From the NCBI GenBank assembly GCA_017398125.1, contig JAFQHE010000023.1:1-62628 (forward strand): 62,628 nt of DNA, read 5' to 3'. Shown here piece by piece: positions 1 to 62,628 of the stretch. Position 1 is the stretch's first letter. Every line of letters starts with the position of its first letter. Both the position numbers and the translations under genes were made by a program. This DNA comes from Bacteroidales bacterium (GTDB lineage: Bacteria > Bacteroidota > Bacteroidia > Bacteroidales > UBA932). The notes below the pieces were generated by a model that had not been told where the DNA came from, searched no databases, and was given only the letters and a program-made list of their open reading frames with translations.

Positions 1-16
1 AGCAGAACAAAAATAA
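1..16 (+). CDS. rpsF: 3' end of a gene, probably rpsF (ribosomal protein S6)
   Basis: One frame of the first 16 bases reads Ala-Glu-Gln-Lys-stop, with TAA at 14-16, just before the strong ribosome-binding site of rpsR. In Bacteroidota rpsF directly precedes rpsR and rplI, so this is probably the last few codons of S6. The call rests on gene order alone because too few residues are visible to recognise the family. Confidence 0.4.
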
Positions 17-32
17 TTAAGGAGGTATTATC

Positions 33-305
33 ATGGCAAATCAAGTAAATAACGAAATCCGTTACCTTAACCCTCCTACAGTAGAGGTTAAAAAGAAAAA
101 ATATTGCCGCTTCAAAAAAGCAGGTATCAAATATGTAGATTACAAAGACGCAGAGTTCTTGAAGAGATTCCTTAACGAGCAGGGTAAAATCCTTCCTCGC
201 CGTTTGACCGGTACTTCTTTGAAATTCCAGAAGAAAGTATCTCAAGCTGTTAAAAGAGCAAGACACTTGGCTTTGCTACCATATGTAACTGATTTATTGA
301 AATAA
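33..305 (+). CDS. rpsR: 30S ribosomal protein S18
   Basis: Small-subunit ribosomal protein S18, 90 residues, which binds 16S rRNA next to S6 in the platform. The core motif is clear: KYCRFKKAG near residue 23, followed by [13 protein letters not shown] and a basic LPRRLTGTS segment. The length is normal for Bacteroidota S18. A strong Shine-Dalgarno (AAGGAGGT, 19-26) sits 6 bases before the ATG. Such sites are otherwise rare in this window and fit a ribosomal-protein gene. It is the middle gene of an rpsF-rpsR-rplI operon, 14 bases before rplI. Confidence 0.97.
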
Positions 306-319
306 GGAGGAGAGATAGT

Positions 320-769
320 ATGGAAATTATTTTGAAACAGGACGTTCCTCATTTGGGACATAAAGACGATGTAGTAGTTGTTAAGAATGGCTACGCTACA
401 AACTACCTTATTCCTCAAGGTTTTGCTATCATGGCAACTCCTTCTGCAAAGAAAGTTCACGCTGAGAACCTAAGACAAAGAGCTCACAAAGAGGCTAAAC
501 TTAGAGCAGACGCTGAGGCACTTGCAGCTAAAATGGAAGGAATGCAGGTTACAGTTGCAACTAAAGTTAGCTCTACTGGCAAAATCTTCGGTTCAGTTAA
601 CAACATTCAGGTTGCTGAGGCTCTTGCAGCTAAAGGTTTTGAGACTGACAGAAGAAACATCACTATCGTTGGTGAGGACAAACTTCAGGAGGTTGGCATT
701 TACGATGCAGTTGTAAAATGCTACAAAGATATCAAAGCAAACATCAAAGTTGAGGTTGTTGCTGAGTAA
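320..769 (+). CDS. rplI: 50S ribosomal protein L9
   Basis: Large-subunit protein L9, 149 residues, which binds 23S rRNA domain V through its N-terminal domain. The N-terminus (MEIILKQDVPHLGHKDDVV, then KNGYATNYLIPQGFA) is the diagnostic L9 signature. It is followed by a long charged connecting helix (about residues 45-75) and the C-terminal domain. The length matches the family. A purine-rich ribosome-binding site (AAGGAGGAG) precedes the start. It is the last gene of the operon and is followed by a strong intrinsic terminator. Confidence 0.97.
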   Translation: MEIILKQDVPHLGHKDDVVVVKNGYATNYLIPQGFAIMATPSAKKVHAENLRQRAHKEAKLRADAEALAAKMEGMQVTVATKVSSTGKIFGSVNNIQVAEALAAKGFETDRRNITIVGEDKLQEVGIYDAVVKCYKDIKANIKVEVVAE

Positions 770-792
770 TCAAACATCTGAAAGATATAGAA

Positions 793-819
793 AAGGTGGC
801 CATGCGGTCACCTTTTTTT
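793..819 (+). terminator. Intrinsic terminator of the rpsR-rplI operon
   Basis: A 9-bp stem (AAGGTGGCC with GGTCACCTT, one G-T pair) and a 4-nt loop ATGC are followed by a run of T. It lies 24 bases after the rplI stop. Confidence 0.9.
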
Positions 820-888
820 ATAATTGAACAATCCGGCTTATACTCTGTTTCTTATATGAATCCAACACAACCGTTGGATAAATTAAAT

Positions 889-1356
889 ATGAAAAGCATT
901 GTTTTAGTCTGCAGGGTACTATTCTTTATAATTATAGCTGCACCATTCCTAATTATCTCCCGCAACGGATACAGTTTTGAGCCCCAACCCAAAATTGCAG
1001 GAATTTACAGCACAGCACGAGGTATAACTGCATCGAATGGCGACAAGATAGTCGGGATATGGCTTACCCATAAAGGTGATTCAAAGATTCAGATAGTAAA
1101 ATCTGCCGACGGGGGTTATTCAGGAAAACTGGTTTGGGTTGAGTCTCCCAACGAGGAGTTTACAGGAATGAATATTCTTAAGGATGTAACGTATAATCCT
1201 GACTCAGACAACTACGATTGCCCTTGGGTATACGATCCCAAGCTGAAGATTGCAGCCAGAGCGACCGCAAGGGTCACAAATGACACATTATATCTGAAGG
1301 CCAGGAAAGGTATAGTTTCGATGAATGAAATGTTCACCAGAGTAGATACACAATAG
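889..1356 (+). CDS. DUF2147 family secreted protein
   Basis: Small exported protein of 155 residues. The N-terminus is a hydrophobic signal segment (about residues 1-28). The mature part shows the DUF2147 pattern: DKIVGIWLTHKGDSKIQIVK, then a G-x-Y-x-G-K-L-V-W motif, L-K-D-V-x-Y, a YDPK turn and a final FTRV. DUF2147 proteins are predicted beta-barrel-like periplasmic or outer-membrane proteins of unknown function. I place the start at 889 because an upstream in-frame ATG (796) lies inside the rplI terminator. No partner genes are evident. It is flanked by terminators, so it is probably monocistronic. Confidence 0.75.
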   Translation: MKSIVLVCRVLFFIIIAAPFLIISRNGYSFEPQPKIAGIYSTARGITASNGDKIVGIWLTHKGDSKIQIVKSADGGYSGKLVWVESPNEEFTGMNILKDVTYNPDSDNYDCPWVYDPKLKIAARATARVTNDTLYLKARKGIVSMNEMFTRVDTQ

Positions 1357-1388
1357 CAACTTACAAGCGCTTGATCAATATATATCAA

Positions 1389-1422
1389 AGGGCTGTCGGG
1401 AGTGTTCCGGCGGCCTTTTTTG
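1389..1422 (+). terminator. Intrinsic terminator after the DUF2147 gene
   Basis: A stem of about 10 bp with G-T pairs and one bulge (AGGGCTGTCGG with CCGGCGGCCT) is followed by TTTTTT. Confidence 0.75.
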
Positions 1423-1424
1423 TT

Positions 1425-1455
1425 ATTGTGCAAATAAAATATTTTTTTATCTTTG
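1425..1455 (+). promoter_or_regulatory. Bacteroidota vegetative promoter for the GLUG lipoprotein operon
   Basis: The -7 box TATCTTTG (1448-1455) matches TAnnTTTG exactly. An ATTG at 1425-1428 lies 19 bp upstream at the -33 position. The expected start site is near 1461, about 20 bases before the first ATG. Confidence 0.75.
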
Positions 1456-1480
1456 AGTTTTTATAGTATCATTCAATTAT

Positions 1481-4426
1481 ATGAAGAGAGTCCATTCGCT
1501 TAAAAATGGAGCGAGCAGACAGGCCGGTCTGTTCTGCTTGAGCCTCCTGGCTTTAGTATTGATCTGCACATCGTGCGAGAAGGAGCCCATTCGTGAAATT
1601 ATAACGCCCACAGATGATTACCTTGGAACCAATACCCTCATATCTTTGGTTGAAGGGTGCTCCAAATACCCTTCAGACCACTTTGTGCTGACACTCCGCA
1701 CCTCGTCAGGAGATAAAATAAAAAGAACCGGCACAATAAAGTTCGGCAAAGGGTCAAATGCCCAGCTTCGTTTGGATTATGGCATTTCAGACGGACATTA
1801 TGAACTGCTTAACCTTGAGTATTCAAAGGAGGATAAGAATGGCATTCCTCGGACAAGACGCTTTGGACTGGGGTGCCGTCTCTCGTTTGAGAACGGAAAG
1901 ATGACACTGCACAGCAAATGGAATACCCGGATGCAGATGTTTGGAAGCGGCACGCCGGTGGATACCCTTTACATTGCCTCTGAGGACCATCTGGAGCAGC
2001 TCCGTCAGGCCGTAAATGATTCATTCACCAACGAAGAGATTGACAAAAACTACTATTTTCTCCAGACCGATGACCTTGACGGCTATATGTTGTCTGAATA
2101 TGTGAGTCCGGAATATGGCTGGATGCCAATAGGTTCACAACAGGAGGTGCCATTCCACTCAGTTTATGACGGTGGAGGATACGTTATTGACAATCTGTAC
2201 ATAAACAGGAAGTATATGTACGCCTCTGCGCTTTTCGGTTTTACAGATGGCGCACACATTAGGAATGTGCATATCACAAATGCAGATATCAGGGGAGATT
2301 TTGGAGTATCGGGACTTGTGGGAATAGTTGTAAGCGGCGCAGGACGGTTTACAGGCACATTCATAGAGAGGTGTACCGTAAGCAACAGTACCATTACAGG
2401 CGCACGTGAGAGTTATGGCGTAGGCGGTCTTGTGGGTGTAATAGATATGAATACCGGTATAGTTGCCGACCACTGCAAGTCGCTGGACAATTCCATCTTC
2501 GCTTCACATCAGGCGGGCGGTGTGGTTGGTGCCGGATCAAGAGGTTCGATGATTGCAGTCACCCTCTGTGAGAACAGCAGTGCCGTAAAATCTGAATATA
2601 ACAGTGCCGGAGGCATTGTGGCTGTATGCGACACACTACAGGCAATGGGCTGCATAAACAGGGGTACTGTTGACGGTTCTACCCTATTTACCACTGCTAA
2701 CGAAGAGAACATCCAGAACTGTGTTGGCACAGGCGGTATAGCCGGAGGTGCAGGGCCCTGCAATTTTACAGCATGTGTGAACTTTGGACCGGTCAATGGC
2801 AAGAGCGGAGTTGGCGGCATCCTTGGAAGCACACGTGTATCCGGCTCACAACCCGGTGAAGCATATATAAGCAACAATGCCGTGTTCCTCAATTGCAAGA
2901 ATGAGGGGGCAGTAAGCGGCAACGAATATGTAGGCGGCCTCTGCGGAGATTCACAGGTAGGATGCAAAGGCTCCATCAATAAAGGGAAAATTACAGCGAC
3001 ATCGAGATATGCAGGCGGCCTTATAGGAATGGCTCCGATCTCTGTGGTCCACAACAATCTGAACATAGGAGAGGTAAGGGCATATCAATATGCCGGAGGC
3101 ATTGCCGGAGTATCTCACTGCACATTTATGGCAATCAACCAGAATATGGGCAAGATCACTGCAGAACACTCCCACGCAGCCGGAATACTTGGAGCAGGCA
3201 GCAACGATGTTACCATCAACTACTGCGCAAATTTTGGAGATGTGGTTTCCGACAGGGAGGCCTATACTTCGGGAATCTGTGCCGAGGTCGGCAAACCTGA
3301 AGGTCCCCTTGACTATGTGGTTCTTGTAGTGGCAGGTGCGGAGGTTATCGGAAGCATCATTGACATGGTTTTTGTGTGTTTGCCCTTTCCTGATGCGGCA
3401 GCACCAATTTTGTCGGGAGTATCACTTACATGGACTATAGCTACAACAATTACTGAGTTTGTCTTTGCAGGGTTGAATATAGACAGCATTATATCAAATG
3501 ACGAAATACGCAGCATCAATGAGGAGAATCTTGCAGAACTTGATGCTATAGGGAAACAGGTGTCAGAAGAACTTGAGAACAACCGTAATGCAGCAGACAT
3601 TGACCCTGAACTTCTTGGACTTCCGGAGGAGTATGCAGAAAATCTGCAAAAACTGGTGGAACATATAGAGAATGAGGATAACTACTCGATATTCAACGAC
3701 AACGCCAATAAAGAGCGCGAAGAGAGGTTCTCAGAGGTCAACACTATGGAACATTATAAGGAGATTATTCACACATGCATCTCAGGATTTACTACACTGG
3801 TATCACTTGCAGCCGGAATATGCGCTACTATTGCTTCTGGAGGTGCAGCCGCGCCGGCTATAGCTTTTACGCTACTGGGTGGAATCTCCTCAATAGTAGG
3901 AGCCGGCAACTCCATGTGGCAGACACTGACCACATACGAGCAGAATATAGTTACTCTTGACCAGTGCATTCAGGCCGGTTTCATTTCGGCCCCTGACCAG
4001 GCAGAAGGAGCAACAGGCGGAATTGTTGCAAAACTCAACTCCTACGGACAAATTACAGACTGCATCAATATTGGACGCGGAACATCAGCAGGAGGCCACC
4101 TTGTAGGTTATGCCGGCCATAACTCCTTGGTAAAGAACTCCCTTACTGTAGCACCAGCGGGCTCTTGGGGAGGCATCTATGCAAGCAAGGAGGGCAATGC
4201 CGACATGTCTGGCCTCTATTATCTTGCAGAAGAATCTGCCGCACGCCAGGCCATAGGCTCCATGAGCGGGGCAACACCACTTACCCTTGATGAACTGGCA
4301 GATTCCAGCAAGTTCCAAGGATGGGATTTTGACTCCGACAAAGGCAGGTGGAGCATCCCAAAAAGAGGCAACATACTCTACCCTATTCCATATAAATCAC
4401 GCTATACAGTTGACGATCAAAATTAA
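1481..4426 (+). CDS. Giant GLUG-repeat surface lipoprotein with an inserted hydrophobic helical block
   Basis: Lipoprotein of 981 residues. The signal peptide ends in CTSC, with lipidated Cys32 followed by EKE, which suits export to the cell surface. Residues 200-600 hold at least nine GLUG-type repeats (GGLVG, GGVVG, GGIAG, GGILG, GGLCG, GGLIG and variants), which are predicted to stack as a right-handed beta-solenoid. Repeats resume near 845-880. The C-terminal tail (GWDFDSDKGRWSIP, then YPIP) is typical of GLUG proteins. Residues about 606-842 are different: hydrophobic segments at 609-633, 639-665 and 765-810 flank a charged helical region (670-760). Function unknown; adhesion or substrate binding is plausible. 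It is the first gene of a three-gene operon, 12 bases from the next. Confidence 0.85.
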   Translation: MKRVHSLKNGASRQAGLFCLSLLALVLICTSCEKEPIREIITPTDDYLGTNTLISLVEGCSKYPSDHFVLTLRTSSGDKIKRTGTIKFGKGSNAQLRLDYGISDGHYELLNLEYSKEDKNGIPRTRRFGLGCRLSFENGKMTLHSKWNTRMQMFGSGTPVDTLYIASEDHLEQLRQAVNDSFTNEEIDKNYYFLQTDDLDGYMLSEYVSPEYGWMPIGSQQEVPFHSVYDGGGYVIDNLYINRKYMYASALFGFTDGAHIRNVHITNADIRGDFGVSGLVGIVVSGAGRFTGTFIERCTVSNSTITGARESYGVGGLVGVIDMNTGIVADHCKSLDNSIFASHQAGGVVGAGSRGSMIAVTLCENSSAVKSEYNSAGGIVAVCDTLQAMGCINRGTVDGSTLFTTANEENIQNCVGTGGIAGGAGPCNFTACVNFGPVNGKSGVGGILGSTRVSGSQPGEAYISNNAVFLNCKNEGAVSGNEYVGGLCGDSQVGCKGSINKGKITATSRYAGGLIGMAPISVVHNNLNIGEVRAYQYAGGIAGVSHCTFMAINQNMGKITAEHSHAAGILGAGSNDVTINYCANFGDVVSDREAYTSGICAEVGKPEGPLDYVVLVVAGAEVIGSIIDMVFVCLPFPDAAAPILSGVSLTWTIATTITEFVFAGLNIDSIISNDEIRSINEENLAELDAIGKQVSEELENNRNAADIDPELLGLPEEYAENLQKLVEHIENEDNYSIFNDNANKEREERFSEVNTMEHYKEIIHTCISGFTTLVSLAAGICATIASGGAAAPAIAFTLLGGISSIVGAGNSMWQTLTTYEQNIVTLDQCIQAGFISAPDQAEGATGGIVAKLNSYGQITDCINIGRGTSAGGHLVGYAGHNSLVKNSLTVAPAGSWGGIYASKEGNADMSGLYYLAEESAARQAIGSMSGATPLTLDELADSSKFQGWDFDSDKGRWSIPKRGNILYPIPYKSRYTVDDQN

Positions 4427-4438
4427 AACCATATAACA

Positions 4439-7400
4439 ATGAAGAGACTATTTTTACTTATTATATCCGGCATTCTGCTCTTTTCAATATCATCATGCGA
4501 AAAGGATAAGGAGCCCCTTCCGGCACCGCACATGATTGAAGTTGGCGATGGTGCATTTGAATGCCGTTTTCATCTGCCGCAGTCGACCTACAACTTTGAC
4601 TGGGGATTCTTCTCTGACAAACTGCAACTTATCTTCTATCCGCTTGGCCCCACACTGAAAAGAGTTGAGCCATTCACCTATAATGGATATTTGTTGGCGC
4701 ATGATGAGCATATTGTCACATTCAGGCACGGCGGTTCATATTGGGGAGAGAACCTTCCATCGGGAAGATTCCTGATGAGACTTGTATTGCCCGACAACGG
4801 GAAATATCTTGTCAAAGAGTTCACTGTTGCAGTCTCTGCATACGGCCTCAGAATCATAACCCCAATTGAAAGCAGTTACAACACTCTTGATCCGCTATAT
4901 GACAATGACACAACCGCCGGTTATCCGGGGTCCGAAGGCAATCCTTATATTATTGCATCGTATGACGATTTCCGCTCAATGTGCAGCAGTTTGAGAAAGG
5001 ATGAGACAGCCGGACGCGGTCTCCATTTTCTACAGACAGCAAACATTGAGGTACCCGGCACCAGCGGAGCCCTTGCTGAGGATGGCTGGTTCGGTACAGA
5101 CTTTGCCGGAACATACAGCGGAGCCGAAGAGGGTATAACCATATTCGGATTCTCTTTTGCCGGCTCTGACATGGGAAATGAGAACAAGAATATAGGATTG
5201 TTCCGCACTTTGAAATCTGGTGCAACATTCAAAAAAATAATACTCTACAACAATGGAATCAACGGTGTATCTGAAAAGTGCGGTATTCTTGCCGGTTCAA
5301 TTGAGACCGACGGCATTGTAAAAATCAGCGACTGCCAGTTCCGCGGCACCATAAGCGACAGCAAATTCCACACAGGAGGCATAATAGGATATATGTCAGG
5401 CGGCTCTATAGAGATTCTCAACACCGATATCGGAGCGCAGATTCTCCAATGCGGAGAGTATACAGGCGGTATAATAGGATACGTCACAGGCTCAAACCCG
5501 CAAATTACCATAGATGGGCTTACCAGCAAACTCCAGCCGATAGTGGTCAAAGGTTCCTCTTATGTCGGCGGAATCTTTGGCAAGATCTCCAATGCAGACC
5601 TGACTCTTAAGAATATAAAACTGGCACATGAATCAACACAATCCGAGAATGAGGCTATAGTAGGCTCAGGACCATACGTGGGCGGAATCGCAGGCGAACT
5701 CTATTCATCGGACTCCAATGCCCAAATAAGTTTGGATAATGTCTCACTCTCATTCCCGATCAAAGGAAAGGATAATACCGGAGGACTCTTTGGAAAAGTG
5801 AACAATGCCGGATACACACTCAAATTGACCCAAACGAGAGTCTCTTCAAATCTGATTGGAGCATACAATGCCGGAGGATTCATTGGCAGCACAGACTCAG
5901 AATCTTCGGATGGGTCGCATCCTTTTAAAATGGAATTCAATGATTATGTCGGATTTGGCGTCATAAACTCTAACTACACAAAAGTAAGCGGAAGCAAAAA
6001 TGTGGGAGGCATGATGGGCTATGCATCAAACATTGAAATTTCGGCCGACAACGCCACCGTAAAAATTGAGACATCCGTATCCGGCTCGTCAGACAATATC
6101 GGCGGCCTTATAGGAGCATTTGTCAATTGCAGCAAAACACTCTCGCTAAAGAGATTCCAGTTTGCATCCCAATCAGAAATTACGGGCAAGAACAATGTGG
6201 GTGGAGTATGCGGCTATATGGCAAGAGCCTCAATGGATGGCGGACGCTACAACTTCTCTTTCCCTGAGAATACTGAAATTTACAAGATCCCTACTCAGAG
6301 CGAGTTCGAAAAGGAGTACATTGGCTCCGAATATTCAGAACACATGGCCAATGTTGCCCTGAAGGTCAAGGGAGAAACCAATATCGGCGGAATTGCAGGT
6401 CTGGCAGAAGAGAAATCAAAGATCACAAATATCTATGTATGTGCAGAAGTTTCAGGTACCCAAAAAATAGGTGGTGCTGTAGGATATTTTAAACCCGGAT
6501 ATGACAATATCTCCTCTGTAGATGCATATAATCCGGATGATGCATCGGTAGGATACCATTTTGATACGTATGGCTCCGCCCCATACAAAGAGAACTACAT
6601 AAGAGGTGTAATTACAGGCGCAACCCAAAAGGGGATCTCCGCAGATAAGGTTTTGTGTGGCGGAATTGTAGGAGAATTATACGGCTCCGGAGTTATAGCC
6701 CACTGTATGAACTACGCATCAATAAGTAACGGTAACCACTCCAAAAATGAAGGAGGAGCCATCGGACATGGCGGTATCGCAGGAGAGATAGGATACAACT
6801 CTCCTGGAGCCCCTCTGCTCTACTACTGCGTGAATGCAGGAGAGGTCAATGGAGACAGCGTAGTTGGTGGCGTCTGCGGCAGAATTGTAGGCGGTTCCGA
6901 TGCAAATAATCTATACTTGAATATACAGTACTGCGCCAACTTTGGAAAGGTAATATGCAATCAGAAGAAAAGTTTTCCTGATGAGAGTGGAGGTTGCGGA
7001 GGCATTTTTGGAGATTGTGGCCATCCGGGAATTTTGGTGGCAGGATGTGCAAACCATGGAGAGATAAAGGCAAATGCATATCTTCAGGGAGTTGGTGGAA
7101 TTGGAGGTGTGCTGGGATATGACCCGGGTGGAGCGCATGAACGGCATAATGGTGTGGTTATAGGATGTGCCAACACCGGATCCCTCGACAATCAGGACAC
7201 ACGCACCAATATGGGTGGCATAATAGGATGGATGGAAGAGGGAAGGGACAATAAAGGCGATGCGGCCGTTTTGGGATGCTACAACAAAGGCAGGATTCTC
7301 ACTATGGGAGGAAACGGACGTGCCGGAATTGTTGGCTATGTAGACCGCTATGCCGAAATCCAATGTTGCATTTCATTTACAGCACCTGATTATACAAACG

Positions 7401-7639
7401 ATGAATGTAACCTTATCTGGGCAAATGAGAAGGGAAGTTACTATATAAAGTACAACTACATGACAGGTGATTACGACAGGAGCTATGCCGACAACATAAA
7501 CACATCAAACATGTCCGACCCTGCCACATTCCCTCATCTCCACCTAAATGAGAGCAATTCATACTGGAAAATGAGCAATGGAGATCCGCATCCACAAATA
7601 CGCTATTGCCCATTCCAGAATGCCACATACAACAAGTAG
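4439..7639 (+). CDS. Giant GLUG-repeat surface lipoprotein (second copy)
   Basis: Lipoprotein of 1066 residues with lipobox SISSC (Cys20) followed by EKDKE. After a distinct N-terminal domain (to about residue 150) comes GSEGNPYIIASYDDF, the entry motif common in GLUG proteins. At least fifteen GLUG-like repeats then run to about residue 980 (GGIIGYM, GGIFGKI, GGIAGEL, GGLFGKV, GGMMGYA, GGVCGRI, GGIIGWM and others), predicting a long beta-solenoid. Unlike its upstream neighbour it has no hydrophobic insert. The two proteins share domain type and an MKR start but little else, so they are old paralogues rather than a recent duplication. It probably projects from the outer membrane; ligand unknown. 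Confidence 0.85.
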   Translation: MKRLFLLIISGILLFSISSCEKDKEPLPAPHMIEVGDGAFECRFHLPQSTYNFDWGFFSDKLQLIFYPLGPTLKRVEPFTYNGYLLAHDEHIVTFRHGGSYWGENLPSGRFLMRLVLPDNGKYLVKEFTVAVSAYGLRIITPIESSYNTLDPLYDNDTTAGYPGSEGNPYIIASYDDFRSMCSSLRKDETAGRGLHFLQTANIEVPGTSGALAEDGWFGTDFAGTYSGAEEGITIFGFSFAGSDMGNENKNIGLFRTLKSGATFKKIILYNNGINGVSEKCGILAGSIETDGIVKISDCQFRGTISDSKFHTGGIIGYMSGGSIEILNTDIGAQILQCGEYTGGIIGYVTGSNPQITIDGLTSKLQPIVVKGSSYVGGIFGKISNADLTLKNIKLAHESTQSENEAIVGSGPYVGGIAGELYSSDSNAQISLDNVSLSFPIKGKDNTGGLFGKVNNAGYTLKLTQTRVSSNLIGAYNAGGFIGSTDSESSDGSHPFKMEFNDYVGFGVINSNYTKVSGSKNVGGMMGYASNIEISADNATVKIETSVSGSSDNIGGLIGAFVNCSKTLSLKRFQFASQSEITGKNNVGGVCGYMARASMDGGRYNFSFPENTEIYKIPTQSEFEKEYIGSEYSEHMANVALKVKGETNIGGIAGLAEEKSKITNIYVCAEVSGTQKIGGAVGYFKPGYDNISSVDAYNPDDASVGYHFDTYGSAPYKENYIRGVITGATQKGISADKVLCGGIVGELYGSGVIAHCMNYASISNGNHSKNEGGAIGHGGIAGEIGYNSPGAPLLYYCVNAGEVNGDSVVGGVCGRIVGGSDANNLYLNIQYCANFGKVICNQKKSFPDESGGCGGIFGDCGHPGILVAGCANHGEIKANAYLQGVGGIGGVLGYDPGGAHERHNGVVIGCANTGSLDNQDTRTNMGGIIGWMEEGRDNKGDAAVLGCYNKGRILTMGGNGRAGIVGYVDRYAEIQCCISFTAPDYTNDECNLIWANEKGSYYIKYNYMTGDYDRSYADNINTSNMSDPATFPHLHLNESNSYWKMSNGDPHPQIRYCPFQNATYNK

Positions 7640-7663
7640 ATTTTTATAATTTACGAGCAGAAA

Positions 7664-8869
7664 ATGGAACAGCAAACAATAATGAACAAGCCCCATTACA
7701 ATATTCTCGACGGCCTGCGCGGTGTTGCAGCCCTTCTTGTTGTATGGTACCACGTATTTGAAGGGTTTGCCTTTGCAGAGGCCACAAATGGAGCCGGCGA
7801 GGGACTTATAAAGATATTCAACCACGGATACCTTGCAGTAGATTTCTTCTTCATGCTGTCGGGATTTGTAATAAGTTATGCCTACGACTCAAGATGGCAA
7901 GGAATGTCCGTAGGAAAATTCTTCAAGAGAAGACTTGTACGCCTCCACCCTATGGTTATTATTGGTGCCATTATAGGAACTCTTGCATTCTGCGTTGGAG
8001 GCTGCAGCAACTGGAGCGGAGAGAGCGCAAGCTGGTACAATATAGTGGTTGCCGCCATTTTGGGCATGCTGCTTCTTCCTGCAATTCCCGGTTGTAGCAA
8101 CGATGTGAGGGGAAACGGCGAAATGTTTCCACTCAACGGGCCGAGCTGGTCACTCTTCTTCGAATATCTGGGCAACATAATATATGCTCTCATTATAAGG
8201 AGACTCTCCACAAAATGGCTTAAGGTTACTGCCATTGTTCTGGGCCTTCTTTTTGGATATTTTGCCATAACGGACATGTCGGGCTACGGAAGCATTGGAG
8301 TTGGCTGGACTCTTGACAAAATGAACTTTACAGGCGGTCTTTTGCGTATGCTCTTCCCGTTCACCGTTGGAATGGCAATACGCCGCACCCTTTTTGCCTA
8401 TAACGGAACAAAAGAGGCAAACTCTTCATTCTCATTGAAGACGAAGGGTTTCTCCAAAAGTTGGGCATTCATGGCAAGCACTGTAATACTTATAGTCATG
8501 TTTTCAGTTCCATTCCTTGGCGTTGAGGAGAATTTCAGCATGAACGGCCTTTACGAGTTCTGCACAATTGCCCTCGTTTTTCCATTGATAATAATAATGG
8601 GAGCAGGAGCCGGCAATAAACTGCAAAGCACAAACGGCAAGAGGATTGACACAATAAGCAACTTCCTTGGCAGGTTGTCATACCCGTTATATATCATCCA
8701 CTACCCTATAATGTATATGCTCTACAGTTGGATGATAAAGGAAGAGGTCTACACATTGTCTCAGGGATGGCCGGCCGTTGTGGCGGCAATTGCGGCCATT
8801 CTGATTGTAGCAGTTCTCTCAATGAAACTCTACGAATTTGTTGAAACTCTTTTAAAACGCCGGCTGTAA
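7664..8869 (+). CDS. Acyltransferase 3 family integral membrane O-acyltransferase
   Basis: Membrane protein of 401 residues of the acyltransferase-3 (OafA/YrhL-like) family, which transfers acetyl or other acyl groups onto surface glycans. The family start motif LDGLRGVAALLVVWYHVFE (about residues 15-33) contains the conserved Arg and His. FFFMLSGFVISY and the basic FFKRRLVRLHPM follow, then about ten hydrophobic helices. There is no C-terminal SGNH domain. A second in-frame ATG at 7682 (MNKPHYN) is an equally good start. It sits 24 bases after the second GLUG gene and is probably co-transcribed, which suggests it modifies a surface polymer linked to those lipoproteins. Confidence 0.85.
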   Translation: MEQQTIMNKPHYNILDGLRGVAALLVVWYHVFEGFAFAEATNGAGEGLIKIFNHGYLAVDFFFMLSGFVISYAYDSRWQGMSVGKFFKRRLVRLHPMVIIGAIIGTLAFCVGGCSNWSGESASWYNIVVAAILGMLLLPAIPGCSNDVRGNGEMFPLNGPSWSLFFEYLGNIIYALIIRRLSTKWLKVTAIVLGLLFGYFAITDMSGYGSIGVGWTLDKMNFTGGLLRMLFPFTVGMAIRRTLFAYNGTKEANSSFSLKTKGFSKSWAFMASTVILIVMFSVPFLGVEENFSMNGLYEFCTIALVFPLIIIMGAGAGNKLQSTNGKRIDTISNFLGRLSYPLYIIHYPIMYMLYSWMIKEEVYTLSQGWPAVVAAIAAILIVAVLSMKLYEFVETLLKRRL

Positions 8870-8918
8870 AAGTTCTGAGTGCATTTTGCCTCCCGACGGT
8901 ATTTTAAACATAACAAAC

Positions 8919-8932
8919 TGTATTACAATACA
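8919..8932. promoter_or_regulatory. 14-bp palindrome, possible operator
   Basis: TGTATT-AC-AATACA is a perfect inverted repeat in non-coding DNA, centred about 200 bp before the start expected from the -24/-12 element at 9099. This is a plausible position for an enhancer-binding activator. Confidence 0.35.
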
Positions 8933-9025
8933 TTATGCACTAATAGCAACATTCTGCTGATAACTAACTGAATATCAATATGTTGCAATATCGGCAAGAA
9001 AGTGAAAGATTTACACCGCTATAAC

Positions 9026-9042
9026 TATCTGATTTTCAGATA
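9026..9042. promoter_or_regulatory. 17-bp palindrome, possible operator
   Basis: TATCTGA-TTT-TCAGATA is a perfect 7-bp inverted repeat in non-coding DNA, about 90 bp before the expected start of the short unit at 9126. It is too short and has no T-run, so it is unlikely to be a terminator. Confidence 0.4.
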
Positions 9043-9098
9043 CTCATTTATACCAACTGCAAGAATATAAAGGGCTGGAAATTCTTTTTTTTGTACTC

Positions 9099-9115
9099 TT
9101 GGTCATATCTTTGCA
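9099..9115 (+). promoter_or_regulatory. Candidate sigma-54 (-24/-12) promoter, overlapping a vegetative -7 box
   Basis: TTGGTCATATCTTTGCA has GG (9101-9102) and GC (9113-9114) separated by exactly 10 bp and ends in TTTGCA, as in the RpoN consensus TTGGCACGnnnnTTGCA. The CAC part is not conserved. TATCTTTG (9106-9113) also matches the vegetative -7 box, but no TTTG lies at the usual 19-bp distance (the nearest is 12 bp away). Either factor could use it. Confidence 0.5.
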
Positions 9116-9125
9116 ATATGAAATT

Positions 9126-9205
9126 TGAGTAAACAAAAAATTATTAACCAACCGTATTTAAGCAAAAACAGGGCAGCCGTTTCCGGGCCGCCCTGTTTTG
9201 CTTTT
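9126..9205 (+). ncRNA. Candidate small RNA, about 80 nt
   Basis: The promoter-like element at 9099-9115 and the strong hairpin at 9165-9199 bound a non-coding unit of about 80 nt. It begins near GAGTAAAC (9127) and includes TTAACCAACC before the hairpin. No open reading frame of useful length lies inside it. The unit resembles the one at 34133-34206 in architecture. I recognise no known RNA family. Confidence 0.4.
9165..9199. terminator. Bidirectional terminator between the short unit and pepD
   Basis: AAAACAGGGC (9165-9174) pairs perfectly with GCCCTGTTTT (9190-9199), with further GCC/GGC pairing inside. T-rich flanks on both sides let it serve the plus-strand short unit and the minus-strand pepD, whose stop is 22 bases away. 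Confidence 0.85.
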
Positions 9206-9221
9206 ATATACCTTATGACGT

Positions 9222-10679
9222 TTATTTGCGTGGAGCCTCTTTTAGAACCTCAACAACAAAATCCCACCATTTGCCTACTGAATCGATTTCAACTCTCTCA
9301 TCTGGTGAGTGAGGAGAGAAGATTGTAGGGCCGCAAGAAACCATATCCCAATTAGGGTATGTACCGCCAAGGATACCGCACTCCAATCCGGCGTGGATAG
9401 CCATGACTGCAGGCTGTTTGCCATATAGTTTCTCATACACCGCCTTCATCTCCTTAAGGATTGGAGAGGCCATGTTAGGAGCCCAACCTGAATATCCGCC
9501 TGTGAATGAAATCTCTGCACCTGCCAACTCAAATACGGCACGCATTCTCTCTGCCAAATCATCTTTTGCAGTATCTACAGAGCTTCTCATCAATGAGTGT
9601 ACTTTAATTGTACCGTTCTCTGATTTTACAATTGCCATATTGTTTGAAGTCTCAACAAGACCAGGCATTGCATCACTCATTCTCTCAACACCGTTAGGGC
9701 AAGCATACAATGCACGGCAAAGAGCCAAGGCAACTTTATCGCAGATTGCCTCACCTGCAACGGCAGCATCCTCAAGGAATACTTTTGCATCCTTGTCGGT
9801 AGCGGCATACTCAACTTTAACCTCAGCCTCAACTTTTGCAACAGCAGCCTTTGCAGCCTCAAGTTTGTCGGCAGGAAGGGCAATTACAGCCTCAGCCTCA
9901 CGAGGAATTGCATTACGCATATTGCCACCCTCAACAGAGATCAATTTTGCACCTAAATCCCTTACCAATGGAAGCAATGCTCTTGCCATCACCTTGTTTG
10001 CGTTTGCACGGTAAAGGATAATGTCCATACCTGAGTGACCGCCTACAAGACCTTTAACGTTAAGTTTCTGGCCTACATAGCCTGCAGGAACAGCCTCTGT
10101 AGTGTATTGGAATACCGCAGAGCCGTCAAGACCACCGGCACAACCCACATAAAGTTCACCCTCAGTCTCAGAGTCAAGGTTAATAAGAATATCGCCATTT
10201 AGAACGCCAGGTTTCAAGGCACGTGCGCCGGTCATACCTGTCTCCTCATCAATTGTGATAAGCACCTCAATAGGGCCATGTACCAAATCATTTGACTCAA
10301 GAACAGCCATTGCAACTGCACAACCACGACCATTGTCGGCACCAAGTGTTGTACCTGTAGCATAAACCATATTCTCCACGATTCTTGGTTTGATAGGATC
10401 CTTCTTGAAATCATGCTCTACATCATTGTTCTTCTGAGGAACCATATCAACGTGAGCCTGAAGAATAATGCCCATTCTATCCTCCATACCAGGAGTTGCA
10501 GGTTTGCGTATAATTACATTACCTATCTCATCCCTGAAAGACTCAAGGCCAAGTTTTTTACCAAAATCGCAAATGTATTGTGCCGCCTCATTCTCAAATT
10601 TTGAAGGACGCGGAATCTTAGTAAGTTCATAGAAGTTTTTCCACACAATCTGTGGATTCAACTCAGCAATTGTACTCAT
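9222..10679 (-). CDS. pepD: Aminoacyl-histidine dipeptidase (peptidase D, M20C)
   Basis: Cytosolic zinc dipeptidase of 485 residues that hydrolyses Xaa-His and other dipeptides. M20 metal-site residues are visible: His76 and Asp78 in QAHVDM, Asp115 in LGADNGRG, the catalytic Glu145-Glu146 in DEET, Asp169 in NLDSE and a late His in IHAGLECG. The length matches PepD, and the lid domain sits between about residues 200 and 380. It lies next to a DUF4831 gene and a POT transporter on the same strand, which fits peptide use. No clear promoter is seen in the 101 bp upstream. Confidence 0.95.
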   Translation of the reverse strand: MSTIAELNPQIVWKNFYELTKIPRPSKFENEAAQYICDFGKKLGLESFRDEIGNVIIRKPATPGMEDRMGIILQAHVDMVPQKNNDVEHDFKKDPIKPRIVENMVYATGTTLGADNGRGCAVAMAVLESNDLVHGPIEVLITIDEETGMTGARALKPGVLNGDILINLDSETEGELYVGCAGGLDGSAVFQYTTEAVPAGYVGQKLNVKGLVGGHSGMDIILYRANANKVMARALLPLVRDLGAKLISVEGGNMRNAIPREAEAVIALPADKLEAAKAAVAKVEAEVKVEYAATDKDAKVFLEDAAVAGEAICDKVALALCRALYACPNGVERMSDAMPGLVETSNNMAIVKSENGTIKVHSLMRSSVDTAKDDLAERMRAVFELAGAEISFTGGYSGWAPNMASPILKEMKAVYEKLYGKQPAVMAIHAGLECGILGGTYPNWDMVSCGPTIFSPHSPDERVEIDSVGKWWDFVVEVLKEAPRK

Positions 10680-10780
10680 ATCTTTAAAGTGTTTTATGTT
10701 TTGTTTAAATAAAATTCTGTTTGGTTTAAATTAAATTCAAATCTTCAGCAGAGCGCCTGTCACCTGATGCGATAACGGGA

Positions 10781-11863
10781 CTATTTTATGGCAATCTCTA
10801 TTGGGAACGACAATGTCTGGCCCAACTGGTAAACCGGCATACGGCCCTGCATTATCTCTTTCTGTCCATCCAAAAGTCTTGCCACCATAGTTGCCGGCTG
10901 ACGGTAATAAATCCTGCCCTTACCCGAAGCAGCAGTCTCAGAGGCTCCGGCAGATTGAGGGCCATCCTGCTGCAGTTCAAGGACAATTGGTCTGCCACTC
11001 ATATTTGAAGCAGGCACAAGACCTTGTGTATCTGAAATTCTGAATGCAATATACATCTGTTTGCTTCCATTTTCAGCCTTAGGAACAACATCAAATACCA
11101 CAGTTTGCTCATCTGTTACACTTTTTCCTATAAAGAGGCTCAAATACTCCTGTTCAAGTCTGGTAATCTCCTCTATAGCGGCAGCCATAGCCTCACCGCT
11201 GTAAGTGGCATCTGTATCACCTGTAATTATATCCATCCTCTTCTGGCGCAATCTGAAAATCATTGATGCGGTCTCCACTGCCTTGCGCTCAATGCTCTTC
11301 TCCACAACCTGGGTCTGCTGGACAGGCACTTTCTCCAAACCTTCAGCTGTCTTTACGCTCTTGTATAGGGTTGTTGTTCTGCTGTCCAGATTAGAAGTGG
11401 CACCTGATGAGGCAAAGTCACTGCTGTTCACTGCAGATGGGAAGCGCCATTGCGCCTGTTTGCCGGTATAGCTGTCAGATGCAATTACTAGTCCTTGTGA
11501 ACAGAAGTTAAGGAAGTTTGCCGAAGCGGTCTTTGATGTTCCCAAATTTACGGCCACCCTCACAGAGGGATCTGCCTCAATGCAAGGAATCATCTCTATT
11601 GCTCCAAGAGTGTAGAAATCACCACTCTCCGTACGGGCCTCTATGCCCAAATATTTCTCTGCGTATTTTGCATACGGTCCGGCGACAAAAGATTCATGCT
11701 GCGCTGTAACTTTCAATGAGATTGTTGTGCTTGGCAAAGAATATACAATTGCACCTGCCGGTGCCGGTACTCCATTCTGAAGGATCTGGGCATTGACACT
11801 GTATCCGAACATCAGTGCCGCTGCAAGAATCATAACATTTTTTATCATCTTCATAACAATCAA
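10781..11863 (-). CDS. DUF4831 family exported protein
   Basis: Exported protein of 360 residues, specific to Bacteroidota, function unknown. A signal peptide ends near VNAQ (about residue 26). The mature N-terminus follows the family pattern: Y-x-LP-x-T, then GPYAKYAEKYLGIEA and a central RMDIITGDTDATYSGEAM segment with EYLSLFIGK. In-frame Met codons at residues 5 and 7 are alternative starts. A -7 box (TATCTTTG on the minus strand, 11894-11901) lies 31 bases upstream. No partner is known. It sits between pepD and the POT gene but has its own promoter. Confidence 0.8.
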   Translation of the reverse strand: MIVMKMIKNVMILAAALMFGYSVNAQILQNGVPAPAGAIVYSLPSTTISLKVTAQHESFVAGPYAKYAEKYLGIEARTESGDFYTLGAIEMIPCIEADPSVRVAVNLGTSKTASANFLNFCSQGLVIASDSYTGKQAQWRFPSAVNSSDFASSGATSNLDSRTTTLYKSVKTAEGLEKVPVQQTQVVEKSIERKAVETASMIFRLRQKRMDIITGDTDATYSGEAMAAAIEEITRLEQEYLSLFIGKSVTDEQTVVFDVVPKAENGSKQMYIAFRISDTQGLVPASNMSGRPIVLELQQDGPQSAGASETAASGKGRIYYRQPATMVARLLDGQKEIMQGRMPVYQLGQTLSFPIEIAIK

Positions 11864-11893
11864 TATCTTCTTAAAAAGTTGTCACAATAAAGA

Positions 11894-11901
11894 CAAAGAT
11901 A
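11894..11901 (-). promoter_or_regulatory. Vegetative -7 box for the DUF4831 gene
   Basis: CAAAGATA reads TATCTTTG on the minus strand. The match at -33 is poor. Confidence 0.55.
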
Positions 11902-12000
11902 ATTTTTTTTAAGCAAAAATCATACTATTTAAAGAGATTTGGAGAGAAGAGAGAAATTTATCTGCCACAGCAGAGTGCCGGAGAGGTACAGGGAGTATAA

Positions 12001-12035
12001 CAAAAAGAAGTCCGAGGCTATCTCTGCCCCGGACT
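12001..12035 (-). terminator. Intrinsic terminator of the POT transporter gene
   Basis: On the minus strand AGTCCGGGGC and GCCTCGGACT form a 10-bp stem (one G-T pair) with a 7-nt loop, followed by TTCTTTTTG. Confidence 0.85.
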
Positions 12036-12076
12036 CCCGCAAATCCTAATCTTATAGTTTTATGAAGAATATGCCA

Positions 12077-13636
12077 CTATGCAGTAACTTTCTCCAACCA
12101 TTTTACCATTCCAAGCATTACGCCCATAGATACAAGACATACTACCAAGAATACAGTCCAGCACTGCCAGATTGGCCATGCATTGTACATAAGAGGACCG
12201 ATCCACAATAGAAGGTTACCAAGTGCTGTTGCAGTAAGCCATAGACCCTGACACAAACCAAGAAGGTTCTTAGGAGCAACCTTTGATACGAATGACAATC
12301 CAAGTGGAGAGATGAACAACTCTGCAACTGTCAGGAAGAAATAAACTACAATAAGTACCCACCAGTGAGCCTTTTGTGCCATCTGATCAGCAATAGGAAG
12401 AGCCTTGTAAGCATCTGCTGAAGGATAACCCTTCATTACTGAGAAAATTGCCAAGAACAAGAATGCCAAACCGGCGATGAACATACCAATAGCAATCTTA
12501 CGAGGTGTAGAGATTGCTTTTCCCTGTCTTGCAAGTGCTGCAAATATAGCCATTACTATAGGAGTAAGTGTAATCACGAAGAATGGGTTGATAGCCTGCC
12601 AGATCTCTGGAGCAACTGCCGAAGAGTCTACAAAGTCACGTGCAAAGAATGAAAGTGACTGGCCGTTCTGGTGGAATGAGAACCAGAAGAAGATAACAAC
12701 TCCAAGAACTGCGAACAAAGCATACATTCTCTGTTTGATCTCTTTTGCCATAGCAGCTTTCTCCTCTGCTGTATAGTTCTCGCTCTGGGCAGCCTTTTTC
12801 TTTGCAGGAGTAGGGAACTGCTTCTGTGAAACGAAGAAAATTACCAAAGAGATAAGCATTGCAGCAACAGATGCGATGAATGAGTAGTGAACACCCTCAT
12901 TGAAGATCTGCAAATATTTCTGGCATGAATCAACCATGTTTGCAACCTCACCGCCGGCCTGAGCCATAAGGGCCCCAAGGTTTGCAAGAGCCTCAGGAGC
13001 CATTGCTGCAGCACCGTTGATATACTCATGACAAAGTGCAGGAAGCTGTGCATTGTATACCATACCGTTGGTACCCAACCACCACTGGCGCAAAATAGGA
13101 GCCACAAATGGAGCAATAAGACCACCTACGTTAATGAATACATAGAAAATCTGGAAACCTGCATCACGTTTGTCTTTAGCCTCTTTAAGAGCCTCAGGAC
13201 CGTTCTTTGCAGCCTCAGCCTCAAAGTCATCATACATCTGGCCTACAATAGCCTGCAAGTTACCTTTGAACAGACCGTTACCGAATGCAATAAGGAACAA
13301 TGCCACACAAGTAAGTGAAAGCAACCATGTAGTGTTCTCTGCTGTTGCAAGGATTGGAATTGAAAGGATAATGTATCCTATCGCCATGATTATAAGTCCT
13401 GACTTGATGGTACCCTTATAGTTCTGTGTGCGGTCTGCAATAAGACCACCAACAAGAGCAAGAATATAGATGCCTGCGTAGAATACAGAGTAAATCGCGC
13501 TGCTGGCACCCTCACTCAAACCAAATTTAGAACATAGGAAAAGCACAAGCACCGCATTCATAATGTAGTAGCCAAAGCGCTCGCCCATATTACTTAGAGC
13601 CGCTGCAAGCAACCCTTTAGGATGATTTTTAAACAT
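12077..13636 (-). CDS. Proton-dependent oligopeptide transporter (POT/PTR family)
   Basis: Inner-membrane symporter of 519 residues that imports di- and tripeptides with protons. The N-terminus (MFKNHPKGLLAAALSNMGER, then FGYYIMNAVLVLFL) carries the POT ExxER-type motif (NMGERFGYY). GGLIADR and FQIFYVFINVGGLIAPF follow, and about 12-14 helices are predicted. I chose the Met at 13636 because an in-frame Met at 13714 overlaps the promoter. The gene is probably monocistronic, with its own promoter and terminator, and is functionally linked to the nearby pepD. Confidence 0.92.
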   Translation of the reverse strand: MFKNHPKGLLAAALSNMGERFGYYIMNAVLVLFLCSKFGLSEGASSAIYSVFYAGIYILALVGGLIADRTQNYKGTIKSGLIIMAIGYIILSIPILATAENTTWLLSLTCVALFLIAFGNGLFKGNLQAIVGQMYDDFEAEAAKNGPEALKEAKDKRDAGFQIFYVFINVGGLIAPFVAPILRQWWLGTNGMVYNAQLPALCHEYINGAAAMAPEALANLGALMAQAGGEVANMVDSCQKYLQIFNEGVHYSFIASVAAMLISLVIFFVSQKQFPTPAKKKAAQSENYTAEEKAAMAKEIKQRMYALFAVLGVVIFFWFSFHQNGQSLSFFARDFVDSSAVAPEIWQAINPFFVITLTPIVMAIFAALARQGKAISTPRKIAIGMFIAGLAFLFLAIFSVMKGYPSADAYKALPIADQMAQKAHWWVLIVVYFFLTVAELFISPLGLSFVSKVAPKNLLGLCQGLWLTATALGNLLLWIGPLMYNAWPIWQCWTVFLVVCLVSMGVMLGMVKWLEKVTA

Positions 13637-13711
13637 AAATAGTAGTTTTAAGTTAATATTATAATTGATTTTTCTTCTGTGTGTAAAATGTGTAAGTAAT
13701 ACAAAATTGAA

Positions 13712-13741
13712 CAAAGATATAAAAAAGAGAGAGTTTACAAA
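13712..13741 (-). promoter_or_regulatory. Vegetative promoter of the POT gene
   Basis: On the minus strand the -7 box TATCTTTG (13712-13719) is preceded by TTTG (13738-13741) with an 18-bp spacer. It implies a 5' leader of about 70 nt. Confidence 0.8.
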
Positions 13742-13749
13742 AAAATAAA

Positions 13750-13757
13750 TACCTTTG
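13750..13757 (+). promoter_or_regulatory. Vegetative -7 box of the lipid A-type acyltransferase gene
   Basis: TACCTTTG matches TAnnTTTG and lies 21 bases before the ATG at 13779. It is divergent from, and interleaved with, the POT promoter. Confidence 0.65.
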
Positions 13758-13778
13758 TGCCCTAATATTTATCTTATT

Positions 13779-14729
13779 ATGGCAAAATTGGTTTCATATC
13801 TGTTATGGTGGCTTCTTGTTCTGCTCTCCCTTCTGCCTTTACGGGTATTCTACGTTTTATCTGACCTTTTTGCCTTTATGTTGAGGAAACTCTTCAAATA
13901 CCGCACCTCAACCATCTATACAAATCTCGCCAGGAGCTTTCCCGACATGAAATATGGCGAACTTTCCAAAGTTGTAAAGGAGTATTACACTTATATGTGC
14001 GACATATTCATGGAGAGCATTTGGGCAATAAGTGCATCACCAAAGGCTTTGTGCAGGATGATTACAGTAAAGAACCCCGAAGTTCTTGACGGTATATGTG
14101 CAAGGCACAACAAGGTAATTGTCATGTTGGGCCACAGAGGCAATTGGGAACTTATAGGAGCCTTTTGCGGAGAGAAGAAGAACCGTCGTCCCGACAGTTT
14201 TGCAAATTGCCGCATCATGCTCGGATACAAGACCGCCAACAGCCGCATCTCAAACTTTATCTTTGAGAAGATCCGTATGCATGAGTACAGAAAATTTGAA
14301 AACAAGGGACATATAGTCTCATCAAAATCCATTCTGCGTGATGCCGTACGGGAGAAGGAGAAGAGCATTTATGTATTTATTGCAGACCAGTCCCCTACTG
14401 TTGTGCGTACAGTTGCAAAGTTCCTCAACCAGAAGACACTTATGTTCACAGGTGCAGAGGATCTTGCAACAAGACTCAATCTGCCTGTAGTTTACCTCGA
14501 CATGGAACGTCTGAAACGCGGCAGATATGAAATGACATTTACCGTAATAACAGAAGCAGCAGGCAATGAGTCGCCAAGATACGTAACGAGAGAGTACGCC
14601 CGGCTGCTTGAGAGGGACATCGACTCCAACAAATACAACTGGCTATGGAGCCATAAACGCTGGAAACGTGACCTCACACCGGCAGAAGAGGATGAATATA
14701 CAGCACTGACCACCGGGTCAAAGAGATAG
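13779..14729 (+). CDS. Lysophospholipid/lipid A acyltransferase (LpxL/HtrB family)
   Basis: Inner-membrane acyltransferase of 316 residues that adds a secondary acyl chain to lipid A precursors. An N-terminal membrane helix (about 5-30) is followed by the catalytic motif LGHRGNWELIG (HX4E-type, about residues 117-127). Later comes a basic core ending in WLWSHKRWKR, the conserved LpxL C-terminal motif. The start at 13779 follows the -7 box by 21 bases; an earlier ATG at 13755 lies on the promoter. Bacteroidetes usually carry one such enzyme. A glycosyltransferase gene follows after 40 bases. Confidence 0.9.
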   Translation: MAKLVSYLLWWLLVLLSLLPLRVFYVLSDLFAFMLRKLFKYRTSTIYTNLARSFPDMKYGELSKVVKEYYTYMCDIFMESIWAISASPKALCRMITVKNPEVLDGICARHNKVIVMLGHRGNWELIGAFCGEKKNRRPDSFANCRIMLGYKTANSRISNFIFEKIRMHEYRKFENKGHIVSSKSILRDAVREKEKSIYVFIADQSPTVVRTVAKFLNQKTLMFTGAEDLATRLNLPVVYLDMERLKRGRYEMTFTVITEAAGNESPRYVTREYARLLERDIDSNKYNWLWSHKRWKRDLTPAEEDEYTALTTGSKR

Positions 14730-14769
14730 TTTACACCATAAAAAGAGTCAATAAAATCATATTCCCATA

Positions 14770-15858
14770 ATGAAAGCTGCCGTTGTAATATTGAACTGGA
14801 ACGGAATAAAATTCCTTGAAAAATATCTTCCAATACTTGTCGGGCACACTCCCCCGGCTACAGGAACTGTGATTGTTGCAGACAATGGCTCCACCGACGG
14901 CTCAGTCGCAATGCTCAAAGAGAAGTTCCCCTCTGTAGAGTTGATTGAATTTGACCGTAACTACGGCTTTACCGGCGGCTATAACAGGGCTTTGGCACAG
15001 ATTGAGGCAGAGTATTATGTACTTATCAATTCCGACATACGCGTAAGCAGCGGCTGGCTCGATGCCATAATCGATTTTATGGAGAATAACCCGAATGCCG
15101 ATATATGTATGCCCAAAGTACTCTCGGAGGCCCGCTATGAAGAACTTCTTTCTCTTCCCGACAGTTCAGGGAAACTGCAGACCTTTGAATATGCCGGAGC
15201 TTGCGGAGGCTTTATTGACTGCTATGGTTTTCCATTCTGCAGAGGCCGGATATTGTCGAGTGTGGAGGAGGATCATGGTCAGTATGATACTCCGATGGAG
15301 ATCTTTTGGGCAACTGGAGCCTGTATGGTGGTAAAAAGCAATGTCTGGAGGGAACTTGGAGGTCTTGACGAATCATTCTTTGCCCACATGGAGGAGATAG
15401 ATCTCTGCTGGAGGGCCAAACTTCTTGGCCATGAGGTTTGGGTTGTTCCACAGAGCACCGTTTACCATGTTGGTGGAGGCACTTTACCGAACAACTCGCC
15501 GAGAAAACTCTACCTCAACTACCGCAACAATCTTCTGATGCTATATAAAAACCTTCCATACAGAGAAGATGACACCGCAGCTTTGATAAAGAGGAATTTC
15601 TTCATTTTCAAGAGAATGTGTATTGACGGGCTGTCGGGCGTTGCATATTTGCTACAAGGCAAATGGCAATTTTTCAAGGCGGTGCTGAATGCCCACTCAG
15701 ATTACAGGAAAATGAAAGGCGCAGCCAAAATATCGCCGCGCCTTATAAGTTACACCAATGCATCCTCAAAGAATCTTGCAGGAGCCTACAACAAGAGCAT
15801 CATTTTGAAGTTCTTTACTGGAAGCAAAAGGTTTTCACAACTCAAATACAGAGGTTAA
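14770..15858 (+). CDS. Glycosyltransferase family 2
   Basis: Cytosolic or membrane-associated glycosyltransferase of 362 residues with a GT-A fold. The N-terminus MKAAVVILNWNG, the nucleotide-binding VADNGSTDGS and the DxD-like INSDIRV (about 82-88) define GT2. FWATGACMVVK and an acidic EEIDLCWRAKLLG motif resemble rhamnosyl- or galactofuranosyl-transferase relatives. The donor and acceptor are not predictable. It is probably co-transcribed with the preceding LpxL-like gene. Its 3' end overlaps by 4 bp the 3' end of the minus-strand PII-like gene. Confidence 0.88.
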   Translation: MKAAVVILNWNGIKFLEKYLPILVGHTPPATGTVIVADNGSTDGSVAMLKEKFPSVELIEFDRNYGFTGGYNRALAQIEAEYYVLINSDIRVSSGWLDAIIDFMENNPNADICMPKVLSEARYEELLSLPDSSGKLQTFEYAGACGGFIDCYGFPFCRGRILSSVEEDHGQYDTPMEIFWATGACMVVKSNVWRELGGLDESFFAHMEEIDLCWRAKLLGHEVWVVPQSTVYHVGGGTLPNNSPRKLYLNYRNNLLMLYKNLPYREDDTAALIKRNFFIFKRMCIDGLSGVAYLLQGKWQFFKAVLNAHSDYRKMKGAAKISPRLISYTNASSKNLAGAYNKSIILKFFTGSKRFSQLKYRG

Positions 15859-16145
15859 TCCTCATCAATTGTCCAGGTAAAATATCTCAAGCCCATTGCT
15901 TCAGAGACCGAATCAAGTGCCTTCAATCTCTTCTTGAACTCAGGCACAAGATTATCCTGAGCCATTATAAGCAACGAACCGTTGAGTGTTGGCCATGCAT
16001 GGTCTCCAAGATGCGGCTCTCCTGTAAATGAACCTCTACCCTTGGTTACATCCCAATAAGTATACCCTTTGAGACCGCAGTTGTGCATAATCTCCATTAT
16101 CTCCTCATGGTATGCCTGGTTATATGATATAAATACTGCTTTCAT
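15855..16145 (-). CDS. Small PII-like (ferredoxin-fold) protein, last gene of the RND operon
   Basis: Cytosolic protein of 96 residues, starting MKAVFISYNQAYHEEIMEIM, with KGYTYWDVTKGRGS at about 26-40. The pattern (beta-strand, helix, exposed G-rich loop, then SLLIMAQD) resembles the small PII-like proteins often placed beside Bacteroidota RND pumps. Classic PII T-loop residues are not evident, so nucleotide binding is uncertain. It lies 61 bases after the pump gene, with a perfect 9-bp hairpin between them. A regulatory role on efflux is inference from position. Confidence 0.65.
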   Translation of the reverse strand: MKAVFISYNQAYHEEIMEIMHNCGLKGYTYWDVTKGRGSFTGEPHLGDHAWPTLNGSLLIMAQDNLVPEFKKRLKALDSVSEAMGLRYFTWTIDED

Positions 16146-16165
16146 AATACTTAATTATATTTTAT

Positions 16166-16189
16166 GCAGCCTGCCCTCAAGCAGGCTGC
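16166..16189 (-). repeat. Perfect 9-bp hairpin between the RND pump and PII-like genes
   Basis: GCAGCCTGC and GCAGGCTGC flank a 6-nt loop. On the minus strand it is followed by ATAAAATATAATT, not a true T-run. It may be an attenuator, a partial terminator or an mRNA-stability element that lowers expression of the last gene. Confidence 0.7.
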
Positions 16190-16206
16190 AATATATTACC
16201 TGTTAA

Positions 16207-19200
16207 TTATACGGCAAATCTCTTTGCCAATTTCTTACGGTTGTTCTTGACACCGTTGCCTGCAAATACAGCGTATAGTGTTGGAACAATTACAAGTGTA
16301 ATCAATGTAGAGACTGCAAGACCCCATGCAACTGTAAGACCCATACTTCTCCACATCTCCGAACCTGTACCGGTACCGATTGCCATAGGAACCATACCCA
16401 ACACAGTTGTAAGTGTTGTCATAAGCACCGGTCTCAAACGGGATTTTCCGGCTGTAACCACAGATAGCAGAATACCCATTCCTCTCTCACGACACAGGAT
16501 TGTATAGTCGATAAGCACGATACCGTTCTTAACCACAATACCCAACAACATCAACAGACCGACCATTGCCATGATTCCCATAGGTGTTCCGGTGAATACC
16601 AATCCCATCAATACACCCACAACCGCAAACGGAATTGAGAACATGATCACAAACGGATATGTTAGAGACTCAAACTGTGCAGCCATCACGATGAACACCA
16701 ATATCACCACAAGCAACATAAGTGTAATCAAGTCTCCGAACGACTCCTGCTGGTCTTCGTAGGTACCGCCCAACTGCCAAGCTATGTCCGAAGGGATTTC
16801 CATTGCCTTCATCTCCTTGTTTACAAGAGCTACCACATCACTCAATGCCTTGTCTTTAGGACATACAACCTTTACTGTAACCAATCTTTCACGGTCCTTA
16901 CGCTCAATAGTCGGAGGTGTAAGAATCTCCTTCACTTCACCAAGGTCACGGATTCTGATACCTTTGCCCATATTGTTGTAAACAAGGATATTTTCTATAT
17001 CCTCAACAGACTGACGGAACTCGGGAGCGTATCTTACAGTAATGTCATACTCCTCACCATCTTCTCTATAGTATGATGCCAATGCTCCGTTGATTCTGTT
17101 TCTTAGGAACTGTGCAGCAGTTGATGTATTCAAACCATTGATAGCCAATTTCTCTCTATCAAAATCAACCTGATACTCCGGAGTATACTCATCCCTGCTC
17201 ACAACAACCTCATTAATGCCCTCGTACGACTTCATGATTCTTGTAAGATCATTCGCAACCTTATCTGTTGCAGCAAAGTCATAACCGTAAATCTCAACAT
17301 CTACAGTAGACTGACCTCCCATGCCGCCGCTCTGTCCGCCGGCTGTAACCTGGAATGTCCTGATGATAGGATACTCGGCAAGATCGGCACGCATCATGTC
17401 ACAAATCTCCAGCAATCCCCTTTCACGCTCCTCCATATCTGTAAGTGCTATATTGAAAGACATGATATGGGTACCGTTGGTACTCATTGATGCAAATGTA
17501 TTGTCGGTATCGGCAGCACCCTCAGTGACATTACATCTTGTAATTTCAGGATACTTTTTCATAAACTTCTCTGCCAATTCCAATGCAAGATCCCTTGTAA
17601 TGTCCTGACGTGTACCTATAGGCAATTTTACAGAGATTGAGATACGTCCATTATCCTGTGCCGGGAAGAACTCTGTCTTCAACATAGGGCCCAAAATGAA
17701 GATTGCACCAAAGAAGACTGCCAAGCCAAGCATAATCACACTCCTTCTGTGGTGAACAGCCCATCCCAACAACTTGCCATAGCCCCTATCCAAAGCATCA
17801 AGACCTTTGTTTATTGGAACAAAGAACAACTTCTGGAATTTGCCCATTGTCGGGTTAAGACGCAACAACTGCGAACAAAGCATAGGAATAAGAGACAATG
17901 CGGCAACTGTAGATACAATCATAATGATACTTACAATCCAACCCAACTGACGGAACAATACTCCGCTCAAGCCGCTGATCATTGTCATTGGCATAAATAC
18001 GGCCAACATTGTAAGGGTTGATGCCACTACTGAAATTGCCACCTCATTTGTTGCATGTATAGCTGCCTGTTTAGGACGGCTACCGCGCTCAATATGTGTA
18101 GTAATATTCTCAAGAACCACAATCGCATCATCCACAACCATACCGATGGCTATTGACAAGGAACTCATTGAGATGATGTTAAGCGAACTTCCTGTTGCAA
18201 AAAGGTACATCAATGATGCCAACAATGAGATAGGGATGGTAAGGGCAATGATAAATGTAGCTCTCCATCTTCCCAAGAATGCATATACCACAAACACAAC
18301 AAGGATAAAAGTAATCGCAATTGTCTCTTTCAAGGAGTTCATTGTGCGTATAATGTTGTCTGAGGTATCTACAATTACACCCAGTTTCACATCAGATGGA
18401 AGCGACTCCTGGATCTCCGGCAATTTTTCCTTAACCTTCTCTGAAATCTCCACAGAGTTTGAACCCGCCTGTTTCTGGATAATGATCATTCCACCTTTCT
18501 TAAGGTTACTGAATGTCTCCTGAGCCCTCTCCTCAAGTCCATCCTCAACACGTGCAACATCCTTCAAATAGACAGTACTTCCGTTATGGTATCCCACAAC
18601 AAGGTTCAACATCTCAGAAGCATCAGCAAACTCCTTCTGTACGCGCAAAGCGTATGTATTGGATCCTACATCAATATTACCGCCCGGGATATTTCTGTTC
18701 TCCATTCCGATAATTTGAGAAATCTGCTCAATTGAAAGATTGTAAGCCTCAAGTTTATGAGGGTCGCAATATACTTTCAACTCACGCTTTGCAGCACCTG
18801 CAACCGATACGGCACCCACACCTTTTACACGTGCCAACGGGTTGGCAACCTTGTCATCCAAAATCTTGTAAAGACCAGGAGTACTCTCTTCCGCTGTTAC
18901 AGAGAGCATAATGATTGGAATATCATCTGCGCCGAATTTGAAGATAATAGGATTGCCAACATCATCAGGCAATGCAGATTCTACCATATCCAACTTGTCC
19001 CGGACATCGTTGGTTGCAACATCTATGTCTATACCAAATTCGAACTCCAGGGTTATAATTGAGATATTCTCTTTTGATTGTGATGTAATATGCTTCAAAT
19101 CCTCACAACTGTTAAGCACATTCTCCAAAGGCTTGGTTACGTTGTTCTCAATATCTGAAGCACTGGCACCAGCATAACTGGTCATGACCATAATTGAGTT

Positions 19201-19326
19201 TGTCTCAATTTCCGGTATCAGGTCTATTGGAATATTTATAAGTGAAAAAATACCGAATATTGCCACTGCCACAAAGATCAAGGCAGTGGTAATGGGCTTT
19301 TTCACAGCTGATTCATATAAACTCAT
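16207..19326 (-). CDS. RND efflux pump inner-membrane subunit (AcrB/MdtC-like)
   Basis: Proton-driven efflux transporter of 1039 residues, the inner-membrane part of a tripartite pump. It starts MSLYESAVKKPITTALIFV (first helix). The proton-relay helix carries GMVVDDAIVVLENI (Asp-Asp, about residue 405). There are two periplasmic porter domains and a second GIVVKNGIVLIDY helix near 930, which is the internal duplication typical of RND. The length is standard for the hydrophobe-efflux (HAE) class. It lies 54 bases after the adaptor gene. Substrates cannot be read from sequence. Confidence 0.95.
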   Translation of the reverse strand: MSLYESAVKKPITTALIFVAVAIFGIFSLINIPIDLIPEIETNSIMVMTSYAGASASDIENNVTKPLENVLNSCEDLKHITSQSKENISIITLEFEFGIDIDVATNDVRDKLDMVESALPDDVGNPIIFKFGADDIPIIMLSVTAEESTPGLYKILDDKVANPLARVKGVGAVSVAGAAKRELKVYCDPHKLEAYNLSIEQISQIIGMENRNIPGGNIDVGSNTYALRVQKEFADASEMLNLVVGYHNGSTVYLKDVARVEDGLEERAQETFSNLKKGGMIIIQKQAGSNSVEISEKVKEKLPEIQESLPSDVKLGVIVDTSDNIIRTMNSLKETIAITFILVVFVVYAFLGRWRATFIIALTIPISLLASLMYLFATGSSLNIISMSSLSIAIGMVVDDAIVVLENITTHIERGSRPKQAAIHATNEVAISVVASTLTMLAVFMPMTMISGLSGVLFRQLGWIVSIIMIVSTVAALSLIPMLCSQLLRLNPTMGKFQKLFFVPINKGLDALDRGYGKLLGWAVHHRRSVIMLGLAVFFGAIFILGPMLKTEFFPAQDNGRISISVKLPIGTRQDITRDLALELAEKFMKKYPEITRCNVTEGAADTDNTFASMSTNGTHIMSFNIALTDMEERERGLLEICDMMRADLAEYPIIRTFQVTAGGQSGGMGGQSTVDVEIYGYDFAATDKVANDLTRIMKSYEGINEVVVSRDEYTPEYQVDFDREKLAINGLNTSTAAQFLRNRINGALASYYREDGEEYDITVRYAPEFRQSVEDIENILVYNNMGKGIRIRDLGEVKEILTPPTIERKDRERLVTVKVVCPKDKALSDVVALVNKEMKAMEIPSDIAWQLGGTYEDQQESFGDLITLMLLVVILVFIVMAAQFESLTYPFVIMFSIPFAVVGVLMGLVFTGTPMGIMAMVGLLMLLGIVVKNGIVLIDYTILCRERGMGILLSVVTAGKSRLRPVLMTTLTTVLGMVPMAIGTGTGSEMWRSMGLTVAWGLAVSTLITLVIVPTLYAVFAGNGVKNNRKKLAKRFAV

Positions 19327-19380
19327 TTTTCTGTATATTTATGTTTCTACTTGATATGATTTTTAATGACTGGACTGCGA

Positions 19381-20418
19381 TTATTGCATTACCTCAACAG
19401 CCGCACCGTTTGTCAAACGCGCATGTCCTTCAACAACCACATTGTCACCTGAATTAAGACCACCTACAATCTCATACTCAGTATCCATTCTTCTGCCAAG
19501 CTCAACCTTCTTGAAGTTCACTTTGCCATCTTCAACAACATATACAAATCTGTCACCCGCACCTGTAAGCTTTACAATTGCCATATCAGGAACTACCACG
19601 TGGTTTGCTGTTCCATAAGCAAATGTAGCCCTTGCAAACATACCAGGACGTACTCTGCCATTTGCATTGTCAATCTTTATCTCAACAGGGAATGTTCTGG
19701 TCTGAGGGTCAATTGTCGGATAAACCAAAGATACTTTACCTTTGAATACCTCATCACCGTAAACATCAAGTTTTACATCAACCTCCATACCCTTTTTGAT
19801 GCTTGTAAATAGCTTCTCTGAAGCATTTACCAACAATTTTACAGGACGGATCTGCTCCACTACAAATAGAGGCATTGCACCGCTGTACATATCTCCCTGA
19901 TCATAGTTTCTTGCAGTTACAACTCCATCAATAGGGCTGATAAGAGATGTGTTCTCCATAAGGTTCTTGAATTGAGTTCTTGAAATATTGTAGGCAAGTT
20001 TCATTGCATCCCAATTACTCTTTGATACACCACCAACCTCATAAAGTTTTGTGATTCTCTCAAATTCCAATGAGTCATTGCTCATCTTCAACTTCACCTG
20101 CTCAAGACTCAATGCATCCATCTTTGCAAGAATCTGGCCCTTGCGTACCTGGTCGCCAACCTCAACATAAATTGCAGCAATACGGTTTGGCTGCTGTGGA
20201 GCGATATTATTCTTGATATTAGGCTCAACAGTAGCAGTAAATACCTCAATCTGCTCTACCTCCCTCTCAAAACATTGTTTAACCTTAACTTTGACTGCAG
20301 ACTCTTTTTCTGCCACTGCTGCCTCTTCGCTTGCACCATTGTTGTTACATGCTGCCGCAGAAGTAAAGATTGCAGCCGCAAGCAGCATCTTGAAGAAATT
20401 AGTTTTTTTCATATTCAT
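19381..20418 (-). CDS. RND efflux membrane-fusion adaptor lipoprotein (HlyD/AcrA family)
   Basis: Periplasmic adaptor of 345 residues that links the pump to the TolC channel. The signal peptide ends in SAAAC (Cys24), so it is inner-membrane anchored by lipid. A lipoyl-like half (IAAIYVEVGDQVRKGQILAKMD, about 80-101), a helical hairpin (about 103-140), the returning lipoyl half (SPIDGVVTARNYDQGD) and beta-barrel domains (about 190-340) are all visible. The Met at residue 3 is an alternative start. It lies 21 bases downstream of tolC. Confidence 0.93.
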   Translation of the reverse strand: MNMKKTNFFKMLLAAAIFTSAAACNNNGASEEAAVAEKESAVKVKVKQCFEREVEQIEVFTATVEPNIKNNIAPQQPNRIAAIYVEVGDQVRKGQILAKMDALSLEQVKLKMSNDSLEFERITKLYEVGGVSKSNWDAMKLAYNISRTQFKNLMENTSLISPIDGVVTARNYDQGDMYSGAMPLFVVEQIRPVKLLVNASEKLFTSIKKGMEVDVKLDVYGDEVFKGKVSLVYPTIDPQTRTFPVEIKIDNANGRVRPGMFARATFAYGTANHVVVPDMAIVKLTGAGDRFVYVVEDGKVNFKKVELGRRMDTEYEIVGGLNSGDNVVVEGHARLTNGAAVEVMQ

Positions 20419-20439
20419 TATCTGTTTTTTTGTTTTTAC

Positions 20440-21765
20440 TTATTTGTTTACAGCAGGGGCATCTACACCCAACAATTTATCCAATGTAGATTTTGCCACA
20501 AGGTAATTGTAGATAGACTGGTTGACATACAATCTCGCCTGCAACAGTGCCAACTGGGCATCATTAAGTTCCAAAAGGGTACCGCTACCAATCTCATATC
20601 TCTTCTGTGCAATCTCATATCCGGCCTCTGCACCCTCAATTGATTTTGCAGCTGCCAAGTGCTGCTCTTTGCATGTCTGCATAGAACTCAAGGCACTTCT
20701 TACACCAACCTCCAACTCACGCTGTGCATTCTCAATCTGAAGATCAAGCTGCTGTTTCTGGACTTTGGTCTGCTTTACAGCATGGAATCTCTGACCGCCT
20801 GAGAAGATTGGAATAGCCAATGAGATGGCCGCTGTAGAGTAAGGATTCCACATATAGTCCCCAAATTTCAAATTGTTCTCCATAGCCAACCACTGGTAGT
20901 TTACAGAGAGATTCAATGACGGATAGTATTTTGCAATGTTGATTTCATGATTCTTCTGCAACATCTCACGCTGAATATCCAACTGCTTCAGAGTGCTGTT
21001 GTTGCCCAAATCAACAGAAGCATACATATCTGCATCTGCCAACTCATTCTTGTAGTCTGTCAAGTTACCTACACAGGCAATGTTAAGGTTCAAATCCACA
21101 CCCATCAAGGCTTTAAGCTTCCACAAGGCAAGGGTAACACTGTTCTGCGCATCATACATTGCAGGAATTGCATTCTGAACATTCACCTCTGCTCTGATAA
21201 GGTCAAATTTGGCAGCCTTGCCGTTCTCATACTTCTTCTTTACATCCTCAAGATCTTCCAATGTGTTCTCATAGTTCTCTTTGTATACCTCATACGAATC
21301 ATTGGCAAGCAATGTTGTATAGAAAGTCTGTTTGATCTGGTCTACAAGATCCTGTCTTGAAGCTCTCGCCTTTTCTACAGAGAGTTCAACATCCATTCCT
21401 GTAATCTTGAGGCTCTTCCATAGAGGAACTGATACCAACGGCATTCCCAATGAGAAGCCGGTACTCCAAGTATGATCCCTACCAATCTGGAAAGACTGGT
21501 CACCCATAAACATAGTCTGTTTCTTTATTGCACCCTGGTAGTTGAAACTGAAATCAATCTGAGGGAACAATGAGGCATAAGTACCTTTCTTTGCATACTC
21601 AGTCCTCTTAATCTCCATGTCGGCAACCTTTACAGTAAGGTTCTCGCTCAAAGCAATCTCCAAAGCATCCTGGAGGGTAAGCTTCAATGTATCTTGCGCA
21701 AACGATGGTACTCCCAACGCAAACAAGGATACAATGGCTACAATAGTTTTCAATCCTTTTTTCAT
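20440..21765 (-). CDS. TolC-family outer-membrane efflux channel
   Basis: Outer-membrane protein of 441 residues that forms the exit duct. A signal peptide (MKKGLKTIVAIVSLFALGVPSFAQ, cut after about residue 24) is followed by LTLQDALEIALSENL, the TolC entry motif. Two long coiled-coil repeats (about 150-230 and 350-430) follow, with the final YEIGSGTLLELNDAQLALLQ typical of OEP proteins. It lies 28 bases after the TetR gene, so regulator and pump share a transcript. Confidence 0.93.
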   Translation of the reverse strand: MKKGLKTIVAIVSLFALGVPSFAQDTLKLTLQDALEIALSENLTVKVADMEIKRTEYAKKGTYASLFPQIDFSFNYQGAIKKQTMFMGDQSFQIGRDHTWSTGFSLGMPLVSVPLWKSLKITGMDVELSVEKARASRQDLVDQIKQTFYTTLLANDSYEVYKENYENTLEDLEDVKKKYENGKAAKFDLIRAEVNVQNAIPAMYDAQNSVTLALWKLKALMGVDLNLNIACVGNLTDYKNELADADMYASVDLGNNSTLKQLDIQREMLQKNHEINIAKYYPSLNLSVNYQWLAMENNLKFGDYMWNPYSTAAISLAIPIFSGGQRFHAVKQTKVQKQQLDLQIENAQRELEVGVRSALSSMQTCKEQHLAAAKSIEGAEAGYEIAQKRYEIGSGTLLELNDAQLALLQARLYVNQSIYNYLVAKSTLDKLLGVDAPAVNK

Positions 21766-21793
21766 TTTATATAAATTAAATTATTACTTACAA

Positions 21794-22387
21794 TCAAAAT
21801 TTGTACGACTCCTGCAGTTCATCCAATATTGCCCTGCCCTTCTCCGTACACACTCCTCTCAAAATTATTATGAGGCTATTGAAACATATCTGGGTAGGTG
21901 TATACCTTTCACTCGTCTGTTCAGTCATCTTTACCACCTGATGGTTCAACAGATTTCCCACAATTTCAAAATCTGCATCCTGCAACAGGTATCCCTCATG
22001 TTTGCCCTGATCAAAACGCCTCTTTCCGCTCTCAAGCAGCGTATTCTTTATATGATTCAGCGACTCTGCCGCCTGATGACAATTCTTTATATCCTGCTCA
22101 AACTGTTTTGATACGCCATTTATCACCCCAAACAGGTGCATTGAACATCTGATTATGATTTCAAGCACATTTTCACACTCCTCAGAAACCTGCGACATTG
22201 CCACAATTATTTTGCCACTTTTAAGATTTATAGCTTCCAAAAACAGTTTTTCTTTGTTTGAGAACATTTCATAGAGCGTTTTCTTTGAAATACGCATCTT
22301 TGATGCAAGGTCATCAACGTTTACACGTTTGAATCCACATGCTGCGAACTCGCTATAGACAAACTCCAGAATATGCTCTTTTCTCAT
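21794..22387 (-). CDS. TetR/AcrR family transcriptional regulator
   Basis: Predicted repressor of 197 residues. The N-terminal helix-turn-helix is clear: FAACGFKRVNVDDLASKMRISKKTLYEMFSNKEKLF (about residues 15-50). The variable C-terminal ligand domain follows. It is the first gene of the operon TetR-tolC-hlyD-RND-PII-like, a common arrangement for autoregulated pumps. The 216-bp intergenic region towards a divergent AraC gene holds two long direct repeats that are candidate operators. Confidence 0.92.
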   Translation of the reverse strand: MRKEHILEFVYSEFAACGFKRVNVDDLASKMRISKKTLYEMFSNKEKLFLEAINLKSGKIIVAMSQVSEECENVLEIIIRCSMHLFGVINGVSKQFEQDIKNCHQAAESLNHIKNTLLESGKRRFDQGKHEGYLLQDADFEIVGNLLNHQVVKMTEQTSERYTPTQICFNSLIIILRGVCTEKGRAILDELQESYKF

Positions 22388-22468
22388 AATTTAAGCGGCC
22401 AAAGCCCATTTACCATTTTCGGCTGCAAATTTGACACAATATACAGGAAACTTTTTTGCCTTAAAAAG

Positions 22469-22497
22469 TATATTTTTGGTTCAAAACTATACAATTC
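22469..22497. repeat. Direct repeat 1 in the TetR/AraC divergent region, possible operator
   Basis: Begins TATATTTTTGGT and continues TCAAAACTATACAATTC. It includes the short inverted repeat TTTTG-GTT-CAAAA. It is matched by repeat 2 at 22552-22580. Confidence 0.6.
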
Positions 22498-22551
22498 TAT
22501 TTCACAACCCAAACTCAACAACTTTTTATAACTTTTTTTATTCCACTTCTC

Positions 22552-22580
22552 TATATTTTGGTATCAAAATTGTACAGTCC
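22552..22580. repeat. Direct repeat 2 in the TetR/AraC divergent region, possible operator
   Basis: Begins TATATTTTGGTA and continues TCAAAATTGTACAGTCC. It is 83 bp from repeat 1, close to eight helical turns. It ends 24 bp before the AraC gene start and so probably overlaps that promoter. Confidence 0.6.
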
Positions 22581-22603
22581 GGAACAAAAAAGTCAGAACA
22601 CAG

Positions 22604-23542
22604 ATGAATATTACATACGAAAGACTATTCTCTATCAAGGAGTTCCACAATGCAATGGGCGGAGCCATTCTGGATGACAGCGTGACACTTGCCAAAATAA
22701 ACCATAATAATGTGTCAGTACTCAATGACATGGTTGAAGATATGTTCATGACCCGCTCAATGGGAAATATCCTCTGCAACATTTTTGTACTCAAAGGAGA
22801 AATTTCTGCAACAATAAACTACAGAAACACCCGAATACAAAAACATAGCATCTTCAGTTTCATCCCTTTACTGACAATTACAGAGTTTGTATGTTCACCT
22901 GATACCGAAGCGTACATCTTTATCTGTTCACGCGAATTCATCATGTCGTCCAGCTTCAACAGCAGCCCCATATCAATATCTGAAATAATAAATAGGGAAC
23001 ACTCACCCATTACCACCTTTGAGGGAGCTGCCTTCAAAACAATAAATGACTGCTATTCAAGAATCTGGCACTATCTTAATGACACCGGTCATCTATTGAG
23101 AAGAGAAATTGTCCGCAACTCTATCTACAATTTTCTGATGGAGTTCGCCAATATACTCTTAAGCAGTACAAAAATTGACAAATCAACGGCTGCAATCACA
23201 AAATCATCAATAAAGAAGACATATATCAAGAAGTTTATAGAGCTTCTTGTAAGATATGGCGAAAAGGAGCACAACCCCGCTTTCTATGCCGACAAGCTCT
23301 GCATAAGTGTCCAATATCTCTCCCTGATATTAAAAGAAATATCCGGCAAAACAGCTGGTGGCTGGATTGCCAGATACGTTATAACACGAGCCAAAGTGAT
23401 GCTCCGCAAACCTGAAAACAGCATTCAGCAGGTAGCCGAATCGCTCAATTTTTCAGACCAGTCCTCTTTTGGAAAATTTTTCAAGAAACATACAGGTTCA
23501 TCTCCCAAAAGATACAAAGAGCAGCACATGGTCTTCTTTTGA
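22604..23542 (+). CDS. AraC family transcriptional regulator
   Basis: DNA-binding regulator of 312 residues. The C-terminal double helix-turn-helix is clear: HNPAFYADKLCISVQYLSLI (about 227-246), then NSIQQVAESLNFSDQSSFGKFFKKHTGSSPKRYKEQ at the end. The N-terminal 200 residues look like a cupin-type sensor, with weak similarity only. It is divergent from the TetR-led efflux operon and separated by 216 bp with direct repeats, so cross-regulation of the pump is plausible. Inducer unknown. Confidence 0.88.
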   Translation: MNITYERLFSIKEFHNAMGGAILDDSVTLAKINHNNVSVLNDMVEDMFMTRSMGNILCNIFVLKGEISATINYRNTRIQKHSIFSFIPLLTITEFVCSPDTEAYIFICSREFIMSSSFNSSPISISEIINREHSPITTFEGAAFKTINDCYSRIWHYLNDTGHLLRREIVRNSIYNFLMEFANILLSSTKIDKSTAAITKSSIKKTYIKKFIELLVRYGEKEHNPAFYADKLCISVQYLSLILKEISGKTAGGWIARYVITRAKVMLRKPENSIQQVAESLNFSDQSSFGKFFKKHTGSSPKRYKEQHMVFF

Positions 23543-23544
23543 TA

Positions 23545-25092
23545 TTATCTCCTTACAAACTCCCCGATAGGGTCATTTATATCAAATGTAAGCGACTGTA
23601 CCCTGCCGCCTTTTGCTGTAAATGAAAGCTCAAAATTGCCCCCACCAGGCACAAAGAACTCAAATTTGTTGCCGTTCTTGTGTTTCAAAGGGCTGTCAAC
23701 CTTTCTCAAGTTGAAGAAGAGCTGGCCATCCTTTTCGTATACTTTTGCAGTACCGAACACATCAAGGTGGTACTCTCCCACATAGGCCTTGTTTGCCAAT
23801 GGAGCCACCGGAGTCTCCTCAGGTTTCTCTTCCTCATCCTTACTGAAGAGATCAGCCTTGAACTCTGCAAGATACTCATCAAAATAGGTAGGGTTGTCAT
23901 TGCCGTAATACTTTTCTATAAGATCACGTGCAATTGCAGACTGTGCATCGGCAGAAGTTCCATTGTTTGTAAGGAATACAAAGCCGAGATTCAGATCAGG
24001 AACCATACCTACAAGAGCTGTGTAACCGTATGCCAATCCTGTATGTCTGATGTAACGGCCACGTCTGTTCTGCTCGATAGTCCAACCCTGTGCATAGTTG
24101 CATAGACGCGACGAATCGCATGATGTAATGGTTTGGGGATAGAAAAGCATATCGTGGTTCTTTCTCGAAACAACCTCCTTGCCCTCAAACACACCATGGT
24201 TAAGGTTCATCTTTACCCAGTTTGCCATATCCTCTGCAGTTGAGATCACAAATCCTGCAGGTGCCACGGCAGAGAGCCATGTAAATGCATTCTCCTTATC
24301 GGTACGCGGAACAACTGCTATCTCATCCTTATCCTCGGCCTTACGCAACCTGTAACCCTGTGCCAGATTCTCCGCAGTAAAGAATGAGACATTTCCGGTT
24401 GTACTGTTCTTCATTCCAAGTGGTGTAAAAATACGCTCAACTATTGCCTCATCCCAACTTTTGCCTGTATATTTTTCAATGATTTTTGCAGCTACAGTAT
24501 ACATTTCGTTATTGTACGCATATTTTGTTCTGAAGCTGTATGTAGGCTGCACAACTGCAAACAGCCGGTAAAGGTCATCCCTGTCATATCCGAAGAATGG
24601 AAGGTCATCAAGTGCATAGCTGTTGAATCCGGTACGGTGAACCATAATGTCACGAACCTGGAAGTTTTCTGTAGCCCACTTGTCATAAAGCTTGAAATCA
24701 GGAAGATAATTCTTCACTGGCGCATCCCATTTGATTGTATCATAGTCATCCATCACAGTTGCAAGCAGGGCACCTGTTATAGCCTTTGAAGTTGATGCAA
24801 TTACAAATTTTGTCTGAGGTGTGACAGGCACAGCTGCATTGGCCGAATCTCCCAATTTTGCAGAGCCGAAGCCATCCATAAACACTACCTCGCCATCTTT
24901 CACTACTGCCACGGCCATGCCTGGCACCTTCCACTCATCAATGGCACGCTGGCACATTTTGTCAAATCCGTCGGGAATGGATTTGTAATACTTTTCAGAA
25001 GTGTTGCATGTACAGCTTCCCGACAACAACAGAATACCTACACATCCGGCAAGGCACACTGCCAATCTTTTAATTGAGTTTCTCATGGTCAA
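23545..25092 (-). CDS. Serine beta-lactamase-like hydrolase, lipoprotein
   Basis: Class C beta-lactamase/DD-peptidase-like (PBP4*, EstB) protein of 515 residues. The signal peptide ends in LLLSGSC, giving a lipoprotein. The active-site SxxK is Ser100-Thr-Ser-Lys103, the YxN motif is Tyr193-Asn-Asn195, and RHTGLAYG supplies the third (HxG) motif. A C-terminal beta domain of the DUF3471 kind (about 425-515) follows. The Met at residue 3 may be the true start. It may be a peptidase, an esterase or a cell-wall enzyme; antibiotic hydrolysis is not implied. It is the last gene of the long minus-strand operon, 22 bases after murF. Confidence 0.87.
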   Translation of the reverse strand: MTMRNSIKRLAVCLAGCVGILLLSGSCTCNTSEKYYKSIPDGFDKMCQRAIDEWKVPGMAVAVVKDGEVVFMDGFGSAKLGDSANAAVPVTPQTKFVIASTSKAITGALLATVMDDYDTIKWDAPVKNYLPDFKLYDKWATENFQVRDIMVHRTGFNSYALDDLPFFGYDRDDLYRLFAVVQPTYSFRTKYAYNNEMYTVAAKIIEKYTGKSWDEAIVERIFTPLGMKNSTTGNVSFFTAENLAQGYRLRKAEDKDEIAVVPRTDKENAFTWLSAVAPAGFVISTAEDMANWVKMNLNHGVFEGKEVVSRKNHDMLFYPQTITSCDSSRLCNYAQGWTIEQNRRGRYIRHTGLAYGYTALVGMVPDLNLGFVFLTNNGTSADAQSAIARDLIEKYYGNDNPTYFDEYLAEFKADLFSKDEEEKPEETPVAPLANKAYVGEYHLDVFGTAKVYEKDGQLFFNLRKVDSPLKHKNGNKFEFFVPGGGNFELSFTAKGGRVQSLTFDINDPIGEFVRR

Positions 25093-25114
25093 ATCTGTTT
25101 ATTCTTTTCAAGAT

Positions 25115-26491
25115 TTACAATACGTCAAAAATCCTCTCCAGACGCGTACCGCGCGATCCTTTTATCAGAATGGTTGCACCCTGCACTCCATTCTGCACAA
25201 GCCAATCACGCAAAGCGACGGAGTCTTCAAAAAGGGAGACTCTACGGCCGTCAAAACCGCCATCTTTATCGAGTTGGGCCACAGCAGCCTTGAACTCTCC
25301 TCCCACAAACAGTACCTTTTCTGCATTAAGGGAGAGGGCCAATTCCACAATTGTACTATGCTCTTTGAGAGAGTCTGCACCAAGTTCAAGCATATCACCG
25401 AGCACCAGCACCTTCTTCTCTGCCTTTATACCTCTGAAGTTTTCAAGTGAGGCTGCCATGCTTGTAGGATTGGCATTGTAGGCATCAATTATAAGAGTGT
25501 TGTGTTCTGTTCTGGTCATCTGGGAGCGGTTATTTGAAGGCTGATAGGCCTCTATTGCCGCAACTGCCTGTACGGTAGGCACATCAAAATAGGTAGAGAT
25601 ACACAATGCGGCCAATACATTGTCGGTATTATAATCTCCGATAAGCCTGGTTTGGATTGTTACCTCCATCGGTTCTCCCACACTGGCCGCCTCAATACAA
25701 GGATTTGGAACAGTTATTTTCAGGAAAGGGCTTCCATTATTCTCCTTTATGATCCTTACACAATTGTTCTTTATACCATACGGAACAATATGCAGGTTTG
25801 GCCTTTTGTGGGCCATATCAAGAAGATGTGGATTATCTACATTTACAAAGGCTATCTTCTTATGAGCCACAAGGTTATCATATAGTTCACCCTTTGCAGC
25901 CTTCACACCGTCAAAAGAGCCGAACCCCAACAAATGCGCCTTTCCCACATTTGTAACAAGGCCAAAGCTCGGACATACAAGCGAAGAGAGAAGGTTAATC
26001 TCGCCAGGAGCACTGGCTCCCATCTCTATTACCGCCACCTGGGTATCAGGACCGATTCTCAATAAAGTCAGTGGTACACCTATATGGTTGTTCAGATTTC
26101 CTAAAGTTGATACCACTCTATATTTCGCCGACAGCGCCGCAGTTATCAGCTCCTTGGTTGTAGTCTTGCCATTTGTTCCGGTAAGGCCTATTACCGGTAT
26201 TTTAAACTGAAGCCTGTTGTACCTCGCCAGCTGCTGGAGTGCAACAAGCACATCTTCAACAAGCAGCAACTGCTGATGAAGGTGGCCATTTGCATTGTAG
26301 ACCTCTTCATCGTCAACTACAGCATAAGAGGCACCCTGCTCCAGAGCACCCACGGCAAAGTGGTTTCCATTGAAGTTCTCGCCTTTGAGGGCGAAGAACA
26401 TAGTACCCTTTTCTATCTTCCGGCTATCTGTACTTACACCGCTGCATGTGCGGAAAATATCATACAGGGCCGGTATCTCCAAATTCTTCAT
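25115..26491 (-). CDS. murF: UDP-N-acetylmuramoyl-tripeptide--D-alanyl-D-alanine ligase
   Basis: Cytosolic Mur ligase of 458 residues that adds D-Ala-D-Ala to UDP-MurNAc-tripeptide. The ATP-binding GLTGTNGKTTTKE lies near residue 105. An N-terminal domain with GVSTDSRKIEKGTMFFALKGENFNGN, the central YNTDNVLAAL and IIDAYNANPTSM, and a C-terminal ligase domain are all typical of MurF. I start at 26491; a longer frame exists upstream but runs into the preceding gene. The start is 1 base after the ferredoxin-nitroreductase stop, so the two are translationally coupled. Confidence 0.95.
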   Translation of the reverse strand: MKNLEIPALYDIFRTCSGVSTDSRKIEKGTMFFALKGENFNGNHFAVGALEQGASYAVVDDEEVYNANGHLHQQLLLVEDVLVALQQLARYNRLQFKIPVIGLTGTNGKTTTKELITAALSAKYRVVSTLGNLNNHIGVPLTLLRIGPDTQVAVIEMGASAPGEINLLSSLVCPSFGLVTNVGKAHLLGFGSFDGVKAAKGELYDNLVAHKKIAFVNVDNPHLLDMAHKRPNLHIVPYGIKNNCVRIIKENNGSPFLKITVPNPCIEAASVGEPMEVTIQTRLIGDYNTDNVLAALCISTYFDVPTVQAVAAIEAYQPSNNRSQMTRTEHNTLIIDAYNANPTSMAASLENFRGIKAEKKVLVLGDMLELGADSLKEHSTIVELALSLNAEKVLFVGGEFKAAVAQLDKDGGFDGRRVSLFEDSVALRDWLVQNGVQGATILIKGSRGTRLERIFDVL

Positions 26492-26492
26492 A

Positions 26493-27368
26493 TTATATAA
26501 TGTTAGCCTTGAGAGGCTCTCTGTCAATAAAATTAGGGTATCTGAACTCGGCCATTCCAAGTGCCATTCCGGCAACAATCCTCCTTGTAGGATCTATACC
26601 CAAAATACGCTCCAGCCTGCCCTTTCCCTTTTTGGCTGCAGTACACACAAATCCGGTGTATATCTGGCTGACGCCCAGCGATTCAGCCATCAGTGAGCCG
26701 TTCTGATATGCAAGATTGGCATCGGCATCCGCAAAACGTGAACTCCTTGGCGCATGAATGAAGACCACACATTTAGCACCACGCAAAATCTGATCATCAC
26801 CCTTTTTATAGGCCTCCCTTATTCTTTGGAATACCCCCACATATCTGTAGGCGCCATCACCCAATACCCTTTTAAGAAGAGGTTTCAGCAGCGGGTTTTC
26901 AAGCAGTCTTACCATTGATGCAAAATAGTCCAGCACAAACTCAATTATTGCTGTAATCTTATCTTGCGAAGTTACAACAGTGTACTCCAACTGCTGCAGA
27001 TTGCTTGCTGTAGGCGCAGCATTGGCAGTCTCCAGAATCTTATCAATGAACTCCTGCGGGACCTCCTTTGAAACAAGTGCCCTGTTTGAACGTCTGGCCT
27101 TGCACAAAAGCATTACCTGCTCGGGAGTGGGCAATGCCCCATAATCAACCGGATGCACCTTCTCCGGAGGAAAAAGCGAATGTTTTATGGCCATAGCCCT
27201 GCATACGGCGGCACAATGGCCGCACTTTATGCAACTCTGCACATTCTCCACCTTGACACTACGGCAGTTTCCATTGCTGCTCCACTCAAAAATCCTTGAG
27301 GGGCAAACCTTTATGCATTTGCCGCATTTTATGCACTTTGCATTATCTACTGCAAGTTGTATATCCAT
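26493..27368 (-). CDS. Ferredoxin-domain nitroreductase fusion protein
   Basis: Flavoprotein of 291 residues. The N-terminus carries two 4Fe-4S clusters: Cys12, 15, 18, 22 and Cys46, 49, 52, 56 in two CxxCxxCxxxC motifs. A nitroreductase (FMN-binding) domain follows from about residue 85 (RRSNRALVSKEVP, then APTASNLQQLEYTVV). Such fusions take electrons from ferredoxin-type donors to reduce flavin-bound substrates; the physiological substrate is unknown. It lies between dut and murF in the same operon, and a second, simpler nitroreductase lies just upstream of dut. Confidence 0.9.
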   Translation of the reverse strand: MDIQLAVDNAKCIKCGKCIKVCPSRIFEWSSNGNCRSVKVENVQSCIKCGHCAAVCRAMAIKHSLFPPEKVHPVDYGALPTPEQVMLLCKARRSNRALVSKEVPQEFIDKILETANAAPTASNLQQLEYTVVTSQDKITAIIEFVLDYFASMVRLLENPLLKPLLKRVLGDGAYRYVGVFQRIREAYKKGDDQILRGAKCVVFIHAPRSSRFADADANLAYQNGSLMAESLGVSQIYTGFVCTAAKKGKGRLERILGIDPTRRIVAGMALGMAEFRYPNFIDREPLKANII

Positions 27369-27395
27369 AGCCGAATCTGTCCAATTACTTCCAAA

Positions 27396-27830
27396 TCATT
27401 TTCTGCCTGTTGAGCCGAATCCACCCTCTCCACGTTCAGAAACGCCAAGTTCATCAACCTCTTTCCACTCTATCTGCTCATATTTTGCAATTACCATCTG
27501 GGCAATTCTCTCCCCAGGATTCACCACAAACTTCTCCTTCGACAAATTTATAAGAATAACCTTTATTTCACCCCTGTAATCCGCATCAATTGTACCGGGG
27601 GCATTGGCAACAGTAACCCCGAACTTTGCAGCCAGGCCACTTCTCGGACGCACCTGCGCCTCATAGCCGTCGGGAAGCTCAATATATAGACCGGTAGGGA
27701 TCATAGCCCTCTCAAGCGAATCAAGTTCAATAGGTTCTGTAATATTTGCCTTAAGATCCATGCCTGCCGACATTGCCGTTGCATACTGCGGCACATCAAA
27801 TGCAGATTTGTTTACAATCTTTACCTCCAT
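27396..27830 (-). CDS. dut: Deoxyuridine 5'-triphosphate nucleotidohydrolase
   Basis: Trimeric dUTPase of 144 residues that splits dUTP to dUMP and pyrophosphate. It keeps uracil out of DNA and feeds thymidylate synthesis. All five motifs are visible: [17 protein letters not shown], the uracil-site hairpin [20 protein letters not shown] and the C-terminal [10 protein letters not shown]. The length is standard. It lies 27 bases upstream of the ferredoxin-nitroreductase gene and 11 bases after the nitroreductase. Confidence 0.97.
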
Positions 27831-27841
27831 ATCTCTAATAT

Positions 27842-28417
27842 TTAATCAATCCTGACAATAAGTTCATCCAATGTCCTCTTTGGCACATGGTGCCTCCCGT
27901 CCGGCTCACGCCAATACTTGTACTGGTTCTCCACCATATCATCAACCACCACACTCTCCTTTGGCTTTCCAAGTGCAATAACCTGCAAAATTTCCAGATT
28001 CTCAGGCAACTGAAGTACCTGTGCAAGAGTCTCTCTCTTTACCGATGCTATTATACATCCGCCATATCCCAGCTCAACAGCCTGCAAAAGAATGCTCTGG
28101 GCTGTTATACCATGGTCACACGATGCTGTAGCACTGATATTTTTGTCAAGAAGCTGCACAATATAGCCACTTGGCCTCTCCCCCTCAACAGGCCCGTCCC
28201 AATCGGTAAGGTATCCGGCCCATGCAAGTGTAGGAAATATCTTTCCATTTGTCTCCCGACAATTGCACACCACATATTTCAGAGGCTGTATATTTCTTGA
28301 TGAAGCCGAATATCTTGCAGCCTCAACCATAAGTCTCAAATGCTCCGCAGGAATATCGGTTTCCTCGTAAAAACGGCGGTAACTGCGGTTTTTCTTAATA
28401 ATATCCAAAAGTGACAT
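27842..28417 (-). CDS. Nitroreductase family protein
   Basis: FMN-dependent oxidoreductase of 191 residues. It starts [19 protein letters not shown], followed by [17 protein letters not shown] (FMN-binding Ser/Arg/Asn) and a [13 protein letters not shown] motif near 130. Substrate unknown. It shares the operon with a HAD hydrolase (15 bases upstream) and dut (11 bases downstream). Confidence 0.9.
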
Positions 28418-28432
28418 TGTATAGTAAGTAAT

Positions 28433-29152
28433 TTATTTGCAATCAGTTATTCCAAAAATTGGCAGCAACTCCTTCATTGATTCAAGTCTCATAAGACTCG
28501 GATGGTCAAATTCCTCAACAATTTCATGCACCCAGATAATCTCTGACGGAATGTAAAAAGCGGTTCCACCCAGCTCTATAACAGGCTTTATGTCTGACTT
28601 GAACGAGTTGCCGACCATTATAAAATCCTCCGGTTCCACACCACATCTCTTCATAAGGGACAAGTAACCTTGCCTATCTTTTTCAGACATTATCTCAATA
28701 TGCGAAAAATAGTCCTGCAGACCGGATTTTCCGATTTTGTACTGCTGATCCTTAAGATCACCTTTGGTTGCCAGCACCAACCGGAATCCCAACCTTGACT
28801 GCTCCCTGTAAAGGAGATCGAGCACCTCCTTCGCATGGGGATAGAGTTCAACTTTTGGACACACCGTCCTCTTGCCTATCTCCATCACCTCCCTTATCTT
28901 GCTGTTGGGGATACTCTCCCCTCCCAGCTCCATTGCAGCCTCTGCCAATGCAATTATAAAGGTCTTGGTGCCATATCCCAAAGTTGGGATATGGCGCCCC
29001 TCAACCTCCATAAGGTGGGCAATAGCCTCCTCTTCTTTGCAGAAAGGGAGCATGGCCTGCGCAAACTCCCTCTCAGCATTTCTAAAATTTATCTCATTGT
29101 GCCAAAGTGTATCGTCGGCATCAAAAGCAATGACCTTTCCTCTGATATCCAA
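28433..29152 (-). CDS. HAD family hydrolase
   Basis: Predicted phosphatase of 239 residues. HAD motif I is FDADDT with nucleophile Asp11 and acid Asp13. Motif II is LATKGD, and the late motif is GNSFKSDIKPVIE. A helical cap lies between about residues 18 and 95, like YjjG-type nucleotide phosphatases. Its closeness to dut would suit nucleotide clean-up, but the substrate cannot be read from sequence. Confidence 0.87.
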   Translation of the reverse strand: MDIRGKVIAFDADDTLWHNEINFRNAEREFAQAMLPFCKEEEAIAHLMEVEGRHIPTLGYGTKTFIIALAEAAMELGGESIPNSKIREVMEIGKRTVCPKVELYPHAKEVLDLLYREQSRLGFRLVLATKGDLKDQQYKIGKSGLQDYFSHIEIMSEKDRQGYLSLMKRCGVEPEDFIMVGNSFKSDIKPVIELGGTAFYIPSEIIWVHEIVEEFDHPSLMRLESMKELLPIFGITDCK

Positions 29153-29205
29153 AATATTCTCTCTTGGGCCCGACCGACCTTAAATGGCCGGGCTTGGTTA
29201 TTCAA

Positions 29206-29904
29206 CTATTGTGCAGGGGTCTGCTCTGCCGGAGTCTGGACAGGAGTCTGCTCTGCAGCAGGTGCCTGCTCAATCTCTCTGATACTGATAATCTTCACAG
29301 GCTCATTAGGAAGATCCCTCTTCTGTGCGCCTGTAGCTACAGCAGCAATTTTATCCACAACATCAAGACCCTCTATTGTCTCGCCGTAAACTGTATACTG
29401 ACCATCAAGCGATGCACAAGCTTCAGCACTATGCACAATGTAGAACTGCGATCCCGAAGACTCCCTGTTGGGATTTGCCTTGTCACCCTTGCGGGCTGCA
29501 GCTATGGCACCCTTCTTATGTGTAAACTGAGGAAGGATCTCAGCAGGAACTGTATATCCGGGGCCACCTGTTCCATATTTTGCGACCTGTGCAGGATCTT
29601 TTGAAAGAGGATCACCTGCCTGAATCATAAATCCGCTTATCACTCTATGGAAAAGAAGACCGTCATAGAATTTCTGCTCAACAAGCTTTACAAAATTGTC
29701 TCTATGAAGAGGAGTCTCCTTATACAATTTGATCTTCATTGTTCCCATATTGGTCTTAACCTCAAAAATTGGCTCTTCTGCCCTCACTTTTTCAACGATT
29801 TCTGTTGCCGGTTGTTCCTTTAATACAGGTTTATCACCAGATTGGTTCTTACATGCAAAGAGTGCAAGTGCACATATTGCAAGGAGTGTAATTTTTGATT
29901 TCAT
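29206..29904 (-). CDS. Cyclophilin-type peptidyl-prolyl isomerase lipoprotein
   Basis: Periplasmic or outer-membrane lipoprotein of 232 residues. The signal ends ALFAC (Cys18). The cyclophilin fold runs from about 48 to 205, with FHRVISGFMIQAGDP, SSGSQFYIVHS and LDGQYTVYGETIEG carrying the Arg, Phe and Gln of the active site. A short low-complexity tail rich in Gln, Thr, Pro and Ala follows. It is the first gene of a seven-gene minus-strand operon running to 23545. Confidence 0.93.
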   Translation of the reverse strand: MKSKITLLAICALALFACKNQSGDKPVLKEQPATEIVEKVRAEEPIFEVKTNMGTMKIKLYKETPLHRDNFVKLVEQKFYDGLLFHRVISGFMIQAGDPLSKDPAQVAKYGTGGPGYTVPAEILPQFTHKKGAIAAARKGDKANPNRESSGSQFYIVHSAEACASLDGQYTVYGETIEGLDVVDKIAAVATGAQKRDLPNEPVKIISIREIEQAPAAEQTPVQTPAEQTPAQ

Positions 29905-29932
29905 GCTATACGATATTTAATGTTAATCTCTG

Positions 29933-29940
29933 CAAATTTA
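29933..29940 (-). promoter_or_regulatory. Vegetative -7 box for the PPIase-to-hydrolase operon
   Basis: CAAATTTA reads TAAATTTG on the minus strand, 28 bases before the PPIase ATG. The -33 region is weak. Confidence 0.5.
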
Positions 29941-29949
29941 TTAATTAAA

Positions 29950-32370
29950 ATGAGAATTGACCATACATTTTACAAAAGAAGAGCCCGGAAAAGTATATTT
30001 TTTCCGCTGCTTTTTGCAATGTTCATGCTATGCTCTTCTGCAAGCGCCATTTGTACTGATTCTTCTTATGTGAAAAAGTGCAGGACAGTGGGTGTTGTTC
30101 TCAGTGGAGGTGGTGCAAAGGGGGTATCCCATATTGGAGTCCTCAAAGCCCTGGAGGAGAACAATATTCCAATAGACTACATCTGCGGCACCTCCATGGG
30201 CGCAATCATCGGTGCCATGTACGCCACCGGTTATACACCCGACCAGATGCTAGAAATCCTTAAAAGCGATGAGTTCATGAACTGGACCAACGGAGTTCCG
30301 GAAAAGAGATATGCCTCCTATTTTTACAGCAATCCCCCAACTCCTGAGATGCTCTCACTTTCAATAGGGCGAAAGGCCAGCAGCGATTTCACCCCAGGAG
30401 CTCCATACAAAAGCAAAAAGCATAAGCTGAAGATAGATTTTCCAACAAACATTGTATCGCCATATCCAATGAATATGGCTCTTATTGAGGAGTTTGCCCC
30501 ACTTTCCATTGCAGCGTCAGACAATTTCGACAGCCTTATGGTTCCATTTTTCTGCATAGCTGCCGACGTTGCCAAAAAAGAGCCGGTAACAATGCGCAGC
30601 GGCAATCTCGGGGCAGCTGTAAGGGCCTCCATGACCTACCCGCTGGTCTTCAAGCCCATAGTTATTGACTCTGTACTATACTTTGATGGCGGGCTCTACA
30701 ACAACTTTCCATGGAAAGTTATGGTGGAGCAGTTCAACCCCGACCTTGTGATAGGGGCCAGATGCACAGGTGATGAGATGGTAATGGATGCCGATGACAT
30801 CTACTCACAGGTCTCAGGCATGTTCACAGTTCCAACAGATTACGATATGCCAGAAGAGGTAGGAATAGTCATAGGGCGCAGGTACCCATACGGACTTATG
30901 GAGTTTGACAAGTCCGAAGAGATTGTCAAACTGGGGTATGAAAATGCCCAGCTCTACATTACCCAAATAAAGAAGAGACTCAACAGGGAATGCAGCCGGC
31001 AGGAGCGGGATTCGCTCAGAAAAGAGTTCAGAAAGAGGGTCAGGCCACTGCACTTCTCATCATCAGTTGAGATTACCGGCAATCTTACTGACCAGCAGAA
31101 GAGATTTGTCACCCGTTCAATTATAAAAAATGAGTCAGACACTCTCCAACTGGAGCAACTCAAACGCGTATACTACACAGCAGCCTCAAGCGGACTTATA
31201 AACACATTTTTCCCCTCATACAGGATTCCAGAAGAGAAAGACTCTCTTGTAACGCTCAGGCTGCATACAACAAAGGCAACACCCTGGCGTATAATGGCCG
31301 GAGGAAACCTCTCCACCTCTTCGCTCAACCAGTTCTATGCAGGAGTATCATACAGCCATCTGTCGGGAAGGCCATGGATGGTACAGGGCTCTTTCAATCT
31401 GGGCAAGTTCTACAAAGGCGGAGAGCTCTTCTGGAGACATAATATATCGTTTCAACCACTTGCCTACTACTCCGTGCAGATGTTTGCCCAACAGTTCGAC
31501 TACTACAACGGCAACCAGAGGCTCTTCAGATCTGACAGGCTTCCACCAAATGTGCAATCTTTTGAATATGGCATCCGCAGCAGCTTTGCCACCCCTTTGG
31601 ACTCAAGGAGCAAATTCATGGTCAAATTCACCACAGTTGCCGCACGCGAAAGGGAGACATATTACCAGTCAGACAACTACACCTCCCATGATAATCCCGA
31701 CAGAACCACCCTCACACTGCTCTCACCTCTTGTAACCCTCGAGCGCGACACCAGAAATTACCCAATATACACCACATCGGGCGGGAAGGAGGAGTTTGCT
31801 GTACGGTACAATTTTGCCCATGAGCAGTTCAGGGCAGGCACCAGAACATACAACATTGAGCGCAAAAGCAGCAAATCCCATAACATGCTGCTATTTAGAG
31901 CCTTTTCTGAAAGATACTTTGAGATTGGCCGGCACTTCAGCCTGGGATATGTTGCCGAGATTACGGTTTCGGGCAGAAACAGGATGTCGAACTACATCTC
32001 CACCCTGCTCTATACGCCCGCTTTCAGGCCTCTTCCTCACAACAACACCCTGATGATGGAGGGATACAGGGCAAACTCTTTCATCGGTATTGGCATTTCT
32101 CCTGTGATATTATTTACAAAAACACTATTTTTGCATACAAATATCTCATATTTCCAGCCATACAAATATTTGTGTAATGCTGGAGATGGCGGATACACCT
32201 ACTCCGGAGCCTTCCCTAAAGGGGCATTTCTTGCCAATGCAGCATTGGTATGGCAATCACCTGTCGGGCCGGTCTCATTCTCTGCAACCTACTACCAGAG
32301 AGGCGAGTACAGATGGTATCCACAACTAAATATAGGGTTCCTTATTTTTGGAAAGCATGCCACAGAGTAA
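29950..32370 (+). CDS. Patatin-like phospholipase with C-terminal Omp85-type barrel
   Basis: Outer-membrane protein of 806 residues. After a signal peptide (to about residue 33) comes a patatin domain with the oxyanion motif SGGGAKG, nucleophile Ser82 in GTSMG and the catalytic Asp in FDGGLYNNFP. A POTRA-like region (about 345-420) and a 16-strand-type beta-barrel of the Omp85 surface-antigen family run to the end. The layout matches PlpD-like type Vd proteins of Bacteroidota. Start 29950 is preferred to 29920 because the signal peptide then begins normally. Confidence 0.92.
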   Translation: MRIDHTFYKRRARKSIFFPLLFAMFMLCSSASAICTDSSYVKKCRTVGVVLSGGGAKGVSHIGVLKALEENNIPIDYICGTSMGAIIGAMYATGYTPDQMLEILKSDEFMNWTNGVPEKRYASYFYSNPPTPEMLSLSIGRKASSDFTPGAPYKSKKHKLKIDFPTNIVSPYPMNMALIEEFAPLSIAASDNFDSLMVPFFCIAADVAKKEPVTMRSGNLGAAVRASMTYPLVFKPIVIDSVLYFDGGLYNNFPWKVMVEQFNPDLVIGARCTGDEMVMDADDIYSQVSGMFTVPTDYDMPEEVGIVIGRRYPYGLMEFDKSEEIVKLGYENAQLYITQIKKRLNRECSRQERDSLRKEFRKRVRPLHFSSSVEITGNLTDQQKRFVTRSIIKNESDTLQLEQLKRVYYTAASSGLINTFFPSYRIPEEKDSLVTLRLHTTKATPWRIMAGGNLSTSSLNQFYAGVSYSHLSGRPWMVQGSFNLGKFYKGGELFWRHNISFQPLAYYSVQMFAQQFDYYNGNQRLFRSDRLPPNVQSFEYGIRSSFATPLDSRSKFMVKFTTVAARERETYYQSDNYTSHDNPDRTTLTLLSPLVTLERDTRNYPIYTTSGGKEEFAVRYNFAHEQFRAGTRTYNIERKSSKSHNMLLFRAFSERYFEIGRHFSLGYVAEITVSGRNRMSNYISTLLYTPAFRPLPHNNTLMMEGYRANSFIGIGISPVILFTKTLFLHTNISYFQPYKYLCNAGDGGYTYSGAFPKGAFLANAALVWQSPVGPVSFSATYYQRGEYRWYPQLNIGFLIFGKHATE

Positions 32371-32380
32371 CCGGACAGGG

Positions 32381-32418
32381 TGTGCATTTGAAACAGGGAC
32401 CGCTATTTTAAATGCACA
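32381..32418 (+). repeat. 9-bp inverted repeat before the flippase gene
   Basis: TGTGCATTT (32381-32389) and AAATGCACA (32410-32418) are separated by 20 nt and end 10 bases before the ATG. It is a possible mRNA hairpin or operator in a 57-bp gap that is otherwise empty. Confidence 0.45.
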
Positions 32419-32427
32419 ATTTGAGAA

Positions 32428-33999
32428 ATGGCCAATGCAATAAAGAAGCTGGCGGGAGAGACCGCCATATACGGACTGAGCACCATACTTGCCAGAATGA
32501 TCAACTTCCTGATTGTTCCGCTCTATACGAGGGTGCTATCAACGGAGAGTTATGGAGCATACGCGGAGATTATGTCATATATCGCAGTGCTCCAGGTGGT
32601 TCTGGTATTCGGACTCGAAACAGGATGCTTTAAGTTTGCAAACAATATACGCAACGGCATCAAGGAGGGCAATACAGCACCGGATGGTGGCAAATACAGT
32701 CAAACCGAAAGCTCACTAACCCCGGAGTCCCCATTTTCAACAGCATTGGGAATGGTACTCTCAACCTCTGCAATCTTCTTCCTTCTGATGATCTGCTTTG
32801 CAGGGCCGCTCTCAAATGCAATGGGCTATGGCCTCTATCCCAAAATGATTGTATATGCAGGCGGAATTCTCGCCCTCGACTCCATTACAGCCATTCTCTT
32901 TGCACGATTGAGATACCAGCAGAAGGCCCTCAAGTTTGCAGTATTCAAAACCATAAAGATTGTGAGCGAACTTGGCTTTAACCTGCTGCTTTTTCTCACA
33001 CTTCCGGCTTATCTCTCCGCCCATCCCGACTCCTGGATTACAGGGTTCATTCCTGCAGAACCAAACTTTGTATATATAGTCTTTGCCGTCTTCTTGAGTT
33101 GTGTAATTTGCACAATACTCTTTATCCCGGACCTTTTGAGGGTAAAAGTTACCATCAGGAGCAAACTGCTCAAACAGATGCTCATATACTCGCTTCCGCT
33201 TATGGTTGCAGGATTGCCTGGCATCCTCAATGACAGCCTTGACCGTATACTTTTCCGCTTCTTTGCCCCAGAAGGAGCAGTCTGGCGCAGTGACCTGGGC
33301 ATCTATCAGGCCGCAGTAAGGCTTGCCGTAATAATGAACCTCTTTGTACAGATGTTCCGTTATGCCGCCGAGCCATTCTTCTTTGCCCGCGAGAGGGAAA
33401 AGGGCTCCAAAGAGATGTATGCAAAGGTAATGGAGTACTTTGTGGCATTCTGTATGCTCATCTTCCTTGGAGTGCTACTGTATATGGATATAATCGGCCT
33501 GCTTTTGGGTAAAGATTTCAGAGGTGCGCTTGATACCGTACCACTTATGCTTATATCATACATGCTGCTGGGCATCCTCTTCAATGTCTCAATGTGGTAC
33601 AAACTAAGCGGCCAGACCCGCTACGCAATAAACATTACCCTTGCCGGTCTTGCAGTTACCGCACTTATAAATATACTCCTGATGCCCCACTTCTCATACT
33701 GGGCGTCGGTATGGGCTCATGTATTGAGCGGACTTGCAATGCTGCTCTACAGCCTGTGGCTTGGAAACAAATACTATCCCATCCCTTACAAATGGAGAAA
33801 AATATGCAGCTACATATATGTTGGAATAATAATTTTCCTTGTTGTAAGTTTTGCGAACAACATGCTTGAGGCAAAAACCACTCTTCCCGACGGCTGGCTG
33901 CTCGCAATCCGCCTCACCGACGGCACAATGGGAATCCTCATCTACCTGGCCTATGTGGTCTCCAGAAACAGGGAGTTGCTGGCCTCACTCAAAAAATAG
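32428..33999 (+). CDS. Oligosaccharide/lipopolysaccharide flippase (Wzx/PST type, MOP superfamily)
   Basis: Membrane protein of 523 residues with about 14 predicted helices. The start KKLAGETAIYGLSTILARMINFLIVPLYTRVLS, then YGAYAEIMSYIAVLQVVLVFGLE, is typical of polysaccharide exporters that flip undecaprenyl-linked repeat units. No Wzy or glycosyltransferase cluster adjoins it. It follows the patatin gene by 57 bases, perhaps as one transcript. A peptidoglycan lipid II flippase role (MurJ-like) is less likely from the N-terminus. Confidence 0.88.
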   Translation: MANAIKKLAGETAIYGLSTILARMINFLIVPLYTRVLSTESYGAYAEIMSYIAVLQVVLVFGLETGCFKFANNIRNGIKEGNTAPDGGKYSQTESSLTPESPFSTALGMVLSTSAIFFLLMICFAGPLSNAMGYGLYPKMIVYAGGILALDSITAILFARLRYQQKALKFAVFKTIKIVSELGFNLLLFLTLPAYLSAHPDSWITGFIPAEPNFVYIVFAVFLSCVICTILFIPDLLRVKVTIRSKLLKQMLIYSLPLMVAGLPGILNDSLDRILFRFFAPEGAVWRSDLGIYQAAVRLAVIMNLFVQMFRYAAEPFFFAREREKGSKEMYAKVMEYFVAFCMLIFLGVLLYMDIIGLLLGKDFRGALDTVPLMLISYMLLGILFNVSMWYKLSGQTRYAINITLAGLAVTALINILLMPHFSYWASVWAHVLSGLAMLLYSLWLGNKYYPIPYKWRKICSYIYVGIIIFLVVSFANNMLEAKTTLPDGWLLAIRLTDGTMGILIYLAYVVSRNRELLASLKK

Positions 34000-34046
34000 C
34001 CTGCTTCACTCTACAATCACCTAAAAAGAGTCCCCAAATATACCTG

Positions 34047-34089
34047 GCGCGCAAAAGTGTACCCACTTAGTAGACATCGCGCATTTTTT
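34047..34089 (+). terminator. GC-rich hairpin with T-run, likely terminator of the flippase gene
   Basis: GCGCG (34047-34051) pairs with CGCGC (34078-34082), and inside it AAGTG pairs with CACTT around TACC. A run of seven T follows. The long interior loop makes it atypical. Confidence 0.5.
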
Positions 34090-34105
34090 TACTAAAAAAT
34101 TATTT

Positions 34106-34122
34106 TTGGCACACGCTTTGCA
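34106..34122 (+). promoter_or_regulatory. Sigma-54 (RpoN) -24/-12 promoter
   Basis: TTGGCACACGCTTTGCA matches the RpoN consensus YTGGCACGRNNNTTGCW at all but two defined positions. GG (34108-34109) and GC (34120-34121) are exactly 10 bp apart. There is no TAnnTTTG box at this site. RpoN is encoded at 48869-50278. No enhancer-binding activator gene is in the window. Confidence 0.7.
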
Positions 34123-34132
34123 AAAGAGTAAA

Positions 34133-34206
34133 GCAAATAGTTTTTTCATAGGTTAGATTTAGGTTATAAAAACAGGTTGTTCGCACAGAGCAGCCTGTTT
34201 TTATTT
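34133..34206 (+). ncRNA. Candidate sigma-54-dependent small RNA, about 74 nt
   Basis: It lies between the -24/-12 element and a strong terminator (34173-34205). No reading frame of useful size lies inside. It contains a direct repeat, TAGGTTA twice with GATT between (34149-34166), just before the terminator stem. It resembles the unit at 9126-9205 in size, promoter class and terminator arms. I recognise no known RNA family. Confidence 0.5.
34173..34205 (+). terminator. Intrinsic terminator of the short unit
   Basis: AAAACAGGTTGTTC pairs with GAGCAGCCTGTTTT (14 bp with two G-T pairs) around a 5-nt loop GCACA, followed by TTATTTTA. Confidence 0.85.
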
Positions 34207-34232
34207 TACACCATCGCTGATTATAATAAATT

Positions 34233-34264
34233 TTTGGAGAATTGCTCTAATATCCATATCTTTG
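34233..34264 (+). promoter_or_regulatory. Vegetative promoter of rpsP-rimM
   Basis: TTTG (34233-34236), a 20-bp spacer and TATCTTTG (34257-34264). The expected start is near 34270, giving a leader of about 60 nt. Confidence 0.85.
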
Positions 34265-34328
34265 CGCACCTTTTCTCGAGAAGATAAGGACGTTAAAAAA
34301 ATTATTAATTTTTAAATTCGTACAGTAA

Positions 34329-34889
34329 ATGGCTGTTAAAATTCGTTTGGCCCGCCACGGTAAGAAAAACTACGCTTTCTTTCACATTGTAGCAGCGGAC
34401 ACCAGAGCACCACGTGATGGTCGCTTTATTGAGCTTTTGGGTACTTACAACCCTAACACTAATCCTGCAACTATCGTTTTGAACGATGACAGAGCTTTGT
34501 ATTGGTTGAATGTTGGTGCACAACCTTCTGATACTTGCCGCAGAATCCTTTCATACAAAGGTATCCTTCTTAAGAAACACCTTAATGGTGGTGTTGCTAA
34601 AGGCGCTTTGACTCAGGAGCAGGCAGATGCTAAATTTGCAGCATGGGTTGCAGAGAAAGAGCTTAAAGTCAGCAACAAGAAGTCTAGCTTGGAGCAATCA
34701 GCAAGAGCAGCTAAGAAAGCAGCCCTTGAGGTTGAGTCTAAAGTAAACGCAGACAGAGCAGCTGAGATTGCAAAGAGAAAAGCAGAGGCTGAGGCAGCTG
34801 AGGCAGCAGCTAAAGCTGAGGCAGAGGCAGCAGCAGCGGCAGCTGAGGCTGAGAACACAGAGGCTCCTGCAGAAAACACAGAGGCTTAA
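34329..34889 (+). CDS. rpsP: 30S ribosomal protein S16 with long acidic-alanine tail
   Basis: S16 of 186 residues. The conserved core [39 protein letters not shown] and [19 protein letters not shown] occupies about residues 1-85. The rest is an extended tail, ending in about 45 residues made almost only of Ala and Glu with some Lys and Arg, predicted as one charged helix. Bacteroidota S16 proteins are commonly longer than the about 82-residue E. coli form. rimM follows 5 bases later, as in many genomes. Confidence 0.96.
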
Positions 34890-34894
34890 TTACA

Positions 34895-35515
34895 ATGTGT
34901 GCTAAGGCTAAAAAGGCAACCACATTGTGGGCAAACAGCGGAAAGCTTAATTCGCCTATAGCTGTAGCACAAATTGTCAAATCTTATAATACAACCGGTG
35001 AAGTTGTAATCAAATTGTCATCGGATTTGTTGGAAGATTTAAACCGTAAAGAACCGGTGTTCATCTATTTTGATGAGCTGCCGGTTCCTTTTTTTATTGA
35101 CCGCTTCACCCCTAAAGGCAACTCCGGTGCAATTGTCAAGTTCAGCACTGTAAATGATATGGCTCACTCAGAAGAGCTTGTGAAGAGAACCATTTTCATA
35201 GAGAGTTCAAGCGCAGCTCCCGAAGCCCTTGAAAATTACGCCCAAGAGAATTTCGAAGAGTACATCACAGGATTTGACCTATACAATCAGGATGACACCC
35301 TAATCGGAGAGATAATATCATACCACAACTACCCCAACAATCCGTGCATCGAGGTTGAACTCGCAGAAGGCATCTGTTCCGCACTTTCAGAGAACGGTTC
35401 AACAGAGCACGAAACACTTCTTGTTCCATTCCAGGAATCTCTTATAATGGCATTCGACGCAGAAAACAGAGAGATCCAGATGAATATTCCTGCCGGATTG
35501 GTCAAAACTGTCTGA
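34895..35515 (+). CDS. rimM: 16S rRNA processing protein RimM
   Basis: Ribosome maturation factor of 206 residues that acts on the 30S head around S19. The N-terminal beta-barrel shows PIAVAQIVKSYNTTGEVVIKL, FIDRFTPKGNSGAIVKF and later a PRC-barrel-like half (GFDLYNQDDTLIGEIISYHNYPNNPCIEV, about 127-155, ending ILVPFQESLIMAFDAENREIQMNIPAGL). It begins with about 20 extra residues relative to the core. It is immediately downstream of rpsP and clearly co-transcribed. Confidence 0.88.
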   Translation: MCAKAKKATTLWANSGKLNSPIAVAQIVKSYNTTGEVVIKLSSDLLEDLNRKEPVFIYFDELPVPFFIDRFTPKGNSGAIVKFSTVNDMAHSEELVKRTIFIESSSAAPEALENYAQENFEEYITGFDLYNQDDTLIGEIISYHNYPNNPCIEVELAEGICSALSENGSTEHETLLVPFQESLIMAFDAENREIQMNIPAGLVKTV

Positions 35516-35543
35516 AATCTTGCCCTTTTCTACCACTTATTCG

Positions 35544-35551
35544 TATCTTTG
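35544..35551 (+). promoter_or_regulatory. Vegetative -7 box before the BACON/LRR pseudogene
   Basis: TATCTTTG lies 29 bases after the rimM stop. The -33 region is T-rich but poor. Confidence 0.45.
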
Positions 35552-35593
35552 TGTAAATTTTCAAGAATCATTCACAAAGAGCTATAAGTATGA

Positions 35594-36384
35594 ACCGTTC
35601 CAATTTCACAAGAGGCAAAAGAGTGGATCAAATATGTAACTACCAAAGCCTTAAAATCCTCTACCCTAACTTTTGCCATTGAGAAAAATGAAGACCTCAC
35701 AAGGCGCGAAGGTTCAATTACCATAACCAACGGTACCCTGACCGAAACAATAAAGGTCTTCCAGAAAGGAAACGAGTTCTCTATGGTTCTCAACAAAAAC
35801 AGCCACACCGCAAAAGCCGAAGGAGAAACCTTCTCAATAGATGTCACAAGCAGGGCCATAGAGACCGACTGCCTGAATTTCAATGTCGCTCCCAACACTA
35901 ACGGAGAGCGCAGGGAGGGAACAATCACACTCAAAGGAGGAAAGGTAACACAGACTATCAAGGTCAAACAGAGTGCTGCATCAACAGATGAGTTGTAAAA
36001 AGAGCGCGCTGCATTGATTGACCTCTACAACTCAACCAATGGTGCAAACTGGACTACAAAAACAAACTGGTGCTCAGACAAACCTCTTGGTGAGTGGTAC
36101 GGTGTAACTACTGATGCCGATGGGCATGTAATTGAGATTGATCTATCCCGGAACAATCTTGTCGGCAAATTCCTAACAGCATCGGTAATTTGACAAGTTT
36201 GACTAATCTGTATTTAAATAACAACAAACTGACCGGATCAATTCCTGAGTCAATGTGTAACTTGACCGCTCTTAAATATCTGAACTTGCAAAACAACCAA
36301 CTGACCGGCATTATTCCGGCTGGAATTTTTGCATTGGGGTTATCGCAATTTATATATGACAAAGACAAACTTACAACAGAGTAG
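35594..36384 (+). pseudogene. Decayed BACON-BACON-leucine-rich-repeat surface protein
   Basis: Reading without regard to breaks gives two BACON domains: VPISQEAKEWIKY at 35597, TLTETIKVFQKG ending near 35770, and a second ending TIKVKQSA. A Bacteroidota LRR segment follows (ALIDLYNSTNGANWTTKTNW, then IDLSRNNLVGK and LTSLTNLYLNNNKLTGSIP). The frame is broken by TAA at 35996-35998, directly before KERAALIDLYN, and by a one-base deletion near 36170, after which LRRs continue in another frame to 36384. The frame is also closed by TGA at 35591, and no signal peptide remains. Intact relatives are surface lipoproteins with BACON and LRR modules. Confidence 0.85.
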
Positions 36385-36407
36385 TTATCAATAAGCATCC
36401 AGGGTTG

Positions 36408-37901
36408 TTACCCCTTCCAAAAAATCCTTTTGCGGCTGAAGCAGCTTACAATCCACATGGTAAGGAGAGTGGCTGCGGCAGCACGGAGGATTCCCCATAG
36501 AGGATTGCCGTCGGGAGCGGAATATATTGAGCTGTAGATTGATATAATGCCTGTAGCCTTCATTAACGGCACAACGAGTGAGCCAAAGGCGACATATGCC
36601 ATCAGCGGATTTTGGCCGGCGCCAACAAAGATCCTTGCAAGGAATGTGTTGCCAAAGAATCTGCATATATTGTCGGCCACAAGCAGAAGATATATTGATA
36701 TTCCGCATGTTACAAGGCAATAGGAGATTGTGCAAGGCACCTTTTTGACTCCTCCCTCAATGGTTCCCATTGCTATACCACACAGCACCAGCAGCGCCGC
36801 CATTGCAACAAATGTGCGGTTCTGGGGAGAGTACCTGCTGCACAAAAAGAGAAGAAGCAGCACAACCGGCACACTTACAGCCATATTCAGAAGTGGAATG
36901 TTCATATAGAGTGCATAGCATTGCCACACCACAAATGCCATACAGAGCAGACTTACCAGATGCCCTGCAGCACCGCTCTTATCGTCTTTCAGCCCAATCC
37001 CTTGCCCCAAAGCACTCTCTTCAGACTCTTCCTCCCGCAACACACTGCAATTAGCATCTTCTTTGCGCCCTCTCTTTCGCAAGATATCTCCAACAACAGT
37101 TGCAGGAAGCAGCAGAAGCAGAAAATAGATATACTCCATATTGAACCACCAGCTTACATTTGGGTTGGAATAGGTTATTGCCGGCCAATCCAATTGTCGG
37201 GTTATGTGGGTAAAGAGGAGCAACAGTGCAAAGATTACAACCCTTGCTCCAATGCTTTTTCTTGTGAAATACCAGATAAGCGAGCCAAACAGGTAGAGGA
37301 AAGCCAGCAGAAAAATTATTATTCCACGTCTGTGGAGTGCAATCTCCTCCCCAAAAGAGTAGTGTCCTACAACCAGCACCACAGCAACGAGGTAGATTCC
37401 TACAAGCTGTCTTATAATGCTCCAGACCTTTGATTTGCCCCTTTCCAAATATCCCATTCCCTTCACCGACGGCTTGTAATAGAGCATGAACAGCAGGCCA
37501 AAACCTGCAATTGTAAAGAGCTGCGGCCAGAGTGTATCCAAATTTGAGAAGTTCATCAGCACATAGAGATATGAGAATGCCCATAATCTCAAGAATCTCA
37601 CAAATACCCCCTTTATATATTGCACCCCATCACCACATGACCGGTGGTTGCCTGACTCTCCGCCGTTCCCCTTTTTACAGCTCAGCGGTATGGCGACTCC
37701 CATACAGAATATGAAAACGGGAAATACAAGATCTACCCAGCCTATGCCGGGAACACTCATGTCAAGGGCATGTTCAGGCGGGGGATTCTGTATATGGTAC
37801 ATCCAGGCAGGAAGAACACCATAAGGGATTATGGCACTGAATATCATTCCGAATATTGACAGGCCACGCAAAAAATCAAGTGACTGGTAGCGTTCTCCCA
37901 T
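36408..37901 (-). CDS. DUF5009 (HGSNAT-like) multi-pass membrane acyltransferase-like protein
   Basis: Membrane protein of 497 residues with about 11-12 helices. The start MGERYQSLDFLRGLSIFGMIF, with the R-G-L-S/T pattern, then WVDLVFPVFIFCMGVAIPLS, places it with COG4299/DUF5009 proteins related to heparan-alpha-glucosaminide acetyltransferase. The loop around residue 290 is long and charged. Function in bacteria is unsettled; acyl transfer across the membrane to sugars is plausible. It is the last gene of the ruvX-def-phosphohexomutase operon, 17 bases downstream. Confidence 0.8.
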   Translation of the reverse strand: MGERYQSLDFLRGLSIFGMIFSAIIPYGVLPAWMYHIQNPPPEHALDMSVPGIGWVDLVFPVFIFCMGVAIPLSCKKGNGGESGNHRSCGDGVQYIKGVFVRFLRLWAFSYLYVLMNFSNLDTLWPQLFTIAGFGLLFMLYYKPSVKGMGYLERGKSKVWSIIRQLVGIYLVAVVLVVGHYSFGEEIALHRRGIIIFLLAFLYLFGSLIWYFTRKSIGARVVIFALLLLFTHITRQLDWPAITYSNPNVSWWFNMEYIYFLLLLLPATVVGDILRKRGRKEDANCSVLREEESEESALGQGIGLKDDKSGAAGHLVSLLCMAFVVWQCYALYMNIPLLNMAVSVPVVLLLLFLCSRYSPQNRTFVAMAALLVLCGIAMGTIEGGVKKVPCTISYCLVTCGISIYLLLVADNICRFFGNTFLARIFVGAGQNPLMAYVAFGSLVVPLMKATGIISIYSSIYSAPDGNPLWGILRAAAATLLTMWIVSCFSRKRIFWKG

Positions 37902-37918
37902 AGCAACTGAATGAAGAT

Positions 37919-39319
37919 CTAACTCAATGAGGCTACAATTTCACGCACTTTGGCAACCTTGGTATCCAACAGCTCCTGGCTTGAGGCCTCTGCTATGAAT
38001 CTTAGGTATGGTTCTGTATTTGACGGACGTATATTGAACCACCACTCCTTGAACTCCACCCTGTACCCGTCAAAATCCATTTGGGATGTAGGCTCTTCCT
38101 GAGAAATTGCCCAATCCCTGACAGCATCCATTGCCTCTTTTTTGCGCTCTATCCTAAAGTTTATCTCGCCGGAATTCCTGTACTTCTCTATGCGGGCAAT
38201 TGCCTCAGAGAGCTTGACGCCTCTGCGCTTCAATTTTGCAACAATGTCAAGTATGATGAGCGATGCCATAATGCCGCTGTCGGAATAGAAGAACTCCTTG
38301 AAATAGTAGTGACCGGCAAGTTCTCCACCATAAATGCCCTCTATCTCCCTCAACTTGTGTGCGGCAAATGCGCGACCCACCTTCCAGGTGTACATCTCCC
38401 CGCCCATCGGTGCCAGATACTCGCCGACCGCCTTTGAGCTTCGTATATCCTGAATGACTTTTCCTTTGAAGCCACGCTCCTCCAGCCAGTAGTGTCCCAT
38501 AAGGGCAATCATCAGATCAGGTGATATGAAACGGGAGTTCTCGTCAACGAACATCACCCTGTCGGCATCACCATCATAGATGACTCCCACATCGCACCCT
38601 TTTTCACGTACAAGTTCCTGCAATGAGACAATATTTTCAGGCACCAGCGGATTGGCCTCATGATTCGGAAATGTTCCATCGAGTTCATCAAAGATATAGT
38701 GGACACTTCCGGAATCTGCAGCCCGGCCACTTCCCGAACAGGGAGCTGCACCGTCAGTTGCAGGTTCAAGAATATCCTTTATTACAAGGGCAGCCATTCC
38801 GTTTGATATATCCATTCCCACATTCAAGTTTGAATAATCACCCTTGTACCTCTTCATGAAGGCTATATACTCCTCCTTTATATCAATGTGCTCCACCTTG
38901 CCCGGAACAGCCGCAGGAGAGAGTTCACGTCTTTCATTTATCCACTTCTCAATGGTTCCCAGACCGGTGTCATATCCAACAGGAAGGGCATTTGCACAAG
39001 AGACCTTCATGCCATTGTATTCCTTTGGATTATGCGATGCTGTAATCTGCACAGAGGCTGCAAAACCATATTTGGCAGTGGCAAAATAGACCATAGGGGT
39101 GGTTGCAAGTCCCATATCCACAACATCGGCACCGGCATCTGATATACCCTTTACAAGGTATTCCCTTATCTCAGGCGAAGAGACCCTTACATCCCTTCCC
39201 ACAAGCACCTTTTTTGCATTGAGCAACTCAGGCAGGAAAAAACCCACCTTATAGACTGTATTCTTGTCAAAATCTTTGTTGTAGACACCTCTTATGTCGT
39301 ATGCGTGAAAAGCCCCCAT
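37919..39319 (-). CDS. Phosphomannomutase/phosphoglucomutase
   Basis: Alpha-D-phosphohexomutase of 466 residues that interconverts hexose 1- and 6-phosphates for glycan precursor synthesis. The phospho-serine loop is QITASHNPKEYNGMK (about 90-104), the metal loop is YDGDADRVMF (about 245), the sugar-binding loop is YGGELAGHYYF and the phosphate site is RPSNTEPYLR. Length and motif order fit the ManB/AlgC group. It lies 23 bases after def. Confidence 0.93.
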   Translation of the reverse strand: MGAFHAYDIRGVYNKDFDKNTVYKVGFFLPELLNAKKVLVGRDVRVSSPEIREYLVKGISDAGADVVDMGLATTPMVYFATAKYGFAASVQITASHNPKEYNGMKVSCANALPVGYDTGLGTIEKWINERRELSPAAVPGKVEHIDIKEEYIAFMKRYKGDYSNLNVGMDISNGMAALVIKDILEPATDGAAPCSGSGRAADSGSVHYIFDELDGTFPNHEANPLVPENIVSLQELVREKGCDVGVIYDGDADRVMFVDENSRFISPDLMIALMGHYWLEERGFKGKVIQDIRSSKAVGEYLAPMGGEMYTWKVGRAFAAHKLREIEGIYGGELAGHYYFKEFFYSDSGIMASLIILDIVAKLKRRGVKLSEAIARIEKYRNSGEINFRIERKKEAMDAVRDWAISQEEPTSQMDFDGYRVEFKEWWFNIRPSNTEPYLRFIAEASSQELLDTKVAKVREIVASLS

Positions 39320-39342
39320 AGTTGTTATGTTTTAGTGAAGAC

Positions 39343-39897
39343 CTATTTTTTTACAATGCGGTAATGTGTACGCACCTTGCCGGATGCTATATTATTGAGT
39401 TTGGACTGTATCATCTTCTTTCTGATAGGAGAGACATGGTCAATGAAGAGGTGGCCGTCAAGGTGATCCATCTCATGTTGCACCATTCTGCATGCAAAGC
39501 CCTCAAAAAGCTCCTCATGCTCCTCAAACTTCTCATCAAGATACTTTACCTTCATGCTCTTTGGCCTTATTACATCGGCATGAATGTTTGGCACACTCAG
39601 GCAACCCTCTGAATACTCAGCAGTCTCCTCACTCTCCCAAGTGGCAACAGGATTTATCATAACCCTCTTGAACCCTTCAAGCTCAGGCATATCTTCTGCA
39701 AGATCAGCTCCGTCAACTATAAGAAGTCTGATTGACTTTCCCACCTGTGGTGCAGCAATACCCACACCATCAGACTCCTTCATTGTAACATACATATTGT
39801 CAATCAACTCCTGCAATCCCTCGGCATTGTTCACATCAATCTCAGCAGCACGCTCTCTAAGCACGCCCGATCCATATACGTAAATTGGTAAAATCAT
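39343..39897 (-). CDS. def: Peptide deformylase
   Basis: Metallo-deformylase of 184 residues that removes the formyl group from nascent N-formyl-Met. The three motifs are present: GVGIAAPQVG (about 43-52), EGCLS with the metal Cys, and QHEMDHLDG with HExxH. It lies 43 bases after ruvX in the minus-strand operon. Confidence 0.97.
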   Translation of the reverse strand: MILPIYVYGSGVLRERAAEIDVNNAEGLQELIDNMYVTMKESDGVGIAAPQVGKSIRLLIVDGADLAEDMPELEGFKRVMINPVATWESEETAEYSEGCLSVPNIHADVIRPKSMKVKYLDEKFEEHEELFEGFACRMVQHEMDHLDGHLFIDHVSPIRKKMIQSKLNNIASGKVRTHYRIVKK

Positions 39898-39940
39898 ATA
39901 TCTTAAAATCTATTGTTATTCTCTTCCCGACAGATCTGCA

Positions 39941-40357
39941 CTACATCTGTCCCCTATCCAGAAAGGTCTGGAGAATTATGGCGGCACTCACCTTATCGAC
40001 CGATCCCTTCTCCCTTCTGTCTGACTTCTTCACGCCTCCGGCAATCATCGCCTTCATGGCCAATTGCGAAGTGAATCTCTCATCCTCCAATGTAACAGGA
40101 ATATCGGGGAATTGTTTCTTGAGCACTTTCAGGAAAACATCCACATCCTTTGCCGCCTCTGCCGGCTTGTTGTTCAGATTCATCGGATACCCCACAACAA
40201 AACGCCCCACTTTCTCTTTTGAGGTATAATTTTTGAGATATTCAACTATCTTTGCAGCCGGAACAGTTTCGAGGGCAGAGGCAAATATGCCGAGCGGGTC
40301 GCTCACTGCAACACCCACCCTCTTGCGTCCGTAGTCTATACCTATAATTCTGTCCAT
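39941..40357 (-). CDS. ruvX: Holliday junction resolvase-like protein RuvX/YqgF
   Basis: RNase H-fold protein of 138 residues, linked to pre-16S rRNA 5'-end processing and recombination. MDRIIGIDYGRKRVGVAVSD carries the first catalytic Asp. The motif VTLEDERFTSQLA supplies the acidic Glu-Asp pair, and KGSVDKVSAAIILQ the last Asp. The start is fixed by homology at the first residue shown, yet the -7 box ends only 4 bases before it, which implies a leaderless mRNA. Confidence 0.93.
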   Translation of the reverse strand: MDRIIGIDYGRKRVGVAVSDPLGIFASALETVPAAKIVEYLKNYTSKEKVGRFVVGYPMNLNNKPAEAAKDVDVFLKVLKKQFPDIPVTLEDERFTSQLAMKAMIAGGVKKSDRREKGSVDKVSAAIILQTFLDRGQM

Positions 40358-40361
40358 ACTG

Positions 40362-40369
40362 CAAAGTTA
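40362..40369 (-). promoter_or_regulatory. Vegetative -7 box for ruvX, apparently leaderless
   Basis: CAAAGTTA reads TAACTTTG on the minus strand. Only CAGT separates it from the ruvX ATG, so transcription should begin at or next to the start codon. Confidence 0.65.
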
Positions 40370-40384
40370 GCTTTTTATTATAAT

Positions 40385-41254
40385 ATGGCTGCAACAAAGA
40401 GAAAAAATAAGATTAAAAACTGGTTGTCAAACAAGTTCCGCGTATCAATCTTCAATGATACCACCCATGAGGTTCTCTTTACCTTCAGAGGCAGCGGAAT
40501 TATCTCAATCATAACGCTGCTGCTGGCGATAGTATTTATAGTGGGCTCTGTAACAGCCCTGATCTCCTTTACTTCGCTAAGGGAGTTCATACCGGGCTAT
40601 CCGTCGGCAGAGAGCCGCAGGACACTCATTCAAAACACAATAAAGCTCGACTCGCTCCAGAACGAAATCAATCTCTGGAGACTTCAGCTGGTAAATATCC
40701 AGCGCGTCGTAAAGGGGCAGGAGCCTGTAAAGATAGACAGTGTCCTCAGTCTTGAACAGTATAAGGAGTATATTCTGGCCGAATCTCCCGACTTCTCCAA
40801 AGATGATTCACTTTTAAGAAGCGCAGTGTTAAAGGAAGAGCAGTTCAATTTGTCGGCACAAACACAAAAGATTGAACAGATTGAGGGTCTTCATCTCTTT
40901 CCTCCTGTAAATGGAGTGATTACCCAGGAGTACAATGAGGCCATCAACCACCCATACATCGATATTGCCGCCCCTGAGAACAGTGTTGTCTCTTCCATTC
41001 TCGACGGCACCGTAATATCGGCAGATTACAGCGAACAGAACGGTTATGTGATACAGATACAGCACGACAACAACATTATATCAATATATAAACATAATGC
41101 CAAGCTGCTTAAAAAAGTTGGAGACATTGTCTCTGCCGGAAGTCCTATTTCACTTGTAGGCAACACCGGCAACCTGAGCACTGCCCCACATCTTCATTTT
41201 GAGCTGTGGCATAAAGGCAAGCCGGTCAATCCGGTTGAGTATATAAAGTTCTGA
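40385..41254 (+). CDS. M23 family metallopeptidase (LytM-type, membrane-anchored)
   Basis: Cell-wall endopeptidase-like protein of 289 residues. A basic N-terminus and one membrane helix (about 36-60) are followed by a coiled region (about 75-160) and an M23 domain (about 178-289). The zinc motifs are HPYIDI (HxxxD, 202-207) and HLHFELW near the end; a His is also present at the YKHN site. It probably remodels peptidoglycan or activates amidases. It is divergent from ruvX and 14 bases before dxr. Confidence 0.9.
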   Translation: MAATKRKNKIKNWLSNKFRVSIFNDTTHEVLFTFRGSGIISIITLLLAIVFIVGSVTALISFTSLREFIPGYPSAESRRTLIQNTIKLDSLQNEINLWRLQLVNIQRVVKGQEPVKIDSVLSLEQYKEYILAESPDFSKDDSLLRSAVLKEEQFNLSAQTQKIEQIEGLHLFPPVNGVITQEYNEAINHPYIDIAAPENSVVSSILDGTVISADYSEQNGYVIQIQHDNNIISIYKHNAKLLKKVGDIVSAGSPISLVGNTGNLSTAPHLHFELWHKGKPVNPVEYIKF

Positions 41255-41268
41255 AACGGTCAAAAGAG

Positions 41269-42417
41269 ATGGACAAAAGACATATAGCAATATTGGGTTC
41301 AACAGGCTCCATTGGAAGACAGGCCTTAGATGTGATAAGTCAGCATCCCGACCTGTTTGAAGTTGAACTCCTTACAGCCAACAACAACTCAGGACTGCTT
41401 ATTGAGCAGGCCCGCAGGTTCAAGCCTAACAGCGTGGTCATCTGCAACAAGGAGCTATACAATGAGGTTTTTGAGGCTCTTGACAAAGAAGAGATCAAGG
41501 TTTTTGCAGGCATAGAGTCCGCCAATGAACTTGTAAAGGGAGATAATATAGATATTGTGCTTGCAGCTTTGGTAGGCTTCAGTGGCGTTGATTCTACAAT
41601 CAATGCCATAAAGAGCGGCAAGGTCATTGCTCTGGCCAACAAGGAGACTCTTGTGGCAGCCGGTTCAATCATTACAGCACTTTCAAGGGAGTACGGCGCA
41701 CCAATAATTCCTGTTGATTCCGAACACTCTGCAATTTTCCAGTCCCTTCAGGGAGAGCGGTGCCGGATAGAAAAACTTCTGCTTACCGCCTCAGGAGGCC
41801 CATTCCTTGATACACCCCATGAGGAGATTATGAAGGCAACCCGTCATCAGGCCCTCAAACATCCCAACTGGAGCATGGGCGCCAAGGTAACCATTGACTC
41901 TGCCAGCATGATGAACAAAGGGTTGGAGATGATTGAAGCCTCATGGCTCTTCAACATCCCTGCAGACCAGATTGAAATTGTGGTACATCCCCAGTCAATT
42001 GTTCACTCTCTGGTTCAGTTTACCGACGGCTGTCTCAAAGCACAGCTTGGTGCACCGGACATGAGAGTTCCTATACAATATGCCCTCTCCTATCCGTCAA
42101 GACTGGACCTCAATACCCAGCGCATCTCCTTGCCTGAACTTGGCCAGCTGACCTTCCGCGCTCCCGACAGAGAGAAGTTCCCGGCCATTGACCTTGCCTA
42201 TTCGGCCCACAAACAGGGCGGAAATATGGCTTGTATCATGAATGGGGCAAATGAAGTCGCGGTAGCGGCTCTGCTCGAAGAGAAGATACTTTTTGGCAAG
42301 ATTCCTTCAATTATTGAGCAGACAATGGCCCGATGCAGTTTCATTGCATCGCCATCAATTGAGGAGATCTATGCCACACACAAGGAGGCCATGGCCATTG
42401 CCTCAACTCTGGTCTGA
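41269..42417 (+). CDS. dxr: 1-deoxy-D-xylulose 5-phosphate reductoisomerase
   Basis: Second enzyme of the MEP isoprenoid pathway (DXP to MEP, NADPH-dependent), 382 residues. The Rossmann motif ILGSTGSIGRQALD lies at residues 9-22. The metal site and catalytic loop show PVDSEHSAIFQ, LTASGGPF, HPNWSMGAKVTIDSA and MMNKGLEMIEA. The length is normal. It is co-transcribed with the preceding M23 gene; rseP follows after 163 bp with its own promoter. Confidence 0.97.
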   Translation: MDKRHIAILGSTGSIGRQALDVISQHPDLFEVELLTANNNSGLLIEQARRFKPNSVVICNKELYNEVFEALDKEEIKVFAGIESANELVKGDNIDIVLAALVGFSGVDSTINAIKSGKVIALANKETLVAAGSIITALSREYGAPIIPVDSEHSAIFQSLQGERCRIEKLLLTASGGPFLDTPHEEIMKATRHQALKHPNWSMGAKVTIDSASMMNKGLEMIEASWLFNIPADQIEIVVHPQSIVHSLVQFTDGCLKAQLGAPDMRVPIQYALSYPSRLDLNTQRISLPELGQLTFRAPDREKFPAIDLAYSAHKQGGNMACIMNGANEVAVAALLEEKILFGKIPSIIEQTMARCSFIASPSIEEIYATHKEAMAIASTLV

Positions 42418-42551
42418 AGCACCCGAGTCTGTACGCAAGATTTGCACCTGCAAGAAATAATCTCTCCTATTTTTAAACAATTCGCTGATTATGAGAGTTG
42501 TCAGCTAACGCCTTGCAAGATTTTAAAATAGAAAAATAGCTTTATTAACAT

Positions 42552-42559
42552 TAACTTTG
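42552..42559 (+). promoter_or_regulatory. Vegetative -7 box for rseP-DUF4837
   Basis: TAACTTTG matches TAnnTTTG and lies 21 bases before the rseP ATG. Confidence 0.6.
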
Positions 42560-42580
42560 CACAATTAATTTAGATTTGGT

Positions 42581-43906
42581 ATGGTAGTACTTATAAAAAT
42601 ATTGCAACTGATTCTGGCACTTAGTATCCTTGTTCTGGTACACGAGTTCGGACACTTCTTATTTGCGAGAATCTTCAAGATCAGGGTTGAAAAGTTCTAT
42701 CTCTTCTTTGACGCCTGGTTCAGTCTCTTCAAATACAAGCCAAAGAACAGTGATACCGAATATGGTATCGGATGGCTGCCACTTGGCGGATACTGTAAAA
42801 TCTCGGGAATGATTGACGAGTCCATGGACAAAGAGGCCATGAAACAGGAGCCGCAGCCATGGGAGTACAGGTCAAAACCCGCTTGGCAGAGATTTTTTGT
42901 AATTTTCGGAGGTGTTCTCTTCAACTTCATCCTTGCAGTGGTCATCTATACAGGCCTGCTTGCAGTTTGGGGCGAGGAGTACATAAAGAATTCAGATGTC
43001 ACAACAGGTATAAGGGTAAATGAACTTGCTTATGAGATAGGTTTCCGCAACGGAGACCGTATCATCTCATTTGAAGAGCACCAGACAGACAACTTCCAGG
43101 AACTTCAGGTTGACCTTATAAGAACACAGGCCAAATATGCGAAGGTTCTACGTGACGGCGATACAGTTACTGTAAATATTGACGAGTCATACATTCCTGC
43201 AATCCTCAACACCCGCGGCATGTTTGACTTTGGCATACCTTATATTATTGATGCCATTCCCGACAGCTCAATCAACGCCCAATCAGGTCTGCAACCTGAA
43301 GACCGCATTCTTGCCCTCAACGGCACGAACTCCGAATATCTGCTTGATGCACTTGAGTTCCTTGGCAACCACAAAGGGGACTCACTGGTGGCAACTGTAG
43401 CCAGAGGAGAGGAGATTCTGCTCATCCCTATTGCTACAGATACAGCAGGCAAAATGCAGGTGATACCTAAATCACAATTGTCGGATTTCTATAAAATAAC
43501 TGAGAGAGATTACTCTTTCTTTACAGCAATTCCTGCAGGATTCAACAAAACTATAAAGACTGTAGGCAACTATTGGAAAGAGCTCAAACTGATATTCTCC
43601 CCTAAAACAGAGGCGTACAAATCGGTAGGCAGTTTCATTACCCTAGGATCTATCTTCCCAAGTACTTGGAATTGGCAAATTTTCTGGAACCTTACCGCCT
43701 TCTTGTCTGTTATGTTGGCAGTATTGAACATTCTGCCTATTCCTGCGTTGGATGGAGGTCACCTTCTCTTTACGCTTTATGAGATGATTACAGGCAGGAA
43801 ACCGAGCGACAAGTTCCTTGAATATGCTCAGACAGTTGGAATGATACTCCTGTTTGCACTTATGATACTTGCACTTGGAAATGACTTTTTCAGATTGTTC
43901 AACTAA
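42581..43906 (+). CDS. rseP: RIP metalloprotease RseP (site-2 protease)
   Basis: Intramembrane zinc protease of 441 residues. The HExxH motif is in LVHEFGHFLFAR (about residues 20-31). Two PDZ regions lie in the centre (about 125-290), with SGLQPEDRILALNG in the second. The conserved C-terminal NILPIPALDGGHLLF supplies the third zinc ligand. It normally cleaves anti-sigma factors or signal-peptide remnants. The DUF4837 gene follows after 14 bases. Confidence 0.95.
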   Translation: MVVLIKILQLILALSILVLVHEFGHFLFARIFKIRVEKFYLFFDAWFSLFKYKPKNSDTEYGIGWLPLGGYCKISGMIDESMDKEAMKQEPQPWEYRSKPAWQRFFVIFGGVLFNFILAVVIYTGLLAVWGEEYIKNSDVTTGIRVNELAYEIGFRNGDRIISFEEHQTDNFQELQVDLIRTQAKYAKVLRDGDTVTVNIDESYIPAILNTRGMFDFGIPYIIDAIPDSSINAQSGLQPEDRILALNGTNSEYLLDALEFLGNHKGDSLVATVARGEEILLIPIATDTAGKMQVIPKSQLSDFYKITERDYSFFTAIPAGFNKTIKTVGNYWKELKLIFSPKTEAYKSVGSFITLGSIFPSTWNWQIFWNLTAFLSVMLAVLNILPIPALDGGHLLFTLYEMITGRKPSDKFLEYAQTVGMILLFALMILALGNDFFRLFN

Positions 43907-43920
43907 CAACAGATATAATT

Positions 43921-44949
43921 ATGAAGGCTTTTTTTGGAATCACCGCTAAGATACAACTATTCATATCAATGATGATAGTAGCCCTTGCCTTCTCTTCATG
44001 TGGAGACAACGGTATTCAGCTCAAACAGTCTGTCAGCGGAAAGGCTGGTGAGATTGTTGTTGTGGCAAACAAGGTATATTGGGAATCCGAGCCCGGCACT
44101 CTGCTAAGGGATATTCTTGCTTGTGACTATCCTTTGCTGCCTCAGAAGGAGCCTTCGTTCACACTTATAAACATACCGGAAAATGCCTTCACAAACATTT
44201 TTCAAATACACAGGAACATTATTATAGTAAAGGTTGACGAGAATGTTGAAGAGGCAAAATTCGCCATTCAGGAGGATATATGGTCAGCACCTCAGACAGT
44301 GATAACAATCGTTGCCCCCAATGCTGCAGCCCTATCGGAAATTATAGAGGCAAAGCGTGAGGCAATTTTCAATACTTTTGAGCAGAGTGAACGCAACAGG
44401 GTTATCAGGAACTCAAAGAGATATGAAGAGAAGTCATTGAGAACACTCGTGGCTGAGACATTCGGTGGTTCACCTTACTTCCCTACAGGCTACTCACTGA
44501 AGAAGAAGACCGATGATTTCATCTGGATTTCTTATGAGACCACATATATCAACCAGGGATTGTTTGTATACAGATACCCTGTAAAGGACTCCACCACCAT
44601 GACTCTCGAAGGTTTGATTGCAGCACGTAATGAAATGATGGAGAAGAATGTCCCTGGAATGCTTGAGGGCAGCTACATGACAACTACAATGATCAAGGAG
44701 AAGGAGCCCCAATTGAAATGGATCAAATACAAGGATAGATCTTTTGGCGAGCTGCGCGGATTGTGGGAGGTACAGAATGACTATATGGGAGGCCCGTTTG
44801 TGCAACATGCCTTTTATGACAAGAGCGGAAAGAACATCATAGTAGTTGAGGGATTTGTATATGCCCCAAGATACGATAAAAGAAATTATCTCCGTCAGGT
44901 TGAATCAATTATATATTCATTTGACTGGGCTGAAAATTTCAGCAGATAG
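43921..44949 (+). CDS. DUF4837 family lipoprotein
   Basis: Bacteroidota-specific lipoprotein of 342 residues. The lipobox is AFSSC, with Cys after about 26 residues. The family core is clear: GKAGEIVVVANKVYWES, FTLINIPENAFTNIFQIHRNI and a C-terminal GLWEVQNDYMGGPFVQHAFYD. Its role is unknown. Placement directly after rseP is common and suggests an envelope-stress or proteolysis link. Confidence 0.87.
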   Translation: MKAFFGITAKIQLFISMMIVALAFSSCGDNGIQLKQSVSGKAGEIVVVANKVYWESEPGTLLRDILACDYPLLPQKEPSFTLINIPENAFTNIFQIHRNIIIVKVDENVEEAKFAIQEDIWSAPQTVITIVAPNAAALSEIIEAKREAIFNTFEQSERNRVIRNSKRYEEKSLRTLVAETFGGSPYFPTGYSLKKKTDDFIWISYETTYINQGLFVYRYPVKDSTTMTLEGLIAARNEMMEKNVPGMLEGSYMTTTMIKEKEPQLKWIKYKDRSFGELRGLWEVQNDYMGGPFVQHAFYDKSGKNIIVVEGFVYAPRYDKRNYLRQVESIIYSFDWAENFSR

Positions 44950-44989
44950 GGTGCAATTGTTGAAAAGTTCTTAAAAAAATAAAAATATT

Positions 44990-45020
44990 TTTGTATCATA
45001 AGAAAATATTTCTACCTTTG
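44990..45020 (+). promoter_or_regulatory. Vegetative promoter of the tRNA-Glu-rpsT unit
   Basis: TTTG (44990-44993), a 19-bp spacer and TACCTTTG (45013-45020). This is one of the best promoter matches in the window. Confidence 0.85.
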
Positions 45021-45071
45021 CAGTCCCAAATCACAAAGTGTATCTTTCAATAACTAGTTGTGGTTGTGCGC

Positions 45072-45143
45072 GGTGGATTCGTCTAACGGTTAGGACTCAA
45101 GATTTTCATTCTTGCAATAGGGGTTCGATTCCCCTATCCACTA
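45072..45143 (+). tRNA. tRNA-Glu (anticodon TTC)
   Basis: The acceptor stem GGTGGAT/ATCCACT, an anticodon arm CAAGA-TTTTCAT-TCTTG giving TTC, and the T arm with GTTCGATTC form a cloverleaf. CCA is not encoded. rpsT begins 29 bases after the tRNA with no terminator between, so both probably come from one transcript. Confidence 0.93.
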
Positions 45144-45172
45144 CAAGAAAAATATTAAAAAAAATAAATACA

Positions 45173-45427
45173 ATGGCAAATCATGCATCAGCAGACAAGC
45201 GTGCTCGCCAGAATGCGAAACGCAGACTGCACAATCGCTATTATGCAAAAACAACTCGTAATGCTATCAAAGCATTGCGCAACACTACAGACAAAGCCGC
45301 TGCAGAGGCTCTAATGCCTAAAGTTTATGCAATGTTGGATAAATTGGCTAAAACTAACATTATCCACAAAAACAAAGCAGCTAACCTTAAGAGCGGTCTT
45401 GCTGTTTACGTAAACAAACTAGCGTAA
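45173..45427 (+). CDS. rpsT: 30S ribosomal protein S20
   Basis: S20 of 84 residues, very basic: [22 protein letters not shown], then TTRNAIKAL, ending [21 protein letters not shown] start at 45173, where homology begins; a longer frame runs back through the tRNA and is not real. An intrinsic terminator follows at 45456. Confidence 0.96.
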
Positions 45428-45455
45428 TTTTACGTTTTTGCATTGTTAAAAATAG

Positions 45456-45486
45456 AAAACTCTCCAAATTTGGGGAGTTTTTTATT
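45456..45486 (+). terminator. Intrinsic terminator after rpsT
   Basis: AACTCTCC pairs with GGGGAGTT around AAATTT and is followed by TTTTTTATTTT. Confidence 0.9.
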
Positions 45487-45497
45487 TTTATACAGGC

Positions 45498-46187
45498 ATG
45501 AGAGAGAGATTGAGAATACAGGAATGGAGTTCAGAGGAGAGGCCGCGTGAAAAATTCCTGTCGAAGGGGGCCTCTGCACTTACCAACGCAGAACTGCTTG
45601 CCATTATCCTCCGCAGCGGAGACAGGGAGTGCAACGCAATTGAACTTGCAAGAAAAATATTGGATCGTGTAGGCAACAGTCTTGAAAAGCTGAAAAGCCT
45701 CTCATATGAAGATCTCTGTATGTTCAAGGGCGTAGGCAACGGAAAGGCACTGTCAATAATGGCTGCTCTTGAGATTTCAAGGAGGGTGGAGTGCGAGCAG
45801 GAGCCGGAGATGGAGCAGATCTACTCATCAAAAAGTGCAGCTGCAATAATGGCCCCCATCTTGAGGCATCTGCAGCATGAGGAGTGCTGGATAATATACC
45901 TCAACACAGCAAACAGGGTCATTGACAAGGAGAGAATTTCGAGCGGCGGCACAAACTGTACTGTGGTTGATGTCAAAATCATAATCAAGAGGGCCATAAG
46001 CAAATTGGCAAACTCAATCATTCTTTTCCATAACCATCCGTCGGGAAGCTGCAGGCCCGGAGAGCATGACCGGATACAGACAGCAAAACTGCGGAGTGCT
46101 GCAAGAACTTGCGACCTTGAACTAACAGACCATATCATCATTGGAGGCAAAGGGTATTTCAGTTTTCTTGACGAGGGTTTACTATAG
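45498..46187 (+). CDS. radC: RadC family JAMM-domain protein
   Basis: Protein of 229 residues of the RadC (DUF2466) family. A helix-hairpin-helix region (about 15-80, LTNAELLAIILRSG and FKGVGNGKALSIMAALE) precedes the JAMM metalloprotease-like domain with FHNHPSGSCRPGEHD near 180. The older link to DNA repair is doubtful, and its biochemical role is unknown. The first ATG lies 12 bases after the rpsT terminator T-run. Confidence 0.93.
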   Translation: MRERLRIQEWSSEERPREKFLSKGASALTNAELLAIILRSGDRECNAIELARKILDRVGNSLEKLKSLSYEDLCMFKGVGNGKALSIMAALEISRRVECEQEPEMEQIYSSKSAAAIMAPILRHLQHEECWIIYLNTANRVIDKERISSGGTNCTVVDVKIIIKRAISKLANSIILFHNHPSGSCRPGEHDRIQTAKLRSAARTCDLELTDHIIIGGKGYFSFLDEGLL

Positions 46188-46261
46188 GCTCCGCCATTGC
46201 TTTGAGGAGATCCATTATTGCATCTTGCAGGCCTCTTATAGCCCTGCTCCACCCATAATTT

Positions 46262-46292
46262 TTTGACATATCGCACAATTTTGGTAACTTTG
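46262..46292 (+). promoter_or_regulatory. Vegetative promoter of upp
   Basis: TTTG (46262-46265), a 19-bp spacer and TAACTTTG (46285-46292). The ATG is 37 bases downstream. Confidence 0.85.
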
Positions 46293-46328
46293 AGTGTCGG
46301 ATGGCAAACTTTGATAAAAAATTGCATT

Positions 46329-46985
46329 ATGAAAGTAGTAAACCTTGGTGAGCAGAACTCGGTACTCAACCAGTTCATTGCAGAGATCAGAGACAAACAG
46401 ATTCAGAAAGAGAGCATGAGATTCAGAAGGAACCTCGAGCGTATTGGTGAAATTTTCGCATACGAAATAAGCAAAACTCTTGAATACAACAATACAGAGG
46501 TAACAACTCCCCTCGGTATTGCACAATGCAACCTTCCGGCTGACAATATTGTGGTATCAACAATCCTGAGAGCCGGACTTCCGTTGCACAACGGCATATT
46601 GAACTACTTTGACAGGGCTCAGAATGCATTTGTCGCAGCATACCGCAAATATGGCAAAGACAACAAGTTTACCATACAGTTTGAGTATGCAAGCACCCCA
46701 AGTCTTGAGGGGAAGATATTGATAATTGCAGATACCATGCTCGCGACAGGCTCTTCTCTTGTACTTGCATATCAGAGATTATGCGAATCTGGAGAGCCGG
46801 CACATACTCATCTTGTATGCCCGATTGCCAGCGAACAGAGCCTTGGCTATCTTTCAAAGCACCTGCCACACAAAAAGGTAACACTTTGGGTTGCCGCAGT
46901 TGATCAGGAGCTGACCAACAAGTCATACATTGTTCCAGGATTGGGAGATGCCGGAGATCTTGCTTTCGGAAGCAAGCTGGATTAG
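46329..46985 (+). CDS. upp: Uracil phosphoribosyltransferase family protein
   Basis: Pyrimidine salvage enzyme of 218 residues that makes UMP from uracil and PRPP. The PRPP loop is KILIIADTMLATGSSL (about 129-144). STILRAGLPLHNG and the uracil-binding YIVPGLGDAGDLAFG at the end match Upp. I start at 46329 because the longer frame reaches back over the promoter. It ends 4 bp inside the 3' end of the convergent glsB gene. Confidence 0.93.
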   Translation: MKVVNLGEQNSVLNQFIAEIRDKQIQKESMRFRRNLERIGEIFAYEISKTLEYNNTEVTTPLGIAQCNLPADNIVVSTILRAGLPLHNGILNYFDRAQNAFVAAYRKYGKDNKFTIQFEYASTPSLEGKILIIADTMLATGSSLVLAYQRLCESGEPAHTHLVCPIASEQSLGYLSKHLPHKKVTLWVAAVDQELTNKSYIVPGLGDAGDLAFGSKLD

Positions 46986-47929
46986 TTCCACCACTTGATT
47001 CTCATCTTTTGGGCCCAGGTGATAAGCGGGGCAACATAACGCTCTATCTTTTCGGGATAGATGTCTTTGATGTTTATGATTATGCCGCTCTCCTCAACAT
47101 CACCAAAACCGCCATTTATAGCTGTTCCAAACATCTTCATGCTTGGAGAGAGGTTCATGTATGAATTGATCAGAGGTGGAATGTGTTCACCCAGATTCTT
47201 CAGTTCACGTTGCAGCACCTTGTAGGCATCCTTATAATCAAGTCCTTTGAAGAGCTCTACAAAGTATGGATTGTCTTTGTCACACACAAGGGCCTCTATT
47301 GGTGTTACCAGGCCGTCGGGATCATTGAAATATTTATGGAGAAAATGGAGCAGCATATTTCTGGCACGCTCATTATATGAAGTGTACATTGTTACCTTTC
47401 CAAAAAAGTACTTTATGTTGGTATACTTCACAACAAGTGCCCCCAAACCGTCCCACAAGTTGTCAAGTGAATATAGACTCTTCCTTTTCAGGTTGGCACT
47501 CTGATAGTTAGGCTGTATAAAAGAGCGTCCGAGCTCTATGGTGAAAGGAAGATAGTTCTTTTTGAAATCATCCGAGAAGTTAAAGAGTTCCCTGGTTGCC
47601 ATCTTCTCAATATCCAACCCTCCACAATTTATATATCTGTAGCCGCCAATAATCTCCTGATCCTTTGGATCCCAGACAATCAGCTGCTTGTATGGTGCGT
47701 GAGGATCAATGTCATACTCATCTATATCGACCTGCTTGCCTGTACCTCCACCACCAAGTCTGAAAGAGATTTCGCGCAAACGGCCAATCTCCTGCATTAC
47801 CATTGGAGAGTCTGCGGCAGTTACCTCAAAGAGATAGTTGCTTCCTTTGCGCGTTTCTCTGATGAATTTGTCGGGTGTAAGCTCTTTCAACAAGAGTTCC
47901 CTGTCTATAGGTTGTATTACTGGTTGCAT
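46982..47929 (-). CDS. glsB: Probable N-acyltransferase of glycine-lipid synthesis (GlsB/OlsB-like)
   Basis: GNAT-fold acyltransferase of 315 residues. EIGRLREISFRLGGGGTGKQVDIDEYD, IGGYRYI and FTIELGRSFIQPNYQ resemble the OlsB/hemolysin-type N-acyltransferases, extended by a C-terminal region. In Bacteroides thetaiotaomicron GlsB adds a 3-hydroxy fatty acid to glycine, the first step to glycine lipids and flavolipins. It lies 4 bases after the PlsC-like partner. The assignment combines family and gene pairing. Confidence 0.78.
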   Translation of the reverse strand: MQPVIQPIDRELLLKELTPDKFIRETRKGSNYLFEVTAADSPMVMQEIGRLREISFRLGGGGTGKQVDIDEYDIDPHAPYKQLIVWDPKDQEIIGGYRYINCGGLDIEKMATRELFNFSDDFKKNYLPFTIELGRSFIQPNYQSANLKRKSLYSLDNLWDGLGALVVKYTNIKYFFGKVTMYTSYNERARNMLLHFLHKYFNDPDGLVTPIEALVCDKDNPYFVELFKGLDYKDAYKVLQRELKNLGEHIPPLINSYMNLSPSMKMFGTAINGGFGDVEESGIIINIKDIYPEKIERYVAPLITWAQKMRIKWWN

Positions 47930-47933
47930 CTGA

Positions 47934-48767
47934 TTATCGTTTAATGTAGTTCTTCAATTGGTAAGCCTTTTCCCTTATCATATCATTCAGCTCCTTCAAA
48001 TCCTTTGCCGAACTGCATTGCGGCAACTGCAGAGGCTCACCTATAACAACGTCAAAGGTAGCATTTTTTTGCTTAAACATCTCATCAGGCAAAAAACACA
48101 TCTCAATGTTGAATTTGATGCCAAGAGCTTTCCTCAACTTTGCAAGCCTGTAGAAAAATCGGGAATTACGGCCACTGAAATAGACCGGAACTATCTTTCT
48201 GTTGTATCGCATGGCCTGTTTTATATAACTTGTACGCCATGACAGATCCGTAATCTGGCCCTTGACAAGGCGTGAACACAAGCCGGCAGGGAAATATAAT
48301 ATCTGGGCATCAGATGAGTAGGCATTGTCAAATTTTTCGGCATACTCCTTACCCATTTTTCCCACCTTGTTTACCGGAACAAAAATTGGCTCCAGCGGTT
48401 TTATATGCATAAGGAAATCATTTACAACAAAGAGTATGTTCCCCATCAATGATCCGAGTTCCGAGATAAGGACAAGCCCGTCAAGACCTCCAAGTGGGTG
48501 GTTTGAGACAAAAATATACCTCTCGTCATTTTTAAGGGAGGCTTTGTCGGTATATATGATATTGGATTTCACATTCAGATATTCAAGTGCAAATGCAGCA
48601 AATTCTCTCCCCTGCAGGCCCTGGCTTTTTTCTAAAAATTCATTCAGTTCATCCTGATGGATGATCCTTTTGAGCCAATTTATGAGAAACTTTGGTGCAT
48701 ATTTTGCTAAGGTTATACTCTTTGTTGATATTACCTTTTGAATATCAATCTTAATTACTTGAGACAT
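47934..48767 (-). CDS. glsA: Probable O-acyltransferase of glycine-lipid synthesis (PlsC-like, GlsA)
   Basis: 1-acylglycerol-3-phosphate-acyltransferase-like protein of 277 residues. The HX4D-type motif is NHPLGGLDG (about 88-96), and LYFPAGLCSRL corresponds to the second acceptor-binding block. In Bacteroidota such a gene next to glsB adds the second acyl chain onto the 3-hydroxy group of N-acyl-glycine. Its stop lies 4 bases before glsB, so they form one operon. Confidence 0.75.
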   Translation of the reverse strand: MSQVIKIDIQKVISTKSITLAKYAPKFLINWLKRIIHQDELNEFLEKSQGLQGREFAAFALEYLNVKSNIIYTDKASLKNDERYIFVSNHPLGGLDGLVLISELGSLMGNILFVVNDFLMHIKPLEPIFVPVNKVGKMGKEYAEKFDNAYSSDAQILYFPAGLCSRLVKGQITDLSWRTSYIKQAMRYNRKIVPVYFSGRNSRFFYRLAKLRKALGIKFNIEMCFLPDEMFKQKNATFDVVIGEPLQLPQCSSAKDLKELNDMIREKAYQLKNYIKR

Positions 48768-48856
48768 AGGTAATTATTTATTACACCCTCCAAAGGGCCA
48801 TTCAGGTTGCTAAGTTAAGAAAATTAATTATTCAACCTGCTTATAAATAAAAATTG

Positions 48857-48864
48857 TATATTTG
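48857..48864 (+). promoter_or_regulatory. Vegetative -7 box for rpoN, apparently leaderless
   Basis: TATATTTG fits TAnnTTTG. Only 4 bases separate it from the rpoN ATG at 48869. The -33 region is weak. Confidence 0.6.
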
Positions 48865-48868
48865 TAAT

Positions 48869-50278
48869 ATGTTAAAACAGGGACTACAACAAAAATTGCA
48901 GACAAAATTGTCGCCGCTTCAAATTCAGACAATCAAGTTGCTTGAATTGCCTATGCTTGAACTGGAGCAGCGCATAAAGAAGGAGCTGGAGGAGAATCCT
49001 GTACTTGATGAGGTGCCGCAATCGGAAGAGGCTGAAGACGGAACACCAAAGAATGTTTCGCTCAATGAATATCCTGCAGATGACCCCACTCCATCCTACA
49101 AGTTGTATGTCAACAACCAGAGCAAGGATCCCAAGCCGCAGTACAATACATTCTCTGTAAGGGAGAGTTTTCACCAGAGTCTTGAAATGCAGCTCGGATA
49201 CAGGAATATTGATGAGCGCACACGCTCAATTGCACTATTTGTAATTGGAAGCCTTGATGATGACGGCTATTTGCGCCGTGATCTTGAAGCCCTTTCAGAT
49301 GACATTTCATTCAGATTGAACATAGAAACTTCGGAAGAGGAGCTTGAATCAATTCTAAAGATGATCCAGGAGTTTGAGCCTGTGGGAATTGGAGCAAGGG
49401 ATCTTCAGGAGTGTCTTTTGCTGCAGATTGAGTCAAAAAGCAAGACCCGCTCACAAGAGCATGCCCTTATAATCCTAAGGGACTATTTCCAGGAGTTTAC
49501 AAAGAAGCACTACTCCAAGATCATCTCTAAAATGGGAATTACCCAAGATGACCTCAAGGAGGCAATAGAGGAGATTGTAAAGTTGAATCCCCGTCCCGGA
49601 GGGCAGATTGATGACTCCTACATTGAGCAGGCCCAGCAGATTATTCCCGATTTTGTGCTTGAAGAGAAAAACGGAGAATTATCCATGACAATGCCCAAGT
49701 TTTCTATTCCGGAGTTACGTGTAAACAAAAGATATGCTGCCCTTCTTGAAAAATCTACCGGAAGCAACGACAGGGCAGGCAAGGAGGCTGCCTCATTTGT
49801 CAAACAGAAACTTGACTCTGCAAAATGGTTTATTGAGGCTATAAAACAGAGGCAGAATACGCTTCAGAATACAATGCAGGCCATCATCGAGTTCCAGCAT
49901 GACTATTTCATGGAGGGGGATGAGACCAAACTCAAACCTATGGTTCTCAAGAATATTGCAGAAAAGACAGGACTTGACATCTCCACCATATCAAGAGTGG
50001 TGAACTGCAAATATATCCAGACACCTTTTGGCATATTTCCTCTGAAATACTTCTTCTCTGAAGGACTTATGACAGAGAGCGGAGAGGAGGTTTCAACCAG
50101 GGAGATCAAGAAGATCCTCTCAGAGAGTGTTGATGCCGAAAACAAAAACAAGCCCCTTACAGATGAGGAGCTTGTAACTGTTCTACAGCAGAAGGGATAT
50201 ATTGTGGCCCGACGGACTGTGGCCAAATATCGCGAGCAGCTGAATATTCCAATTGCCAGATTGCGCAAGGAGCTTTAG
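48869..50278 (+). CDS. rpoN: RNA polymerase sigma-54 factor
   Basis: Alternative sigma factor of 469 residues. It reads -24/-12 promoters and needs an ATP-driven enhancer-binding activator. Region I is MLKQGLQQKLQTKLSPLQIQ with a Leu/Gln-rich repeat, followed by an acidic linker (about 50-75), the core-binding domain and the C-terminal HTH. The diagnostic RpoN box ARRTVAKYRE lies near the end, at about 448-457. I start at 48869 because a longer frame begins upstream of the -7 box. It is monocistronic and ends 8 bp before the convergent SPOR gene. Confidence 0.97.
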   Translation: MLKQGLQQKLQTKLSPLQIQTIKLLELPMLELEQRIKKELEENPVLDEVPQSEEAEDGTPKNVSLNEYPADDPTPSYKLYVNNQSKDPKPQYNTFSVRESFHQSLEMQLGYRNIDERTRSIALFVIGSLDDDGYLRRDLEALSDDISFRLNIETSEEELESILKMIQEFEPVGIGARDLQECLLLQIESKSKTRSQEHALIILRDYFQEFTKKHYSKIISKMGITQDDLKEAIEEIVKLNPRPGGQIDDSYIEQAQQIIPDFVLEEKNGELSMTMPKFSIPELRVNKRYAALLEKSTGSNDRAGKEAASFVKQKLDSAKWFIEAIKQRQNTLQNTMQAIIEFQHDYFMEGDETKLKPMVLKNIAEKTGLDISTISRVVNCKYIQTPFGIFPLKYFFSEGLMTESGEEVSTREIKKILSESVDAENKNKPLTDEELVTVLQQKGYIVARRTVAKYREQLNIPIARLRKEL

Positions 50279-50286
50279 TCTAACCC

Positions 50287-50760
50287 TTAAAGCGGATAGC
50301 TGATCAGATCCTTTATTATAAAGGCTTTGGGGTATGATCTTTTTACCTCTTCAAGAACCCGTACTGCATCTGATTTTGATCTGAAGTCACCTACAGCAAC
50401 CTTGAAATAGGGGTTGGTATAGGTCCTGTATACTGGATATTGCGGAAACGCCTCCTTGAACTGTGCCTCAACCTTTTCTGATTGCACTCGGGCAGTCTGC
50501 TTATTGTCAAAGAAGATCCTTATCCTGTAACCGTTTATCTTCTTCTCCGCATTCTTTTGCAGATAGACAGGGAATGATGCCTCAACTGTCGGGCTCATGT
50601 TTATCTTTGCTCCAGATCCTCCCTCCCCTATCATCTCAAATATATTCCTGCCTACCAATGTTGAATCTACAACACTCTGTGCAGAGAGCATTGCCGGCAA
50701 GAAAAGGGCAATCATTACTGCAACTGACCTGATTAGTCCAATATGAAATCTTCTCTCCAT
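50287..50760 (-). CDS. SPOR-domain exported protein
   Basis: Small exported protein of 157 residues. A signal peptide (to LSAQ, about 28) is followed by a linker and a C-terminal SPOR domain (about 75-157: INGYRIRIFFDNKQTARVQS, YPVYRTYTNPYFKVAVGDF, AVRVLEEVKR). SPOR domains bind denuded glycan strands of septal peptidoglycan. It lies 3 bases downstream of the LEA-type gene. Confidence 0.85.
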   Translation of the reverse strand: MERRFHIGLIRSVAVMIALFLPAMLSAQSVVDSTLVGRNIFEMIGEGGSGAKINMSPTVEASFPVYLQKNAEKKINGYRIRIFFDNKQTARVQSEKVEAQFKEAFPQYPVYRTYTNPYFKVAVGDFRSKSDAVRVLEEVKRSYPKAFIIKDLISYPL

Positions 50761-50763
50761 AAT

Positions 50764-51237
50764 TTACAATTTTACATCAAATTGTTTCAGCAATTGGGAT
50801 ATTGGCACATCCTTATATCTGAAACTCTTCTTCATTATACCTCCCTTGACCGTAGCTGTAAGGTCTACTGTAAAGTCATCGCTGTTAAGAGATGCCAGAT
50901 TGAGGCCGAATGCCAATGCCGCCAAGTGATCCTCCAACGACAGCCTGCACTTGAGTACGACATCTCCCGATGATGCGGCAGGCACAACAGCCTTGTCAAG
51001 CATCTGCATGGTTGCAAACTTCACTCCGTTCCTGAACATGACTCCATCAATTGAAAGCACCTCAAATGCCGTTCCTGTAGGATTATCCACATTTGCCTTG
51101 AACTGAATGTCAATCTCCTTGGCTGTAAGCATCTTTACTTTTCCGATTTTTATATCGTTGATATCGACCTCACTATACTTTGCACAACCGGCAAACAGCA
51201 GTACAGCAGCAAGAACAGACAAAATGATTCTCTTCAT
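50764..51237 (-). CDS. LEA type 2 (WHy)-like lipoprotein
   Basis: Lipoprotein of 157 residues with lipobox LFAGC (Cys18). The body has the WHy/LEA14-type pattern: VDINDIKIGKVKMLTAKEIDIQFKANVDNPTGTAFEV, where Asn-Pro marks the WHy domain. It is a predicted beta-sandwich periplasmic protein. It is the first gene of a two-gene minus-strand operon with the SPOR gene. Function unknown. Confidence 0.72.
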   Translation of the reverse strand: MKRIILSVLAAVLLFAGCAKYSEVDINDIKIGKVKMLTAKEIDIQFKANVDNPTGTAFEVLSIDGVMFRNGVKFATMQMLDKAVVPAASSGDVVLKCRLSLEDHLAALAFGLNLASLNSDDFTVDLTATVKGGIMKKSFRYKDVPISQLLKQFDVKL

Positions 51238-51258
51238 ACAATCTCCTTTTTGAATTCA

Positions 51259-51266
51259 CAAAGTTA
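51259..51266 (-). promoter_or_regulatory. Vegetative -7 box for the LEA-SPOR operon
   Basis: CAAAGTTA reads TAACTTTG on the minus strand, 21 bases before the ATG. The -33 match is weak. Confidence 0.6.
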
Positions 51267-51287
51267 AAAAAATTATAATTATAAACT

Positions 51288-51314
51288 TTTGAATAGTTTA
51301 AAACTGTATCTTTG
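51288..51314 (+). promoter_or_regulatory. Vegetative promoter of miaB-osmC
   Basis: TTTG (51288-51291) and TATCTTTG (51307-51314) with a 15-bp spacer, shorter than usual. It is divergent from the LEA-SPOR promoter. Confidence 0.6.
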
Positions 51315-51345
51315 TATGCTGTTTGTTATATGCAAAATATTTACC

Positions 51346-52857
51346 ATGAATAACAATTTCAACTCAATAAGACCAATATTCAACGAGGAGTTGCCTCAAG
51401 TATTCATAGAGACCTATGGTTGCCAGATGAATGTGAACGACAGCGAAGTGGTGCTCTCCGTTCTCCAGAAGGCCGGATATGCCCTATGCGATTCCATTGA
51501 GAAGGCAGATGTGATTCTTGTAAACACATGTTCGATAAGAGACAATGCAGAGCAGAGGATATGGGGCAGGCTTGATGTGTTCCTTCAGGAGAAAAAGAGG
51601 CGTAAAGGTGTAATTGTAGGTATTTTGGGATGTATGGCGGAGCGTCTGAAAAATGAGTTGCTTGACCACCCGGCCGTTGATATTGTAGCCGGACCGGATT
51701 CATACAGGGAGATTGCAAAACTTATAGCTGCGCTTGATACAGGTGCAAAACAGATCAATACACTTTTGTCAAGGGAGGAGACCTACGCAGACATATCTCC
51801 CGTAAGGATGGACAAGAATGGTGTCTCTGCCTTTATCTCAATAATGAGGGGCTGCAACAATATGTGCTCGTATTGTGTTGTACCATATACAAGAGGAGCC
51901 GAAAGGAGCAGGGATCCGCAGAGCATTGTAAAAGAGGCCCAGGAGTTGTTTGACAATGGATATAAGGAGGTTACCCTTCTTGGCCAGAATGTGGATTCAT
52001 ACCACTGGCACAATCCTGAGAACCCTACAGAGTCTGTAAATTTTGCCCAGCTTCTTGAGTTGGTTGCACTTATTGATCCTAAATTGAGAGTACGTTTCTC
52101 AACCTCACATCCTAAAGATATGGGAAATGGCGTATTGTACACAATGGCAGTCTACCCGAACATCTGTAACCACATCCATCTTCCGGTACAGTCGGGAAGC
52201 GATGCCATGCTGCTCAAGATGAACAGGAAATATACCCGCGAAGGTTACATGCAGCGTGTTGCCAAAATAAGGGAGATCCTTCCGGATTGCGCCATTACAA
52301 CAGACATCATCGCAGGCTTCTGCTCAGAAACGGAGGCCGACCATCAGGATACCTTGTCACTGATGAAGGAGGTGGGATATGATTCAGCATTCATGTTCCA
52401 GTACTCTCTAAGGCCAAATACAAAGGCTGCACGCCACTTTGTGGATGATGTTCCATTACAGGAGAAGACCAGAAGGCTCAATGAGATTATTGAACTTCAG
52501 AACAGACTATCGCTGGAAAGCAACCAGAAGACATTGGGCAACATCTATACAGTTCTTATCGAAGGAGTATCGAAAAGATCTGCAGAGCAGCTCATAGGAA
52601 GGACTCCTCAAAACAAGACCTGTGTTTTTGATGCGAAAGGATACAAGATTGGTGATTATGTAAATGTAAAGGTTCTGTCATGCACCAGCGCAACTTTGAT
52701 TGCAGAGATTGTAGAGGAGCCGGAAGAGAGCTCCTTTTTGAAGAAAATTGACTTCAATGACATCAAAAACGACATCAGGGAGATTGGAAAAGATCTTAAA
52801 GAGATAATTACAAAAGAGATAAATAATCTAAAAAATCAGAAAAATGACAAAAATTAG
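51346..52857 (+). CDS. miaB: tRNA-2-methylthio-N6-isopentenyladenosine synthase
   Basis: Radical-SAM methylthiotransferase of 503 residues that modifies A37 of tRNAs reading UNN codons. The N-terminal cluster Cys are in ETYGCQMN, NTCSIRDN and ILGCMAER. The radical-SAM site is RGCNNMCSYCVVPYTRG (CxxxCxxC). A TRAM domain (about 385-455) follows. About 45 residues of charged, Asp/Lys/Ile-rich helix extend past the TRAM domain, longer than most MiaB. Start 51346 is used because earlier Met codons overlap the promoter. Confidence 0.95.
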   Translation: MNNNFNSIRPIFNEELPQVFIETYGCQMNVNDSEVVLSVLQKAGYALCDSIEKADVILVNTCSIRDNAEQRIWGRLDVFLQEKKRRKGVIVGILGCMAERLKNELLDHPAVDIVAGPDSYREIAKLIAALDTGAKQINTLLSREETYADISPVRMDKNGVSAFISIMRGCNNMCSYCVVPYTRGAERSRDPQSIVKEAQELFDNGYKEVTLLGQNVDSYHWHNPENPTESVNFAQLLELVALIDPKLRVRFSTSHPKDMGNGVLYTMAVYPNICNHIHLPVQSGSDAMLLKMNRKYTREGYMQRVAKIREILPDCAITTDIIAGFCSETEADHQDTLSLMKEVGYDSAFMFQYSLRPNTKAARHFVDDVPLQEKTRRLNEIIELQNRLSLESNQKTLGNIYTVLIEGVSKRSAEQLIGRTPQNKTCVFDAKGYKIGDYVNVKVLSCTSATLIAEIVEEPEESSFLKKIDFNDIKNDIREIGKDLKEIITKEINNLKNQKNDKN

Positions 52858-53251
52858 CACAGTTTACACAGGCAATTTGAGAACAGAGGCCATTCACGAC
52901 CAGTCAGGTTCAAAACTTGTAACAGATGCGCCTCTTGACAACCATGGAAAAGGTGAGTTCTTCTCTCCTACAGACCTTTTGGCTACAGCTCTCGGCAGCT
53001 GCATGCTTACAATAATGGGTATCTCTGCACAGGAGTACGGCTATAATCTTGAAGGTACTACAGTTGAGACTGAGAAGATTATGGGAACAAATCCAAGAAG
53101 AGTCGTTGAGATCAAGATAACTATCAACTTCCCTGAAGGCAACAACTATACAGACCGACAGAAACGCGTAATTGAGTCTGCTGCAAAGACTTGTCCTGTT
53201 GCAAACAGTCTTCATCCGGATTTGAAAAAGACTATTGTATTCAACTATTAG
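52844..53251 (+). CDS. OsmC family redox/peroxide protein
   Basis: OsmC-fold protein of 135 residues. The two active Cys lie in ALGSCMLTIMG (about 49) and KTCPVANSL (about 119), as in OsmC and YhfA-type peroxidases. The start overlaps the miaB stop by 14 bp, so translation is coupled. It could reduce organic hydroperoxides; the substrate is not fixed by sequence. Confidence 0.87.
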   Translation: MTKISTVYTGNLRTEAIHDQSGSKLVTDAPLDNHGKGEFFSPTDLLATALGSCMLTIMGISAQEYGYNLEGTTVETEKIMGTNPRRVVEIKITINFPEGNNYTDRQKRVIESAAKTCPVANSLHPDLKKTIVFNY

Positions 53252-53261
53252 AATCTTTTGC

Positions 53262-53269
53262 TATATTTG
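53262..53269 (+). promoter_or_regulatory. Vegetative -7 box upstream of the cobalamin riboswitch
   Basis: TATATTTG lies about 20 bases before the riboswitch body. Confidence 0.5.
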
Positions 53270-53291
53270 CAACGGTTTTTAGTTATTAATA

Positions 53292-53445
53292 TTTTTGAAG
53301 TTCAGGAGAAAGGGAATCCGGTGTGAATCCGGGACAGTGCCCGCTGCTGTGATATCTCTGACAAGTCATTCTGCTGTTTCCAGACTTGTCAGTTACCTGC
53401 CAATCCATTTTTTGCTGCCTTGTGCCGCGATTGAGAAGGAGGGTG
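53292..53445 (+). promoter_or_regulatory. Cobalamin (B12) riboswitch
   Basis: The conserved core is clear: AGGGAATCCGGTGTGAATCC, then GGGACAGTGCCCGCTGCTGTGA (53321-53352). An arm of TCTGACAAGTCA pairing with ACTTGTCAG and the downstream CAGTTACCTGCC follow. These are hallmarks of the adenosylcobalamin class. It lies in the leader of a TonB-receptor gene and should reduce its expression when cobalamin is plentiful. The expression platform is likely the stretch to 53445. Confidence 0.92.
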
Positions 53446-53509
53446 TAAAATTAAGTCAGAAAATCTGCTCGTGAACTTTTTATTTTTAAACTTTCGGGAG
53501 GTAGAGTTT

Positions 53510-55453
53510 ATGATAAATTTTCACAAATGCAGTATTACTGCACATTTATTTATATTCCTATTCATTGCCTTGTGCATAATTCCGTCACAACTCAATGCCC
53601 AGACGGATACTCTTGGAACCGTTGTGGTCAGTCGCACCGTAAAACAGAACGCATCCCGCAACGCAAAATTTTCACCGGGAACCAGAATCCAGAAATTTGA
53701 CCAGATACAGCAGGTCAATGCAAACAGTTCGCTGAGTGATTTTCTCAAAAACAATACTGCCATATACATTAAGGAGTACGGCCGCGGAATGAATTCCTAT
53801 ATATCCATGCGCGGAACCTCATCATCCCATACAACAATTGACTGGAATGGACAGTCCCTTGCTGTTCCAACTATGGGCCAGACAGACTTGAGCCACATAC
53901 CGCTATATTTCTTTGACAATATGTCGGTACACTCAGGTGGGAACTCTGCCCTCTACGGCAATGGAAGTTTGAGCGGCAATATCCAGCTCAGCACCACACC
54001 AACATTCAATGAGGGGGTAAGCGGAGACATCACCCTCAAGAGTGGAAGCTTTTCGACACTCTTTGGTGGAGGCACATTCCGATATGGCAAAAACGGCTGG
54101 GAGAGCCGTACAAGCGGTTACTATTCCTATGCCAAAAACAATTTCAAATTCAGGAACAACACAAAAACAGGCTTCCCGACAGAGCGTCTGAACAACTCCC
54201 AATACAACAATTGGGGAGCATTGCAAGAGGTTTTCAAAAGGTTCAAGGACCGCTCCATACTTCAGTTCAACTTCATGTATCTGCAGTTTGACAGGGAGAT
54301 ACAGCCGTCGGTTTCAAACAATATGTCGCCTGAATCATACCACTCAATTTTTGACAGGAACATAAAGGTCTCCGCTGCATATAACGGCAAGAGAGCCAGA
54401 TGGGGCTACAACGTGCGGGCCTCATACAATCACGATTATGAGCTGTATGAGGATGATGTAATTGCTGCCAGCAGAGTCTCCTCAAGTGCAGATGCCGAAT
54501 ACCGTACCGACAAGTTGAGCATACGCGGCGGCGGAAGTGTTGAATACATAAAACCAGATGTGGATGCCTACGAATCCGGAACTCAAGAATGGAGAGGCGA
54601 CCTCTTTGCACTGTTGCTATGGAATCCACTTAAACCCCTTACAATAGGTGGCGGCATACGCGGCTCCTTTGCCTCAGGCATGAGAATACCGGCCCAGCCC
54701 TCAATTGATGTAAAATATCAGATTATTGACCCCCTCAAAGAGAGGGATATAACCGAAGCAACACAAAGTCTGTCGGTAAGGGCCTCTCTCTCAAAAAGTG
54801 CCAAAATACCTACACTCAATGACCGCTACTGGGGTGGAGAGAATACCGGGCTCAAGGCTGAGACAGGCGTAACTTATGAAGTTGGAGGAGACTATACCCT
54901 TATGCAGGGCAACTGGGAGTTAAAGAGTTTTGTAACCGGATACATTTCAGACGTAAATGACTGGATACGCTGGCTTCCGGCTGGAGAGATCTGGAGACCT
55001 GCGAATGTGCCTGAAGTTTCATCACGCGGCATTGAATCGGGTGTAGGCATAACAAAAAGATGGAGAGGGTGGAAAACGTTGCTTAATGCCAACTACGCAT
55101 ATACCAATGTAAAGATGAAAGAGTCACTGCTTGCCAACGACCCGTCAATAGGACATCAGATGGCTTACCAGCCGGAACATACCTTAACGGCAAACTTGGG
55201 ATTCAATATAAGCAGACTTACAGCAACCTTCACATACAGTTATATTGGAGAGCGCACATCTACAGATATTTATGATGTAATGCCGGGGTACTCACTGCTC
55301 GATTTTGGCATTAACTATAAATTTGTACTTTTGTCGCAAGAGTGGGATGTTACGGGCGAAGTCAAAAACATACTGAACACCAGCTATCAGAATATCAGAT
55401 TCTATGCCATGCCGGGCATTAATTTTGCATTGGCGCTGCAGTGGAAATTCTAA
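53510..55453 (+). CDS. btuB: TonB-dependent outer-membrane cobalamin receptor (BtuB-like)
   Basis: Outer-membrane receptor of 647 residues. After a signal peptide (to LNAQ, about 31) come the plug (about 45-165, with ISMRGTSSSHTTIDWNGQSL and YGNGSLSGNIQL) and a 22-strand-type barrel ending in aromatic WKF. It lacks the carboxypeptidase-like N-terminal domain and has no SusD partner, so it is not a SusC. The riboswitch directly upstream and the BtuG-like gene downstream identify cobalamin as the ligand. The start at 53510 has a good Shine-Dalgarno, GGGAGGT. Confidence 0.9.
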   Translation: MINFHKCSITAHLFIFLFIALCIIPSQLNAQTDTLGTVVVSRTVKQNASRNAKFSPGTRIQKFDQIQQVNANSSLSDFLKNNTAIYIKEYGRGMNSYISMRGTSSSHTTIDWNGQSLAVPTMGQTDLSHIPLYFFDNMSVHSGGNSALYGNGSLSGNIQLSTTPTFNEGVSGDITLKSGSFSTLFGGGTFRYGKNGWESRTSGYYSYAKNNFKFRNNTKTGFPTERLNNSQYNNWGALQEVFKRFKDRSILQFNFMYLQFDREIQPSVSNNMSPESYHSIFDRNIKVSAAYNGKRARWGYNVRASYNHDYELYEDDVIAASRVSSSADAEYRTDKLSIRGGGSVEYIKPDVDAYESGTQEWRGDLFALLLWNPLKPLTIGGGIRGSFASGMRIPAQPSIDVKYQIIDPLKERDITEATQSLSVRASLSKSAKIPTLNDRYWGGENTGLKAETGVTYEVGGDYTLMQGNWELKSFVTGYISDVNDWIRWLPAGEIWRPANVPEVSSRGIESGVGITKRWRGWKTLLNANYAYTNVKMKESLLANDPSIGHQMAYQPEHTLTANLGFNISRLTATFTYSYIGERTSTDIYDVMPGYSLLDFGINYKFVLLSQEWDVTGEVKNILNTSYQNIRFYAMPGINFALALQWKF

Positions 55454-55495
55454 AATTTGTCGGAACAATATAGAAATTTAATTAAAACAATATTT

Positions 55496-56599
55496 ATGAA
55501 AAAAATTATCCTTTTATTTTCAGCTGTGCTTTCAATTACGCTTTTCAGCTGCAACAGCGATGACACATTTGATACAGAATTTGAACTCAAGAACAAAGTC
55601 ATCGTAATGAATCAAGGCAACTACACTGAGCAAAACGCAAGTATCTACATTTATGACGAGGATACTAAAGTTATGACACCAAATGCTTATTCAACAGCAA
55701 ACAACGGTACAAAACTTGGCGCAACCCTAATGTCTGCAACATTCTCAACCGTTGGAGTAGGTTATTTGCTATGCTCCAACCCCGACAAAATTGAGATTGT
55801 TGACATCCTTTCAATGAAGACAATTACCACTCCAGTAACCACTGAACTCTCAAACACACGCGAGATCGCTGGTGGCGGAGGATACCTTTTCGTATCAAAT
55901 GCAGGCAAAGAGTACAATGTTCTTCCCGACGGCTCTTATGAATACACAAACTCATACATATCAGTATACAGCGCAACAAGCCTTGCCTATATTGCTAAAG
56001 TAGAAGTAGGATCTGACGCACAGGGAATGGTTTTCCATGAGGGAAGATTGTATGTCGGCACCAAAGATGGTATTGCTATTCTTATACAGGAGGGTGGCAA
56101 CAGCTTTGAACTTCTTGAGGTATATAAGGATGAGGAGTTCCCTGGAGCAGTAAAATACCTTACAGTGATGAACAACAGAATCTATGCATCGGTTCCAGGC
56201 TACGGAGTTCTTGAGTTTGACCCTTATGACGGACGCGTCCGCAAAAGATTTGAGATGCCTTTGGACTCAAACGGTTACATAACACAAGGTCCCGACAATA
56301 TGATTTACACTTGCGCAACCATCTACAACACCACAGACTGGAGCGTGGAGTCATCAAATGTATACCAGCTTGACCCTTCAAGCGGCAACGTAAAAACCGT
56401 TGCAAGCGGCCAATACCTTTACAGCGTTGGTGTAAGCCACTACTCAAAGAACATCTATACATCAGAGGTCAATGGTTTCCAGACCAACTCAACAATCAAT
56501 ATCATTGACCCTCAAAACGGTTTTGTGGGTTCAACAACAGGCGGTGTAGGCACATTCAGATACCTGTTTGTAAGCTACGCAGCTCCTAAAGAGCAGTAA
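55496..56599 (+). CDS. btuG: Surface lipoprotein with beta-propeller, BtuG-like cobalamin binder
   Basis: Lipoprotein of 367 residues. The lipobox is LFSC, and Cys19 is followed by NSDD, a surface-export signature. The body shows propeller-like repeats: IEIVDILSMKTITTPVT, SLAYIAKVEVGSDAQGMVFHEGRLYVG, VLEFDPYDGRVRKRFEMP and TSEVNGFQTNSTINIID. In Bacteroides, BtuG is a beta-propeller lipoprotein with extremely high cobalamin affinity that pairs with BtuB. This one lies 42 bases after btuB. Function is inferred from fold type and gene pairing; sequence alone would leave other propeller roles open. Confidence 0.78.
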   Translation: MKKIILLFSAVLSITLFSCNSDDTFDTEFELKNKVIVMNQGNYTEQNASIYIYDEDTKVMTPNAYSTANNGTKLGATLMSATFSTVGVGYLLCSNPDKIEIVDILSMKTITTPVTTELSNTREIAGGGGYLFVSNAGKEYNVLPDGSYEYTNSYISVYSATSLAYIAKVEVGSDAQGMVFHEGRLYVGTKDGIAILIQEGGNSFELLEVYKDEEFPGAVKYLTVMNNRIYASVPGYGVLEFDPYDGRVRKRFEMPLDSNGYITQGPDNMIYTCATIYNTTDWSVESSNVYQLDPSSGNVKTVASGQYLYSVGVSHYSKNIYTSEVNGFQTNSTINIIDPQNGFVGSTTGGVGTFRYLFVSYAAPKEQ

Positions 56600-56706
56600 A
56601 AATAGGCCATATGGCCCGCTTTACAGCTACTGCAAATACAGCGGATTATGGGAGGTAACGACTCAAAAGCCTCCTATACAAAATAAATCAATGTTAAAAC
56701 ACACGA

Positions 56707-56755
56707 ATGTGAGCCCCAAAAGTTTTACTTCGACTTTTGGGGTTCATGTTTTATA
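56707..56755 (+). terminator. Intrinsic terminator of the btuB-btuG operon
   Basis: A 17-bp stem with three G-T pairs (56707-56723 with 56733-56749) around a 9-nt loop, followed by TTTTAT. It lies about 107 bases after the stop. Confidence 0.75.
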
Positions 56756-56835
56756 ACAGCCCTGCAAGGATTGCCAACTTAAAGGGAGAAAATTTGAATC
56801 AGCCTCATAAGCCGCAACAGATATTAAATGCTCTC

Positions 56836-57003
56836 AAGTGCCTTATGAAAGCCGTACAGGCAACCAAAAGCAACCGTAAATGCTTGACGAAAGCCGTACA
56901 GACCGACAAAAAGTGCTCCGGTAGTGCAGCGAAAGCCGTCAAAAGCACCGCAAAGTGCCTCGGATGAAGCTGAAAGCAAACATTCCGGCAATGCACAAAC
57001 AGC
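56836..57003. repeat. Degenerate 42-bp tandem repeats
   Basis: Four units start at 56836, 56878, 56920 and 56962. The core GAAAGCCGTACAG recurs with a spacing of 42, 42 and 41 bp and becomes less exact to the right. The period equals 14 codons. A frame on each strand stays open over the units, but neither has a ribosome-binding site, a promoter or a known domain. I treat it as a repeat rather than a gene. Confidence 0.7.
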
Positions 57004-57060
57004 GTCAAACCACTAAAAAAGCAATATAATTGCTGAAAAAATAAAAAAATCAATCATTTT

Positions 57061-57092
57061 TTTTGCTTTTATAAAAAAGAGCACTATCTTTG
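57061..57092 (+). promoter_or_regulatory. Vegetative promoter of tRNA-Leu
   Basis: TTTTG (57061-57065), a 19-bp spacer and TATCTTTG (57085-57092). Confidence 0.85.
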
Positions 57093-57145
57093 CGCTCTCA
57101 AAAGTTCATAACACTTCTGAGTTCCTAACAGGAACGCAAATTTTT

Positions 57146-57227
57146 GCCCAGATGGCGGAATCGGTAGACGCGCTGGTCTCAAACACCAGTGGGGCGACCC
57201 GTGCCGGTTCGACCCCGGCTCTGGGTA
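57146..57227 (+). tRNA. tRNA-Leu (anticodon CAA)
   Basis: The acceptor stem GCCCAGA/TCTGGGT, the anticodon arm CTGGT-CTCAAAC-ACCAG (anticodon CAA), a long variable arm and the T arm GTTCGACCC fit a class II leucine tRNA. CCA is not encoded. Confidence 0.93.
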
Positions 57228-57232
57228 CTTGA

Positions 57233-57268
57233 ATCCTCTCTACATACATTGTGGAGGGGATTTTTTAT
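57233..57268 (+). terminator. Intrinsic terminator after tRNA-Leu
   Basis: ATCCTCTC pairs with GAGGGGAT and is followed by TTTTTATTTT. Confidence 0.85.
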
Positions 57269-57269
57269 T

Positions 57270-57479
57270 TTCAACTCATAAATCTTGGCTACAAATTGGC
57301 TGCATTTAACAATAAAGGTAATGTGGACAAAAACGGTTGGTGATACCCTATATAACACATTGAAGTAAGCAATGAGAAAAAAGTAAGTGAAGCGATAGGC
57401 AACAGGTATAAATCAACCGAAATTTAGCTAAATTCGCATAACTAAATACACGAAACCAAACATCAAATTCAATTATACT
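57270..57479. other. Intergenic stretch with no recognised feature
   Basis: AT-rich sequence between the tRNA-Leu terminator and the small lipoprotein gene. I see no promoter, no repeat of the tRNA 3' end and no readable gene fragment. Confidence 0.5.
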
Positions 57480-57938
57480 ATGAAAAAACTTTTAGCATTT
57501 GCAGCAATTTTCTTCTGCGGACTTTGTTTCTCATCTTGCACCAAAGATGATGCAGGCAGCAACAACGGCAAACTCGATGGTCTATGGGCCGAAACAGAGT
57601 GGGGATATTTTGATTCATACGACGATGAATTCTTTGTTGAAGATGAGTCAGACTGCGTGACATATCTTATAGAGTTTTCATCTGGCATATGTACTGACTA
57701 TGAGACTGATGGAATGCCTTTCAAAAATGGATACCTTATAGGCAATTCCAAAGACCTTGAAAAGGGAATATCAATAGAATACAGCTATAAAAACAATTCA
57801 CTGTGGGCAATGGGAATTGAAGTGGCATCAGTAACATTCCTCTCATCTGACAAAATAAAGTTAACCTACACATCCTTTGTCAACGAAGAAGATGACGGCG
57901 AATATGCCATTTATGAGCGCGTGAAAGGATTCAAATAG
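57480..57938 (+). CDS. Small hypothetical lipoprotein
   Basis: Lipoprotein of 152 residues. The signal ends CFSSC (Cys20), followed by TKDDAGS, again with acids after the Cys. The body is short and rich in Asp, Glu and Tyr, with IKLTYTSF and a final YAIYERVKGF, suggesting a small beta-barrel (lipocalin-like). I recognise no family. It stands alone after the tRNA-Leu unit and before an inverted repeat, in a variable-looking region. Confidence 0.75.
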   Translation: MKKLLAFAAIFFCGLCFSSCTKDDAGSNNGKLDGLWAETEWGYFDSYDDEFFVEDESDCVTYLIEFSSGICTDYETDGMPFKNGYLIGNSKDLEKGISIEYSYKNNSLWAMGIEVASVTFLSSDKIKLTYTSFVNEEDDGEYAIYERVKGFK

Positions 57939-58012
57939 CAGAGGTTCGCGTTTCAGGTAGTCATTATTGGCCTGCGGAATCTCATGGTTCCAATTTGCAT
58001 ATTAATTCAGCC

Positions 58013-58052
58013 TTACACTCATTTTGCTACAAAACTTGCAAAATGAGTGTAA
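58013..58052. repeat. Perfect 15-bp inverted repeat
   Basis: TTACACTCATTTTGC (58013-58027) and its exact complement (58038-58052) surround a 10-nt loop. There is no T-run after it. It may be a terminator variant, an operator or a repeat-family member, and lies 75 bases after the small lipoprotein gene. Confidence 0.7.
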
Positions 58053-58147
58053 TGCGTTATGCCCACCTCCAGCCTGTTCAACAATATGTTTAAGAATTTT
58101 ATTGATACAAAGCATGTGAATTTCTTCTTTCCAATCACTCTTTTTTA

Positions 58148-58155
58148 TAACTTTG
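58148..58155 (+). promoter_or_regulatory. Vegetative -7 box of pepP
   Basis: TAACTTTG lies 32 bases before the ATG. The -33 region is weak. Confidence 0.55.
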
Positions 58156-58187
58156 TTATTTGTATAAACAATTAATTACTTCAGATT

Positions 58188-59582
58188 ATGTTTTCTAAAG
58201 AGACTTACATTAGCCGCCGTGCGAAATTGATGGAGAAGATCAATGATGGCATTATCCTTTTGCTTGGCAACAGCGAGGCCTCTGCCAACTATAACGGCAA
58301 TACATATAAATTCAGACAAGACAGCTCATTCCTCTATTTCTTCGGATTGGATGAGCCAGACATGGCAGCCGTCCTTGATGTTGAGAGCGGTGAGCAGATC
58401 CTTTTCGGAAATGATGTGGATATAGATGACATCATCTGGATGGGTCCACAGGAGTCTGTAAAGGAGAAGGCTGAGTCGGTAGGAATACAGAAGAGCTTCC
58501 CGATGGCTGAGTTGGCCGGCTGTGTTGCAAAGGCTGTGCAGCAGGGAAGAAAAGTACACTTCCTTCCTCCATACAGGAACCACAACAAGATTCTTTTGAA
58601 TGAATTGCTTGGCATACCTGTAGGGGCACTCAAGGAGAACGTTTCGGTTGAACTTATAAAGGCTATTGTTGATTTGAGACTTGTCAAAGAGGCTTGCGAG
58701 CTTGAGGAGATTGAGAAAGCATGCAATATTGGCTATGCAATGCACTATACAGCAATGAAGATGGCCAAATTGGGTATGGTTGAGCAGGAGTTGGCAGGCA
58801 TTATGGCCGGCATAGCACAGTCCCAGGGTTATATGGAGTCATTCCCTACAATCCTTTCCCAAAATGGAGAGACCCTTCACAACCACAAGCACCACCAGAT
58901 CCTTACTGAGGGCAGAATGATTGTGATTGACTCTGGTGCAGAGACAAACATGCATTACGCATCAGATTTTACAAGAACCATTCCGTCGGGAGGAAAGTTT
59001 ACACAACAGCAAAAAGAGATTTACCAGATTGTGGCTGCAGCAAACAATCTTGCGGTGGGCCTTGCCCATCCTGGAGTGGCATACAGGGATGTCCATCTCT
59101 CTGCCTGCAGGATAATCGCACAGGGACTTACCAATCTTGGCATTATGAAAGGTGATGTTGATGAGGCTGTTGCTTCAGGAGCCCATGCTCTCTTCATGCC
59201 ACATGGTCTTGGCCACAATATGGGTCTTGATGTGCATGATATGGAGGATCTTGGAGAGAACTATGTTGGTTACGATGATACAATCAAACGCTCAACCCAG
59301 TTCGGTCTTGCATCATTGAGAATGGGTAAAGTGCTTCAAAAAGGCAATGTGCTTACAGTTGAGCCTGGCATCTATTTTATACCGGCACTTATCGACAAAT
59401 GGAAAGCTGAGGGCATAAACAAGGATTTCATCAATTTTGACAAGCTTGAGAGCTACAGGACATTTGGTGGAATAAGACTTGAGGATGATATTGTAATCAC
59501 AAATGAGGGATGCAAACTCCTCGGTGCAAAACGTCTTCCGATCTCAGTTGAGGATGTTGAAAAAGAGATGGCAAACAATTGA
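58188..59582 (+). CDS. pepP: Xaa-Pro aminopeptidase (aminopeptidase P, M24B)
   Basis: Di-metal peptidase of 464 residues that removes N-terminal residues before proline. An N-terminal AMP_N domain (about 1-130) precedes the pita-bread fold. Metal and catalytic residues show in IDSGAETNMHYASDFTRT (two Asp), HGLGHNMGLDVHD, TVEPGIYF and IRLEDDIVI. The stop overlaps the next ATG by one base, so translation is coupled to the transporter gene. Confidence 0.95.
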   Translation: MFSKETYISRRAKLMEKINDGIILLLGNSEASANYNGNTYKFRQDSSFLYFFGLDEPDMAAVLDVESGEQILFGNDVDIDDIIWMGPQESVKEKAESVGIQKSFPMAELAGCVAKAVQQGRKVHFLPPYRNHNKILLNELLGIPVGALKENVSVELIKAIVDLRLVKEACELEEIEKACNIGYAMHYTAMKMAKLGMVEQELAGIMAGIAQSQGYMESFPTILSQNGETLHNHKHHQILTEGRMIVIDSGAETNMHYASDFTRTIPSGGKFTQQQKEIYQIVAAANNLAVGLAHPGVAYRDVHLSACRIIAQGLTNLGIMKGDVDEAVASGAHALFMPHGLGHNMGLDVHDMEDLGENYVGYDDTIKRSTQFGLASLRMGKVLQKGNVLTVEPGIYFIPALIDKWKAEGINKDFINFDKLESYRTFGGIRLEDDIVITNEGCKLLGAKRLPISVEDVEKEMANN

Positions 59583-60481
59583 TGAAACTTAAAGGTTACC
59601 TATACGGCTGCATATCATCTGCCTCTTACGGATTGATTCCTCTCTTTGCTGTTCCCATGATGAGGAAAGGTATGGATATTGACTCCATACTCTCATACAG
59701 ATTTGCATGCGCCTCGTTGGTAATGTGCATAATGTTGCTTATAAGAAAAATCTCCTTGAGGATCACCCTTAAGGAGTTTTTCTTGTTGGCTATATTGGGT
59801 ACGGTCTTTGCCTCCTCATCGCAATTCCTGTTCCTGGGATATAACTACCTTACAGTCGGGATTGCTTCAACTATTCTGTTTACCTACCCAGCCTTTGTGG
59901 CTCTGATAATGTTTCTGCTCTTTAAAGAGAGGATACGTTTTGTTACTCTGGCCTCAATAGTCCTGGCATTCATCGGTGTGGCCCTTCTCTATTTGGGTGA
60001 TGGCCAGACAGGCCCGGTAAGCCTTTTGGGTGTAATCATAATACTTCTCTCATCATTGAGCTATGGCGTATATATGATTATAGTGAACAAATCAAGAGTA
60101 AAGACAATGAACGGAACCAAACTCACATTCTATGCTATGATGTTCAGTTCATTCATCTTTACAGCAAAGGCTTTGATTGCCAATAACGGGCATCTTGCCT
60201 CTTTCCCCGACTTCAGTTCTGTTGTATGTCTGTTGTCACTTGCACTGGTTCCGACCATCATTTCGGGCATAACAATGGTCAAATCGGTCCATTATGTAGG
60301 ATCCACCATAACTGCTGTACTTGGAGCAATGGAGCCTCTTACCGCTGTACTGGTAGGTATTATCGCCTTTTCTGAGAAGTTCACTACCAGCCTTGCTGTC
60401 GGGATGGCACTTATTATTGGTGCCGTAACAATAATTGTACTCGCCGACAGAAAAGACAAAAATAACAGCACTGCAGCATAG
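59582..60481 (+). CDS. EamA/DMT-family membrane transporter
   Basis: Inner-membrane protein of 299 residues with ten predicted helices in two EamA repeats (about 3-140 and 155-295). GLIPLFAVP, FLGYNYLTVGIASTILFTYPAFVAL and VLGAMEPLTAVLVGI are characteristic of drug/metabolite transporters. Substrate unknown. The start is the ATG at 59582, whose first base is the last base of the pepP stop. Confidence 0.9.
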   Translation: MKLKGYLYGCISSASYGLIPLFAVPMMRKGMDIDSILSYRFACASLVMCIMLLIRKISLRITLKEFFLLAILGTVFASSSQFLFLGYNYLTVGIASTILFTYPAFVALIMFLLFKERIRFVTLASIVLAFIGVALLYLGDGQTGPVSLLGVIIILLSSLSYGVYMIIVNKSRVKTMNGTKLTFYAMMFSSFIFTAKALIANNGHLASFPDFSSVVCLLSLALVPTIISGITMVKSVHYVGSTITAVLGAMEPLTAVLVGIIAFSEKFTTSLAVGMALIIGAVTIIVLADRKDKNNSTAA

Positions 60482-60515
60482 GGGTGCTATTCCAGAGTCT
60501 TATTTTTAAAGTACA

Positions 60516-60546
60516 AATCCCCACCAGAGATGCTCTGACGGGGATT
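60516..60546. terminator. Hairpin between convergent DMT transporter and ferritin genes
   Basis: AATCCCC pairs with GGGGATT, with inner CAGAG/CTCTG. It is a symmetrical hairpin without a long T-run and could serve both strands. Confidence 0.55.
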
Positions 60547-60605
60547 GCTTGTCTGAAAGGAGTGTTCTGAACCCTCCTATATATATGTCTGTTAAGAAAT
60601 AGCGA

Positions 60606-61127
60606 CTACTCTTTGCCAACCAATGGTGCAGGTGTTGTGTAAGTACGTGTGCTCAAATCCTTGTCAATCATGTAAAGGCCCAACTTGCTGTCATCAACCT
60701 TCTCCAACTGGTCAATAATATCCTGAGCGCTCTCCTCTTCCTCTACCTGCTCATCAATGAACCATTTAAGCATACTCTGTGAAGCATAATCCTTGTCCTC
60801 TACAGCAATGTCATAAAGGTTATGGATAAGCGAAGTAACCTTCTTCTCATGCTCCAAAGTCTCTTTGAAAGCCTCAATCGCAGAATTCCAGCTTTTCTTT
60901 ACCTCCGCAATAGGAGCCAACTCCACTTTGCATCCTCTTGAAAGAAGATAGTTCATGAAAATCTGAGCATGTGCCTGCTCCTCTTTGAACTGCACCATAA
61001 ACCAGTTTGCAATTCCCTTGTCACCTCTGTCCGATGCATCTACAGACATTGACAAATATAGGTAAGCTGACCAGAACTCAGCATTAACCTGTGCATTAAT
61101 AGCCTCTTGTAATCTTTTGCTTAACAT
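60606..61127 (-). CDS. ftnA: Non-heme ferritin
   Basis: Iron-storage ferritin of 173 residues that forms a 24-mer cage. The four-helix bundle begins LSKRLQEAINAQVNAEFWSAYLYLSMS, with ferroxidase Glu17. KEEQAHAQIF supplies Glu50 and His53, and the later helix has LKWFIDEQVEEEE. The length is standard. It is probably monocistronic. I see no regulator site beyond the promoter at 61163-61192. Confidence 0.95.
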   Translation of the reverse strand: MLSKRLQEAINAQVNAEFWSAYLYLSMSVDASDRGDKGIANWFMVQFKEEQAHAQIFMNYLLSRGCKVELAPIAEVKKSWNSAIEAFKETLEHEKKVTSLIHNLYDIAVEDKDYASQSMLKWFIDEQVEEEESAQDIIDQLEKVDDSKLGLYMIDKDLSTRTYTTPAPLVGKE

Positions 61128-61162
61128 ATCCTTCCGTTTTTTTAGATTAATAATTTCTATTG

Positions 61163-61192
61163 CAAAGATAATTTAAAATTATTAAAAACAAA
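61163..61192 (-). promoter_or_regulatory. Vegetative promoter of the ferritin gene
   Basis: On the minus strand TATCTTTG (61163-61170) is preceded by TTTG (61189-61192) with an 18-bp spacer. Confidence 0.8.
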
Positions 61193-61235
61193 TAGTTTTT
61201 ATAAATATTTTGCAGTTTTTTTATAAAATTAAACT

Positions 61236-62393
61236 TTATTCAAAGTTCTTTACAACTTTACCCATTGCAATGACGCCCTTTACATCATAGTTTTTGTCTA
61301 TGATAAGTATATCAGCATCTTTACCCTTCTGCAATGAGCCCTTCCTGTCATATACATTCATAATCTTCGCCGGAGTCTCTGACACCATTCTGATTGTATC
61401 AAAGAATGGAACCTCAGCCTGCGTAGTCATAGTCTTGATAAGACGGTCCATAGTAGCAATACTTCCGGCAAGAGCAGACCTGTCGGCCAATTTGCATACA
61501 CCATCCTCAATGATTACACGCGGATCAAAAGCAGTCTTGCTGTCACTTGCAGCACAAGCCAAAGCATCTGTAATTAGAGCAGTCCTCTCAACGCCCTTGA
61601 TCTTATATACAAGCTTAAGGATTGTAGGAGGAACATGAATACCATCTGCTACAAGTTCAACAGTCATATCATCAATCAAATATATGCTCTCAACTGTTCC
61701 CTCATACTTATACTCATGTTTCTTGTGGAAACCTGGCATTGCATTGTAGAAGTGTGTAGCGTGGGAATAACCCGACTCCCATGCAGCCTGAATATCGTGG
61801 AACTCAGCCTGGGTATGTCCTACAGAGGCAAGAACACCTTTGGAGGTAATATACTTGCCGAATGCAGTTGCACCAGGCAACTCAGGAGCAGCATCCCATC
61901 TCTTTATGCATTTAGTCTCTTCAAGAAGAGGAATATACTCTTTTGGATCCGGATCCTTGATATTCTCCGGCAATTGGCCACCTGCCATCTTCAAATTAAA
62001 GTAGTGTCCCTCAAGATGCAATCCAAGTACCGGACTGTCTTTCTCAGCCATAAGTTTCTCTGTTGTCTCCGCTGCAGCCCTGATCATAGGAATTGTAGAC
62101 GATGACAAGGTAGGGAAGATACTTGTTGTACCATGCTGCATATGAGCATCTACAGCAGCTCTGAATGCATCCTCAGTTCCCTCCATAAAATCTCTTCCGC
62201 CACCACCATGACAGTGAATCTCAATACCTCCAGGAGTTATGTACATGCCTTTTGCATCGATTATTTTAGCACCGATAATTGGCAAATCGCAAGAGGAAAC
62301 CTCCAAAATCTTGTTATTGTTAATAATGATAGATCCGCCCTTTAACCATCCGGACGGAGTATGGATAATACCATTAATAATTTGGGTCAACAT
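61236..62393 (-). CDS. nagA: N-acetylglucosamine-6-phosphate deacetylase
   Basis: Amidohydrolase of 385 residues that makes GlcN-6-P from GlcNAc-6-P, for amino-sugar use and peptidoglycan recycling. IEIHCHGGGGRDFMEGT carries the first metal His residues. HLEGHYFN has the metal Glu, SVGHT and THFYNAMPGFH further His residues, and LITDAL the catalytic Asp. No nagB adjoins it here. Confidence 0.95.
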   Translation of the reverse strand: MLTQIINGIIHTPSGWLKGGSIIINNNKILEVSSCDLPIIGAKIIDAKGMYITPGGIEIHCHGGGGRDFMEGTEDAFRAAVDAHMQHGTTSIFPTLSSSTIPMIRAAAETTEKLMAEKDSPVLGLHLEGHYFNLKMAGGQLPENIKDPDPKEYIPLLEETKCIKRWDAAPELPGATAFGKYITSKGVLASVGHTQAEFHDIQAAWESGYSHATHFYNAMPGFHKKHEYKYEGTVESIYLIDDMTVELVADGIHVPPTILKLVYKIKGVERTALITDALACAASDSKTAFDPRVIIEDGVCKLADRSALAGSIATMDRLIKTMTTQAEVPFFDTIRMVSETPAKIMNVYDRKGSLQKGKDADILIIDKNYDVKGVIAMGKVVKNFE

Positions 62394-62488
62394 ATTTTTA
62401 AATATTTATAATAATCAGTTTGAGAACGACAAAATTAAGCATTTATCGGGAAGAAAAAAAACGAAATATAAAAAGGGTATTGAGATGC

Positions 62489-62525
62489 AAAAAAAAAGAC
62501 CTCCAGCCATTTCTGACTGAAGGTC
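62489..62525 (-). terminator. Intrinsic terminator of the rRNA operon
   Basis: On the minus strand GACCTTCAG pairs with CTGGAGGTC around a 10-nt loop and is followed by TTTTTTTTT. Confidence 0.9.
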
Positions 62526-62535
62526 TCAATAAGTT

Positions 62536-62628
62536 GGCGGCTACCTACTTTCCCACTTGGTATAGCAGTATCATCGGCACTAATGGGCTTAACTTCTCTG
62601 TTCGGTATGGGAAGAGGTGGATCCCCAT
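62536..62628 (-). rRNA. rrf: 5S ribosomal RNA, 3' part (runs off the window)
   Basis: The reverse complement contains the 5S landmarks GGATCCACCTCTTCCCATAC, CCGAACAGAGAAGTTAAGCCC and the 3' GGGAAAGTAGGTAGCCGCC. About 93 bases are inside the window. The 5' end and the rest of the rRNA operon lie to the right. Confidence 0.93.

Follow-up and report, generated by a model that had tools for sequence, protein, structure and literature searches.

Related small RNAs

Qrr, GlmY/GlmZ and CrcZ, all from Pseudomonadota, are small RNAs (sRNAs) transcribed by sigma-54 together with an activator, and Qrr occurs as multi-copy siblings. They belong to another phylum than the Bacteroidales unit described here and have other targets, and their families gave no match to it in an Rfam scan in E-value mode, the sole sequence comparison made with them. 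The closest described system is FopS of Bacteroides thetaiotaomicron, a set of 14 paralogous sRNAs of ~65–70 nt, each with a seed in a single-stranded 5' part, a terminator and a canonical sigma-ABfr promoter. By base-pairing over the start codon, these sRNAs block the translation of SusC-like glycan importers; the RRM protein RbpB binds them, with CLIP peaks in their 5' portion, and antagonises the repression (PMC11697453). The main text of the same paper describes FopS in Bacteroidaceae with housekeeping promoters, reports 12–15 copies for Bacteroides and a FopS sequence in a phage, and names sigma-factor exchange for paralogous sRNAs as a possibility; the words rpoN and sigma54 are absent from it. 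GibS, from the same species, has the seed called R1 in common with FopS (PMC7366714, PMC11697453). Like the unit, it has a non-housekeeping promoter (PM2), and its level is high in stationary phase; unlike the unit, it has a second seed, R2. PM2 is described in PMC7366714 as a near-palindromic motif at -10/-30, not a -24/-12 element, and was therefore rejected as being the same promoter.

The unit lies in a 62,628-nt contig of a Bacteroidales bacterium from the gut (GenBank JAFQHE010000023.1), hereafter the window. A previous interpretation made from the letters alone (the sequence-only reading) had proposed a sigma-54-dependent sRNA at this place and knew of no described RNA like it. The latter statement has to be given up, since FopS (Rfam RF04319) resembles the unit in its architecture, in the sequence of the core and in the target predicted. 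In E-value mode, FopS was the top Rfam family at the unit, with 30.3 bits and an E-value of 0.0035. Rfam at gathering thresholds gave nothing there, and the RF04319 cut-off (56 bits) was reached neither in the window nor in any of the 39 genomes of the genus, the best of which scored 41.4 bits. With E-values up to 0.1, RF04319 matched in 28 of these 39 genomes and left 11 without a match; in the source genome the only match was at 34140–34207, the second copy of that genome not being matched, and in a scan of nine loci there were matches in three only. We also searched with a sequence-only model of the unit's core (model R1, which its training rows match by construction): it matched in 39/39 genus genomes and at least twice in 32/39, some of the weak matches being target sites. 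Among the matches listed, 29 of the 32 RF04319 matches in the genus overlap matches of model R1.

The unit and FopS are thus alike in having ~65–75 nt, a 5' seed followed by a terminator hairpin and multiple copies (two in the source genome), in the core (model consensus GUGUUUUUCAUgGUAUUAGAUUUAAGGUUAA for FopS and GUUUUUUCAUAGGUUAGAUUUAGGUUA for the unit), and in a predicted duplex with SusC-like mRNAs at their start codon. They differ in that the unit scores below the Rfam gathering cut-off, carries a -24/-12 element (25/25 loci of the first copy) instead of a sigma-ABfr promoter, and has mostly two matches per genus genome against the 12–15 copies of Bacteroides. We consider it likely that the unit works like FopS; it should not be classed as a member of that family, having fallen short of the Rfam cut-off and differing in promoter type when both were tested.

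The -24/-12 element and the transcription unit

The element TTGGCACACGCTTTGCA occupies positions 34106–34122 of the forward strand as an exact match to the sigma-54 pattern, with GG and GC 10 bp apart, as in sigma-54-dependent transcription units and as the sequence-only reading had observed. In the source genome (2.22 Mb, 86 contigs), this is the sole exact match to TTGGCAC-N5-TTGCA, and 16 places match it with at most one mismatch, compared with 4 for the reversed control pattern. The slightly shorter TGGCAC-N5-TTGCA is not in excess in the window at two mismatches (25 found vs 24.6 expected from shuffles), so that a single site proves little alone and conservation must decide. Over the 11 defined bases of this pattern, the best site has at most one mismatch in 25/25 loci of the first copy (none in 19, one in 6), a score attained by 0.1% of shuffled upstream stretches; the site at each locus was picked as the best match, and the column counts therefore lean towards the motif. 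In all 25 copies, the window's included, TGGCA[CT]-N5-TTG sits 13–22 nt upstream of the core. Loss of the -24/-12 bases in close relatives, which had been set beforehand as one of the findings that would count against the proposal, did not occur.

The gene for sigma-54 itself is encoded in the window, as had been noticed: rpoN (48854–50278, forward strand) has the activator-interacting, core-binding and DNA-binding domains (Pfam PF00309, PF04963 and PF04552). The sigma-54 activator domain has seven matches in the source genome, and the three strong ones are at G000 C10:6635, C5:877 and C29:63765; by reading, two of the three have a receiver-like N-terminus and one does not, so the genome encodes, besides rpoN, one or more enhancer-binding activators. 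A search for activator sites in 45 upstream regions gave A/T-rich top dyads, TTTGCAAA in 8 regions and ATTT-N4-AAAT in 9 (second copy only), against a maximum of 4 in plain shuffles that did not preserve dinucleotides; a convincing shared activator motif was not found among these 45 regions. Elsewhere, at G000:C69:13204-13220 (L016), a -24/-12-like site with one mismatch (TTGGCACATATTTTACA) is followed within ~20 nt by a G+C-rich hairpin and a T-run, which may be the terminator of the preceding gene or another very short unit.

If transcription starts 12 nt past the C of the -12 box and ends at the T-run, the unit spans 34133–34207 on the forward strand, a predicted sRNA of ~75 nt that reads GCAAAUAGUUUUUUCAUAGGUUAGAUUUAGGUU and continues into a 17-bp hairpin and T's, that is, a 5' part of ~30 nt and a terminator hairpin downstream of the -24/-12 element. 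The hairpin (34166–34204, -22.5 kcal/mol, with T's to 34207; terminator 34166–34207 in all) was announced by the sequence-only reading with a stem of 14 bp beginning 52 nt past the -12 box; the terminator is there, with a stem of 17 bp that begins at ~43 nt. The direct repeat TAGGTTA-GATT-TAGGTTA was found as described at 34149–34166 (repeats at 34149–34155 and 34160–34166). The statement that there is no usable frame also agrees with the data, the stretch examined having no complete sense ORF of at least 15 amino acids in 23/25 copies. The repeat is part of a conserved 5' core, TTTTTTCATAGGTTAGATTTAGGTTA (34141–34166), which we propose as the pairing seed on the grounds of the core alignment A2, model R1 and the pairing with SusC starts. 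Alignment A2 (26 rows, 39 columns) has 15 columns without any variation, and conservation reaches at least 90% in a further 8. A sigma-54-dependent sRNA with the repeat as its seed fits the conservation and pairing tests that were run, with the amendment that the putative seed is the whole ~26-nt UUUUUUCAUAGGUUAGAUUUAGGUUA and not the repeat alone. At one related locus (L043, 3487–3570), a third UAGGUUA repeat is present.

Among relatives, the sequence of the terminator varies and its pairing is kept, according to the folds of 25 units; the hairpin was detected automatically in 24/25 and by full fold in the remaining one. In six sequences of one related clade, 98.4% of the cells of the stem are paired and 5 of 21 pairs have changed on both sides. 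The 5' part is wholly unpaired in 10/25 full folds, among them that of the window, and in the other 15/25 part of it pairs with itself or with the region ahead of the hairpin, which implies that the seed may not always be free.

Copies and distribution

A BLAST search of 34080–34340 against 40 relatives matched the core in 24/24 same-genus genomes, with the promoter inside the match in 23 of them; the promoter of the remaining genome (G012) was seen on reading its locus, so that, with the loci read individually, none of the 24 same-genus genomes lacks the promoter or the core. The source genome has two copies with a promoter. The core of the second, GTTTTTCATAGTTTAAGTTTAGGTT, was read in this genome and in the 20 best-scoring others, and 20 of these 21 loci have a -24/-12 element with at most two mismatches. 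Beyond the genus, model R1 matched in 167/199 genomes of a family sample (25/25 when counted by genus), in 44/295 genomes of an order sample at E-values up to 1e-3, where sRNAs and target sites occur side by side and four of the genomes belong to the same family, and, with stricter filters and E-values up to 1e-4, in 4/296 genomes of a phylum sample, the source genome included. A pattern scan of named genomes gave at least 117 core stretches, in genomes that include, among the matches listed, Candidatus Cryptobacteroides, ruminant and horse gut Bacteroidales, Prevotellaceae MAGs and Marinifilum. Places in Chitinophaga, Pedobacter and a Pseudanabaena MAG are also among the pattern matches listed; all three are without a -24/-12 element and are probably chance matches or target sites.

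At the exact-core places in loci from the named-genome scan, 91/125 have a -24/-12 element with at most two mismatches, among the matches listed. In the loci from genome searches, the element is present in 14/18 from the family of the source genome and in 0/26 from outside it; the latter comprise 15 sRNA-like loci, 10 that lie antisense to the start of an ORF of at least 150 amino acids, and 1 unclear case. In the genomes sampled, sigma-54 control thus appears to be typical of the unit's own family and not of the whole group. At L176, L177, L180 and L205 (and less clearly at L226), a degenerate TGGTA-N6-TTG with 3–4 mismatches stands at the usual spacing directly before TATATTTG, and in the first four the upstream sequence has the look of a sigma-54 promoter that decayed and gave way to a sigma-ABfr one. 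One genome (G399) has eight matches of model R1, of which five on one contig (C89) lie ~180–205 bp apart and two on another (C42) 196 bp apart, as tandem copies. The exact core pattern was also seen in 12 stretches of viral contigs (L413–L424), some of them followed by what looks by eye like a hairpin; a -24/-12 element with at most two mismatches was found in 0/12 of these stretches, and a query with the S16 protein found no relative in the viral contigs.

Predicted pairing with SusC translation starts

When reverse-complemented, the consensus core reads as a translation start, AACCTAAAATTTAACCTATGAAAAAA. TIGR04056 served to locate SusC genes in relatives. The sample consisted of 60 start regions in 14 genus genomes, namely the first 63 same-genus rows among the matches listed minus three (two with a short upstream region and one passed over); L347 was dropped for its truncated start region, which left 59 for testing. 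Pairing was expressed as a z-score against 100 shuffled cores, with 117 ORFs from the window and from L025–L048 as controls. Values of z < -2 were obtained for 44/59 SusC starts, 15 falling short, and for 18/117 controls (p about 1e-14, this and the following p-values being only indicative because the control starts are mechanical first ATGs, the SusC starts were set by a signal-peptide rule, and there are orthologues among the SusC genes). The U-tract UUUUUUCAU pairs with any ATGAAAAAA, and its pairing with AUGAAAAAA is to be expected at lysine-rich signal-peptide starts in general; it was therefore left out in a second test, restricted to positions -45 to +3: z < -2 was then reached by 23/59 SusC starts and 5/117 controls (p 4e-12), by 24/59 and 5/117 when the targets were shuffled instead, and the difference held against the 44 controls with MK/MR-like starts (p 2e-9). 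With the full core, the predicted duplex covers the AUG in 56/59 SusC starts. AACCTA occurs near 15/59 SusC starts and 2/117 control starts; ACCTAAA alone is not enriched (3/59 vs 1/117, p 0.11). The seed is thus complementary to SusC-like start regions, as in FopS, by prediction.

In the source genome, the 22 TonB-plug genes gave duplex energies from -7 to -29 kcal/mol (L277 and L280 having truncated starts), and some SusC starts pair poorly, such as that of L376 with -10.3 kcal/mol. The site TAACCTATGAAAAA, with up to two mismatches, was counted 44 times in this genome against 36 for its control, hardly more, which places the signal in the SusC starts and not in the genome at large; the best such site beyond the sRNA copies is at the start of a 490-aa protein with no apparent likeness to SusC. 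Of the ten out-of-family loci that lie antisense to an ORF start, seven have a SusC-like N-terminus by eye, some of them from the same family. The ORF at another of the ten (L138) looks like that of DNA polymerase I, and the match there is probably due to chance. A weak match of model R1 at G008:C148:5866-5896 likewise lies antisense to the start of a SusC gene. In the window, a cobalamin riboswitch (RF00174, 53263–53486) stands directly upstream of a TonB plug domain gene (53471–55453).

Genomic context and alternative explanations

The downstream neighbour of the unit, outside it, is rpsP (34329–34889, forward strand, Pfam PF00886), coding for ribosomal protein S16 and starting 122 nt past the T-run. 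At its C-terminus, the S16 protein is extended by a long tail rich in Ala and Glu, the match to the ribosomal domain stopping at residue 67 of 186. Farther on, the window has a short ORF at 36190–36384, which we take to have leucine-rich-repeat-like sequence, and ahead of it one at 35783–35998 that presumably resembles a BACON domain. The proximity of rpsP, which lies at most 600 nt downstream in 12/25 loci, would suit a sigma-54-driven leader or attenuator whose RNA either stops at the terminator or reads into rpsP-rimM. That explanation is very improbable and was rejected as the main reading, as rpsP is not so placed in another 12/25 loci (L046 ends too soon to judge) and promoter, core and terminator are kept there as well; in one genome (G017) 1.4 kb separate the unit from the rpsP leader, and in the window rpsP has its own TATCTTTG at 34257–34264, a sigma-ABfr-type -7 element as defined in PMC7366714 that is probably a separate rpsP promoter. 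The persistence of promoter, core and terminator with and without rpsP downstream argues for an independent sRNA gene and, judged by its conservation, the unit is a real, stand-alone one. The conserved stretch could in turn be the beginning of a small protein on the opposite strand (ATG AAA AAA CTA, MKKL...), as the reverse complement of the core begins with ATGAAAAAA in most of the 25 copies. This we find hardly credible, and rejected: the frames are broken among the copies, with ORF lengths from 6 to 102 codons and no start found in one, and the codons past the start lie in the unconserved promoter spacer.

Two further explanations accept the RNA and dispute its control or its mode of action. 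Transcription by another sigma factor, with a -24/-12 element that is not a working promoter, is suggested by TAnnTTTG upstream of the same core in some relatives inside and outside the family; we hold it to be quite improbable, because upstream conservation in the unit's own lineage falls on the -24/-12 bases and because TAnnTT[TC]G is rare where they are present, occurring in the 34 nt upstream of 3/91 core places with a -24/-12 element and of 20/34 without one, among the matches listed. Somewhat better founded, and still unlikely, is the view that the core is a binding site for a protein, for example an RRM protein, and the RNA a sponge or decoy that does not pair with SusC mRNAs. UAGGUUA occurs twice in the unit and three times in L043, the source genome encodes one RRM_1 protein (an 84-aa ORF, L412:1495-1749), and RbpB of B. 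thetaiotaomicron binds FopS with its CLIP peaks in the 5' portion (PMC11697453). A sponge would however account neither for the complementarity of the core to SusC starts, which exceeds that to the control ORFs, nor for the SusC-like starts that the core model picks up in antisense.

Proposed mechanism and significance

We favour, with a probability of roughly 0.7, a FopS-like sRNA under sigma-54 that would silence SusC-like importers by pairing. Promoter, core, terminator, copies and complementarity can be read from the DNA as it stands. From them we infer that sigma-54 RNA polymerase would transcribe the unit as a stand-alone gene for a trans-acting sRNA, which should need an enhancer-binding activator, and that the hairpin would terminate the transcript. 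The 5' part (UUUUUUCAUAGGUUA...UUUAGGUUA) would pair with the translation start of mRNAs for SusC-like outer-membrane importers, whose ideal site is the reverse complement of the core given above, and the duplex would cover the AUG and block initiation; an RRM protein might have a role in this. A sigma-54 signal, and not a housekeeping promoter, would then set when glycan importers are silenced. The second sibling, whose seed differs slightly (CAUAGUUUA), is expected to be under the same sigma-54 control.

More tentatively, and as an idea to which we give somewhat less than even odds, the two siblings with different seeds might constitute, throughout the family of the source genome, a sigma-54-wired silencing of many SusC importers with a logic like that of Qrr, and one seed may have passed between sigma-ABfr and sigma-54 promoters in evolution, with the result that glycan uptake would be silenced in the same way in each lineage but in answer to different signals; the few members that seem to keep a decayed -24/-12 element beside TATATTTG (L176, L177, L180 and L205) would be in line with this.

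As regards earlier work, the words sRNA, small RNA and SusC are absent from the available part of a recent sigma-54 regulon prediction in this phylum (PMC12316311), and no report of a sigma-54 sRNA in Bacteroidota was among the matches listed in a literature search of titles and abstract starts, weak evidence of absence given that most subscription journals and preprints lay outside it. If the proposed reading is true, a non-coding target would be added to those of sigma-54 in Bacteroidota, and FopS-type control would extend to other Bacteroidales. It would also offer a testable case of sigma-factor exchange ahead of one sRNA seed, and a FopS-like RNA with a conserved sigma-54 promoter would tie an activator-dependent signal to the silencing of glycan importers.
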